The position numbers and the translations under genes are program-made. This document shows positions 1 through 40,215 of a stretch of 40,215 nt of DNA, one piece after another (position 1 is the stretch's first letter; each line of letters opens with the position of its first letter). The notes beneath the pieces are model-generated. The model had not been told where the DNA came from. It saw only the letters and a list, made by a program, of their open reading frames with translations, and ran no database searches. The DNA lies in IMG/VR virus record IMGVR_UViG_3300009180_000087, positions 1 to 40,215 of that record; one strand, written 5' to 3'. The stretch is from a virus.

Positions 1-126
1 ATTATTGCCAGAAAAATCATTAACAAGTATAATGATGCAGTAAGGCAAGATTTTGTAAAAGGTTCTACTATTGGAGAAGATGTATTGAAAAATAATAGAC
101 TTGGAGACCCTACAGTAGTTTCATAA
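1..126 (+). CDS. C-terminal end of an unidentified protein (partial)
   Basis: Reading frame 1 is open from the window edge to TAA at 124-126 and gives the last 41 residues of a protein, ending GDPTVVS. The stop codon directly abuts the ATG of the Dam methyltransferase, so the two genes are probably co-transcribed. The tail is mixed charged and polar with no motif I recognise. The start lies outside the window, so no function is assigned. Confidence 0.6.
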   Translation: MIARKIINKYNDAVRQDFVKGSTIGEDVLKNNRLGDPTVVS

Positions 127-951
127 ATGAATCGTCCTTTCTTAAAGTGGGCAGGAAACAAATATAGGGTCCTGCCCCATCTTATTCCCCATATTGGATA
201 TCCAAAGAGGTATTGTGAACCTTTTGGTGGCAGTCTTTCTGTTGCCTTGAACACATCGGCAGAGCAATTCATTCTGAATGATGTGAATAAAGATTTGGTG
301 GCAATCTATCAGAATCTGGTGAATCCAAATGATGACAGTTTTATCAAATACTGTGAAAAACTGTTCATTCCAGAGAATAACACGAAGGAATCGTATTTGG
401 AGTTACGTGAGCACTTTAATAATTCAACAGATTCTGTGGAGAGAGCACGTTTGTTTGTTTATCTGAATCGTCACTGTTTTAATGGTCTTTCCAGATACAA
501 TAGTAAGGGTGGATTTAATGTACCTTTTGGTAAGTATGATAAACCAGTATGCCCATCAGAGCAAATGAATGAGTTTCGTATGCTCTTTCTATCAAAACAA
601 TCAGTAAGATTCACATCACTTTCCTTTGAGGATTCTATTCTTTATAGTAACCTTGAAACAGGTGATGTGGTCTATTTTGACCCACCATATGTTCCTGCAT
701 CTGATACAGCAAACTTCACAAGTTATGCTACTGATGGTTTTAGTCATGAGCAACAGGTTGAGTTGATGGAGTTAGCAGAATCTCTTGCGAATCGTGGTGT
801 TAAAGTGATTCTATCCAATCATGATGTGCCGATTACTAGAGAACTTTACAAAAATGCTCAAATCTACCCAATTCAGGTGACCAGAACCATCTCTGCAAAG
901 AGTTCTAGCAGGAAAAAGGCAAATGAACTGATTGCGGTGTGGCAGTCCTGA
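127..951 (+). CDS. dam: Dam-type N6-adenine DNA methyltransferase (D12 class)
   Basis: 274 aa, close to the usual length of T4 and bacterial Dam (about 260-280 aa). It transfers a methyl group from S-adenosylmethionine to adenine N6 in DNA, typically in GATC. Visible motifs, in the alpha-group order: FLKWAGNK (residues 5-12) and EPFGGS (31-36) for AdoMet binding, NDVNKDL (51-57), and the catalytic DPPY at 185-188. The C-terminus SSRKKANELIAVW resembles the usual Dam end. The ATG immediately follows the preceding stop. In the phage it may protect DNA from GATC-cutting nucleases; a MutH-like endonuclease is encoded at 8253-8837. GATC specificity is inferred from the family and is not proven. 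Confidence 0.93.
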   Translation: MNRPFLKWAGNKYRVLPHLIPHIGYPKRYCEPFGGSLSVALNTSAEQFILNDVNKDLVAIYQNLVNPNDDSFIKYCEKLFIPENNTKESYLELREHFNNSTDSVERARLFVYLNRHCFNGLSRYNSKGGFNVPFGKYDKPVCPSEQMNEFRMLFLSKQSVRFTSLSFEDSILYSNLETGDVVYFDPPYVPASDTANFTSYATDGFSHEQQVELMELAESLANRGVKVILSNHDVPITRELYKNAQIYPIQVTRTISAKSSSRKKANELIAVWQS

Positions 952-996
952 AACTGGCACACAGGGGCACACAGGACTGTCTGAGTGCCCTATAAT
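938..996 (+). promoter_or_regulatory. Promoter cassette 1: 24-bp dyad plus TATAAT
   Basis: TGTGGCA (938-944), a 10-nt spacer containing the dam stop codon, and TGGCACA (955-961). A consensus -10 TATAAT lies at 991-996, 36 bp from the start of the second arm. No good -35 is present. A GGGCAC/GTGCCC inverted repeat lies between the dyad and the -10. It is one of eight cassettes with the same geometry in this window and probably drives the gene at 1019. Confidence 0.7.
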
Positions 997-1018
997 AGTC
1001 TCATAAGCAACCAACCCC

Positions 1019-1372
1019 ATGACTGCCACCTTCGCTGACTACGCTGCCCAGCAAACCGCCCGTAACAACATTCAGTTGAATGTTGTTAAGTATGGTCTGA
1101 TGCTGTGTGATGCTCTCATTCAAGATGCTCCTGATGGTTATGGTTACGAACTGAATTCTTCGGGCACAAAGTATCACAAAATCTTTATGTGCATTGATGG
1201 TCGTCGTGATAGCATTCATTGCTTCATTGATAAAAAGACTGGTGAAATCTACAAACCTGCGAGTCTCAAAGCACCTGCCAAAGGTGTTCGTTATGACCTT
1301 CGTATCATTGAGCAACGTGAATGGTTGCTTGAGAATGCTGACTGGGCAGGTGGTTATCTCTACGCTAAGTAA
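1019..1372 (+). CDS. Conserved cyanophage-type small protein, unknown function
   Basis: 117 aa, starting at the first ATG after a TATAAT promoter; the leader ends AACCAACCCC, with no clear Shine-Dalgarno. The protein contains CFIDKKTGEIYKPASLK followed by APAKGVRYDL and ends DWAGGYLYAK. I remember this combination as a widespread small protein of T4-like cyanophages, with no known function. No membrane segment or catalytic motif is seen. It heads a run of small genes and is followed after one base by a secreted-protein gene. The family recollection comes from memory, not a search. Confidence 0.85.
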   Translation: MTATFADYAAQQTARNNIQLNVVKYGLMLCDALIQDAPDGYGYELNSSGTKYHKIFMCIDGRRDSIHCFIDKKTGEIYKPASLKAPAKGVRYDLRIIEQREWLLENADWAGGYLYAK

Positions 1373-1373
1373 A

Positions 1374-1775
1374 ATGAAAAAACTACTTCTTCTGCTTCCA
1401 CTTACATTTCTTTCTGTTCCTGTGCAAGCACAACAGACGAACATCTATCAGGTTTGCCGAACCTATCAAGAGAACTATGCACCTGGTTATTATGATCAGT
1501 ATGGTAATTATATTCAAGGTAATGTAGATACTCAGGGATACAATACTCAGTGTGGAACTGGTACATACTATCTCCCTAACAACGGTGGAGCAGTCTATGC
1601 TTCTCCAGTCTCTCAACCAGTACAACAACCTAGAACATGCGCTGCTGCGCCTCTGGGAGCGATTCTAGGAGGTCTTGGTGCTTATGGTGTGACCAAGAGT
1701 GTTCCGAATCGTTGGTGGTCGATTCCTCTGGGTGTAGTGACTGGTGGTATTATTGGTAATGCTGTCTGTAATTAA
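1374..1775 (+). CDS. Exported protein with signal peptide and glycine-zipper-like C-terminus
   Basis: 133 aa from ATG 1374, one base after the previous stop. The start is chosen because it opens a classic signal peptide: MKKLLLLLPLTFLSVPVQA, with likely cleavage after AQA/QA near residue 19. The middle is rich in Y, Q, N and G. The C-terminal 40 residues carry a glycine-rich hydrophobic pattern (LGAILGGLGAYG, then PLGVVTGGIIGNAVC) like glycine-zipper two-helix segments of envelope proteins. Cysteines occur near both ends of the mature chain. It probably acts in the periplasm or outer envelope of the host. A role in lysis, superinfection exclusion or envelope alteration is possible but unproven. 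Confidence 0.8.
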   Translation: MKKLLLLLPLTFLSVPVQAQQTNIYQVCRTYQENYAPGYYDQYGNYIQGNVDTQGYNTQCGTGTYYLPNNGGAVYASPVSQPVQQPRTCAAAPLGAILGGLGAYGVTKSVPNRWWSIPLGVVTGGIIGNAVCN

Positions 1776-1834
1776 ATGACTTCAACTGACAAACTGATTT
1801 TTATTTCATCCTTCGTTTGGTTTCTTCACTGGTC

Positions 1835-2314
1835 ATGCAATCTATCATCGAAACTACTGGATATGGTTATCGCAAGCGGATCTGTACGGATGTTGCCACT
1901 TGGTTTCTGAGTAAGTTTCTACCACGCCATCAGATTTATGTTGAGATTCAACATCGTGGTCTGAAGCGTGAGAATGTATTTGGTTGGTGCGATTATACTG
2001 GTGATTCCTATCGCCCTCGTGAGTTTCTGATTGAATTGGATACTTGGATGCCTGAGGAATTGTATGTGAAGACTCTTCTTCATGAACTGGTGCATTTGCG
2101 TCAGTGGGTGACTGGATCTCTTCGTGCAAAGCGTGGTAAGAGATATTATGATGGAACAAATGTGGAGGAGATTGAGTATTGGGAGCAACCACATGAGATA
2201 GAGGCAAGAGAGCAGGAAGTGATATTATATGCAGAGTATCTTCAAGACAGAGCTCCTGTGCCAGTTTTTCAAGTGGCACACTGGTTCCCCAATCGCCTGC
2301 TGAATGCCCTATAA
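1835..2314 (+). CDS. SprT-like / HExxH zinc metallopeptidase-like protein
   Basis: 159 aa from ATG 1835; an in-frame TTG at 1817 is a less likely start. The zincin motif HELVH (residues 83-87) supplies two His ligands and the catalytic Glu. A downstream EQPHEIEAREQE segment (about 117-128) offers a third Glu ligand. This arrangement and the small size fit SprT/WSS1-like or other compact metallopeptidase folds found in phages. The substrate is unknown; DNA-protein crosslink or host protein cleavage are options. The last 15 codons overlap promoter cassette 2, and its TATAAT contains the stop codon, so this gene end doubles as a regulatory site for the next gene. Confidence 0.75.
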   Translation: MQSIIETTGYGYRKRICTDVATWFLSKFLPRHQIYVEIQHRGLKRENVFGWCDYTGDSYRPREFLIELDTWMPEELYVKTLLHELVHLRQWVTGSLRAKRGKRYYDGTNVEEIEYWEQPHEIEAREQEVILYAEYLQDRAPVPVFQVAHWFPNRLLNAL

Positions 2315-2315
2315 T
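2257..2315 (+). promoter_or_regulatory. Promoter cassette 2 embedded in the end of the metallopeptidase gene
   Basis: TGTGCCA (2257-2263), a 10-nt spacer, and TGGCACA (2274-2280) form a perfect 7-bp inverted repeat. TATAAT is at 2310-2315, again 36 bp from the second arm start. The dyad is translated as part of the upstream protein, and the -10 overlaps its TAA stop. It probably drives 2341-2604 and the following gene run. Confidence 0.72.
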
Positions 2316-2340
2316 TACAAGGTAATCGAGAGAGACATTC

Positions 2341-2604
2341 ATGACTGACTTTCCCACGCTTCACTCCAAAGATGGCACGATGGTTGTTCAATACTATCCT
2401 GTTAAAACTCCTTACGGTGATATTAGTCGGGAGTGGTGTCTGCAAGTGTTGTCTTGGGAAGGTGTGGAGCAGATGTCTAAGAAGTTTCTGAATCGTGTGG
2501 AGAAGTCTCTTGCAATTCGTGAGCGTGTTGCACTTGGTTATGTTGTGACTGCTGACAATACCAGTCTGCCTCAACTTGGTAATCCTTTTCATGGTGCTTG
2601 CTAA
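2341..2604 (+). CDS. Small protein of unknown function
   Basis: 87 aa, MTDFPTLHSKDG to GNPFHGAC, starting at the first ATG 26 nt after the TATAAT of cassette 2. The sequence is soluble and mixed charged, with no motif I recognise. It heads the compact operon running to about 5105; the next gene starts directly after its TAA. Confidence 0.75.
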   Translation: MTDFPTLHSKDGTMVVQYYPVKTPYGDISREWCLQVLSWEGVEQMSKKFLNRVEKSLAIRERVALGYVVTADNTSLPQLGNPFHGAC

Positions 2605-2778
2605 ATGACTACAATTCATCGTTTTAATAATCTCTTTGATGCCGTGAGGTTCTTGACTGATACATTTCAGATGACGAATCAAGAAGCAACTCATTTTGTA
2701 TGGGATCATCAATCTACGATTGGAACTGACCGTGGTGTTTGGATTGATGTAAAATCACTGATTGGATTGGTAAAATGA
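2605..2778 (+). CDS. Small protein of unknown function (57 aa)
   Basis: ATG 2605 follows the previous TAA with no gap. The 57-aa product runs from MTTIHRFNNLFDAVRFL to KSLIGLVK. It shares a 4-base ATGA overlap with the next gene, typical of coupled translation. The middle segment MTNQEATHFVWDHQ suggests a helical soluble protein. No family is recognised. Confidence 0.65.
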   Translation: MTTIHRFNNLFDAVRFLTDTFQMTNQEATHFVWDHQSTIGTDRGVWIDVKSLIGLVK

Positions 2779-2960
2779 GCAACAACACAACTTGGTTTGA
2801 AGTGTTTGTAACTCTTGGTGCTGGTATGGTTCTTCTTGTGATTGCTGCTGGTCTTCTTGCTTTCACTAATCCAAGAATTGAAGCAAAATGTATTGCAAAA
2901 GGAGGGCAAGTTTTTGCTGTTCCTGGTCATCCTAGTTCCTGTCTTTATCCTGCAAAATGA
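2775..2960 (+). CDS. Small single-span membrane protein
   Basis: 61 aa, overlapping its neighbours by ATGA at both ends. A hydrophobic stretch, VTLGAGMVLLVIAAGLLAF (about residues 12-30), is a clear transmembrane helix. It is followed by a short domain with two cysteines, ending GHPSSCLYPAK. It probably sits in the host inner or thylakoid membrane. Function unknown. Confidence 0.7.
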   Translation: MSNNTTWFEVFVTLGAGMVLLVIAAGLLAFTNPRIEAKCIAKGGQVFAVPGHPSSCLYPAK

Positions 2961-3109
2961 AAATCACTCAACTTTATCTTGTTGGAATTGCTCTGCTGAT
3001 GTATATGTCTTATAGTGCTCATCGTGATGAGTACAGACAGAAACAACAGCAAGCAGAGATTCATAAATTGTACTGTTCCGAAAACCCTACAAACTCTTCT
3101 TGCAAATGA
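2957..3109 (+). CDS. Small membrane-anchored protein (50 aa)
   Basis: ATG 2957 overlaps the previous stop (ATGA). The N-terminus MKITQLYLVGIALLMYMSY is hydrophobic and is either a signal anchor or a short membrane helix. A charged helix rich in Q, K and R and a Cys-containing tail, CSENPTNSSCK, follow. The next gene overlaps by ATGA. The similar architecture of the neighbour at 2775 (membrane helix plus two Cys at the end) suggests a pair acting together. The function is not recognised. Confidence 0.65.
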   Translation: MKITQLYLVGIALLMYMSYSAHRDEYRQKQQQAEIHKLYCSENPTNSSCK

Positions 3110-3303
3110 ACTTTACACTTGAACAACAAAAGATTATCTACAATGCGGTGAGGTATTATCAGATGAATCGAGTACCACATGCTGGAAAGGATTATTCTGT
3201 CTGTGATGAGATACTGAACAATCTCTTCAAAGAAGTTAAGTTGAATGAGGTTGAAGCAGTACCTCCCACACCTCCAGTCAACGGATTTGGATTTAATGTA
3301 TGA
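3106..3303 (+). CDS. Conserved cyanophage-type small protein (65 aa)
   Basis: ATG 3106 (ATGA overlap) is preferred over an in-frame TTG at 3100. The product begins MNFTLEQQKIIYNAVRYYQM and includes CDEILNNLFKEVK. I recall closely similar short proteins in T4-like cyanophages, all of unknown function. It is predicted helical and soluble with a Pro-rich C-terminal tail (VPPTPPVNG). It is coupled by ATGA to the next gene. Confidence 0.72.
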   Translation: MNFTLEQQKIIYNAVRYYQMNRVPHAGKDYSVCDEILNNLFKEVKLNEVEAVPPTPPVNGFGFNV

Positions 3304-3503
3304 ACAACAAAGACCTTCAGACATTTATTGCTGCATTTGACGATTTTATGAAACACTTTGACGCTGAAGAACTTTATTATGATGGGCGTAAGGTTTATGA
3401 GAATCATCGTGCCGAAGCACGTAGAATTCAAGAAGAACAAATTGAAGCAAAGGCAGCAGAGTTGGAAGTGACCTGTGATTATTATATGATGGAGTTCATG
3501 TGA
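3300..3503 (+). CDS. Small acidic helical protein of unknown function
   Basis: 67 aa, ATGA overlap with the previous gene. The composition is rich in E, D and A, with a probable long helix between residues 30 and 57 (ENHRAEARRIQEEQIEAKAA). The final G-A of its TGA region overlaps the next start. No motif is recognised. Confidence 0.68.
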   Translation: MNNKDLQTFIAAFDDFMKHFDAEELYYDGRKVYENHRAEARRIQEEQIEAKAAELEVTCDYYMMEFM

Positions 3504-3718
3504 TGAATCTCTACATCATCAACAAAATCCTTTTTGATTACACTTCTGGTATGGTAGTGATTGCTGCCGAGTCTAAAGAACATGCCCGTGATTTGTTTAT
3601 TGAAAAGTTTGTTAATTATGGTGCCGAAGATTTCGATCATGAATCTACCAAGTTTACTGTGATTGAAGGTGTGAATCATCCTGCTGCTATTGTTGACTAT
3701 GTGTATGGTGGAGGTTGA
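3503..3718 (+). CDS. Small alpha/beta protein, paralogous to the gene at 3903
   Basis: 71 aa from ATG 3503, overlapping the previous TGA by one base. The pattern MNLYIINKILFDYTSGMVVI, then AAESKEHARDLF, is matched by the gene at 3903 (MKSLYIVDYW, a gap, GGLICLIASTDTEAFGIL). Both look like a small fold with two strands and a helix, repeated in cyanophage genomes. The function is unknown. Confidence 0.68.
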   Translation: MNLYIINKILFDYTSGMVVIAAESKEHARDLFIEKFVNYGAEDFDHESTKFTVIEGVNHPAAIVDYVYGGG

Positions 3719-3719
3719 A

Positions 3720-3890
3720 ATGAATACAAGAACCAAACTGCTTCTCTCTTTATCACAAGTGGAGGGTATTCTCAAACTGATGAAGGGTAATGAGTACGAA
3801 CACTACATTATCACATTTCTAGCACCAGTTAATGCAGAACTCAATCGACAGTTGACAAATCTCACACAATCGACTAAAATGAAGGAGTAA
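3720..3890 (+). CDS. Small helical protein (56 aa)
   Basis: ATG 3720 is chosen because GGAGG lies 7 nt upstream, inside the end of the preceding gene; an upstream in-frame start at 3690 would overlap that gene further. The product MNTRTKLLLSLSQVEGILKL to STKMKE appears helical and amphipathic. No family is recognised. Confidence 0.6.
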   Translation: MNTRTKLLLSLSQVEGILKLMKGNEYEHYIITFLAPVNAELNRQLTNLTQSTKMKE

Positions 3891-3902
3891 TTAATCAAAG
3901 AA

Positions 3903-4133
3903 ATGAAATCACTTTATATTGTAGACTACTGGGTGCCGTTTCCATCTTCTGAGTATGGAGGTCTCATTTGTCTGATTGCTTCCACTGATACTGAGGCATT
4001 TGGTATTCTGTCAAATGAGAAAGCATTTGATGAGAGTTATGCACATTTGATTATGCCAAATGTTGTCAAGGCACAGAAGTTCAAACTACAAGATGAGCAT
4101 GAGGTTGGTATTCTTGATTCCTTTACGACATGA
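3903..4133 (+). CDS. Small alpha/beta protein, paralogous to the gene at 3503
   Basis: 76 aa, MKSLYIVDYWVPFPSSEYGG onwards. The N-terminal strand, GGLICLIASTDTEA strand-turn and following helix match the layout of the 3503 product, which suggests tandem duplication. It overlaps the next gene by ATGA. The function is unknown. Confidence 0.68.
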   Translation: MKSLYIVDYWVPFPSSEYGGLICLIASTDTEAFGILSNEKAFDESYAHLIMPNVVKAQKFKLQDEHEVGILDSFTT

Positions 4134-4411
4134 TTCCTGAGTTTCCACACAAAGCACCAAAGGATTATAGTTATGAGTTTGAGCAATTCAATACCCGTGC
4201 TGTTCGCATTTGGTTGTGTAATAGTCGGCAATTTGATTATAATCTTGGTGCCAGTACCAAAACTGTATGGGGATTCTATTCACCAAAGAAACGAGTCTAC
4301 TATGCACCAGTCAATGTCAAAACAATTGGTAAGCAAATAGATATAGAGAGTACAACGCCTTATACTGCAATGCCTCTTAAACAAACTCCACTTACTGCTG
4401 CTTTTGTATGA
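4130..4411 (+). CDS. Conserved cyanophage-type protein (93 aa)
   Basis: ATGA overlaps on both sides. The sequence contains FEQFNTRAVRIWLCNSRQFD, then a basic beta-rich stretch (KKRVYYAPVNVKTIG) and a Thr/Pro-rich end. I associate the APVN-K-T-G segment with small proteins of T4-like cyanophages. No enzymatic motif is seen. The function is unknown. Confidence 0.7.
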   Translation: MIPEFPHKAPKDYSYEFEQFNTRAVRIWLCNSRQFDYNLGASTKTVWGFYSPKKRVYYAPVNVKTIGKQIDIESTTPYTAMPLKQTPLTAAFV

Positions 4412-4593
4412 CTACATTCTATTCTGGTTTAGAGGTTAAGTATAAGGATCATGTTGGTTTTGTTGATTTTGTATGTGAGAAGTATATTACCATTTGTATT
4501 AATCAATCAGAAAATAGGTTAAAGGAGGTATGCATATTAGTCTATCCCCAATACTGGAAGGAAGTACAGTTACTGAAGCAATCGGAGAAATGA
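4408..4593 (+). CDS. Conserved cyanophage-type small beta protein (61 aa)
   Basis: MTTFYSGLEVKYKDHVGFVD, then YITICIN and CILVYPQYWKEVQLLKQSEK. The alternating hydrophobic pattern suggests a small beta barrel or SH3-like fold. I recall near-identical short proteins in cyanomyoviruses. It overlaps the genes on both sides by 4 bases. The function is unknown. Confidence 0.72.
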   Translation: MTTFYSGLEVKYKDHVGFVDFVCEKYITICINQSENRLKEVCILVYPQYWKEVQLLKQSEK

Positions 4594-4835
4594 AACATAA
4601 GACAGCATGGAGGTGGTGGTCAAAAGCATTAGGTGAGAAAGCATCCAAATGTGATAGAGAGTCTGATAAGATTTCACTCATTCGTACCTTTATCTTTCTC
4701 ACATACTTAATCACTAATGCCTTTATTGTTGCTGGAGTAGTACGACACTGGAATGACAAACAACATGAAATACCAAGTAACCTACCTGAAACCAAAAAAA
4801 AAATCGTATTCAAGACAAGTAGTCACGTTTTATAG
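4590..4835 (+). CDS. Small single-span membrane protein (81 aa)
   Basis: ATG 4590 is preferred: it overlaps the previous stop by ATGA and has GGAG just upstream. A longer in-frame ORF starting at 4530 would overlap the previous gene. The N-terminus is basic (MKHKTAWRWWSKALGEKASK), followed by a hydrophobic helix, LIRTFIFLTYLITNAFIVAG (about residues 30-49), then RHWNDK and a polar tail. The pattern resembles conserved cyanophage membrane proteins. Its last 83 bases overlap the next gene in another frame. Confidence 0.7.
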   Translation: MKHKTAWRWWSKALGEKASKCDRESDKISLIRTFIFLTYLITNAFIVAGVVRHWNDKQHEIPSNLPETKKKIVFKTSSHVL

Positions 4836-4923
4836 TATTGAAGATGCATCACACTATGAGCATCATATACAGTTACAAGGATGTAAACAAACTCAAATCA
4901 TACCAGTATTCGGAGAGTCATGA
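4753..4923 (+). CDS. Small basic protein (56 aa) overlapping the membrane-protein gene
   Basis: ATG 4753 (or ATG 4765) opens a frame to TGA 4921-4923 encoding KYQVTYLKPKKKSYSRQ, then FYSIEDASHYEHH and a C-terminus ending IIPVFGES. The frame extends well past the upstream stop at 4835, ends with a 4-base ATGA overlap with the next gene, and resembles short cyanophage proteins I recall. I therefore take it as real despite the 83-base overlap. The likely fold is beta-alpha-beta. Function unknown. Confidence 0.65.
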   Translation: MTNNMKYQVTYLKPKKKSYSRQVVTFYSIEDASHYEHHIQLQGCKQTQIIPVFGES

Positions 4924-5105
4924 CAACACTTTATACACTTGCAAATCAAGTTTATGCTTCATATCTAAAGAGAGGTAAGGGTCTTCATAGTCCTGATGAA
5001 GCATTATGGCAATTGAGAGAGTATGTAGAAGGGAATCCTGATGTGACTGATACGAATGTAATTGTTGAAAATGTAGTAATTTTACTGTTAGAGAGTGATT
5101 ATTGA
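4920..5105 (+). CDS. Small acidic helical protein (61 aa)
   Basis: Last gene of the compact run. MTTLYTLANQVYASYLKRG, then DEALWQLREYVEGNPDVTDT and ILLLESDY. It starts with an ATGA overlap. It is followed by an AT-rich tract and a strong inverted repeat (5166-5195), which may end the transcript. No family recognised. Confidence 0.65.
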   Translation: MTTLYTLANQVYASYLKRGKGLHSPDEALWQLREYVEGNPDVTDTNVIVENVVILLLESDY

Positions 5106-5165
5106 GTTAAAAGGTTAAATTTAATTAAAAAAACATATTAAAAAACATTATATTGTGTTTTGCTA

Positions 5166-5195
5166 ATTCTCAATAAGTGTTATGTTATTGAGAAT
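5166..5195. repeat. 11-bp perfect inverted repeat with 8-nt loop
   Basis: ATTCTCAATAA (5166-5176) and TTATTGAGAAT (5185-5195) are exact reverse complements around GTGTTATG. A further half-site, ATTGAGAAT, is at 5211-5219. There is no downstream T-run, so this may be a factor-binding site or an atypical terminator for the gene run ending at 5105. Confidence 0.75.
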
Positions 5196-5238
5196 CAATA
5201 GTGTATTAATATTGAGAATAGGGTAGGTTTAATGTCTG

Positions 5239-5337
5239 TTAATACCTTATAAAGACCTCTGAGACTTGTGATTAATACCTTATAAACCCCTCTGAGACTT
5301 GTGATTAATACCTTATAAAGACCTCTGAGACTTGTGA
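5239..5337. repeat. Three tandem 33-bp repeats
   Basis: Units start at 5239, 5272 and 5305, each beginning TTAATACCTTATAAA and ending CTCTGAGACTTGTGA. Units 1 and 3 are identical, and unit 2 differs at two positions. The period is close to three helical turns. Each unit has a TTATAAA segment that could act as a -10 or melting element. The role is unknown: iteron, operator array or tandem promoters. Confidence 0.85.
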
Positions 5338-5425
5338 CCTAAGCGAGCGTACCATAAGACGCGCAGTTTGTCAAGCCCCACGGCGCCGCGAAGTTCCCAG
5401 ACCCACACAGTCTTATTATAAGAAT

Positions 5426-5682
5426 CTAGTCGAGACTCATACACACAATCTCGACGAGAATGTTCACAAACATACACAATTCTCGACTAGATTGCATATA
5501 TACATACAACAATCTCGACGAGTACACACATCTAGTGCTTGCATCTCGTCGAGATATGTGCTACAATCATCTAGTTCACATACACATCTCGACGAGCTAT
5601 GTACGACGACTACGATATCGACTATACATACAGCAACGATTACGGACAGGATCTCGACGAGTATACAAATGATCTCGACGAG
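5426..5682. repeat. Array of the 9-bp palindrome CTCGWCGAG (eight sites)
   Basis: Exact CTCGACGAG/CTCGTCGAG copies are at 5450, 5514, 5545, 5588, 5653 and 5674. CTAG variants are at 5426 (CTAGTCGAG) and 5482 (CTCGACTAG). Four consecutive copies (5450-5545) are spaced 31-32 bp, about three helical turns. The copy at 5545 sits in the spacer of a promoter. The last two fall in the coding region of the next gene, in frame as Leu-Asp-Glu. The array looks like operator sites for a dimeric regulator. Confidence 0.75.
5539..5567 (+). promoter_or_regulatory. Sigma70-like promoter with a palindromic operator in its spacer
   Basis: TTGCAT (5539-5544), a 17-bp spacer, and TACAAT (5562-5567). The 13-bp palindrome ATCTCGTCGAGAT (5543-5555) overlaps the -35 edge and the spacer, a classical repressor position. 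It lies 32 bp upstream of the gene at 5599. Confidence 0.7.
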
Positions 5683-5739
5683 GATTATGCACGAGACGGG
5701 CAAGATTACGAAACGCTTGCATATCGTCATTATGCATGA
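5599..5739 (+). CDS. Small, highly acidic Asp/Tyr-rich protein (46 aa)
   Basis: MYDDYDIDYTYSNDYGQDLD to YETLAYRHYA. About a third of the residues are Asp or Glu and a fifth are Tyr, so a DNA-mimic or protein-binding role is conceivable. The motif DLDE occurs twice, each time encoded by a copy of the GATCTCGACGAG repeat. A palindrome copy at 5588 lies directly before the ATG. I recall similar short proteins ending DYxTLAYxHYA in cyanophages, which supports coding despite the repeat overlap. It is preceded by the promoter at 5539 and followed by one at 5717. Confidence 0.65.
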   Translation: MYDDYDIDYTYSNDYGQDLDEYTNDLDEDYARDGQDYETLAYRHYA

Positions 5740-5745
5740 TATAAT
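5717..5745 (+). promoter_or_regulatory. Sigma70-like promoter overlapping the end of the acidic gene
   Basis: TTGCAT (5717-5722), a 17-bp spacer, and TATAAT (5740-5745), the last directly after the upstream TGA. The surroundings GCTTGCAT and AATCTAGT match the promoter at 5539, so the two look like duplicates; this one lacks the palindrome in its spacer. Confidence 0.75.
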
Positions 5746-5767
5746 CTAGTACACATGCACGAGAATC

Positions 5768-5917
5768 ATGATAGCACACAAGCGCCTAGTTAGTGTTACA
5801 TTAGACATCATGTGTTATGATGATCTAGATGTAGAACATATAGACTGGAAAGAATTATTAGAACTCGAAGGAGATGAGGAAGTTCATTATAGCGTAAAAG
5901 AGTACGATCCCTTCTAG
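5768..5917 (+). CDS. Conserved small acidic protein (49 aa)
   Basis: MIAHKRLVSVTLDIMCYDDL, then DWKELLELEGDEEVHYSVKE and a C-terminal YDPF. The start is the first ATG well placed behind the TATAAT at 5740. I recall cyanophage proteins with the core RLVSVTLDIMCYDDL; none has a known function. The layout suggests one beta strand, one helix and one strand. The dyad at 5921 follows the stop at once. Confidence 0.7.
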   Translation: MIAHKRLVSVTLDIMCYDDLDVEHIDWKELLELEGDEEVHYSVKEYDPF

Positions 5918-5920
5918 TCT

Positions 5921-5944
5921 TGTGACAATATCTGAAGTGGCACG
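5921..5944 (+). promoter_or_regulatory. Dyad element 3 (TGTGACA-N10-TGGCACG)
   Basis: It has the same 7-10-7 layout as the other cassettes, followed by a C-run and CCCCT/AGGGG pairing. No good -10 is found 36 bp downstream, where only a TATTCT-like stretch is present. A TACATT at 6004-6009 is a better -10 for the gene at 6029. This is a divergent or degenerate cassette. Confidence 0.5.
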
Positions 5945-6028
5945 TGCCCCCTTGCGGATTCGTTCGTGAGGGGTTATTCTATGTTTGTGGTTGAGACATT
6001 CTCTACATTTTCCCTCACCACTAAGTAT

Positions 6029-6265
6029 ATGAAACTCTTCGCTTCTAAATTCTACCAAACTCTGGTGCTGAATGTTGCTACGATTGCTGCAATTATTGTG
6101 GGTTTGTATCAGTTTGCAGTTCGTGCCTTTAATGAGAACGAAGGTCCAGAAAAGACCCGTAAGGTGATTCAAACCGTTCTGCAGTTCGTTAATGCTATTG
6201 TGACTCAATTGCAAGGTCTTTTGAATAACGATGTGCCAATTGCAAAACTGTCCACTACCCGTTGA
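6029..6265 (+). CDS. Small membrane protein (78 aa)
   Basis: ATG 6029 is chosen over upstream in-frame GTG 5966 and ATG 5981 because a TACATT -10 element at 6004-6009 lies between them. MKLFASKFYQTLVLNVATIA continues into AIIVGLYQFAVRAF, giving one transmembrane helix (about residues 10-32). A charged segment, NENEGPEKTRK, and a helical C-terminus follow. It probably lies in the host membrane. The end of the gene carries promoter cassette 4, and its TGA stop overlaps the TTGACT -35. Confidence 0.68.
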   Translation: MKLFASKFYQTLVLNVATIAAIIVGLYQFAVRAFNENEGPEKTRKVIQTVLQFVNAIVTQLQGLLNNDVPIAKLSTTR

Positions 6266-6290
6266 CTTTTGGATTAATCTGTTCTACATT
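6232..6290 (+). promoter_or_regulatory. Promoter cassette 4 with full -35/-10
   Basis: TGTGCCA (6232-6238), N10, TGTCCAC (6249-6255). Then TTGACT (6262-6267), a 17-bp spacer and TACATT (6285-6290). The second arm to -10 distance is 36 bp. It drives the ArdA-like gene. The sequence from 6281 to 6313 is duplicated exactly at 6802-6834. Confidence 0.78.
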
Positions 6291-6317
6291 ACATTCGTAC
6301 CTGAGAAAACCACTCAA

Positions 6318-6737
6318 ATGCCCGTGACTCTGCAAGTGAACTACAAGGAAATCTTCTCTGCCGAAGTTGTTGAGAAAGTTGATGAATTGGTAGAAGACAA
6401 TTATGCTCTGGATGATATCCTAGAGTTCATCGATGCAAACTCTGAAGCAGACTTTATCTCATACTATGAGCAATATTGTACTGCAGGTGAGAACATCGGT
6501 TATGATGTAGTTGATGCATTCATTAAGTATCACGGTGATGTGAGTTATGTTGAGCATGTGGAAGATGCTTATCGTGGTTGTTATGATGATGAGGAAACTT
6601 TCGCTGAAGAATATTACACCGAAATCTATGGTGAAGTTCCCGCCTTCCTAGTTGTTGACTGGGAAGCAACCTGGAATTCCTCACTTCGTTATGATTTTGA
6701 TTTCGTAGAAGGTCATATGTTCCTGAGCAGTTTCTAA
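6318..6737 (+). CDS. ardA: ArdA-like antirestriction protein (DNA mimic)
   Basis: 139 aa from ATG 6318, the first start after the TACATT promoter. About 34 Asp/Glu against five Lys/Arg gives a very acidic protein, as expected for a DNA mimic. The C-terminal half fits the ArdA signature: HVEDAYRGCYDDEETFAEEY, then VDWEATWNSSLRYDFDFVEG. ArdA proteins (about 140-170 aa) bind type I restriction-modification enzymes and block them early in infection or conjugation. Production early after DNA entry fits the dedicated early-type promoter. The length is at the short end, so it may be a reduced variant. Confidence 0.8.
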   Translation: MPVTLQVNYKEIFSAEVVEKVDELVEDNYALDDILEFIDANSEADFISYYEQYCTAGENIGYDVVDAFIKYHGDVSYVEHVEDAYRGCYDDEETFAEEYYTEIYGEVPAFLVVDWEATWNSSLRYDFDFVEGHMFLSSF

Positions 6738-6751
6738 CACTTAGTGGGGGG

Positions 6752-6811
6752 TGTGCCAATCTTCAAGGTGGCACATACCCCCTAGACTTCCTGACCAATC
6801 CGTTCTACATT
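6752..6811 (+). promoter_or_regulatory. Promoter cassette 5
   Basis: TGTGCCA (6752-6758), N10, TGGCACA (6769-6775), a perfect 7-bp inverted repeat. TAGACT (6783-6788), a 17-bp spacer and TACATT (6806-6811) follow; the second arm to -10 distance is 37 bp. It lies between ardA and the gene at 6835. Confidence 0.77.
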
Positions 6812-6834
6812 ACATTCGTACCTGAGAAAACCAC
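6802..6834 (+). repeat. 33-bp exact duplicate of 6281-6313 (promoter and leader)
   Basis: The stretch from GTTCTACATTACATTCG to GAGAAAACCAC is identical at both places and covers the -10 and the untranslated leader. In the first copy ATG follows four bases later; here it follows at once. This indicates recent duplication of a promoter-leader cassette around ardA. Confidence 0.9.
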
Positions 6835-6960
6835 ATGGAAGATACACTCTGGACTGAGATTGCTGACATGGATGGTGAAATCTTCGACATGGAGATTCCT
6901 GAACTTAAGCAAGAAAAGTTCGACTTCAATGAGTACATCAACGGAAACTACGATTACTAA
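6835..6960 (+). CDS. Very small acidic protein (41 aa)
   Basis: MEDTLWTEIADMDGEIFDME, then IPELKQEKFDFNEYINGNYDY. Rich in Asp and Glu, no motif. The ATG follows the duplicated promoter leader and overlaps the next gene as TAATG. It is a possible mimic or inhibitor peptide next to ardA; that role is inference only. Confidence 0.6.
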   Translation: MEDTLWTEIADMDGEIFDMEIPELKQEKFDFNEYINGNYDY

Positions 6961-7085
6961 TGCCTGACACTCTCAACTTTACTGGTGATGGTATCACCTT
7001 CCTCGGTTTGATTGGTGTGATTAGCACCGCAATCATCGTGGTTACAGTATTCCGTTCCTATTACAATTCACCTCTTCGTAAATGA
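6960..7085 (+). CDS. Very small membrane protein (41 aa)
   Basis: MPDTLNFTGDGITFLGLIGV continues as ISTAIIVVTVFRSYYNSPLRK, with one transmembrane helix (about residues 12-32). It is linked by TAATG to the upstream gene and by ATGA to the downstream gene. Function unknown. Confidence 0.6.
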   Translation: MPDTLNFTGDGITFLGLIGVISTAIIVVTVFRSYYNSPLRK

Positions 7086-7228
7086 ACTTTCTCACCCCCG
7101 ATGATCTCAACAATCTCATTCGTCTGGTTGAGGATAACAATCAGTACAACGACGATGATGATAAAGAGTTCTGGGATGATGTGCTGATTAGGTTACAACA
7201 AACCTATCGGCACTGCCTGGATGAGTGA
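7082..7228 (+). CDS. Small acidic protein (48 aa)
   Basis: MNFLTPDDLNNLIRLVEDNN, then an Asp-rich turn (YNDDDDKEFWDD) and a helix ending YRHCLDE. It overlaps the previous gene by ATGA. Its TGA stop is part of the first arm of cassette 6. Unknown function. Confidence 0.6.
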   Translation: MNFLTPDDLNNLIRLVEDNNQYNDDDDKEFWDDVLIRLQQTYRHCLDE

Positions 7229-7282
7229 CAGTTGAGAGACTGTCCACCAACTGACCCAAACCCCCCGATTCCGTGCCATACT
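7224..7282 (+). promoter_or_regulatory. Promoter cassette 6
   Basis: AGTGACA (7224-7230), N10, TGTCCAC (7241-7247). The extended pairing GTGACAGT/ACTGTCCAC has one bulge and a 6-nt loop. The -10 is CATACT (7277-7282), 36 bp from the second arm start. The coding ATG is only 7 nt further, implying a leaderless or near-leaderless transcript. Confidence 0.7.
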
Positions 7283-7288
7283 AACAGT

Positions 7289-8182
7289 ATGAAAAACACA
7301 CACCTAGAACACGCCGAAGATTCCATCCTGACGGGTGACCTTTCAGTATTAGATTGGTTCGTGAATCCTGGTCATCTCAGCGTTAAGATTGATGGCGCCC
7401 CTGCTATAGTCTGGGGTCGCAATCCTGCCACTGGAAACTTCTTCGTGGGCACCAAAAGTGTCTTCAACAAAGTTAAAATCAAAATCAACGAATCTCATGA
7501 TGAAATTGATGCGAACCACAATGGTCAAGTTGCAAAAATTCTTCACGATTGTTTTGATTGCCTACCTCATACAGACACCATTTATCAGGGGGACTTTATT
7601 GGGTTTGGTGGATTTTCTGAATACACCCCCAACACCATCACCTATCTCTTCCGTGAGGTAATTTATCAGAAAATTATCATCGCACCTCACACTTGCTACT
7701 ATGCTGAGAGCGACCTTCGTGACGCTGTAGCGATGCCTGATCGTAGCATCTGGACTGATACCGACACGGTGAAGTTTGTGCAACCTACTGCCTCTATCTT
7801 TGCTGGTGCAGAATACTTTGCAGACCTTAAAGATGTGTGCAAGTTTGCTAAGGTGATGGCACTTGGCGTTGAGTTTGTAACTGCCAAACAATCGGCACAA
7901 ATCAAACAACAACTGAACGCTTGCATTCGTGAAGGTAAAGAGGTCAATCCTGATGACTTTGAGAATCCTAACCTGATTAGTTTCTGGAAGTTGGTGAAGT
8001 CTATCAAAGAGGATGCATTATACCTTTGCCGTAATGATGGTCCCGCAGCATACATCAACGGCAACAGAATCGATGCCGAAGGTTATGTGATGACAAATGA
8101 CTTCGGTATGTTTAAGTTGGTCAATCGTGAGGTCTTCGCTTATGCTAACTTCAATCACGGGAGGTTCCAGTGTGCCAATTGA
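7289..8182 (+). CDS. Nucleotidyltransferase/ligase-like protein
   Basis: 297 aa from ATG 7289; an in-frame TTG at 7232 falls inside the dyad and is rejected. It shows an ordered set of motifs of the covalent nucleotidyltransferase (DNA/RNA ligase, capping enzyme) superfamily: KIDG with candidate nucleotide-accepting Lys33, GDFIGFG (101-107) like motif III, EGYVM (264-268) like motif IV, and FKLV (275-278) like motif V. The N-terminus HLEHAEDSILTG and KIDGAPAIVWG resemble an uncharacterised phage family that I recall as predicted ligases. It probably acts on nucleic acid ends in the cytoplasm. It lacks an obvious extra C-terminal domain. Activity is inferred. It is followed by the MutH-like gene under its own promoter. 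Confidence 0.72.
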   Translation: MKNTHLEHAEDSILTGDLSVLDWFVNPGHLSVKIDGAPAIVWGRNPATGNFFVGTKSVFNKVKIKINESHDEIDANHNGQVAKILHDCFDCLPHTDTIYQGDFIGFGGFSEYTPNTITYLFREVIYQKIIIAPHTCYYAESDLRDAVAMPDRSIWTDTDTVKFVQPTASIFAGAEYFADLKDVCKFAKVMALGVEFVTAKQSAQIKQQLNACIREGKEVNPDDFENPNLISFWKLVKSIKEDALYLCRNDGPAAYINGNRIDAEGYVMTNDFGMFKLVNREVFAYANFNHGRFQCAN

Positions 8183-8229
8183 TAAGGTGGCACAGCACCC
8201 CTAGCAGGGTACCTCATAGGGTCTACAAT
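8171..8229 (+). promoter_or_regulatory. Promoter cassette 7
   Basis: TGTGCCA (8171-8177), N10 containing the upstream stop codon, TGGCACA (8188-8194), then TACAAT (8224-8229), 36 bp from the second arm start. The leader AAGCAACC-CACCCC before the ATG resembles the leader of the gene at 1019, so promoter and leader seem to travel together. Confidence 0.77.
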
Positions 8230-8252
8230 ACATTCAACAAGCAACCCACCCC

Positions 8253-8837
8253 ATGCTTAACACCTTTCAAGTCGCTGCTCAATTGAAGGTCACCGACTTT
8301 GACGCATTCCCCAAACCTGCAAAGAACAAAGGATCGCGTGGGCAATTGATTGAAACTGCCCTGGGCATTCCTAACAGTTCCAACCTCAAAGATTTGGTGG
8401 ACGGTGAACTTAAGACTTTCACAGTTGGTGAGTCTATTGCCGTCACACAATTAAAGCACTGCCTCTCCGAAATTATTGAAGACGGTGTAACTTTTGCCGA
8501 TAGTAAGGTTGGAGAAAAACTCTCTCAAACCATCTACGTTGGATTCACCCGCTCCAACGATTATGTCGGCACCGCTGTTCTGAATCCTGAAACTCACCCC
8601 GAACACTATCAGGAATTGGTAGAGGATTACCAGTTCATTTGTGACACCATCCGCACCCTCTTTGATGCTGGCAAAGAACTTGGCACCGTTACTGGTCCTA
8701 ACGGTCTGCTGCAAATCCGCACCAAAGCATCTAAAACCAATGGGCGCTATGTTCCTCTAACCTTTGCAGGAGTAACATTAAAGAATAAAGGCATGGCATT
8801 CTACCTCTGCGGCAAGTTCGGCAAAGAGGTGGTGTGA
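8253..8837 (+). CDS. MutH/Sau3AI-like DNA endonuclease
   Basis: 194 aa. The N-terminal part shows the MutH/Sau3AI signature NKGSRGQLIETALG (Glu34) and, after a short gap, KDLVDGELKT (Asp47, Glu52, Lys54). These match the E...D...ExK catalytic set that binds Mg2+ in MutH and Sau3AI, though D to E is two residues shorter than in E. coli MutH. E. coli MutH has about 229 aa. Family members cut at GATC and are sensitive to the adenine or cytosine methylation state. With a phage Dam at 127-951, a natural reading is host-DNA attack with methylated phage DNA spared; mismatch repair is the alternative. Specificity is not visible in the sequence. Confidence 0.75.
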   Translation: MLNTFQVAAQLKVTDFDAFPKPAKNKGSRGQLIETALGIPNSSNLKDLVDGELKTFTVGESIAVTQLKHCLSEIIEDGVTFADSKVGEKLSQTIYVGFTRSNDYVGTAVLNPETHPEHYQELVEDYQFICDTIRTLFDAGKELGTVTGPNGLLQIRTKASKTNGRYVPLTFAGVTLKNKGMAFYLCGKFGKEVV

Positions 8838-8891
8838 CAGTTGGGGGACTGTCCACCAATCACCCCAAACCCCCTCACGGGGTGCCATACT
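8833..8891 (+). promoter_or_regulatory. Promoter cassette 8
   Basis: TGTGACA (8833-8839) containing the upstream TGA, N10, TGTCCAC (8850-8856), then a CCCC/GGGG pairing and CATACT (8886-8891), 36 bp from the second arm start. The leader AACCAAACGGAGCA (8901-8914) supplies the Shine-Dalgarno CGGAG and recurs at 9512-9525. Confidence 0.76.
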
Positions 8892-8918
8892 TAACAAGTC
8901 AACCAAACGGAGCACCTC

Positions 8919-9245
8919 ATGCGCAAAATCGAACGCCAAATGAACGCTGCCATCACTGCCAAAAGTGATTGGAAGTCTGGCAATACTGAAGTTCACTTCT
9001 GCGATGGTGTGAGTTTTGTATTCCTTCACGGCAATATGATTGCTCAGGTTGGTGATAACTTTGTGAGGTTGTTTGACGGTGGGTTTCAATCTCATACCAC
9101 CAAATCCCGTCTGAATGCTATTCTTCAGGGGCACGGATTGCCCGGTGAATGTGTATTCCAAAAGCAGTGGACTTGGTTTGTTAATCTTAAGACTGGCAAC
9201 GGTATTGCAACTGTTCCCTTCTTCTCCTCCATGCGCCTGGCATAA
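8919..9245 (+). CDS. Conserved cyanophage-type protein (108 aa)
   Basis: MRKIERQMNAAITAKSDWKS, then GNTEVHF, FLHGNMIA and TTKSRLNAIL. I recall a broad family of short cyanophage and plasmid-like proteins with the pattern MRKIE-QM...W-SGNT...LHGN-IA...TKSRLNAL, of unknown function. A CGGAG ribosome-binding site lies 7 nt before the ATG. The protein is soluble and beta-rich, with no catalytic motif. G+C is higher than in the structural genes. Confidence 0.8.
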   Translation: MRKIERQMNAAITAKSDWKSGNTEVHFCDGVSFVFLHGNMIAQVGDNFVRLFDGGFQSHTTKSRLNAILQGHGLPGECVFQKQWTWFVNLKTGNGIATVPFFSSMRLA

Positions 9246-9311
9246 CCTCAAAGAGAATGGGATGCGCTCTAAAGACACCCTAACTCAAACCACACTAACT
9301 AACACAAACTC

Positions 9312-9449
9312 ATGACTTTTGAACTTGCCTCTGCTCTCCTGAATCGCGCTGCTAATGGTGACGAACTCCTGCAGATTCTGGATTCTATCTCCGCTGACAA
9401 TGAGGCGGGCACTGTAACAGATAGCGATGGCACCCCCATCATCTGGTGA
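9312..9449 (+). CDS. Small conserved helical protein (45 aa)
   Basis: MTFELASALLNRAANGDELL, then QILDSISADNEAG and a short tail to IIW. The N-terminal helix with NG-D-(M/L)LQILD is familiar from short cyanophage proteins. Its TGA forms part of cassette 9. No promoter of its own is obvious in the 66-nt gap before it. Function unknown. Confidence 0.65.
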   Translation: MTFELASALLNRAANGDELLQILDSISADNEAGTVTDSDGTPIIW

Positions 9450-9504
9450 CAATCCGCCAACTGTCCACCCCCTGCCGGATTCGGTGGGGGGTTGCCTGTA
9501 GGAT
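9445..9504 (+). promoter_or_regulatory. Promoter cassette 9
   Basis: GGTGACA (9445-9451), N10, TGTCCAC (9462-9468), then a strong hairpin-forming stretch (CCCCC, CCGGATTCGG core, GGGGGG) and a TAGGAT -10 (9499-9504), 37 bp from the second arm start. The leader AACCAAACGGAGCA (9512-9525) matches cassette 8. Confidence 0.68.
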
Positions 9505-9531
9505 AAGGAAGAACCAAACGGAGCAACCCCG

Positions 9532-9795
9532 ATGACCGCCAACACCTACAACGGTTGGGCAAATTACCAGACCTGGAACGCTGCCCTCTGGATTGGCAAC
9601 GATGAGTTCCTCTACAACACCGCTAAGGCATGTGTTGAGTACTGCGGCGCCGATGAGACCCCCTGGCAAAAATTCGTCCGTTGCATGACTGATGGGCAGA
9701 TTGGGCGGATGCTGGGGCAGACCCGCGACGGGGTGAAGTGGAACGACCCCGCAATCGATGAGGCAGAGATGCTGGAGATGATGGGAGACCTCTAG
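9532..9795 (+). CDS. Conserved NGWxNYxTW family protein (87 aa)
   Basis: MTANTYNGWANYQTWNAALW, then IGNDEFLYNTAK, WQKFV and an acidic end. The NGW-NY-TW motif with a following W/ND defines a small family common in phages and some bacteria and archaea, of unknown function. The ribosome-binding site is CGGAG. The DNA here is GC-rich compared with the late genes. The stop codon merges with a GGGG-TTCG-CCCC hairpin. Confidence 0.8.
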   Translation: MTANTYNGWANYQTWNAALWIGNDEFLYNTAKACVEYCGADETPWQKFVRCMTDGQIGRMLGQTRDGVKWNDPAIDEAEMLEMMGDL

Positions 9796-9820
9796 GGGTT
9801 CGCCCCATCCGTGCTACAAT
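9795..9820 (+). promoter_or_regulatory. TTCG-tetraloop hairpin followed by a -10 element
   Basis: GGGG (9795-9798), TTCG loop, CCCC (9803-9806), then TACAAT (9815-9820). The hairpin starts at the last base of the upstream stop codon and has no U-tail. It occupies the place of the TGTGNCA dyad found in the other cassettes, so it may be the minimal stem-loop plus promoter version. Confidence 0.65.
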
Positions 9821-9846
9821 TAACCCGTACCAAACGACCCAAACCG

Positions 9847-10113
9847 ATGGCACTCTACAACCAAGCAACCGACCTCGTGACCCGTCAGACCGTATGGGTG
9901 GGCACCAAGGTGAGCAACCTTCCCAAATGGAACGGAGACGAATTGGTGGAATCGGGCAAAGGTCAGGCGAACTCTCATACCCGTGGATGGCAGGATGATG
10001 GTCTGCCCTCTGCTGAGTTGGCAGACATGCACACCTCATGGCAGGGGTGGACCGGTCCTGGTCACCGCTACTATTGCAACCCGGAGGCAGGGCGCCGGTC
10101 GTTCCCTGCCTGA
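9847..10113 (+). CDS. Small protein of unknown function (88 aa)
   Basis: ATG 9847 is the first start downstream of TACAAT; an in-frame GTG at 9811 lies within the promoter and is rejected. MALYNQATDLVTRQTVWVGT, then a Trp- and Gly-rich C-terminal half (WQGWTGPGHRYYCNP). There is no Shine-Dalgarno, and the leader contains ACCAAACG as in cassettes 8 and 9. High G+C. No family is recognised. Confidence 0.65.
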   Translation: MALYNQATDLVTRQTVWVGTKVSNLPKWNGDELVESGKGQANSHTRGWQDDGLPSAELADMHTSWQGWTGPGHRYYCNPEAGRRSFPA

Positions 10114-10327
10114 GGTCACCCGCCGCCCCTCACGAATATGCGTGGGGGGCAGTCGTTCGTGATTGGCAGTCTCATGGGGGGCGCCCCCGTCGCCGTCGCG
10201 CCCCGTATATAAAAACGCACCACTACCCTAAGCTATAAACGACCCAAATCGACTTGTATATATCTCTCTAGTTAAAAAAATTCCTGATGCTATATAACTT
10301 TGAAAAAGGTTAATTATAATACAAAAA
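10114..10327. other. Intergenic GC-to-AT transition with hairpin
   Basis: GCCCCTCACG (10125-10134) and CGTGGGGGGC (10141-10150) can pair over 10 bp with one G-T pair and a 6-nt loop. GGGGGCGCCCCC follows near 10177. From about 10205 the sequence turns sharply AT-rich, with no gene until ATG 10328. TATAAT at 10315-10320 is a possible -10 for that gene but has no spaced -35. The hairpin probably ends early transcripts. Confidence 0.5.
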
Positions 10328-10498
10328 ATGCAAAAAAATTCCGAGGAAATTTTTGAACACGTACAGGTCGATCCAATTACAGGGAAGTACTTTATTTTTC
10401 TTCCAGAGCAAATTATGAATGAATTTGAGTGGTATGAAGATACGGAAATCCGAATGTCTATGGATGGAGAGGACCTGATTCTTTCAGAAAGAGACTGA
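10328..10498 (+). CDS. Small acidic protein, possibly AbrB/MazE-like (56 aa)
   Basis: MQKNSEEIFEHVQVDPITGK, then YFIFLPEQIMNEFEWYEDTE and a strand MSMDGEDLILSER. The layout (strand, LPE-x-(I/L) helix, W-x-x-x-(D)T, strand) resembles the swapped-hairpin AbrB/MazE fold common in small cyanophage proteins. The match is by pattern only. It sits between the GC-rich early block and the glycosyltransferase, whose promoter overlaps its stop. Confidence 0.68.
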   Translation: MQKNSEEIFEHVQVDPITGKYFIFLPEQIMNEFEWYEDTEIRMSMDGEDLILSERD

Positions 10499-10527
10499 TT
10501 GACAGATGCTACATAATGGTGTATGAT
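10499..10527 (+). promoter_or_regulatory. Near-consensus sigma70 promoter
   Basis: TTGACA (10499-10504), exactly 17 bp, TATGAT (10522-10527). It lies just after the stop of the previous gene and 24 bp before ATG 10551. It is the best textbook host-type promoter in the window. Confidence 0.85.
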
Positions 10528-10550
10528 ATGAAAGTAAACAACTTATCTTT

Positions 10551-11303
10551 ATGGCTAAAGGATTTACAGTAAAAGCAAAGGCGCCCGTAGCGTCATCACA
10601 ACAACAAGAATGGGATTATGATCTAGCAAAAGAGATGGTACGAGGCAAATCAATTGTCTTTTGTCTTCCTGGTCGCGGAGTTTCATATACCTACCTAAAG
10701 AGTTTTGTACAACTCTGTTTTGATTTGGTACAGGCAGGAGCAAGTATTCAAATCTCACAAGACTATTCATCGATGGTCAATTTTGCACGATGCAAGTGTT
10801 TAGGTGCAAATGTACTTCGTGGACCAAAGCAAGTTCCTTGGGATGGTAAACTTCCATACGATTGGCAACTTTGGATTGACTCTGACATTGTATTCAATAC
10901 TGAAAAGTTTTGGCAACTTATTCTAATCGATAAGGATATTGCTGCTGGTTGGTATGCAACTGAAGATGGGCACACTACATCAGTTGCTCACTGGTTGGAA
11001 GAGGATGATTTCCGCAATAATGGTGGAGTCATGAATCATGAAACTGTTGAAAGTATTTCCAAGCGTCGCAAACCTTTCACAGTAGACTATACTGGTTTTG
11101 GGTGGGTTTTGATTAAGAAGGGAGTCTTTGAGAATCTTGAATATCCTTGGTTTGCTCCTAAGATGCAAGTCTTTGAATCTGGTGAGGTTCAGGATATGTG
11201 TGGAGAAGATGTATCCTTCTGTTTGGATGCAAAGGAAGCAGGATTCGAAATTTGGTGCGACCCTCGTATCAGAGTTGGTCACGAAAAGACACGAGTAATC
11301 TGA
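10551..11303 (+). CDS. GT-A fold glycosyltransferase-like protein
   Basis: 250 aa. Features of a nucleotide-sugar dependent GT-A enzyme: LPYDWQLWIDSDIVF with Asp110-x-Asp112 as the metal-binding DxD, TGFGWVLIKKGVFE (181-194), GEDVSFCLDAKEAGF (218-232) with the acidic base region, and RVGHEK (241-246) with a His ligand. The N-terminal segment SIVFCLPGRGVSYTYLKSF would bind the nucleotide. The acceptor is unknown: virion protein, host envelope or modified DNA are possible. It is driven by its own TTGACA/TATGAT promoter and followed closely by small conserved genes. Confidence 0.78.
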   Translation: MAKGFTVKAKAPVASSQQQEWDYDLAKEMVRGKSIVFCLPGRGVSYTYLKSFVQLCFDLVQAGASIQISQDYSSMVNFARCKCLGANVLRGPKQVPWDGKLPYDWQLWIDSDIVFNTEKFWQLILIDKDIAAGWYATEDGHTTSVAHWLEEDDFRNNGGVMNHETVESISKRRKPFTVDYTGFGWVLIKKGVFENLEYPWFAPKMQVFESGEVQDMCGEDVSFCLDAKEAGFEIWCDPRIRVGHEKTRVI

Positions 11304-11308
11304 TTTGA

Positions 11309-11470
11309 ATGTCTAACGAATTATACAATATTCTCTGTAAGGGACGTAAGATTTACTCGAATCTTACAGAGACTGAATACTTCAATACTATGGAGGATCT
11401 GGCAGATGAATTTTATCAGACAGGTTCTCCAAGTCCAAATGAAATTGAAACTGAAATTATAGGAGAATAA
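11309..11470 (+). CDS. Conserved cyanophage-type small protein (53 aa)
   Basis: MSNELYNILCKGRKIYSNLT, then EYFNTMEDLADEFYQTGSPS and ETEIIGE. I recall the pattern CKG-(K/R)-IYSNLTE-EYF-(V/T)MEDL from T4-like cyanophages, always next to the basic 47-aa gene found here too. Acidic and probably helical. The ATG is 6 nt after the previous stop. Function unknown. Confidence 0.75.
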   Translation: MSNELYNILCKGRKIYSNLTETEYFNTMEDLADEFYQTGSPSPNEIETEIIGE

Positions 11471-11472
11471 TT

Positions 11473-11616
11473 ATGGCTAAGCGCCCCTCATTAACTAGCA
11501 ACGCTACTATTGCATCAAAACCAAAGAATACTCGCCAAGGTGATGGATCTAATACTAAGTATGCCGCTACTTCTCGTAACTCGGCTCGCAAGAAGTATAG
11601 GGGTCAAGGTAGGTAA
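11473..11616 (+). CDS. Small very basic protein (47 aa)
   Basis: MAKRPSLTSNATIASKPKNT, then RQGDGSNTKYAATSRNSARK and KYRGQGR. Strongly basic and low in hydrophobic residues, so nucleic-acid binding or a disordered virion component is likely. AGGAG lies about 8 nt before the ATG. The end overlaps the next gene as TAATG. A familiar conserved neighbour of the preceding gene in cyanophages; function unknown. Confidence 0.75.
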   Translation: MAKRPSLTSNATIASKPKNTRQGDGSNTKYAATSRNSARKKYRGQGR

Positions 11617-12215
11617 TGTATCATTTAGATGGTAAAGATGAATGGAATCATATTCATCAAGACGATCTATGGATTTATAATAAACTCTTTCTAAGTCGGG
11701 TTTTAGGATATAACTGTGGTCCTGTTGGGACTCCAGTTCCTAAACCTGACTTTTATATTGTTCGCCCCTCTTTTAATTTACTTGGTATGAGTCGTTTTGC
11801 TCGTCTTGAGTTTGTTTATAAATGGACAGATAGATTTCATCCATCAGAATTTTGGTGTGAAGTTTTTGATGGAGAGCACTTAAGCGTTGATTTTAAAAAT
11901 GGTCAGGCAGAATTAGTAGTAAGAGGAGAAAAAGAAAGTGATGATCTTCTTTACAAATGGAGAAAATGGGAAAAAATAGAACAAAAAGTTGAGTTTCCTT
12001 CAGTTCTATCAAAATTAAAAGGAAATTATGAATGGATTAACTGTGAATTTATTGATGGAAATCTAATTGAAGTTCATTTTCGCCAAAATCCTAACTTTAG
12101 ATATAATAATACTGTAGCAATACCAGTATGGAATGATGATAAAATTGAAAATATGAAAGATTATACCTTTATAGATGATAAAGAATATCATCGTAAGGGT
12201 TTTTATGTAAAATAA
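11616..12215 (+). CDS. Conserved cyanophage protein of unknown function (199 aa)
   Basis: The sequence includes KPDFYIVRPSFNLLGMSRFA, then FHPSEFWCEVFDGEHLSVDF and NPNFRYNNTVAIPVWND. These stretches are familiar from proteins conserved across T4-like cyanophages without an assigned role. The protein is soluble, mixed alpha/beta and rich in aromatic residues. The FYIVRPSFNLLGM segment suggests an ordered enzyme-like fold, perhaps ATP-grasp related, but no catalytic set can be named. The start overlaps the upstream stop. The stop codon is part of the late-promoter motif for speD. Confidence 0.75.
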   Translation: MYHLDGKDEWNHIHQDDLWIYNKLFLSRVLGYNCGPVGTPVPKPDFYIVRPSFNLLGMSRFARLEFVYKWTDRFHPSEFWCEVFDGEHLSVDFKNGQAELVVRGEKESDDLLYKWRKWEKIEQKVEFPSVLSKLKGNYEWINCEFIDGNLIEVHFRQNPNFRYNNTVAIPVWNDDKIENMKDYTFIDDKEYHRKGFYVK

Positions 12216-12218
12216 ATA
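12212..12218 (+). promoter_or_regulatory. T4-type late promoter motif (ATAAATA)
   Basis: AATAAATATT overlaps the stop of the upstream gene and lies 39 nt before the speD ATG. It matches the octamer-type late promoter TATAAATA at 7 of 8 positions. Confidence 0.55.
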
Positions 12219-12256
12219 TTTTTAATACTATTCTTACCGAATTGGAAAGTTTTTCA

Positions 12257-12583
12257 ATGGGCAGGCACCTATTATTAGAGGTGTATGATGTTAAATACGA
12301 TCTCATTAATGATGCAGTTGCCCTTGAAGAGGTAATGGTTAAAGGAATTGAACGTGCTGGAATGACGATTCTAAACGTCTTTCAGCACTGTTTTATACCT
12401 CAGGGATGTACAATAGTCATTGCACTCTCTGAGAGTCATGTATCATGTCATACGTGGCCAGAAGAAGGATGTTTAGCAATTGATGTTTATACTTGTGGTG
12501 AAGGAAACCCAAAATTAATTGCTTTAGAATTGTTAAAATATTTGAATTCCGATAATTATAATATCAGAGAAATAGATCGTTAA
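12257..12583 (+). CDS. speD: S-adenosylmethionine decarboxylase proenzyme (SpeD family)
   Basis: 108 aa from ATG 12257 (MGRHLLLEVYD); an in-frame TTG at 12242 would add five residues. The core LSESHVSCHTWPEEGCLAID carries the conserved self-cleavage site. Ser60 becomes the pyruvoyl cofactor, with His65 and Cys80 in the spacing known from small bacterial AdoMetDC (Ser63, His68, Cys83 in Thermotoga). It makes decarboxylated AdoMet for spermidine synthesis. Phage-borne speD is a recognised auxiliary metabolic gene of cyanophages; no spermidine synthase gene is seen here, so the product must feed a host enzyme. Polyamines could aid DNA condensation during packaging. A late-type motif upstream fits late expression. 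Confidence 0.93.
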   Translation: MGRHLLLEVYDVKYDLINDAVALEEVMVKGIERAGMTILNVFQHCFIPQGCTIVIALSESHVSCHTWPEEGCLAIDVYTCGEGNPKLIALELLKYLNSDNYNIREIDR

Positions 12584-12592
12584 ATAGGTAAT

Positions 12593-12646
12593 AGGAGATA
12601 GCAACCTCCTTCATAAAAGTTCTGTTTTATTCATTAAAACAGGAGC
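12593..12646 (+). promoter_or_regulatory. Two leader hairpins, the second touching the ribosome-binding site
   Basis: AGGAG (12593-12597) can pair with CTCCT (12606-12610). Next, CTGTTTTA (12622-12629) and TAAAACAG (12635-12642) form a perfect 8-bp stem with a 5-nt loop. The last two bases of that stem are the first two of AGGAG (12641-12645), the Shine-Dalgarno of the gene at 12652. The hairpin could modulate its translation or act as a weak terminator after speD. Confidence 0.6.
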
Positions 12647-12651
12647 TAAAA

Positions 12652-12828
12652 ATGTTAATTGAATCTGGAGATTCTCAAAAAAGATTAATTCAAGAGGTTA
12701 TGCACGATTATGCACCAAAACATAATCTCAAAAAACAAACTGAATTGCATGAAAAAATTAGAAATGATGAAGATTATGATGATTGGTCCTATGGAACTGA
12801 ACCAGTCTATGGATCTTCATGGAAATGA
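12652..12828 (+). CDS. Small protein of unknown function (58 aa)
   Basis: MLIESGDSQKRLIQEVMHDY, then APKHNLKKQTELHEKIRND and an acidic, aromatic tail (DYDDWSYG). AGGAG lies 6 nt before the ATG. It sits between speD and gp25 and is separated from gp25 by a late promoter. No family recognised. Confidence 0.65.
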   Translation: MLIESGDSQKRLIQEVMHDYAPKHNLKKQTELHEKIRNDEDYDDWSYGTEPVYGSSWK

Positions 12829-12830
12829 GC

Positions 12831-12837
12831 ATAAATA
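12831..12837 (+). promoter_or_regulatory. T4-type late promoter motif upstream of gp25
   Basis: CATAAATAAT matches the late octamer TATAAATA at 7 of 8 positions, 22 nt before the gp25 ATG. It probably opens the gp25-gp6-giant baseplate operon. Confidence 0.65.
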
Positions 12838-12858
12838 ATTTAAGAAATTTTATGTCCG

Positions 12859-13260
12859 ATGGCAATTACTAGGATATCTAGATCGTTTAAAGATATTAGT
12901 TTATCCTTTGATCCACACCCTGTGACTAAGGATTTACCAATTCTTAAAAATCAAAGTGCAATTATACGATCTGTTCGAAATATAGTTGAAACAATTCCAA
13001 CTGAAAGATTTTTTAATTCTACAATTGGTTCAAACGTTCGTTCTAGTTTATTTGAATTTGTAGATTTTGGTACTGCTTCGGTTATCCGAGATCAAATTCT
13101 TGTCGCAGTTTCAAATTACGAACCAAGAGTTACAAATGTAAATGTTGAAGTAAATCCTCAACCAGACATTAATAATTTTGAAGTTACCATTAATTTTGAT
13201 ATTATTGGGCAAGAAATTCCAACACAACAGTTTTCATTCATATTAGAGGCAACAGGATAA
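12859..13260 (+). CDS. 25: Baseplate wedge protein gp25
   Basis: 133 aa against 132 in T4. gp25 is the sheath-initiating wedge component that joins gp6 and gp53 at the inner baseplate. The conserved EPR motif is present at residues 88-90 (SNYEPRVTNV), followed by the final strand pair. The N-terminus FKDISLSFDPHPVTKDL and the IRSVRNIVETIPTERFFN helix are typical. The ATG at 12859 is preferred; ATG 12852 is in another frame. gp6 starts one base after the stop, as in many T4-like phages. Confidence 0.95.
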   Translation: MAITRISRSFKDISLSFDPHPVTKDLPILKNQSAIIRSVRNIVETIPTERFFNSTIGSNVRSSLFEFVDFGTASVIRDQILVAVSNYEPRVTNVNVEVNPQPDINNFEVTINFDIIGQEIPTQQFSFILEATG

Positions 13261-13261
13261 A

Positions 13262-15187
13262 ATGCCTTTTACAAAGTTTGCTAATCTAGATTTTGATCAA
13301 ATCAAGACCTCTATCAAAGATTATCTCCGTGCAAATTCCAATTTTACGGATTTTGACTTTGAGGGGTCTAATTTTTCTGTATTAATTGATACTTTAGCGT
13401 ATAACACATATATTACTGCGTTTAACTCTAATATGGTTGTAAATGAATCCTTTCTGGATTCTGCAACACTAAGAGAAAATGTGGTCTCTCTTGCAAGAAA
13501 TATTGGTTACGTGCCGCGCTCCAGAAGCGCCTCAAAGGCAGTTGTTTCTTTTAGTGTATCAACTGCAGTAAATACTCCAACACTCACCTTACAGGCAGGA
13601 TTAGTGTGCGTTGGGGCATCAGATGGAACTTCATATGTCTTCTCTGTTCCTTCTGATATTACTCGAAATGTGGTTAATGGTGTCGCTAGTTTCAGTGAGA
13701 TTGAAATTAGTGAAGGAACATTTCTCAAAAAACAATTTACAGTAGATGGGTCACTAGATCAAAAATTTATTTTAAATAACTCATATATAGATACTTCCAC
13801 GATTGTTGCGTATGTAAAATCACCAAGTGATACTGGACTAGGAAGGAAATATTCACTTATAGAAAATATTTTTAAAATTGATTCTGTATCAGAAACTTAT
13901 TTACTTCAAGAAATTAAAGATGAAAAATATGAGATTTTCTTTGGAGATGGATATTTTGGCAAGAAGTTAGAAAATAATTCGGTTATTACAGTTACATATA
14001 TTGTAACTGATGGAAAAGATGGTAATGGTGCAGATGTATTTTCCTTTGCAGGAACTTTTAAGGATGCAAGTAATAATACAATTATTCCAACAAATACAAT
14101 TACAGTAACTACAAATCAAAAATCCCAAAATGGCGATGAGATTGAAGGAATAGATTCAATTAAATATTTTGCTCCAAGACTTTATTCCTCTCAATATAGG
14201 GCAGTCACTGCAAAAGACTATGAAGCAATTCTCAAAGATAAGATATATCCAGATACTGAATCTGTATCCGTAGTTGGTGGAGAAGAAATGAATCCCCCAC
14301 AATATGGTAAAGTTTTGATTAGTATTAAACCAAAGAATGGAACTTATGTTTCAGACTTTAATAAAATGCAAATTCAAAATAAATTAAAACAATATACTGT
14401 TGCTGGAATCAATCCAGAAATAATTGATTTAAAAATTTTATACGTTGAGATTGATTCTTCAATTTATTACAATAATTCTAGTATTGGTAGCGTAGAAGAT
14501 TTAAAAACAAAAGTAAAGAATTCTCTCATATCATATTCAAAATCTACTAATTTGGGATCTTTTGGGGGAAGATTCAAATATAGTAAAGTCCTGCAGGTTA
14601 TCGATAATACTGATAGTGCAATTACTTCTAATATTACAAAAGTAAGAATTAGAAGAGATATGAAAGCATTTATCGGTAGACCTACTCAATATGAAATTTG
14701 TTACGGTAACAAATTTCATGCAAATCCTGCAGGAAAGAACATCAAATCTACTGGATTTAAAATTGCTGGGGAAGCAGATACTGTTTATTTTACGGATGTT
14801 CCAAATTCAGATTTAAAAACTGGAATTATATCAGTTGTAAAAAAATCACCAATTACAGTTTCCGTTGGGTCTACTCAAGAATTAAAAACCATGGTCGTGG
14901 TTAAATCTGCAGGAACTGTTAATTATGAAACTGGTGAAATTTTACTTGGATCTTTAAATATTACATCAACATCATTAGATGCAGATATTATTGAAATTCA
15001 AGCATATCCAGAATCAAATGATATTATTGCTTTGACGGATTTGTATATCTCATTTGATGTTTCAAAAAGTTCAATAAATATGATTAAAGATGTTATTGCA
15101 TCTGGTGATGATATATCTGGAGTTATATTTTCAACAGAAGATTATTACAGATCAAGCTATTCGAACGGAGAATTAACGAGGGCGTAA
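13262..15187 (+). CDS. 6: Baseplate wedge protein gp6 (baseplate J-like)
   Basis: 641 aa, near the T4 gp6 length of 660. gp6 forms the iris-like ring of the inner baseplate and holds wedges together. The N-terminus MPFTKFANLDFDQIKTSIKD, YLRANSNFTDFDFEGSNFSV and the IDTLAYNTYITAFNSNMVVN block are characteristic, as are ARNIGYVPRSRSA (about residues 80-92) and the later RLYSSQYRAVTAKDYEAILK segment. One base separates it from gp25 and one from the giant gene, so all three are translationally coupled. Low G+C. Confidence 0.94.
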   Translation: MPFTKFANLDFDQIKTSIKDYLRANSNFTDFDFEGSNFSVLIDTLAYNTYITAFNSNMVVNESFLDSATLRENVVSLARNIGYVPRSRSASKAVVSFSVSTAVNTPTLTLQAGLVCVGASDGTSYVFSVPSDITRNVVNGVASFSEIEISEGTFLKKQFTVDGSLDQKFILNNSYIDTSTIVAYVKSPSDTGLGRKYSLIENIFKIDSVSETYLLQEIKDEKYEIFFGDGYFGKKLENNSVITVTYIVTDGKDGNGADVFSFAGTFKDASNNTIIPTNTITVTTNQKSQNGDEIEGIDSIKYFAPRLYSSQYRAVTAKDYEAILKDKIYPDTESVSVVGGEEMNPPQYGKVLISIKPKNGTYVSDFNKMQIQNKLKQYTVAGINPEIIDLKILYVEIDSSIYYNNSSIGSVEDLKTKVKNSLISYSKSTNLGSFGGRFKYSKVLQVIDNTDSAITSNITKVRIRRDMKAFIGRPTQYEICYGNKFHANPAGKNIKSTGFKIAGEADTVYFTDVPNSDLKTGIISVVKKSPITVSVGSTQELKTMVVVKSAGTVNYETGEILLGSLNITSTSLDADIIEIQAYPESNDIIALTDLYISFDVSKSSINMIKDVIASGDDISGVIFSTEDYYRSSYSNGELTRA

Positions 15188-15188
15188 T

Positions 15189-18100
15189 ATGATACAAACT
15201 GGTTTTGAATCAAGGATAAAGGTACAGCAAATAATTGAAAATCAATTACCAGGATTTATCCTAGATGAAAGTCCAAAAACTGCTGAATTTTTAAAGCAAT
15301 ATTATATTTCCCAAGAATATCAGGGAGGACCGGTAGATATTGCTGAAAATTTAGACCAGTATTTGAATCTTGACAATTTAATTCCGGAAGTTATTGTAGG
15401 TAATATTGGCCTTAGTACCAATATTACATCTACTGTTGGAGTCATTACAGTAACAAGTACCAAAGGATTTCCATCAACATATGGTCTTTTAAAGATTGAT
15501 GATGAGATTATCACATATACTGGAATTACAACAAATACATTTACTGGTTGTATTCGTGGATTTAGTGGAATTACTAGTTATCATCAAGATTTAAATAGTG
15601 AAGAATTAGTTTTTTCAGAATCAAAATCAGCATCTCATGTTAAGAACTCTAAAGTAATAAACTTAAGCTCACAATTTTTACAAGAATTTTATAAAAAATT
15701 AAAATATACTCTTACACCAGGTCTTGAACATGTAAATTTTGTTTCAGATTTGCATGTAGGAAACTTTATAAGGGAATCAAAAACTTTATATCAAACCAAA
15801 GGAACTGATGAATCATTCAGAATATTATTTAATATTTTGTATGGCGAAACACCAAAAGTAATTGATTTAGAGAAGTTTTTAATTAAACCATCAGCAGCAA
15901 AATATATTCGAAGGGAGGTGATGGTTGCCGAAAGAATTTCTGGAGATCCTTCTCTATTAGTTGGGCAGACAATTAGAAAATCTACAGATGAAAATACTAC
16001 TGCATCCGTATCTGAAGTAGAAATTATAAAGAGAGGAGTAAAAAATTATTACAAGTTGCTTATTTTTATTGGGTATGATGATACGTTCCCAACTGTTACT
16101 GGAACGTTCAACATTACTGGAAGTACTAGGGTTTTGGAAGATGTAGAACCTAATGCAAATATTATTACTGTAGACTCCACAATTGGGTTTGGGCAAACAG
16201 GAACAATCTATATTGGAAACAATATAGCAACGTATACTAGTAAAAGTATAAATCAATTTTTTGGATGTACTGGAATCGAAACAACTGTAAAGGCAACCAG
16301 TATTGTTCGTTCCGATGAGACATATTATGGATATGAAAATGGTGATTTTAGTAAGAAAGTAGAATTGAGATTGACAGGGGTAGTATCAAAATTTTTACCC
16401 ACACTACAATTAGGTACAGTTGATGAAAATGAACAAATAGGCGTAAAATATTTGGGAGAAATTATTACAAATCCCACAGAAAATGCATCGAAAGAAGAAA
16501 TTTTTGCAAATAGTTGGATTTATAATACAAGTTCAAGATATCAAATAGAAAGTTTTAATTCTGGATCTATATCCCAAGTGGTATTGAGCGGAACTATTGA
16601 CAAATCCAGCTTAAAGGTTGGAGATAGGATTAATATTTTAGAAAGAGATAGTGAAATTTTAGCAGTTAGTAATTTAACTATATTAGAAATAACTAATAAT
16701 CAAATATCAATTTCAAACAATTTTACTTTAAATCAAAACAAAGATTATGATATTAGAAGAATAATCAATTCATCTTCTGTAACTGAAAATTCTACTTCAT
16801 TAGAATACAATTCTTTATTTGCAGATATTCAAAATGTTTATATCGATAATAATTATGGATACATGTATGTTGCATCAAATTCTTTACCATCATATGAAAT
16901 AGATAAAAAGACTTTTTCATATATTGCATCATCTCTTTCAGATCAAGATATTGAAACTGGATTATATTCAACAATTAATTTTGAAGAAAAGGTTTCATTT
17001 TTAACTGGTTTTCAAATTTTTTATCAACCAGAAATATCCCCAATTTCAGGACTGGCAAAGGGAATTTATTATGTAGAAGTTTTAAGCAATAAATCTCAAA
17101 TCAGATTATACACATCCAAGACATTTATTGGATCTGAAAATTATATTCAATTTGGAGAATTAGTGCCAGGAAATCATTTATTCATTTTGAACAGTCAGAG
17201 TAATAATATTATTTCTGCTCAAAAAATTCTAAGAAAATTTCCAATTAATACAAATATTGCAGATGGTTCGTCAGATTTAACAGATCCTGGTTCAGTTGGA
17301 ATGTTGATAAATGGTGTTGAAGCAACAAGTTATAAATCAAATGAAAAAATTTATTATGGACCGATAGAAAGAGTAGATGTATTGAATGGTGGGAAAAATT
17401 ATGATGTAATTAATCCTCCAATACTACAAATATCTTCAGGAATAGCATCAATTCAACCAATTGTTAGAGGATCAATTGAGAGAATATTTGTAGACCCCCA
17501 AGATTTTAATATTGATACGCTGGTATCAATTGCAGTCACAGGTGGTAATGGTAGAGGGGCATCATTTGAACCATTTATAGAGATCCAGAGAAGAGAAATC
17601 GAATTTGATTCCAGACAAACCATCTATGGGGGAGGAGTTGATATATATTCAGAAACTATTACATTTTTATCACCACACTATCTTTCCAATGGGCAACCAA
17701 TTTATTATAGTCCAAGAAATAATAATCCATTAGGTATTGGAAATTTTAATGCAAGTAATGTTTACCAAAATAAAACATTGAATGATGGCGGAATATATTA
17801 TACTAAGGTTATTAACAACACTACAATTCAACTATATGAAAGAATATCTGATTATAGAATTGGAATTAATACAGTTGGTTTTACAGAATCTCAAACTTCT
17901 GGAATTCATATTTTTAAAACAGAACCAAAAAAAGTTTTAACGGATATTAAAGTTATAAATCGTGGAAGTGGATATGAAAATAGAAAATTAAGAGTTAATA
18001 GTTCAGGAATATCCACAATTAATAATACAATTACTTTTAAAAATCATGGATTTAATCATGGCGAATTGATTGTATATAATTGTGAAACAACTGCAATTAG

Positions 18101-21100
18101 TGGATTATCTTCATCAAAACAATATTATATTTTAAAAATTGATGATAATAAATTTAGATTATCAGATGCCGGTATTGGTGGGACAAGTATATTAGATTAT
18201 CAGAGAGAAAAATATGTGAAATTTGGAACAACTGGTTCTGGATACCAAATATTCAATTATCCTCCAATTAGTGTTAAAGTAGAATATACTACTTCTGGAA
18301 TAGGCAGCACATCTATTCGAGGAACAATTATTGCAAATCCAAGTGTTAAAGGTGAAATAGTGGGGGCATATCTTTATAATGCTGGTAGTAATTATGGTTC
18401 AACAATTATAAATTTACATAAAAAACCAACAATATCAATTAAAAATGGAAAAAATGCCGAAGTAAGTCCTGTAATTGTTAATGGCAGAATAATCGACACA
18501 AATTTGCAGTATGGAGGAATTGAGTACTATTCGACACCAGATTTAAAAGTTATTGGATCTGGAAGTGGATGTATTCTAAGACCAGTGATTCAGAATAATA
18601 AATTAGTAGATGTCATTGTTGTAACTTCTGGATCTGGATATGGGGAGAATACAAGGATAATAGTAGAATCTTCTGGAAAAAATGCAATATTTGATGCAAA
18701 AATTAGACCACTTGAAATAAACAATAATTTTTTCTATGCAACTGAAGATTTACTCAGTAATTTTAGAAAAACATCAAATGAATTGTTGATTAATTCAAGA
18801 AATAATCTGCAGTATTTTATTTCTGGATACTCACAATTTATACAGAATCAATTTAATGATATTGGATTGAATCATTCTCCGATTATTGGATGGGCATATG
18901 ACGGAAATCCAATATATGGATCTTATGGATATACAGACCCCAATGATAAAAATTCCCCCATTAAACGTTTGTCTTCTGGGTATACTACAAATGCTTCAAA
19001 TATTGAAAATAGACCGGCAGATTTTTATCTTGGATTTTTTGCTGATGATTATAAATTTACATCTTCTGGAGATTTGGATGCATCTAACGGAAGATTCTGC
19101 ATAACACCAGAATTTCCAAATGGTGTTTATGCATACTTTGCAACATCTGAGTCAGACATATATGGAAATATAGTTGGACAATTCCCATATTTTATTGGAA
19201 ATTATTATAGGTCTAAATTTGTCTCAGATAACAGGAAATTGGACCAGTCATTTGATTTCAATAATTCCAAATTAATCAGAAATACATTTCCATATAAAAT
19301 TAATGACGAATATGGTGGAAATGATTTTATTATTGAATCAAATGAAATTATTAATCAAAAAACTAATGTAGAATCTGTAACATCTGGAAGTGTTTCCAAT
19401 TTTAATATTGTAGAGCCCGGTAATGATTATAAAATTGGAGACAATTTAAATTTTAATGCAATAGAAATAAGCGAAGATAATGGTGGAATAATAGCGCAGG
19501 TTTCCAAACTAAAAGGAAAAGATATTGTAAATTTACAAACCACTTTAACCTCATATTATGATGCTATTTTTACCTGGAAAAATGGAAACCAAGTGGAAGT
19601 TTCAATTTTACCTTACCATAGCATAGAAAATCTCGACACCGTAACAATCTCCGGATTCTCAACATCATTGAGTGATTTAAATGATTCATATCAGGTTGGA
19701 GTAACATCATACACTTCAATACTAATTAGTGATATGCCAGCATTTTCTATGCCGCCATATTATATGCCAACAGCAGGTATTGTAACTGATATATATGTTT
19801 CAAGAATACCAGACAATATTTCTATTGGAAGTAGTATTGGTATTGGAACAGAAACATTGTCAGTTATAAACATTTTTAATGATTTAAGTGTTTTAAGAGC
19901 AGTTAGGCAGCAACCAACTGGATCAGCTCATACTTCAACTACAATAGTTAATTTTATTCCAAATTCATTTACAATAGAACATAAAACAAATTATTTTGAT
20001 TCCAAATTAAATAAAGAATTTTATTTTAATCCAAAACAATCTGTTGGAATTGGAACAACTGCTGGAGCAGGAACTTCACTAACATATACTGTTGGAAATA
20101 AAGATTATCAGATTTCAGTACCTACGCAATCGATTTTTCTACCAGATCATCCATTCGAAACAAATCAAGAGGTAATATTTAAAAAATTATCATCTTCAGA
20201 TCCATTATATGTTTCAAATACTCAAACGAGTGATTTATATACTCTTCCTACGAGTGGAAATCAACAAATAGTTTATATCATTAAAAAATCTAAAGATTAT
20301 ATTGGAATTGTAACTCAAGTTGGATTGACAACAACAACTAACGGATTGTTTTTTCAAAATAATGGGACAGATGATTATCGATATTCTATAAAATCTACAT
20401 ATTCCCAAGTAACTGGTAATGTTGATAAAATTAAAACATTAGTTTCAGTATCAACCTCACATAATCTTTCTAATGGAGATACTATTAATTTGAATTTAAT
20501 TCCCAATCTTTCTGTGGGAATTGGAACTTCAACTTCAATTTCTGTCAAGTATGATACTTCGACGGAGAGATTATTAATTAATCCTATAGGATTTAGTACA
20601 TCAGGAATTAATACTTCAACAAATACTATTACTCTCAGATCACATAATTTGAATACTGGGAATAAGATATTATATTCATCTAATGGATCTGTTGCTCAAG
20701 GACTGTCTACTGGATTTTATTTTGTATATAAAGTTGACAATGATAAAATAAAACTATGCGAAACTTATATAGATTCTGTAACAATTCCGCCGACTGTTGT
20801 AGATATTGTAGGTATTGGAACTACAACTCAAACAATTTCACCGATTAATCCCAAAATTGATGTTATTAGAAACAATAATTTAATATTTAATCTTTCAGAT
20901 ACTTCCTTATTGGGATATAATTTTAAAATTTATTATGATCAAGATTTTGCTGACGAGTTTGTATCTACAGGTTCTGCAAGTACATTTTCAATATCCGGAT
21001 TTGGAACTGTTGGAGTATCCACTAATGCATCATTGGCATTAAATTATAGTGAAGGGTTGCCAACAAAATTATATTATAGTTTAGAAAAATCGGGATATAT

Positions 21101-24100
21101 TAGTACTGCAGATAAAGAAGTTAAAAATTATTCTCAAATTAATTATGTAAATTCAACTTATAATGAAAATTACATCGTTTCTGGATTGGGTACAACAACT
21201 TTTAATATTGTATTGACTAATATTCCCGAAAAATTGTCATATAATCAATCAGAATGCTCTACATTAGAGTATAGTACAAATTCTTTATCTTCCTCCGGAG
21301 GAATCAAAAATATTAGAATAATTTCTGGAGGAAATGGATTTAAAAAATTACCAGTTTTTGCTGGAAGTAATTCTACAAATGGTAATGGAGCATATATTAT
21401 TTGTGAGTCAGATTCAATTGGTAGGATTAATCAAACAAAAATTTTAAATGAGGGATTTGAATACTCATCAGATAAAACTCTTAAACCAAAGGCAGATATT
21501 CCTTCAATAATCAATTTATCATCTTCAAGTACTATTTCAAATATTTCTGTTTTAGACAGTGGTAAAAATTATACATATGCTCCAACTTTAATTGTAGTTA
21601 ATTCTGATACTGGAGAAAAAATTGATTCTGGATTTTTATCCCCAAAATTAGTTGGAAGTGGAATTGCTTCAGTAGATATTGTTAATGAACCAAAAGGATT
21701 GCCATCATCAATAGTAACAATTAAAAGCATTAATAATACCAATGGTGTTGGTATTCAATCAATGTCAACAAATAGTAATAGTGGCGTTGCAACTTGCACT
21801 TTAATCACACCATTAAGTGGATTTAATATAGAACCATTTGCTGTTGGTGATAAAATTTTTGTTGAGGGTGTGCAACAATATAGTTCTAATGGAAATGGAT
21901 TTAACTCGGAAAATTGTGGGTATGAATTTTTTACAGTAATAGGATACACAAATGCTGGAACATATGAACCTAGACGATTAACATTTAGTGTGGCAGAATT
22001 CACAACAAATTCAGGAATTGCAAAAACTATACAAAATTCATATGGATTTATTGTAAATTATAAAAATTATCCAAAATTTGAAGTAACTCAAAAACTTTCC
22101 ACATTTATTATTGGGGAATATTTATCAGTACTGGTTAGTGGAAAGTTTGTAAAAATTGATTTAAAAATAACTCAGTATAATAATGATAGTATTAAGGTTC
22201 AAGGAAACTATGATTTATCTGTTAATGATCTTATTCGAGGAGTTCAGTCGGGAAGTATTGCAACAATTAATTCGATAATAAAAAATTATGGCGAATTTGA
22301 TGTCAGTTATAGTTGTAAGCAAAATTTAGGTTGGTCGGATAATATAGGTAATTTAGATGAAGATGTGCAAGTAATTTCTGATAATGATTATTATCAAAAT
22401 CTTTCATATTCATTAAAAAGTTCTCAAACATGGGAGAATATTGTTACTCCAGTTAATAATATTCTACACCCGACTGGTCTTAAAAATTTTGCAGATACTG
22501 AAATTATTTCTAATACAGGATTTGCATCTACCAATACGTTTGAATATACATCTATTCTGTATGATATTTTTAACGAAAATAGAGTCGATACTATTAATAA
22601 TTTTGATTTATCTTTAGATGTTGATCTATCTGCAGATGGTTCATCTAAGTTTTTAAAATTTAAAAATAAAAGATTAGCAGATTATATTGAATGTAGGACT
22701 AATAGGGCTCTTATAGTAGATGATATTAGCGCAGAATTTTCAAGTTCGGAACTCGATTCGGGAACATATTCAAATATTTCCAATATTATAACATCTAAAA
22801 AATATGGAAGATTTTTAGTTCAAATTTCTGATATTAAAAATACTAAATTTCAATTTTCAGAAATTATAACAATTAATGATAATAATGACATATTTACTTT
22901 GGAAAAAGGTAGTATTGGAAATACAAATACCCGTTTAGCAGATATTTATGGATATGTTGATGAGGTTAAAAATTTCTATTTAAAATTTGTACCAGAAGAT
23001 GTATATAATACCGATTACAATATTAAAGTTTTATCAAATACCTTTGATAATTATTTAACTGGGATTGGCACTTATCCAGTTGGTTTCGTTAATCTTGTGA
23101 GTTCAAATTCAGTTGTTGGTGTAGGAAGTACGGTTACTATTATTTCAGCACCAATTAGTAATTTGAATTCATTATTCTCAAATATTCATATTCTCAATAA
23201 TAATGCATCTTATGAGATGAATTATGTAGAGTTGTATGTTGATCATGATGGAACAAATACCAATATTAGTGAATATTATTTTGATTCTCAAATACAGTCT
23301 AGTGGTAATTTTATTGGATCGTTTGCTGCATCAATTTCCAATAATACAATAAAACTTAATTATACAAACACATCAAATAATCCCGTTACTTTACGCTCCA
23401 AGAATGTGGGATTTGGAACAACTTCTATTGGAGGTTCTACATATAGATTCCAATCAATAGGTCAACCAGATGGTAGTGAAAGGACGGTAAATTATATTTC
23501 AAATTATAGTAAAGTATCTGCAGCATCAACTATCGTATCTTTAAATAAAAACGATTTCATCTCATTAAAGTCAACTATAAAAGTAAGTATTGGAAATACT
23601 AGCGCATTACATCAAGTTATGATGATTCATGATGGTAATGATGTATATACAACACAATATCCATTTTTATCGATTGGAAGTACTAGCGGAATTGGTACTT
23701 TTGGTGGAGAGTATTTTGGAAGTTATGTAAATCTTAAATTTTATCCAGATCCAACAATTTCTGGGACGTTTACAGTTTTAACTTTTAATGAATGTTTTTA
23801 TAAAGAATTAGACCTGATTAATATTCCAATAAAATTGACATATAAAAATATTACAGAATCTGTAAATAGTCAGAGATATATTTCTATTAATAGTAACTAT
23901 AAAAATAAATTAGATTTTGATTTAAAATATCGTGGATATCCAATTTTTGAAAAAATATTTGACCCAGCAAATACCACTACTTTAGATTATAGTGAAGGAG
24001 AATTTAGTATACCAGATCATTTCTTCAGCACTGGTGAAGAATTAATTTATACACCAGGTTCCAGCTTCATTGGAATTGCTGAAACATCGGTCAGTATAGG

Positions 24101-27100
24101 TTCCACTTTAAATTCTAGTGGAATTGTCACGGATAGGTTACCAAGTAAAGTATTTGCAATTAAAATTACTAATGATAAATTTAAATTATCAACAAGGAAA
24201 GATTATGCTCAAGCAGGAATTTATGTTACATTTACATCTGTAGGTTCTGGAAATTATCATAAACTTGAGATGTTTAAGAAAAATGAAAAATCAATTATTA
24301 CTATTAATAGTATGATTCAACATCCACTTAATTATTCTTTGGTAAGCCATACCATAAACAATGGTGGTCAAATTGGAACAGCATCTACTATATTTGTTTT
24401 AAGTGGCATTTCATCAATTTCTCCTGGAAATATTCTTAAAATTGAAGATGAATATATGAAAGTCAGTAATGTTGGACTAGCAACTACTTCTTCTGGTCCT
24501 ATTACATTTAGTGGAAATGTCCCACTAGTTCAAGTTGTAAGAGGATTTGCTGGAACATCAAATTCTACACATAATAATGGAACTGCTGTTAAGGTATATA
24601 CTGGTTCATTTAATATTGTGGGTAGCAAAATTTACTTTACGGAAGCACCTAGAGGAAAATTGATAGATGATAATGATTTGGATAACCTACCAAATGCAAA
24701 AGCAACATTTGATGCAAGAGTTTTCTTAAGAAATGATTATTCGAATAATCAAATTTATGATGATATATCAAATACATTTACTGGTATTGCACAAACATAT
24801 CCATTAACGTCCCAAGGAATTGCCACAGTAGGTCTTAGTAGTATCGGTGGAAATGGTATTGTCGTGATTAATGGCATGTTCCAAACTCCAACTACGAAGA
24901 ATAATTCCAATAATAACTACATTATTGCTGAAAATAGTGTTTCTGGTATCAGCAGCGTCGTATTTTCTGGAATTACATCTAGTAATGGGTCAATTGTCAT
25001 TTCAGATTATGATATTAATAGAAACCAACTTCCTAGAGGTGGGCTGATTGTTTCTCTTGGTTCAACACCAGGACTTGGTTTTGCACCTCTTGTAGGCGCT
25101 TCTGTCACTGCTACAGTTTCTTCTGGATCTATTATTTCTGTTGGTATTGGAACTAGTGGTAATTTTGGTTCTGGATATAGAAATCCAGTTTCAATTGCAG
25201 TAACTGATAGTAGTCACACAGGAACGGCAGCAACAATTACAGCAACCGTTGGTGCTGGAGGAACGTTATCATTCAATATTATTGGTGGTGGAACTGGATA
25301 TGTAAATCCAAAAATTAATATCTCTTCACCAAGTTATGAGAATCTGCCCGTAATTGGAGTTTCTAGACTTGGAATTGGAACTACTACAGAAACTGGAGTT
25401 GGATTATTACTGAATGTAGAGGTTGGCGCTAGTTCAACGGTTGGCGTTGGATCAACTTTATTTCAAGTAACATCCTTCAAAATAACCAGACCAGGATATG
25501 CATTTAAAAGAGGAGATGTTTTAAGACCTGTTGGATTAGTCACTGCTAAAGGATTGTCATCTCCACTTAGTGATTTCACTCTCACAGTTTTGGATACATT
25601 TACAGATTCGTTCGCAGCTTGGAAATTTGGAGAACTTGACTATATTGATTCTATTAAAACACTTCAAAATGGTACTAGGCTGAGATATCCATTATATTAT
25701 AATGAGCAATTACTTAGTTTTGAAAAAGATTCTAAGAATTCAGATTCTCAAGCAATTGATTTTGATTCTTTACTTATTATTTTTATTAATGGAATTTTAC
25801 AACAACCAGGAGTTGCATACCAATTTAGTGGTGGAACCTCATTTACATTTACCACTCCACCAAAACAAAATGATAATGTTGCAATTTTCTTCTATAGGGG
25901 AAGTAATTTAGACAGTACTTCAGTAGATGTAAATGAAACCGTGAAAGAAGGTGATGAATTACAAATTTTCAATAATGATACCTTATTGGGAATTACTACA
26001 ACACAAAATCCAAGAGTAATATCTGGAATAAAAACCTCGGATACAATAGAAACAAATGCCTATAGATTACAAGGTATAGATATTATCAATTTTAAACCAA
26101 CTAGTTGGGTAAAACAAAAGGTTGATAGATTTATAGACGGATCAATTATTTCCAAATCTAGAGATTCTTTAGAACCTCAAATATATCCAACTGCAAAAAT
26201 TATTAGAAATTTTGAATCTACTGATACTGGAGTATTTGTCGATGATTCAGAATTTTTCAATTATGAGAATGAAGTGTCAATTGATTTTGATGCATTTATT
26301 GTTAGTGGGAAATCAAACCCAGTTTCCGCTGCTGTTACTGCAATAGTTTCTGCTGCAGGAACAATCCAATCACTTTCTATTACCAATGCTGGAAGTGGAT
26401 ATGAAGGTCCATCAGTTACTGTTAAAATTGCCTCTCCACTAACCATCGGCATTTCAACTTCATTACCGATGGGAGTTGGAATTGGTATTGGAACTACTGC
26501 AACAGCAACCATTGCTGTTTCTGCTCAAGGAACTCTAACAACCCCTATTACGATTACAAATCCAGGATTGGGATATAGTATTGGAATGGAACCACAAGTT
26601 ATTACTCCTCTCCCCAATCCAATATACGAAAATATTACTAATATTACAAATATTCAAGGATTTTCTGGAAATATTGTTGGTATTGGGACTACAGTAGGTA
26701 TCGGAACTAATTTGGCAATAAAATTTACTTTAGATCCAACCCTTTCACCATTTACTGGATTACAAGTTGGATATCCGATTTATATTTTCAATAGTAAAGT
26801 TGGAAATGGAGTAACATCAATTATTAATACTAATTCTTCTATTGTGGGTGTTGGAACAACATTCTTGGACAATATCTACTATATAAATGCTTTCAGTTCA
26901 TTGACGGGAATTATTACCTGCAATGTAATATCGACAACATCTGTAGTTGGTATTGCTACAACGGGTTCAAGAGTTGCACAATTTTCTTGGGGAAGAATAT
27001 TTGGATTTACTAGATCATCTTCACCAATTTCAATCGCAGTTTCTTCCTATACCGTAGATGCTGGGTTATCAACATTTCCAACAATTCAACGAAGAGGTTA

Positions 27101-27140
27101 TGGGTTAAGAACCAATGGTGCTTTGAAAAAGATTTTATAA
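15189..27140 (+). CDS. Giant baseplate/tail structural protein with YHYH domain (3983 aa)
   Basis: One uninterrupted frame of 3983 codons. It sits in the T4 gp7 slot between gp6 and gp8 but is about four times the length of T4 gp7 (1032 aa). The N-terminal 260 residues (ENQLPGFILDESPKTAEFLK, then GTDESFRILFNILYGETPK) look like the conserved baseplate-binding part of large cyanophage wedge proteins. A YHYH-type domain lies at about 1225-1340 (HSPIIGWAYDGNPIYG). The rest is built of repeats: G-x-G-Y modules (about 730, 921, 1060-1160, 2045-2120, 3324-3440, 3733-3795), H-x-(L/F)-x-x-G modules (about 822, 946, 1648, 1754, 1811, 2939), and D-E-I-x-Y...RGF modules (about 90-150, 3080). The end, PTIQRRGYGLRTNGALKK, is typical of cyanophage tail proteins. 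Host binding by the periphery is possible. Confidence 0.88.
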   Translation: MIQTGFESRIKVQQIIENQLPGFILDESPKTAEFLKQYYISQEYQGGPVDIAENLDQYLNLDNLIPEVIVGNIGLSTNITSTVGVITVTSTKGFPSTYGLLKIDDEIITYTGITTNTFTGCIRGFSGITSYHQDLNSEELVFSESKSASHVKNSKVINLSSQFLQEFYKKLKYTLTPGLEHVNFVSDLHVGNFIRESKTLYQTKGTDESFRILFNILYGETPKVIDLEKFLIKPSAAKYIRREVMVAERISGDPSLLVGQTIRKSTDENTTASVSEVEIIKRGVKNYYKLLIFIGYDDTFPTVTGTFNITGSTRVLEDVEPNANIITVDSTIGFGQTGTIYIGNNIATYTSKSINQFFGCTGIETTVKATSIVRSDETYYGYENGDFSKKVELRLTGVVSKFLPTLQLGTVDENEQIGVKYLGEIITNPTENASKEEIFANSWIYNTSSRYQIESFNSGSISQVVLSGTIDKSSLKVGDRINILERDSEILAVSNLTILEITNNQISISNNFTLNQNKDYDIRRIINSSSVTENSTSLEYNSLFADIQNVYIDNNYGYMYVASNSLPSYEIDKKTFSYIASSLSDQDIETGLYSTINFEEKVSFLTGFQIFYQPEISPISGLAKGIYYVEVLSNKSQIRLYTSKTFIGSENYIQFGELVPGNHLFILNSQSNNIISAQKILRKFPINTNIADGSSDLTDPGSVGMLINGVEATSYKSNEKIYYGPIERVDVLNGGKNYDVINPPILQISSGIASIQPIVRGSIERIFVDPQDFNIDTLVSIAVTGGNGRGASFEPFIEIQRREIEFDSRQTIYGGGVDIYSETITFLSPHYLSNGQPIYYSPRNNNPLGIGNFNASNVYQNKTLNDGGIYYTKVINNTTIQLYERISDYRIGINTVGFTESQTSGIHIFKTEPKKVLTDIKVINRGSGYENRKLRVNSSGISTINNTITFKNHGFNHGELIVYNCETTAISGLSSSKQYYILKIDDNKFRLSDAGIGGTSILDYQREKYVKFGTTGSGYQIFNYPPISVKVEYTTSGIGSTSIRGTIIANPSVKGEIVGAYLYNAGSNYGSTIINLHKKPTISIKNGKNAEVSPVIVNGRIIDTNLQYGGIEYYSTPDLKVIGSGSGCILRPVIQNNKLVDVIVVTSGSGYGENTRIIVESSGKNAIFDAKIRPLEINNNFFYATEDLLSNFRKTSNELLINSRNNLQYFISGYSQFIQNQFNDIGLNHSPIIGWAYDGNPIYGSYGYTDPNDKNSPIKRLSSGYTTNASNIENRPADFYLGFFADDYKFTSSGDLDASNGRFCITPEFPNGVYAYFATSESDIYGNIVGQFPYFIGNYYRSKFVSDNRKLDQSFDFNNSKLIRNTFPYKINDEYGGNDFIIESNEIINQKTNVESVTSGSVSNFNIVEPGNDYKIGDNLNFNAIEISEDNGGIIAQVSKLKGKDIVNLQTTLTSYYDAIFTWKNGNQVEVSILPYHSIENLDTVTISGFSTSLSDLNDSYQVGVTSYTSILISDMPAFSMPPYYMPTAGIVTDIYVSRIPDNISIGSSIGIGTETLSVINIFNDLSVLRAVRQQPTGSAHTSTTIVNFIPNSFTIEHKTNYFDSKLNKEFYFNPKQSVGIGTTAGAGTSLTYTVGNKDYQISVPTQSIFLPDHPFETNQEVIFKKLSSSDPLYVSNTQTSDLYTLPTSGNQQIVYIIKKSKDYIGIVTQVGLTTTTNGLFFQNNGTDDYRYSIKSTYSQVTGNVDKIKTLVSVSTSHNLSNGDTINLNLIPNLSVGIGTSTSISVKYDTSTERLLINPIGFSTSGINTSTNTITLRSHNLNTGNKILYSSNGSVAQGLSTGFYFVYKVDNDKIKLCETYIDSVTIPPTVVDIVGIGTTTQTISPINPKIDVIRNNNLIFNLSDTSLLGYNFKIYYDQDFADEFVSTGSASTFSISGFGTVGVSTNASLALNYSEGLPTKLYYSLEKSGYISTADKEVKNYSQINYVNSTYNENYIVSGLGTTTFNIVLTNIPEKLSYNQSECSTLEYSTNSLSSSGGIKNIRIISGGNGFKKLPVFAGSNSTNGNGAYIICESDSIGRINQTKILNEGFEYSSDKTLKPKADIPSIINLSSSSTISNISVLDSGKNYTYAPTLIVVNSDTGEKIDSGFLSPKLVGSGIASVDIVNEPKGLPSSIVTIKSINNTNGVGIQSMSTNSNSGVATCTLITPLSGFNIEPFAVGDKIFVEGVQQYSSNGNGFNSENCGYEFFTVIGYTNAGTYEPRRLTFSVAEFTTNSGIAKTIQNSYGFIVNYKNYPKFEVTQKLSTFIIGEYLSVLVSGKFVKIDLKITQYNNDSIKVQGNYDLSVNDLIRGVQSGSIATINSIIKNYGEFDVSYSCKQNLGWSDNIGNLDEDVQVISDNDYYQNLSYSLKSSQTWENIVTPVNNILHPTGLKNFADTEIISNTGFASTNTFEYTSILYDIFNENRVDTINNFDLSLDVDLSADGSSKFLKFKNKRLADYIECRTNRALIVDDISAEFSSSELDSGTYSNISNIITSKKYGRFLVQISDIKNTKFQFSEIITINDNNDIFTLEKGSIGNTNTRLADIYGYVDEVKNFYLKFVPEDVYNTDYNIKVLSNTFDNYLTGIGTYPVGFVNLVSSNSVVGVGSTVTIISAPISNLNSLFSNIHILNNNASYEMNYVELYVDHDGTNTNISEYYFDSQIQSSGNFIGSFAASISNNTIKLNYTNTSNNPVTLRSKNVGFGTTSIGGSTYRFQSIGQPDGSERTVNYISNYSKVSAASTIVSLNKNDFISLKSTIKVSIGNTSALHQVMMIHDGNDVYTTQYPFLSIGSTSGIGTFGGEYFGSYVNLKFYPDPTISGTFTVLTFNECFYKELDLINIPIKLTYKNITESVNSQRYISINSNYKNKLDFDLKYRGYPIFEKIFDPANTTTLDYSEGEFSIPDHFFSTGEELIYTPGSSFIGIAETSVSIGSTLNSSGIVTDRLPSKVFAIKITNDKFKLSTRKDYAQAGIYVTFTSVGSGNYHKLEMFKKNEKSIITINSMIQHPLNYSLVSHTINNGGQIGTASTIFVLSGISSISPGNILKIEDEYMKVSNVGLATTSSGPITFSGNVPLVQVVRGFAGTSNSTHNNGTAVKVYTGSFNIVGSKIYFTEAPRGKLIDDNDLDNLPNAKATFDARVFLRNDYSNNQIYDDISNTFTGIAQTYPLTSQGIATVGLSSIGGNGIVVINGMFQTPTTKNNSNNNYIIAENSVSGISSVVFSGITSSNGSIVISDYDINRNQLPRGGLIVSLGSTPGLGFAPLVGASVTATVSSGSIISVGIGTSGNFGSGYRNPVSIAVTDSSHTGTAATITATVGAGGTLSFNIIGGGTGYVNPKINISSPSYENLPVIGVSRLGIGTTTETGVGLLLNVEVGASSTVGVGSTLFQVTSFKITRPGYAFKRGDVLRPVGLVTAKGLSSPLSDFTLTVLDTFTDSFAAWKFGELDYIDSIKTLQNGTRLRYPLYYNEQLLSFEKDSKNSDSQAIDFDSLLIIFINGILQQPGVAYQFSGGTSFTFTTPPKQNDNVAIFFYRGSNLDSTSVDVNETVKEGDELQIFNNDTLLGITTTQNPRVISGIKTSDTIETNAYRLQGIDIINFKPTSWVKQKVDRFIDGSIISKSRDSLEPQIYPTAKIIRNFESTDTGVFVDDSEFFNYENEVSIDFDAFIVSGKSNPVSAAVTAIVSAAGTIQSLSITNAGSGYEGPSVTVKIASPLTIGISTSLPMGVGIGIGTTATATIAVSAQGTLTTPITITNPGLGYSIGMEPQVITPLPNPIYENITNITNIQGFSGNIVGIGTTVGIGTNLAIKFTLDPTLSPFTGLQVGYPIYIFNSKVGNGVTSIINTNSSIVGVGTTFLDNIYYINAFSSLTGIITCNVISTTSVVGIATTGSRVAQFSWGRIFGFTRSSSPISIAVSSYTVDAGLSTFPTIQRRGYGLRTNGALKKIL

Positions 27141-27145
27141 CCCTT

Positions 27146-27153
27146 TATAAATA
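27146..27153 (+). promoter_or_regulatory. T4 late promoter consensus TATAAATA
   Basis: An exact TATAAATA octamer sits 6 nt after the giant gene and 20 nt before the gp8 ATG. It probably starts the gp8 and 2411-aa gene transcript. Confidence 0.8.
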
Positions 27154-27172
27154 GATAAAAAACTATATTAAA

Positions 27173-28735
27173 ATGTCGGCACTTGTAACAGATCAATTTA
27201 GAATATTAAATACTAAGAATTTTATAGATTCTGTTCAGAATTCTTCGAATTCATATTATGTTTTTGTTGGGCTGTCAAATCCAACAGCTATGGTTGGTTT
27301 TGGTCGTTCTTCAACATGGAATACAACTCCACCCAATCCAACTGACAATTTGGATTATTTAAATCATTATGAATCAACTCTTCTTTTTGGAAAAAAAATT
27401 ACAAGTGCAAATATTAGAAGAGCAGTTAGGAGGATTAATTGGTCTAGAGGAACAAGATATGAAATGTATAGGCAAGACTATAGTGCCATTACTCCATCAC
27501 CAATAACTGGATCGATGAGATTATATGATGCAAATTATTATGTTGTAAATAGTGAATATAAAGTTTATATATGTATTGATAACGGATCATCTGGAATTAA
27601 TACAACAGGAAATGCATCGCAAGATGAACCTGCATTTATTGATTTAGAACCATCTAAAGCTGGTGAAAGTGGTGATGGTTATTTGTGGAAGTATCTCTAT
27701 ACAATTTCACCAAATGATATTATCAAGTTTGATTCTATTGAATATATTACAGTTCCAAATAATTGGGAATCTTCTACAGATTCCCAAATCAGTGCTATAA
27801 GGCAAAATGGAGATTCCACATTAAATGACAATCAAATAAAAAAAGTTTATATTGCAAATACTGGGGAAGGATATGGGATTGTAGATGGACAATCTTGTAA
27901 TATTGTTGGTGATGGGACTGGTGCAAAAGTTGTAGTTAATGTAGATAGCTCTGGAAGAATTACTGATACTACAGTAACATCTGGAGGAAAAAATTATACT
28001 TATGCTCTTGTAGATTTAGGAACAAATCTAAGTCCAACAACATATTCAGAATTAATCCCAATTATTCCACCATCAAAGGGACATGGATTTGACATTTATA
28101 ACGAATTAGGAACAGATAAAGTTTTAATATATGCTAGATTTGACGATTCAACAAAAAATTTTCCAATAGATGCAAAATTTGCTCAAGTTGGAATTATAAA
28201 AAATCCAACTAGATACGATTCTTCAGGAATTACTACCACAATATATACTGAAAATGAATTTTCTGGTTTATTTGCAATTAAATTAAGTGGTACTCCAACT
28301 GGTACAATTTCCGTTGGAGATAAAATTAAACAATCAGTTACTGATGGAATTGCGGTTGGATATGTTGCTTCATATGATAAAGATATAAATGTTATAAAAT
28401 ATTATCAAGATAGATCACTGTATTTTAATTATGCTTCCAGTGATCATACTGATTATATTGGATTATCAACGACAGGAAAAGTTTTGCAATTTAATTCTAC
28501 CAATCAAATCAGTAAAGTTGGTGGAGAATTTATTGCAAACGTTGCTGCAGGTTTTAGTGGCAGTAAAGTTACTATTGGAAATAAAATTGTTAATCTAGGA
28601 GTTGAATTTACAGATGGTCTTTCAAATCCCGAGATAAATAAAAAGTCGGGAGAAATAATATACATCGACAATAGACCTACTGTAACAAGGAATTCTAGAC
28701 AAAAAGAAGACGTTAAAATTATCCTGGAATTTTAA
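27173..28735 (+). CDS. 8: Baseplate wedge protein gp8
   Basis: 520 aa, longer than T4 gp8 (334). gp8 is a dimeric wedge subunit contacting gp7 and gp10. Conserved features: the N-terminal TDQFRILNTKNFIDSV, GFGRSSTWNTTPPNPTD (about 42-58), RRINWSRGTRYEMYRQ, the GDGYLWKYLYTISP block (about 166-180) and the C-terminal GEIIYIDNRPTVTRN, which matches the end of T4 gp8 (GEMIYMENRPP). The extra length lies mainly in residues 220-400 and includes two G-x-G-Y-like modules (NTGEGYG near 226, SGGKNYTY near 268) shared with other tail proteins here. Confidence 0.94.
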   Translation: MSALVTDQFRILNTKNFIDSVQNSSNSYYVFVGLSNPTAMVGFGRSSTWNTTPPNPTDNLDYLNHYESTLLFGKKITSANIRRAVRRINWSRGTRYEMYRQDYSAITPSPITGSMRLYDANYYVVNSEYKVYICIDNGSSGINTTGNASQDEPAFIDLEPSKAGESGDGYLWKYLYTISPNDIIKFDSIEYITVPNNWESSTDSQISAIRQNGDSTLNDNQIKKVYIANTGEGYGIVDGQSCNIVGDGTGAKVVVNVDSSGRITDTTVTSGGKNYTYALVDLGTNLSPTTYSELIPIIPPSKGHGFDIYNELGTDKVLIYARFDDSTKNFPIDAKFAQVGIIKNPTRYDSSGITTTIYTENEFSGLFAIKLSGTPTGTISVGDKIKQSVTDGIAVGYVASYDKDINVIKYYQDRSLYFNYASSDHTDYIGLSTTGKVLQFNSTNQISKVGGEFIANVAAGFSGSKVTIGNKIVNLGVEFTDGLSNPEINKKSGEIIYIDNRPTVTRNSRQKEDVKIILEF

Positions 28736-28738
28736 GAA

Positions 28739-31700
28739 ATGGCTCAAAAAACAAATCTCAATGTAAGTCCTTATTATGATGACTTTAATGAACCCACTAT
28801 AGGGGCTAGAGATAAAAACTATCATAAGATTCTTTTTAATCCAGGGAGACCTGTGCAGGCAAGAGAATTAAATACCTTACAATCAATTTTACAAAATCAA
28901 GTAGAATCATTTGGAAGTCATCTTTTTAAAGAAGGTTCTTTAGTAATTCCTGGAAATATTGCTCTTGATATTGAATTCTATTCAGTAAAATTAAATCCAA
29001 CAACATTTGGTGTTGATATTACCTCGTATATTGAAAATTTTGTTGGTCAAAAAATTACCGGACAATCTTCAGGAACTACAGCAATTATTCAGAAAGTTGT
29101 TTTACCAAATTCTGAAATTGAATATGTAACTCTATATGTAAAATATCTAGATTCTGATAATAATTTTATCTTTAATCCATTTAAAGATGATGAAGGTTTA
29201 GTTGCCAACGAAAATATTACTTATGGCAACACAACTATTGCTGCGGGAACAACTTTTGCATCCACAATTTCCAATAATTCAACATCTACAGGATCTTCAG
29301 CATCTATTGCTGATGGAATATATTTTATTAGGGGAACTTTTGTAAAAGTACATAAACAAAATATAATTCTAGATTATTATACAAATAAACCATCTTATAG
29401 AGTTGGTTTAAAAATAAACGAAAATATTATCAATTCAAAAGATGATGCTACACTATATGATAATGCAAAGGGTTTTACAAATTATGCTGCTCCTGGGGCA
29501 GATAGATTTCAGATTGAATTAATATTAACCAAAAAACCCATAACAGAAATTGATAACGATACAGATTTTGTTGAGATATTGAGAGTTAAAGATGGTGCAA
29601 TTAAAAAGATTGACGTAAAATCAAATTATAATGTTATTAAAGATTACCTAGCTCAAAGAACTTATGATGAATCTGGAGATTATTCGGTAATTCCATTTCA
29701 AATATCAGTAAATAATTCCCTAAATGATAGAATTGGAAATGATGGATTATTTTTTGATAACGAAAAAACCGATCAAGGAAATATTCCCTCTAATGATTTG
29801 ATGGGAATTAAATTATCTCCCGGTAAAGCATATGTTAGGGGATATGATATTGAAAAGACTGGTGTTGAAATTTTAGATGTAGAAAAACCAAGAACAACTG
29901 AGACGGTAAGTAATATCAATATTCCTTTTGAAATGGGGAATTTACTTAGAGTTAATAATGTTTCTGGATCTGTAAAACAAAAATTATCCGTTGGATTATA
30001 TAATAGAAGAAAAGACTCAGATTCAACTCCAAATGGAACAAAAATTGGAGATGCTAGGGTATATACAATCAATTTAACTGATGCTGCATATGCTAATAAT
30101 GCAACAAGTTGGGATTTGTATTTGTATGATGTACAAACGTATACTGAATTAACTCTAAATCAGTCATTATCATCATCAGAACTTCCAATATCATCTTTTA
30201 TTAAAGGAAAGAGTAGTGGTGCCAGTGGATATGCAGTGGCAGCTGGGTCCGGAAGTTCTATAATCAATGTAATTCAAACTTCTGGAAATTTTTCTAGGGG
30301 AGAAACAATCTTAATTAATGGGATAGAAATTTATCCGAGGTCTATTAAATCAATTAAAGTATATGGAATTGATGATATTAAATCAATTTACCAATCAACT
30401 GCCACCTCTGGATTTTCAAAAGCATTTTTGGCAGATACTCAATTGGATAGTGTCCTTGCAAAGGGATTTAGTACATTAGATTCAATTACTATTGAAACAA
30501 ATGGGGCAGTAAGTGGATCTGGAAAAGCATTTACTGGGATTAAGACTGATACGATCATTAGATATCAAAGACCTGGACTTTCTGTAGAAACCTATAATAG
30601 GGTTGTTTCAATTAATCCCGATGGTTTTGGAATGGTCGTTGCTGGGCTGACAAGTTCGGTAACTGGTGTTTGTGATAAAGATTTACCATCATCTCAATTA
30701 GTAACAAATTTTTCCTTAGGCGTTCCAAAAATTAAAAATAGCAGTAATGGATACCTATACGCAAAAATACCAAGTTCAAATGTAGCATCCACAAATTTAG
30801 CAAATTCAAACATAGTATTTACTGCACAGTCAAATGCAACATTTACTCCATCTTCCAACACTTTAACAGTTAATACTAGCAATTTTGCTGTAGGAGTTAA
30901 TACTTCTTTAGTTAATTTTGAATCATTTGATGAGGAAAGATATTCTATTTTTTACACTAATGGAACAATTGAGAGGTTAACTTCTGACAAATTTACTTTA
31001 TCCGGAAACCAAGTTACATTTTCAAACATTGCTAATAGTGAGATTTCATTAATTAATGCAACTTTTGTCAAAAGCAGTATTCAAAGCAAATCTAAATTGT
31101 ACACTCGCAGTCAAACTATTTCTGTTAATCTATCAAAATATTCCCAATCTGGAACAGGAATTAATACATCAACTAATGATGGATTGGCATATAATCAATA
31201 TTATGGATTGAGAGTTCAGGATGAAGAAATTTGTTTGAGATATCCAGATGTTGCAAAGGTTTTGGCAGTATATGAATCATTGGACACATCCACACCTTCA
31301 TTGGATGTACTAAATTTCAATATACTTTCTAATGTCGATTCTAATGCAATTATTGGTGAAAATATAATTGGAACCAGTAGTAAAGCAATTGCTAGGGTTG
31401 TGAGTAAGCCATCTTCAGGAAAGATAGGTATTGTTTATTTGAACGATAATAAATTTTTAGATGGAGAAAGTGTGAGATTCAACGAATCTAATGTTTCCAC
31501 AGAAATTAATTCAGTAACAAATGGAATATATAAAAATATAACAAATAAATTCATATTAGATAAAGGGCAAAACGAACAATATTATGATTATTCAAAAATT
31601 GTTAGAAAAAATGGTGAGCAAGAACCAACAAAACAATTATTAATTGTATTCGATTATTATCTTCTTCCTACCAGTGATACTGGGGATGTATTTACTGCCG

Positions 31701-34700
31701 ATAGTTATGTTGAAGAGAGATTTACTAATGATATTCCAACTATTGGAATTGATAATATAAGAGCATCAGATACTTTAGATTTTAGACCAAGAGTTTCCAT
31801 ATTTACTGGACAATCCTCTTCACCATTTACTTTTTCGTCTAGAAATTTTGGATCAGAACCAAAATTAATTCTTTCACCCAATGAAAGTTCTTTAATTGGA
31901 TATGACTTCTATCTTGGTAGAATTGATAAATTATATCTTGATACCTTTGGTAAGTTCATTCTCTTAAAAGGAACTGCATCGACAAATCCAAAACCACCAT
32001 CAAAACCAGATCAAGTAATGGAGCTTGCTACCATTACCCTACCACCATACTTATATAATCCAAAAGATGCTTCTATATCTCTTGTGGACAATAGAAGATA
32101 TACTATGAGAGATATTGGTAAAATTGAAAATAGACTTACGAATTTGGAAAGAGTAACATCTTTAACATTACTTGAAATTAATACACAAACACTTCAAGTT
32201 ACAGATGCTCAGGGAATTAACAGATTCAAAACCGGTTTTTTTGTTGATGATTTCAAAAATTCAAATTTGATTAGTCCGAACTCTTCTGTCGATATTGACC
32301 CAGAACAGCAGTATCTAACTTCAAAGATTAGCAAAAATAGTCTTGGTTTAAAACCAGTACCTGCAGAAAATATAACAGATGAGAATATCGATTTAAGTAC
32401 GAATTTTAATTTATTTGACTCTAATGTTCAAAAAACAGGAGAAGTTATTACTTTAAAATATGATTCTGTTGGATGGATTGAACAACCACTTGCAACAAGA
32501 GTTGAAAATGTAAATCCATTCCATGTGGTTGCATATAATGGAACAGTTAAATTAAATCCATCGAGTGATAGTTGGGTTAGAACAATTCAATTAGAAGATG
32601 TCAATAGTAACATTAATGTTGCAGTATCAGAAAATATATCTTTAAATGGTGGATGGGGAGCATTTGTAGGTTCAACAACAACTAGTGAAATTACTAACGT
32701 AAATCAAGAAGATAATATTGTTGCAAGTGAATCAGAATTGTACATGAGATCTCGTAATACGGGATTTTTTGCAATAAATCTTAAACCACTCACCCAATAT
32801 TACCAATTCCTAGATAGTAATAGTGGTGTAGACTTTATTCCCAAGTTAGTCGAAATTTCCCCAAATTCCAATTTAAATGACTATGGAGCATCTGGAGCAT
32901 TTACTGTCGGTGAAACTGTAATTGGAACATTTAACGGTCAAAATTTAATTAAATTCAGAGTTGCTCAGGCAAATCATAAAGAAGGTGCGTACAATTCTCC
33001 AACAAGTAAGTACAATATTAATCCATATGTTAAAATTGAAAATCTAACAGATTTTTATAGTGCATCTTCTAAAACTTTAAATATTGACATTAATGGTCTT
33101 TGTGAAGAAGCTCAAGGATTATATTCAGGATATTTGATGATTGGTATGAAATTAATTGGACAACAAAGTGGAACTGTAGCATATGTGAAAGACTTACGTT
33201 TAATATCTGATAACTATGGAGATTTGAACGGGGCATTTTTCTTAAAAGATCCAAATGGAAATCCACCACCTTCTGTAAAAATTACTACTGGTTCTAAAAC
33301 TTTTAAATTAACTTCCAGTTCAACAAATGCTGCTCCATTACCAGGAAGTAAATCAATTTCATCAGGAGAAACAATTTATACTTCACAGGGAACATTTGTA
33401 CAAAAACAAAAAACAATTACAACAACTACAACTACAACAACTATCAACACTTATGTTGATCCTCTTGCCCAAACATTTATTGTTGGTGGAAATGTTGAGA
33501 GTTTAAACGGAAATCTACCAAATGATGAGGCAAATGGAGCATATTTGAGCGAATTAGATCTTTTCTTTGCAAGTAAAGATTCTGGAAATTCACCCGTAAC
33601 TGTAGAAATTAGAACTGTTGAACTTGGAACTCCTACCAGAAAAATAGTTGGGACGCCTGCTACACTAAAACCCAATCAAATTAATATCTCAACTGATGGA
33701 ACTGTTGCAACGAGAGTAAAATTTGATTATCCAATTTATCTAGAACCAAATCAAGAATATGCTATTGTAATACAAGCAGGTCAAAGTGATCAATTTGAGC
33801 TTTGGATTGCTCAGATGGGAGAAAAAACCGTCAATACATCAACTTTACCCAATGCAGAAAGTGTTGTTTATACAAGACAGTTTGCAATGGGAAGTCTATT
33901 TAAATCCCAAAATGGGTCAATATGGACTGCAGATCAATATCAAGATCTTAAATTTAAACTTTATAAGTGCAATTTTACATCTACTTCCGGAAGTGCATTT
34001 TTCCAAAATCCATCATTAGATGAAAGTAATGGATATGTTAAAAAATTACGTTCAAATTCACTGACATCTTTACCAAGAAAAATTGCCGTAGGAATTATAA
34101 CTACTTCAAATGCTGTCACAATTGGAGTTTTAAATACTGGTAGAAAAGTTACTGCAGAAACTCAAACTTATACTTATGGAAATATTTCTCAAACTGGGGG
34201 TCCATCTGCTTCAGTAGGTATTACTACCGGTGGATACAATTACACAACTACGAGTAATGTAGCAACTTATGCACTAAGTGGTAATGGTAAAAATTTAAGA
34301 CTCGATATTACAGCAAATGCAAGTGGTACAATTACCAACGTTTCAATAAATGGAAATAATAATGGAAATGGATATACTAAAGGCGATACCGTGGGAATTG
34401 TTACGTCTAACGTTGTTCCAGTTGCTGGAAACGGTGCAATTATTACCATCACAAACGTTACCTCATTAGATACACTTTATCTAACCAATGTTCAAGGAGA
34501 ATCATTTCCAACTGTAGGTCTTAACACACTTTCATATTATAATGATGCTGGAGCAAGAGTTTCATTGTCTGGAACAAGTATATTATCTTCAACTCCAATT
34601 GGTGGAGTTTACAATGGAAACTTTATGAAGGTCAATCATTTCAATCACGGAATGTATGATAATACGAATAAACTGATAATTAAAAACGCAAAATCTTCTA

Positions 34701-35974
34701 TCCCCCCAACAACATTATCTAACAAATTACTTTCTACAGATACTATAATTAGTGTTGCATCTACTGTTAATTTTGCAACTTTTGAAGGAGTTGCTGTTAG
34801 TGGTTCAAATCCAGGATATGCAATTATTGAAAATGAAATTATTAAATATACATCTATAGGTCCTGGATCTCTAACTTCATTGACAAGAGGATTGGATTCA
34901 ACAAAGGCATTGGATTATGATGTTAATAGTGAAGTTTATAAGTATGAATTTAATGGCATATCATTAAGAAGAATCAATAAAACTCACGATATTAGTGATA
35001 CTGGCATCGATATTGATGATTATTATATTGAAATTGATAGAACAAACTTCGATTCAAATGTGGTAAATAGGAGTGCTGATGGTTCTTTACCAAATACATC
35101 CCAACTTTCGTTCAGTTCCGAATTTTCTGGAGGTGAAAATAATACTCTTGCTACACAAAACATACAATATGATTCAATTTTTCCACAAGTTACAGCTCTT
35201 GTTCCTGGGTCAACTACTTCATTAACAGGTCAAATTAGAACCATAAGTGGAACTAGTGCTAGTGGAACAGAGATGTCTTTTATCGACCAGGGATATGAAG
35301 ATGTTCAGATTGTTGGTCAAAATAAATTAACCTCTACTAGAATTATCTGTTCAAATATTAATGAGCAGACTTATCTCACCGATTCCAATTTATTAAGAAA
35401 TAAATCATTTACATTAAAACTAAATCTTTCTACATCTGATAAAAATCTATCTCCGATGATTTTCTGGAGACAATCTGCAATTCAATTGAATAGCAATAGA
35501 TTAAATAGTCCAATTTCAGATTATGCAAGTGATAATAGAGTTAATAATTTGTTTGGAAATCCTCATGCAGCATTTTATATTTCAAATACTGTGATGTTAT
35601 CACAACCTGCAACTTCAATTAAAGTTATTCTTTCTGCATATAGGCATTTTTCTTCTGATTTTAGAGTTCTTTATAGTTTAATTAGACCAGATTCCAGTGA
35701 GGTTAGGCAATCATTCGAATTATTCCCAGGATATAAGAATCTAACGATAGATAATAATGGAGATGGATACCCAGATGTCATAGATCCTACAAAAAATAAT
35801 GGACTTCCAGATGTATTTGTCCCTGCAAGTTTAGATGATCAATTTATGGAATATGAATTTACCGCGCATAATCTTGGAGATTTTATTGGATATATAATTA
35901 AAATTGATGTATCAGGAACAAATCAGGCATATGCACCAAAGATAAAAGATTTAAGGAGTATCGCATTAGCATGA
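28739..35974 (+). CDS. Large virion structural protein, DUF4815-like N-terminus (2411 aa)
   Basis: It lies in the gp9-gp12 slot after gp8. The N-terminal 70 residues (NVSPYYDDFNEPTIGARDKN, FNPGRPVQARELNTLQSILQ) are the hallmark of the DUF4815-type phage structural proteins. Further on, residues 1550-1575 hold a run of eight Thr before YVDPLAQTFIVGG, a sequence common in cyanophage tail proteins. A G-x-G-Y module is near 1871 and an IIENEIIKYT...LTRGL module near 2030-2060. The C-terminus (FWRQSAIQLNSNRLNSPISD, NGDGYPDVIDPTKNNGLPD) is a distinct domain. It probably forms the baseplate periphery, replacing several T4 genes. Not recognised beyond that. Confidence 0.87.
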   Translation: MAQKTNLNVSPYYDDFNEPTIGARDKNYHKILFNPGRPVQARELNTLQSILQNQVESFGSHLFKEGSLVIPGNIALDIEFYSVKLNPTTFGVDITSYIENFVGQKITGQSSGTTAIIQKVVLPNSEIEYVTLYVKYLDSDNNFIFNPFKDDEGLVANENITYGNTTIAAGTTFASTISNNSTSTGSSASIADGIYFIRGTFVKVHKQNIILDYYTNKPSYRVGLKINENIINSKDDATLYDNAKGFTNYAAPGADRFQIELILTKKPITEIDNDTDFVEILRVKDGAIKKIDVKSNYNVIKDYLAQRTYDESGDYSVIPFQISVNNSLNDRIGNDGLFFDNEKTDQGNIPSNDLMGIKLSPGKAYVRGYDIEKTGVEILDVEKPRTTETVSNINIPFEMGNLLRVNNVSGSVKQKLSVGLYNRRKDSDSTPNGTKIGDARVYTINLTDAAYANNATSWDLYLYDVQTYTELTLNQSLSSSELPISSFIKGKSSGASGYAVAAGSGSSIINVIQTSGNFSRGETILINGIEIYPRSIKSIKVYGIDDIKSIYQSTATSGFSKAFLADTQLDSVLAKGFSTLDSITIETNGAVSGSGKAFTGIKTDTIIRYQRPGLSVETYNRVVSINPDGFGMVVAGLTSSVTGVCDKDLPSSQLVTNFSLGVPKIKNSSNGYLYAKIPSSNVASTNLANSNIVFTAQSNATFTPSSNTLTVNTSNFAVGVNTSLVNFESFDEERYSIFYTNGTIERLTSDKFTLSGNQVTFSNIANSEISLINATFVKSSIQSKSKLYTRSQTISVNLSKYSQSGTGINTSTNDGLAYNQYYGLRVQDEEICLRYPDVAKVLAVYESLDTSTPSLDVLNFNILSNVDSNAIIGENIIGTSSKAIARVVSKPSSGKIGIVYLNDNKFLDGESVRFNESNVSTEINSVTNGIYKNITNKFILDKGQNEQYYDYSKIVRKNGEQEPTKQLLIVFDYYLLPTSDTGDVFTADSYVEERFTNDIPTIGIDNIRASDTLDFRPRVSIFTGQSSSPFTFSSRNFGSEPKLILSPNESSLIGYDFYLGRIDKLYLDTFGKFILLKGTASTNPKPPSKPDQVMELATITLPPYLYNPKDASISLVDNRRYTMRDIGKIENRLTNLERVTSLTLLEINTQTLQVTDAQGINRFKTGFFVDDFKNSNLISPNSSVDIDPEQQYLTSKISKNSLGLKPVPAENITDENIDLSTNFNLFDSNVQKTGEVITLKYDSVGWIEQPLATRVENVNPFHVVAYNGTVKLNPSSDSWVRTIQLEDVNSNINVAVSENISLNGGWGAFVGSTTTSEITNVNQEDNIVASESELYMRSRNTGFFAINLKPLTQYYQFLDSNSGVDFIPKLVEISPNSNLNDYGASGAFTVGETVIGTFNGQNLIKFRVAQANHKEGAYNSPTSKYNINPYVKIENLTDFYSASSKTLNIDINGLCEEAQGLYSGYLMIGMKLIGQQSGTVAYVKDLRLISDNYGDLNGAFFLKDPNGNPPPSVKITTGSKTFKLTSSSTNAAPLPGSKSISSGETIYTSQGTFVQKQKTITTTTTTTTINTYVDPLAQTFIVGGNVESLNGNLPNDEANGAYLSELDLFFASKDSGNSPVTVEIRTVELGTPTRKIVGTPATLKPNQINISTDGTVATRVKFDYPIYLEPNQEYAIVIQAGQSDQFELWIAQMGEKTVNTSTLPNAESVVYTRQFAMGSLFKSQNGSIWTADQYQDLKFKLYKCNFTSTSGSAFFQNPSLDESNGYVKKLRSNSLTSLPRKIAVGIITTSNAVTIGVLNTGRKVTAETQTYTYGNISQTGGPSASVGITTGGYNYTTTSNVATYALSGNGKNLRLDITANASGTITNVSINGNNNGNGYTKGDTVGIVTSNVVPVAGNGAIITITNVTSLDTLYLTNVQGESFPTVGLNTLSYYNDAGARVSLSGTSILSSTPIGGVYNGNFMKVNHFNHGMYDNTNKLIIKNAKSSIPPTTLSNKLLSTDTIISVASTVNFATFEGVAVSGSNPGYAIIENEIIKYTSIGPGSLTSLTRGLDSTKALDYDVNSEVYKYEFNGISLRRINKTHDISDTGIDIDDYYIEIDRTNFDSNVVNRSADGSLPNTSQLSFSSEFSGGENNTLATQNIQYDSIFPQVTALVPGSTTSLTGQIRTISGTSASGTEMSFIDQGYEDVQIVGQNKLTSTRIICSNINEQTYLTDSNLLRNKSFTLKLNLSTSDKNLSPMIFWRQSAIQLNSNRLNSPISDYASDNRVNNLFGNPHAAFYISNTVMLSQPATSIKVILSAYRHFSSDFRVLYSLIRPDSSEVRQSFELFPGYKNLTIDNNGDGYPDVIDPTKNNGLPDVFVPASLDDQFMEYEFTAHNLGDFIGYIIKIDVSGTNQAYAPKIKDLRSIALA

Positions 35975-36174
35975 TGATTCCAGTAAAAGGGCATCCAAAT
36001 TTGTATCGTGATGAGCAAAGTGGTGCTATAATTAATTGCGACAATAATTCTTATATACAGTACAAAAATAGTTTACAAAATCGTGAATTGCAAAAAAATG
36101 AGATAGATACTATGAAAAAAGATATTGATGAAATTAAATCTTTACTAAAGGAGTTGATTAATGGATCCAAATGA
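35971..36174 (+). CDS. Small coiled-coil protein conserved in T4-like cyanophages (67 aa)
   Basis: MMIPVKGHPNLYRDEQSGAI, then INCDNNSYIQY and a heptad-like helix (RELQKNEIDTMKKDIDEIKS). The start overlaps the stop of the 2411-aa gene by ATGA. The family is familiar from cyanophages and other T4-like phages at this exact spot; the role is unknown, perhaps an assembly factor or a minor tail component. Confidence 0.8.
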   Translation: MMIPVKGHPNLYRDEQSGAIINCDNNSYIQYKNSLQNRELQKNEIDTMKKDIDEIKSLLKELINGSK

Positions 36175-36331
36175 TATTTCATTAGAATCAATTGATAAAT
36201 TATTTGAATATGAAAAACATGCTAGGATTATTGATCAATTGGATTTTGAGGAATTAAAAATTTTTTCAAAATTATATTGTAAACTATATTTAAAACAACA
36301 AGAAGTAATAAAATCATTAGGTGCTCTGTAG
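36161..36331 (+). CDS. Small helical protein (56 aa)
   Basis: ATG 36161 overlaps the previous gene by 14 bases; AGGAG lies about 10 nt upstream. MDPNDISLESIDKLFEYEKH, then ARIIDQLDFEELKIFSKLYC and KLYLKQQEVIKSLGAL. Predicted all-helical. Position and size suggest a partner of the preceding coiled-coil protein. Function unknown. Confidence 0.7.
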   Translation: MDPNDISLESIDKLFEYEKHARIIDQLDFEELKIFSKLYCKLYLKQQEVIKSLGAL

Positions 36332-36332
36332 A

Positions 36333-36340
36333 TATAAATA
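36333..36340 (+). promoter_or_regulatory. T4 late promoter consensus TATAAATA
   Basis: An exact octamer one base after the stop of the 56-aa gene and 23 nt before ATG 36363. It probably starts the neck operon (36363 to gp16). Confidence 0.8.
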
Positions 36341-36362
36341 AAAAGTAGCAATAAAGAAATAA

Positions 36363-36707
36363 ATGGCATCAGTATATGTCAACAATCTAGTTGTAAATGC
36401 TGGGTCTAGTTTTACCCAATCCTTTACATTAGAAGGAAGTGATACAAATTCAGCATTTAATTTGACTGGATATACTGTTGCTGCTCAGATGAGAAAATGG
36501 TCTGGTAGTTCAACTTCAATAGCATTTACTGCAGATGTGCAATCACCAGCAACTAGTGGAAAAATTAGATTGCAATTGACGGCTACACAAACAGCAAGTA
36601 TAAAACCTGGAAGGTATGTTTATGATGTAGTAATTACTGATTCTTCTTTGGTTAAAAATAGAGTTATTGAAGGTATGGTTCTTGTAAGAGAAGGAGTTAC
36701 TAGATAA
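36363..36707 (+). CDS. Beta-sandwich virion protein (114 aa)
   Basis: MASVYVNNLVVNAGSSFTQS, then FTLEGSDTNSAFNLTGYTVA and RVIEGMVLVREGVTR. Alternating strands and a GYTVAAQMRKWSGSS segment look like the N-terminal domains of baseplate-upper or fibre-attachment proteins. It sits just after a late promoter and before the wac-position gene. It probably is a small structural or fibre-linked subunit. TAATG overlap with the next gene. Confidence 0.7.
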   Translation: MASVYVNNLVVNAGSSFTQSFTLEGSDTNSAFNLTGYTVAAQMRKWSGSSTSIAFTADVQSPATSGKIRLQLTATQTASIKPGRYVYDVVITDSSLVKNRVIEGMVLVREGVTR

Positions 36708-36958
36708 TGGCAGATATAAATGTTAGAACAGACTCTCAAAATGATTTAAAAGTTAGAGTTGGTCAACAAAATACTGTCAAAATTATTAGTAGTCTTGGAG
36801 GAGCATCTGAAACTACTTTAAATGTAGTAGGTGGAATTGCATCAGTTACATCTCTATATGTGAGTGGAAATTCATATTTTGTTGGTGTAACAACTTTTTT
36901 GGGTAATATTAATTTTAATGGAAATATTACAGGAACCATCGATGGAGGAACTTATTAA
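36707..36958 (+). CDS. Short fibre-like beta protein in the wac position (83 aa)
   Basis: MADINVRTDSQNDLKVRVGQ, then LNVVGGIASVTSLYVSGNSY and NFNGNITGTIDGGTY. The regular short-strand Gly/Asn pattern is that of a trimeric fibre or triple beta-helix. In T4 the gene just before gp13 encodes fibritin (wac), the neck whisker; this could be a minimal positional equivalent, but no sequence similarity to Wac is seen. TAATG overlaps on both sides. Confidence 0.65.
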   Translation: MADINVRTDSQNDLKVRVGQQNTVKIISSLGGASETTLNVVGGIASVTSLYVSGNSYFVGVTTFLGNINFNGNITGTIDGGTY

Positions 36959-37800
36959 TGGCAAAACCAACCACTAGACAAGAACTTATCGATTATTGTC
37001 TTCGTAAATTAGGCGCTCCAGTATTGGAAATTAACTTAGATGATGATCAAATTGATGATTTGGTTGATGATGCTTTACAATATTTTAATGAAAGACACTT
37101 TGATGGTGTTGAGAGAATGTATTTGAAGTACAAAATTACTCAAGCAGATATTGATAGGGGAAGGGGAAATGGAACAAATGGTGTAGGGATAGTAACTACA
37201 ACTGGATCTGCAAATATTAGTGGTATTGGCACTACAACATTTAATTTTTACGAAACTTCCAATTTTATTCAAGTACCAGACTCAGTAATTGGTATTGAAA
37301 AAGTATTCAGGTTTGACACCAGTTCCATTTCGGGGGGAATGTTTAGTATTAAATATCAGTTATTTTTGAATGACTTATATTACTTCAATTCGGTTGAATT
37401 ATTACAGTATGCTATGGTAAAAAGTTACTTAGAAGATATTGATTTTCTTTTGACAACCGATAAACAAATCAGATTTAACAAAAGACAAAATAGGATGTAT
37501 TTGGATATTGATTGGGCATCACAAACTGTAGGAAACTTCTTGGTAATTGATTGCTATAGGGCATTAGATCCTTCCAGTTTTACTAAAGTTTATAATGATA
37601 GTTTCATGAAAAAATATCTCACTGCTCTTATGAAGAGGCAGTGGGGTCAAAATCTAATTAAATTCAGAGGAGTAAAACTTCCTGGTGGAATTGAATTGAA
37701 TGGTAGAGAATTATATGAAGATGGAGAAAAAGAATTAGAAGATATAAAACAGAGAATGACTATGGAATACGAACTTCCACCTTACGATTTTATTGGATAA
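36958..37800 (+). CDS. 13: Neck protein gp13
   Basis: 280 aa against 309 in T4. gp13 forms the head-tail neck ring with gp14. The N-terminal TRQELIDYCLRKLGAPVLEI, NLDDDQIDDLVDDALQYFNE and the RHFDGVERMYLKY block are diagnostic, as is the DIDWASQTVGNFLVIDCYRA stretch and the C-terminal RQWGQNLIKFRGVKLPGGI. The start overlaps the upstream stop (TAATG). It lies in the conserved order gp13-gp14-gp15-gp16. Confidence 0.95.
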   Translation: MAKPTTRQELIDYCLRKLGAPVLEINLDDDQIDDLVDDALQYFNERHFDGVERMYLKYKITQADIDRGRGNGTNGVGIVTTTGSANISGIGTTTFNFYETSNFIQVPDSVIGIEKVFRFDTSSISGGMFSIKYQLFLNDLYYFNSVELLQYAMVKSYLEDIDFLLTTDKQIRFNKRQNRMYLDIDWASQTVGNFLVIDCYRALDPSSFTKVYNDSFMKKYLTALMKRQWGQNLIKFRGVKLPGGIELNGRELYEDGEKELEDIKQRMTMEYELPPYDFIG

Positions 37801-37802
37801 TA

Positions 37803-39209
37803 ATGGCACTTAATCCCTTTTTCTTACAAGGTTCAGCAAACGAACAGAGATTAGTTCAAGAACTAATTAATGAGCAGTTGAGAATGTATGGTGTAGAAGT
37901 ATATTACATTCCAAGAAAATATGTGAGACGAGAAACTATTTTAAGAGAAGTTACATCTTCCAAATTTAATGATAATTATGCAATTGAGGCATATATCAAT
38001 AACTATGAAGGATATACTGGGCAGGGTGATCTTTTAACAAAATTTGGAATGAGTTTAAAAGATGAAGTGAGTTTAATCATTTCTAAAGAGAGATTTGAGG
38101 ATTTTATTTCTCCATTTTTGGAATCGAGCGATGATACGGAAATAACATTAACATCAAGACCAAGAGAGGGTGATTTAGTTTATTTCCCTTTAGGGCAAAG
38201 ATTATTTGAAGTTAAATTTGTTGAGCATGAGCAACCATTTTATCAGTTAGGTAAATTATATGTTTATGAGTTGAGATGTGAATTGTTTGAATATGAAGAT
38301 GAAATTGGTGGATGGGAAAATGATAGTACAACAGTTCAAGAAATTGACAATAGTTTGGAACAGTTTGGATATATGACAGAACTTCAATTATTCTCAACTT
38401 CTGTACAAGAAACTGCAACATCATTAAAAACAAGTGGTGGATATGTAAGAAGAATTATTCTCAATAACGATGGATATGGATATACTGAAACTCCTATAGT
38501 ATCAATCTCAACAGCACCATCCGGTGGAACTAACGCTACTGCTGTAGCCATAACAACTAGTCTGGGTGGAAGTTATTCGATTAAAGAAATTCTTCTGACA
38601 AATGCTGGATCTGGGTATACTGCCACACCAACTGTGACTATCTCTGGTGGAAATGGTGTTGGCGCAGCTGCAACTTCCGAGATTGTTAGTAATGCTTATT
38701 CTGGCGTAAAATCAGTAAGTATAACTGGTATAGGAACTGGTTATGTAACAGCACCAACGATTACATTTAGCTCTCCAAATGATGCTCCTAACATTAGAGC
38801 ACAGGGTAAAGTAGTTGTAAGTGCTGCAGGAACTATTAGTCGAGTTCTACTTTCTGATGCTGGAGCAGGATATTTCTCACAATTGACAATTGTAACAACT
38901 ATTTCAGCACCTCCAGCAACTGGAATCGGAACATATCAGTTTAATGAAGTTGCTATTGGTGCTTCTTCAGGAACAAGAGGAAGAGTTAAATCTTGGGATT
39001 ATGACACTAAGATTTTAAAAATTGGTGTAACCGATGGTGCATTTCAACCCGGAGAAGTTATTGTTGGGTCTGCATCTTCTGCAAGATATTCTTTACTTAG
39101 ATATCAAAGACCAGATACATATGATAAATATGAACAAAATGATGAGATAGAGACCGAGGCAGATCTTATCGTCGATTTTTCAGAATCAAATCCATTTGGA
39201 AATTACTAA
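37803..39209 (+). CDS. 14: Neck protein gp14 with an inserted repeat domain
   Basis: 468 aa, much longer than T4 gp14 (256). The N-terminal 200 residues are typical: MALNPFFLQGSANEQRLVQE, IPRKYVRRETILREVTSSKF and LISKERFEDFISP. The C-terminal YQRPDTYDKYEQNDEIETEA, then DLIVDFSESNPFGNY is the usual end. Between about 210 and 375 there are four G-x-G-Y modules (near 217, 266, 311, 353), each a strand, a turn like NAGSGYTATPTVTISGG, and a spacer. The insert probably forms a surface decoration on the neck. TAATG overlap with gp15. Confidence 0.93.
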   Translation: MALNPFFLQGSANEQRLVQELINEQLRMYGVEVYYIPRKYVRRETILREVTSSKFNDNYAIEAYINNYEGYTGQGDLLTKFGMSLKDEVSLIISKERFEDFISPFLESSDDTEITLTSRPREGDLVYFPLGQRLFEVKFVEHEQPFYQLGKLYVYELRCELFEYEDEIGGWENDSTTVQEIDNSLEQFGYMTELQLFSTSVQETATSLKTSGGYVRRIILNNDGYGYTETPIVSISTAPSGGTNATAVAITTSLGGSYSIKEILLTNAGSGYTATPTVTISGGNGVGAAATSEIVSNAYSGVKSVSITGIGTGYVTAPTITFSSPNDAPNIRAQGKVVVSAAGTISRVLLSDAGAGYFSQLTIVTTISAPPATGIGTYQFNEVAIGASSGTRGRVKSWDYDTKILKIGVTDGAFQPGEVIVGSASSARYSLLRYQRPDTYDKYEQNDEIETEADLIVDFSESNPFGNY

Positions 39210-40006
39210 TGCTAGGAACTTACTATTATCATCAAATTACAAGAAAGACTATTATTGCATTTGGTACTCTCTTCAATCAAATTTATATTAAGCACAAAGA
39301 TGCTGATAATAATGATTATAGTGAATTAAGAGTTCCCTTTGCATATGGTCCGACACAAAAGTTTCTAGCACGTATTGAGCAGCAGGCAAATTTAAATAAA
39401 CCAGTTGCGATGACACTTCCCAGAATGTCATTTGAAATGACTTCTATTCAATATGATGCAACAAGAAAAGCAAATGTTACTCAAACATTTAAAGCTTCTG
39501 ATGGAACAAATCTAAAAAAAGTATATCTACCTGTTCCATATAATATTGGATTTCAACTCAATATTATGACAAAATTGAACGATGATGCTTTACAGATTGT
39601 AGAGCAAATTTTACCATTCTTTCAACCATCATTTAATTTGACTGTGGATTTAATTGATTCTATAGGTGAAAAGAGAGATATTCCTGTTGTGTTGAATAAT
39701 GTTTCATTTACGGATGATTATGAAGGAGATTTTTCCACAAGAAGAGTTTTAATCTACACATTAGACTTTACTGCTAAAACTTATCTCTTTGGTCCAATTG
39801 CAGATAGTACTGAAGGTCTCATTCGTAAGGTTCAAGTTGATATGTATTCTGGTACTAACACTTCTACTGCGAAGAGAGAAATGAGATACACGGTTGAACC
39901 AGATCCAACTAATGCTGGACCAGATGATGATTTTGGATTTACTGAGAACTGGGATTTCTTTAATGATTCCAAGACTTGGAGTCCTACACAGCAAACGGAT
40001 ATTTAA
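39209..40006 (+). CDS. 15: Tail sheath stabiliser / tail completion protein gp15
   Basis: 265 aa against 272 in T4. gp15 caps the tail at the head-proximal end and binds the last sheath ring and gp14. Conserved stretches: MLGTYYYHQITRKTIIAFGT, LFNQIYIKHKDADN, RVPFAYGPTQKFLARIEQ and LPRMSFEMTSIQYDATRK. The VPYNIGFQLNIMTKLNDDAL and QILPFFQPSFNLTVDLID stretches are also typical. Start overlaps gp14 stop (TAATG). gp16 follows after 6 nt. Confidence 0.95.
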   Translation: MLGTYYYHQITRKTIIAFGTLFNQIYIKHKDADNNDYSELRVPFAYGPTQKFLARIEQQANLNKPVAMTLPRMSFEMTSIQYDATRKANVTQTFKASDGTNLKKVYLPVPYNIGFQLNIMTKLNDDALQIVEQILPFFQPSFNLTVDLIDSIGEKRDIPVVLNNVSFTDDYEGDFSTRRVLIYTLDFTAKTYLFGPIADSTEGLIRKVQVDMYSGTNTSTAKREMRYTVEPDPTNAGPDDDFGFTENWDFFNDSKTWSPTQQTDI

Positions 40007-40012
40007 TAAATT

Positions 40013-40215
40013 ATGAAGAATAATTATGAGGGTTTGGATAGTGCTTTGAATATTGAAAGCAGTATTGTAGAGGTAGAGAATCCAACAGAAAAACTGGATA
40101 TTCTTCCAGTAAAACCTGATGACATCAAAAAAGATTATGAATATACTCGTGCTAATCTTTATTCTTTGATTGAAAAGGGTCAAGAAGCAATTAATGGAAT
40201 TATGGAACTTGCTGG
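40013..40215 (+). CDS. 16: Terminase small subunit gp16 (N-terminal part)
   Basis: 67 codons up to the window edge: MKNNYEGLDSALNIESSIVE, then VKPDDIKKDYEYTRANLYSL and IEKGQEAINGIMELA. The DYEYTR-NLY-LIE-GQEAI-GI-ELA helix is the recognisable N-terminal helix of T4-like small terminases, which bind and present DNA to the large subunit gp17. The position directly after gp15 supports this. The C-terminus lies outside the window. Confidence 0.9.
   Translation, partial: MKNNYEGLDSALNIESSIVEVENPTEKLDILPVKPDDIKKDYEYTRANLYSLIEKGQEAINGIMELA

Follow-up and report, generated by a model that had tools for sequence, protein, structure and literature searches.

A dyad at a fixed distance from the -10 hexamer in T4-like cyanophages: a probable early-gene promoter element that may borrow the host regulator PlmA

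The window, a 40,215-nucleotide stretch of viral DNA (IMG/VR record IMGVR_UViG_3300009180_000087), carries nine 24-bp dyads, all on the plus strand, which are listed in Table 1 together with their -10 hexamers and downstream ORFs. A pattern search recovered every dyad of the original prediction, with none missing. In all nine a -10-like hexamer follows 52-53 bp past the GTG of the first arm. The eight hexamers listed previously are present at their positions; the dyad at 5921, which had been thought to lack a spaced -10, also has one, at GTG+53, with a hairpin in between. As predicted, the stop codon of the upstream gene lies within the 24-bp element in five copies (938, 7224, 8171, 8833 and 9445) and some leaders are shared: AACCAAACGGAGCA is common to positions 8901 and 9512, and 30 bases are identical at 6284 and 6805, around the -10 of elements 4 and 5. 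The proposed right-arm consensus TGKCMAC is a blend of two classes, TGKCACA and TGTCCAC; the dyad itself stands. No RNA families were found in the window with Rfam.

Table 1. Dyads, -10 hexamers and downstream ORFs of the nine elements in the window
Element	Span	Strand	Dyad	Between dyad and -10	-10 hexamer	Downstream ORF
1	938..996	+	TGTGGCA-N10-TGGCACA 938-961		TATAAT 991-996	1019-1372 (DUF7717)
2	2257..2315	+	TGTGCCA-N10-TGGCACA 2257-2280		TATAAT 2310-2315	2341-2604
3	5921..5980	+	TGTGACA-N10-TGGCACG 5921-5944	terminator-like hairpin 5948-5973	TATTCT 5975-5980 (GTG+53)	
4	6232..6290	+	TGTGCCA-N10-TGTCCAC 6232-6255	-35-like TTGACT at 6262	TACATT 6285-6290	6318-6737 (anti-restriction-like, phrog_36653)
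5	6752..6811	+	TGTGCCA-N10-TGGCACA 6752-6775		TACATT 6806-6811	6835-6960
6	7224..7282	+	AGTGACA-N10-TGTCCAC 7224-7247, stop of upstream ORF inside		CATACT 7277-7282	7289-8182 (DUF6267)
7	8171..8229	+	TGTGCCA-N10-TGGCACA 8171-8194, stop codon inside		TACAAT 8224-8229	8253-8837
8	8833..8891	+	TGTGACA-N10-TGTCCAC 8833-8856, stop codon inside		CATACT 8886-8891	8919-9245 (Kyanoviridae Gp96 protein)
9	9445..9504	+	GGTGACA-N10-TGTCCAC 9445-9468, stop codon inside		TAGGAT 9499-9504	9532-9795 (DUF7249)

With up to two mismatches, the pattern search gave 8 forward matches in the window versus 1 for the reversed control; with up to three there were 28, compared with a shuffle mean of 15.2. A looser consensus matched 14 times over both strands, palindromic copies being entered twice, once per strand, while 60 Markov-1 simulations gave a mean of 0.4. 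Eleven of these 14 matches have [TC]AnnnT at GTG+51..53; the simulated mean, for random sequence of the same composition, is 0.05. The co-occurrence of dyad and -10 is real, in line with the original prediction.

Hundreds of distinct copies of the cassette occur in IMG/VR contigs. From 501 distinct copies we derived a 24-bp palindromic consensus, TGTGMCASTT-N4-AASTGKCACA (or with the right-arm variant TGTCCAC), and the distance from the first GTG to the -10 hexamer is 52 bp (51-53). In a set of 99 distinct phage copies, which was gathered without any -10 requirement, a hexamer resembling the -10 is found at GTG+52 in 52 copies; the background is 0-5 at most distances. TATnnT is present at the correct distance on both sides in 18 of 336 palindromic dyads. 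We also looked for sigma-70 promoters, defined as a -10 hexamer plus a -35 at 16-18 bp. In a simple scan only one of the nine window copies reached the -35/-10 promoter score, and one of nine has a -35-like sequence; among the 501 distinct copies a -35 match of 5 or 6 out of 6 was found in 63, versus 6 in shuffles. Clusters of small ORFs lie downstream of the copies. The fixed spacing, the abundance of copies in other cyanophage contigs and these clusters bear out the proposal of a modular promoter cassette.

The scan of related cyanophages that had been suggested located the dyad with its -10 in all eight Kyanoviridae cyanophages tested. The same pattern search found no cassette in six control phages (T4, KVP40, a pelagiphage, Ma-LMM01, P-SSP7 and S-TIM5), so that, among the controls tested, cyanophages of other families on the same hosts are without the element; the reversed pattern gave no matches in this comparison. 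The hosts of the Kyanoviridae cyanophages are ocean and freshwater cyanobacteria. Syn9 has 5 exact pattern matches and 8 or more copies by weight matrix, with a cluster at 43-53 kb, and P-TIM40 has 7 forward pattern matches, with a cluster at 49.7-55.1 kb; in both phages small unknown ORFs are clustered downstream of the copies. The pattern also matched contigs of Nonlabens and Flavobacteriales, and these matches were rejected as bacterial sites: they look like phage sequence in assemblies, and the Nonlabens match is identical to P-TIM40. Doron et al. reportedly described in 2016 a new element of early genes that is conserved among T4-like cyanophages, with Syn9 and P-TIM40 as the phages studied. 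Both phages carry the dyad plus -10, and the window element is probably the one reported for Syn9. The element class is already known; the window is a fragment of a new, uncultured phage that carries nine copies with two right-arm classes.

The same half-site exists in the hosts. GTGMCAGTT lies 52-53 bp from the -10 of yfr2 (Cyano-1) small-RNA promoters, and host hexamers with a score of at least 6/8 are most frequent at GTG+52, which is also the phage peak. Among 61 distinct yfr2 promoters of picocyanobacteria, 35 contain the core G[AC]CA[GC]TT, compared with 1.2% of shuffles; no half-site was found in the other 26. The sequence AACTGKCACNGTGMCAGTT is rare, with 13 of 61 host genomes positive, and its matches mostly adjoin yfr2. 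A second half-site occurs in 9 of the 35 picocyanobacterial promoters; it is positioned upstream and the pair faces outward. No such outward pair was found in the viral loci. The inward arrangement of the phages does occur in four Cyano-1 RNA promoters beyond picocyanobacteria, three from Nostocales and one uncultured. As a general picocyanobacterial regulon the palindromic phage-type dyad was rejected, since the strict pattern is present in only 4 of 251 genomes, which is about chance level.

According to Lambrecht et al. (2018, as cited in PMC6778093), PMM1637 binds those yfr2 promoters that bear CGRE1. It is a GntR regulator of the PlmA type, which is universal in cyanobacteria (PMC7344720). 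From position and specificity we infer that CGRE1 corresponds to GTGMCAGTT. If the two are equated, the half-site, its A/C variation and the 52-53 bp to the -10 are common to host and phage, and the host variant GGACAGTT matches the phage right arm TGTCCAC. Each of 11 host genomes has one GntR above the cut-off. Because a tag of host small-RNA control recurs at the identical distance in phage promoters, a host control protein has probably been borrowed; judged from the sequences, PlmA may be that link to the phage dyad.

We therefore favor, with a probability of roughly 0.65, the reading that the dyad and its -10 form an early-gene promoter element of the Kyanoviridae, the T4-like cyanophages, for which host PlmA has most likely been borrowed. 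Each copy would be a transcription-activation site joined to a sigma-70-type promoter, usually without a good -35. A host protein, for which PMM1637/PlmA is the most likely candidate, would occupy the dyad at about -65 to -41 and recruit RNA polymerase once the phage DNA enters. The promoters most likely drive early genes, as the small-ORF context and the early element reported for Syn9 suggest. Since the cassettes are located where upstream genes end, genes could be swapped as promoter-plus-ORF units. The MotA box of T4 middle promoters is located near -30. In these promoters, a MotA box plus -10, an activator site likewise takes the place of the -35; the cyanophage site differs in being a 24-bp palindrome centred near -53. 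Furthermore, motA and/or asiA are reported to be absent in T4-like cyanophages (PMC5780444).

The same kind of DNA-level activator site could be read by a protein other than PlmA, either a different regulator of the host or a protein of the phage that enters with the virion or is synthesized first. We consider this possible, albeit unlikely. PlmA is a candidate binder, phages are rich in unknown proteins, and an AbrB-type gene lies near the P-TIM40 cluster. The orientation of the half-sites also differs: host pairs face outward with a 1-bp gap, or the half-sites are single, whereas phage pairs face inward with a 4-bp gap. A single dimer would not ordinarily recognize both arrangements, which counts against PlmA. 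On the other hand, both the half-site and the 52-bp spacing agree with those of the very yfr2 promoters that PMM1637 reportedly binds, and a phage-made factor leaves the host's own use of the site unexplained. A phage-encoded GntR was rejected as the binding factor, as none of 15 cyanophage records has such a gene.

The original prediction had also pointed to the promoter-early stem-loops (PeSL) of T4-type phages (Arbiol 2010; Comeau 2014; both as cited in PMC4503421). On that reading the upstream gene would end in an RNA stem-loop or terminator formed by the dyad, next to an early promoter, and the dyad would be kept because it terminates or protects the upstream mRNA and offers a point for recombination. 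Upstream stops are indeed often straddled: an upstream ORF of at least 40 codons ends within the element in 210 of 490 distinct copies versus 80 at random sites. A separate GC-rich stem lies between dyad and -10 in 43 of 501 copies (about 9%) versus 2 in shuffles. However, arm position 4 is independent of its partner position (chi-square p=0.61), and in the TGnCACA class the inner G/C position is anti-complementary, with 37% Watson-Crick pairs (p=1e-5). Opposite arm positions thus vary independently or against complementarity, and the dyad is a DNA site upstream of the promoter, without a conserved RNA stem-loop. Furthermore, the right arm TGTCCAC pairs uncleanly, no U-tract follows the dyad, and a terminator has no need of a -10 spacing fixed to one base. 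T4 and KVP40, moreover, have no such dyad. What the elements share with PeSL is that promoter cassettes recur among small shuffled genes and that a terminator hairpin accompanies the promoter in some of them, so that the PeSL comparison holds for the layout of about 9% of the copies and fails for the dyad, for which we consider it improbable.

A CRP site has the form TGTGA-N6-TCACA (16 bp) and an NtcA site GTA-N8-TAC. The further suggestion of a CRP-family activator was right about an activator site at a fixed distance, and the TGTG...CACA arms do resemble half a CRP site with a centre near -53 that suits an upstream activator, but a host site of the CRP or NtcA type is ruled out, to the point of being hardly credible, by the core and spacing of the 501-copy consensus, whose 24-bp palindromes with a conserved CASTT in each arm match yfr2 promoters instead.

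If we return to the reading in which PlmA is borrowed, its extension to the whole family stands at even odds: Kyanoviridae would run early transcription via host PlmA and carry 2-12 or more yfr2-type sites, their start-up programme would be tied to host nitrogen and redox signalling, and multiplying genomes could draw PlmA off yfr2. With a named host protein, a site and a spacing, early-promoter selection in T4-like cyanophages becomes directly testable. Should PlmA prove to be the factor, early infection would be coupled to a regulator that is specific to cyanobacteria and linked to nitrogen and thioredoxin signalling, and infection would directly harm or enlist the small-RNA network of yfr2.

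The window, a 40,215-base IMG/VR virus fragment, belongs to a T4-like, Kyanoviridae-type cyanophage, as indicated by genes for baseplate wedge and neck proteins and for a Pfam 'Kyanoviridae Gp96' protein; the gene for the latter immediately follows one of the elements. In DNA sequence the window is closest to short stretches of Synechococcus phages. The original prediction of nine 24-bp dyads (elements 1-9, numbered 5' to 3') held for all nine. However, element 3, which was said to lack the spaced -10, also has a -10-like hexamer; hence 9/9 dyads have one 52 or 53 bp from the GTG of the first arm (GTG+52 or +53). By chance a window of this size should contain 0.4 dyads and 0.05 dyad-plus-hexamer pairs, and the predicted excess over random co-occurrence was thus borne out. 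The identity between elements 4 and 5 (see table) points to a promoter-leader unit that was recently duplicated or exchanged.

Positions of elements and neighboring features.
Feature	Record	Position	Remark
D12-class adenine DNA methyltransferase	window	127-951	stop codon within element 1
Element 1	window	938-996	
Repeats	window	5240-5700	just upstream of element 3; ttaataccttataaagacctctgagacttgtga-like stretch three times, near-identical, then many TCTCGACGAG repeats
Element 3	window	5921-5980	GC-rich stem between dyad and -10
Element 4	window	6232-6290	
Element 5	window	6752-6811	
Identical 30 bases	window	6284-6313 and 6805-6834	over -10 and leader of elements 4 and 5
Element in contig filed under Nonlabens xiamenensis	L260	1474-1532	identical to the P-TIM40 element
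Element in P-TIM40	P-TIM40	55024-55082	

The same architecture is found in other viruses. A pattern scan of IMG/VR with one arm class and no promoter requirement matched at least 120 stretches. Among the matches listed, TAnnnT was concentrated 36 bp away from the second arm (54/128 contexts; 17 at 35 bp, 13 at 37 bp, about 1-2 at other distances), and beyond the dyad and the -10 the copies had little sequence in common. The combined dyad and -10 pattern occurred in 8/8 Kyanoviridae cyanophages, i.e. Syn9, P-TIM40, P-SSM2, P-SSM4, S-PM2, P-HM2, the freshwater phage S-CRM01 and S-B43, with 2-12 matches per phage (in S-B43 only two, one of them weak). These counts are lower bounds because a weight matrix finds Syn9 copies which the strict pattern misses. 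The pattern was absent from six controls (T4, KVP40, pelagiphage HTVC008M, Microcystis phage Ma-LMM01, podovirus P-SSP7 and cyanophage S-TIM5), and a reversed control pattern gave zero matches in the same phage test. In Syn9 and P-TIM40 the copies are grouped within runs of small unknown ORFs. The Nonlabens contig element is probably cyanophage DNA within the assembly.

The dyad had been likened to the promoter-early stem-loops of T4-type phages. Arm composition was analyzed in at least 501 distinct copies (<80% mutual identity; -10 at GTG+51 to +53) drawn from viral loci totalling 2.15 Mb; because the search pattern behind many of these loci already demanded a -10, the set served for arm composition and not for spacing. 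Among the matches listed with the TGnCACA right arm (the other form is TGTCCAC), the left-arm A/C position varies independently of the right-arm G/T position (149, 52, 89, 26; p=0.61), with Watson-Crick pairs in 55% versus an expected 57%, and at the inner G/C position the arms are anti-complementary (37% Watson-Crick, p=1e-5). An RNA stem would give the opposite pattern; the dyad is a DNA site and not an RNA hairpin. The inner G/C of both arms favor the same top-strand letter (G-G or C-C), a preference that a simple palindrome or hairpin does not predict. Eighteen palindromic dyads among the matches listed have a correctly spaced TATnnT on both sides (chance, only estimated, roughly five), as would a site serving divergent promoters. 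A separate GC-rich stem lies between dyad and -10 in 43/501 copies versus 2 in shuffles, among the matches listed; some cassettes therefore combine an activator site, the terminator of the previous gene and a promoter.

The phage-type palindrome plus -10 was also sought in 84,980 species of bacteria and archaea, which yielded 53 matches, about 15 of them cyanobacterial. In four cases (three Nostocales, one uncultured cyanobacterium) it preceded a Cyano-1 small-RNA gene (RF01701), and for this reason we examined the Cyanobiaceae, the phage hosts. Cyano-1 (Yfr2 family) was present in 57/61 genomes. G[AC]CA[GC]TT, mainly as GTGACAGTT, GTGCCAGTT or GGACAGTT, occurred in 35/61 distinct yfr2 promoters versus 1.2% of shuffles. 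When every hexamer scoring at least 6/8 against TATAAT was counted, with all distances treated alike, the peak was at GTG+52 both in the host promoters (14/35; +51: 6, +53: 9) and, among the matches listed, in phages (52/99; +51: 14, +53: 11). An outward pair, AACTGKCACNGTGMCAGTT, was found in 13/61 host genomes, by coordinates mostly adjoining the yfr2 gene. Several genomes of Calothrix and relatives (L259, L262, L268, L280, L293, L303) have a longer palindrome, TGTGACAGAT-N4-ATCTGACACA, with a similarly spaced -10, before a conserved protein gene beginning MNKRQYRLLSASR or nearly so; it is possibly a further target of the same host regulator. The literature passages searched, a set outside which Doron et al. 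2016 and Lambrecht et al. 2018 fall, make no mention of the host-element link.

The phage element is a DNA palindrome fixed at one face-of-helix distance from the -10, mostly with a weak -35, and it is shared with a class of host promoters. According to PMC6778093, yfr2 promoters with the element CGRE1 are bound by PMM1637, a GntR regulator that all cyanobacteria have, and CGRE1 is absent elsewhere in the MED4 genome; reviews equate PMM1637 with PlmA (PMC7344720, PMC6243067). One GntR protein above the cut-off was found in 11/11 host genomes checked (open frame at least 331 aa), and none in 15 cyanophage records. These data suggest a host activator, most likely PlmA. The main weakness of this reading is the arrangement of the half-sites. 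The first phage half-site aligns with the host half-site; in the phages the second is downstream of the first, whereas in picocyanobacterial yfr2 promoters it is upstream or absent. The difference could reflect a second dimer, another dimer geometry or another protein. The weakness is softened because the four Cyano-1 promoters show the phage-type arrangement. Bound at about -65 to -41, PlmA would support the RNA polymerase on these promoters as soon as infection begins; we infer that the genes driven by the element are early.

A novel regulatory element, conserved in T4-like cyanophages, reportedly controls early genes of Syn9 and P-TIM40 (Doron et al. 2016). The window element is most probably the same one, because both phages carry the window-type element. 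If so, the window is a further example of an already known type of element.
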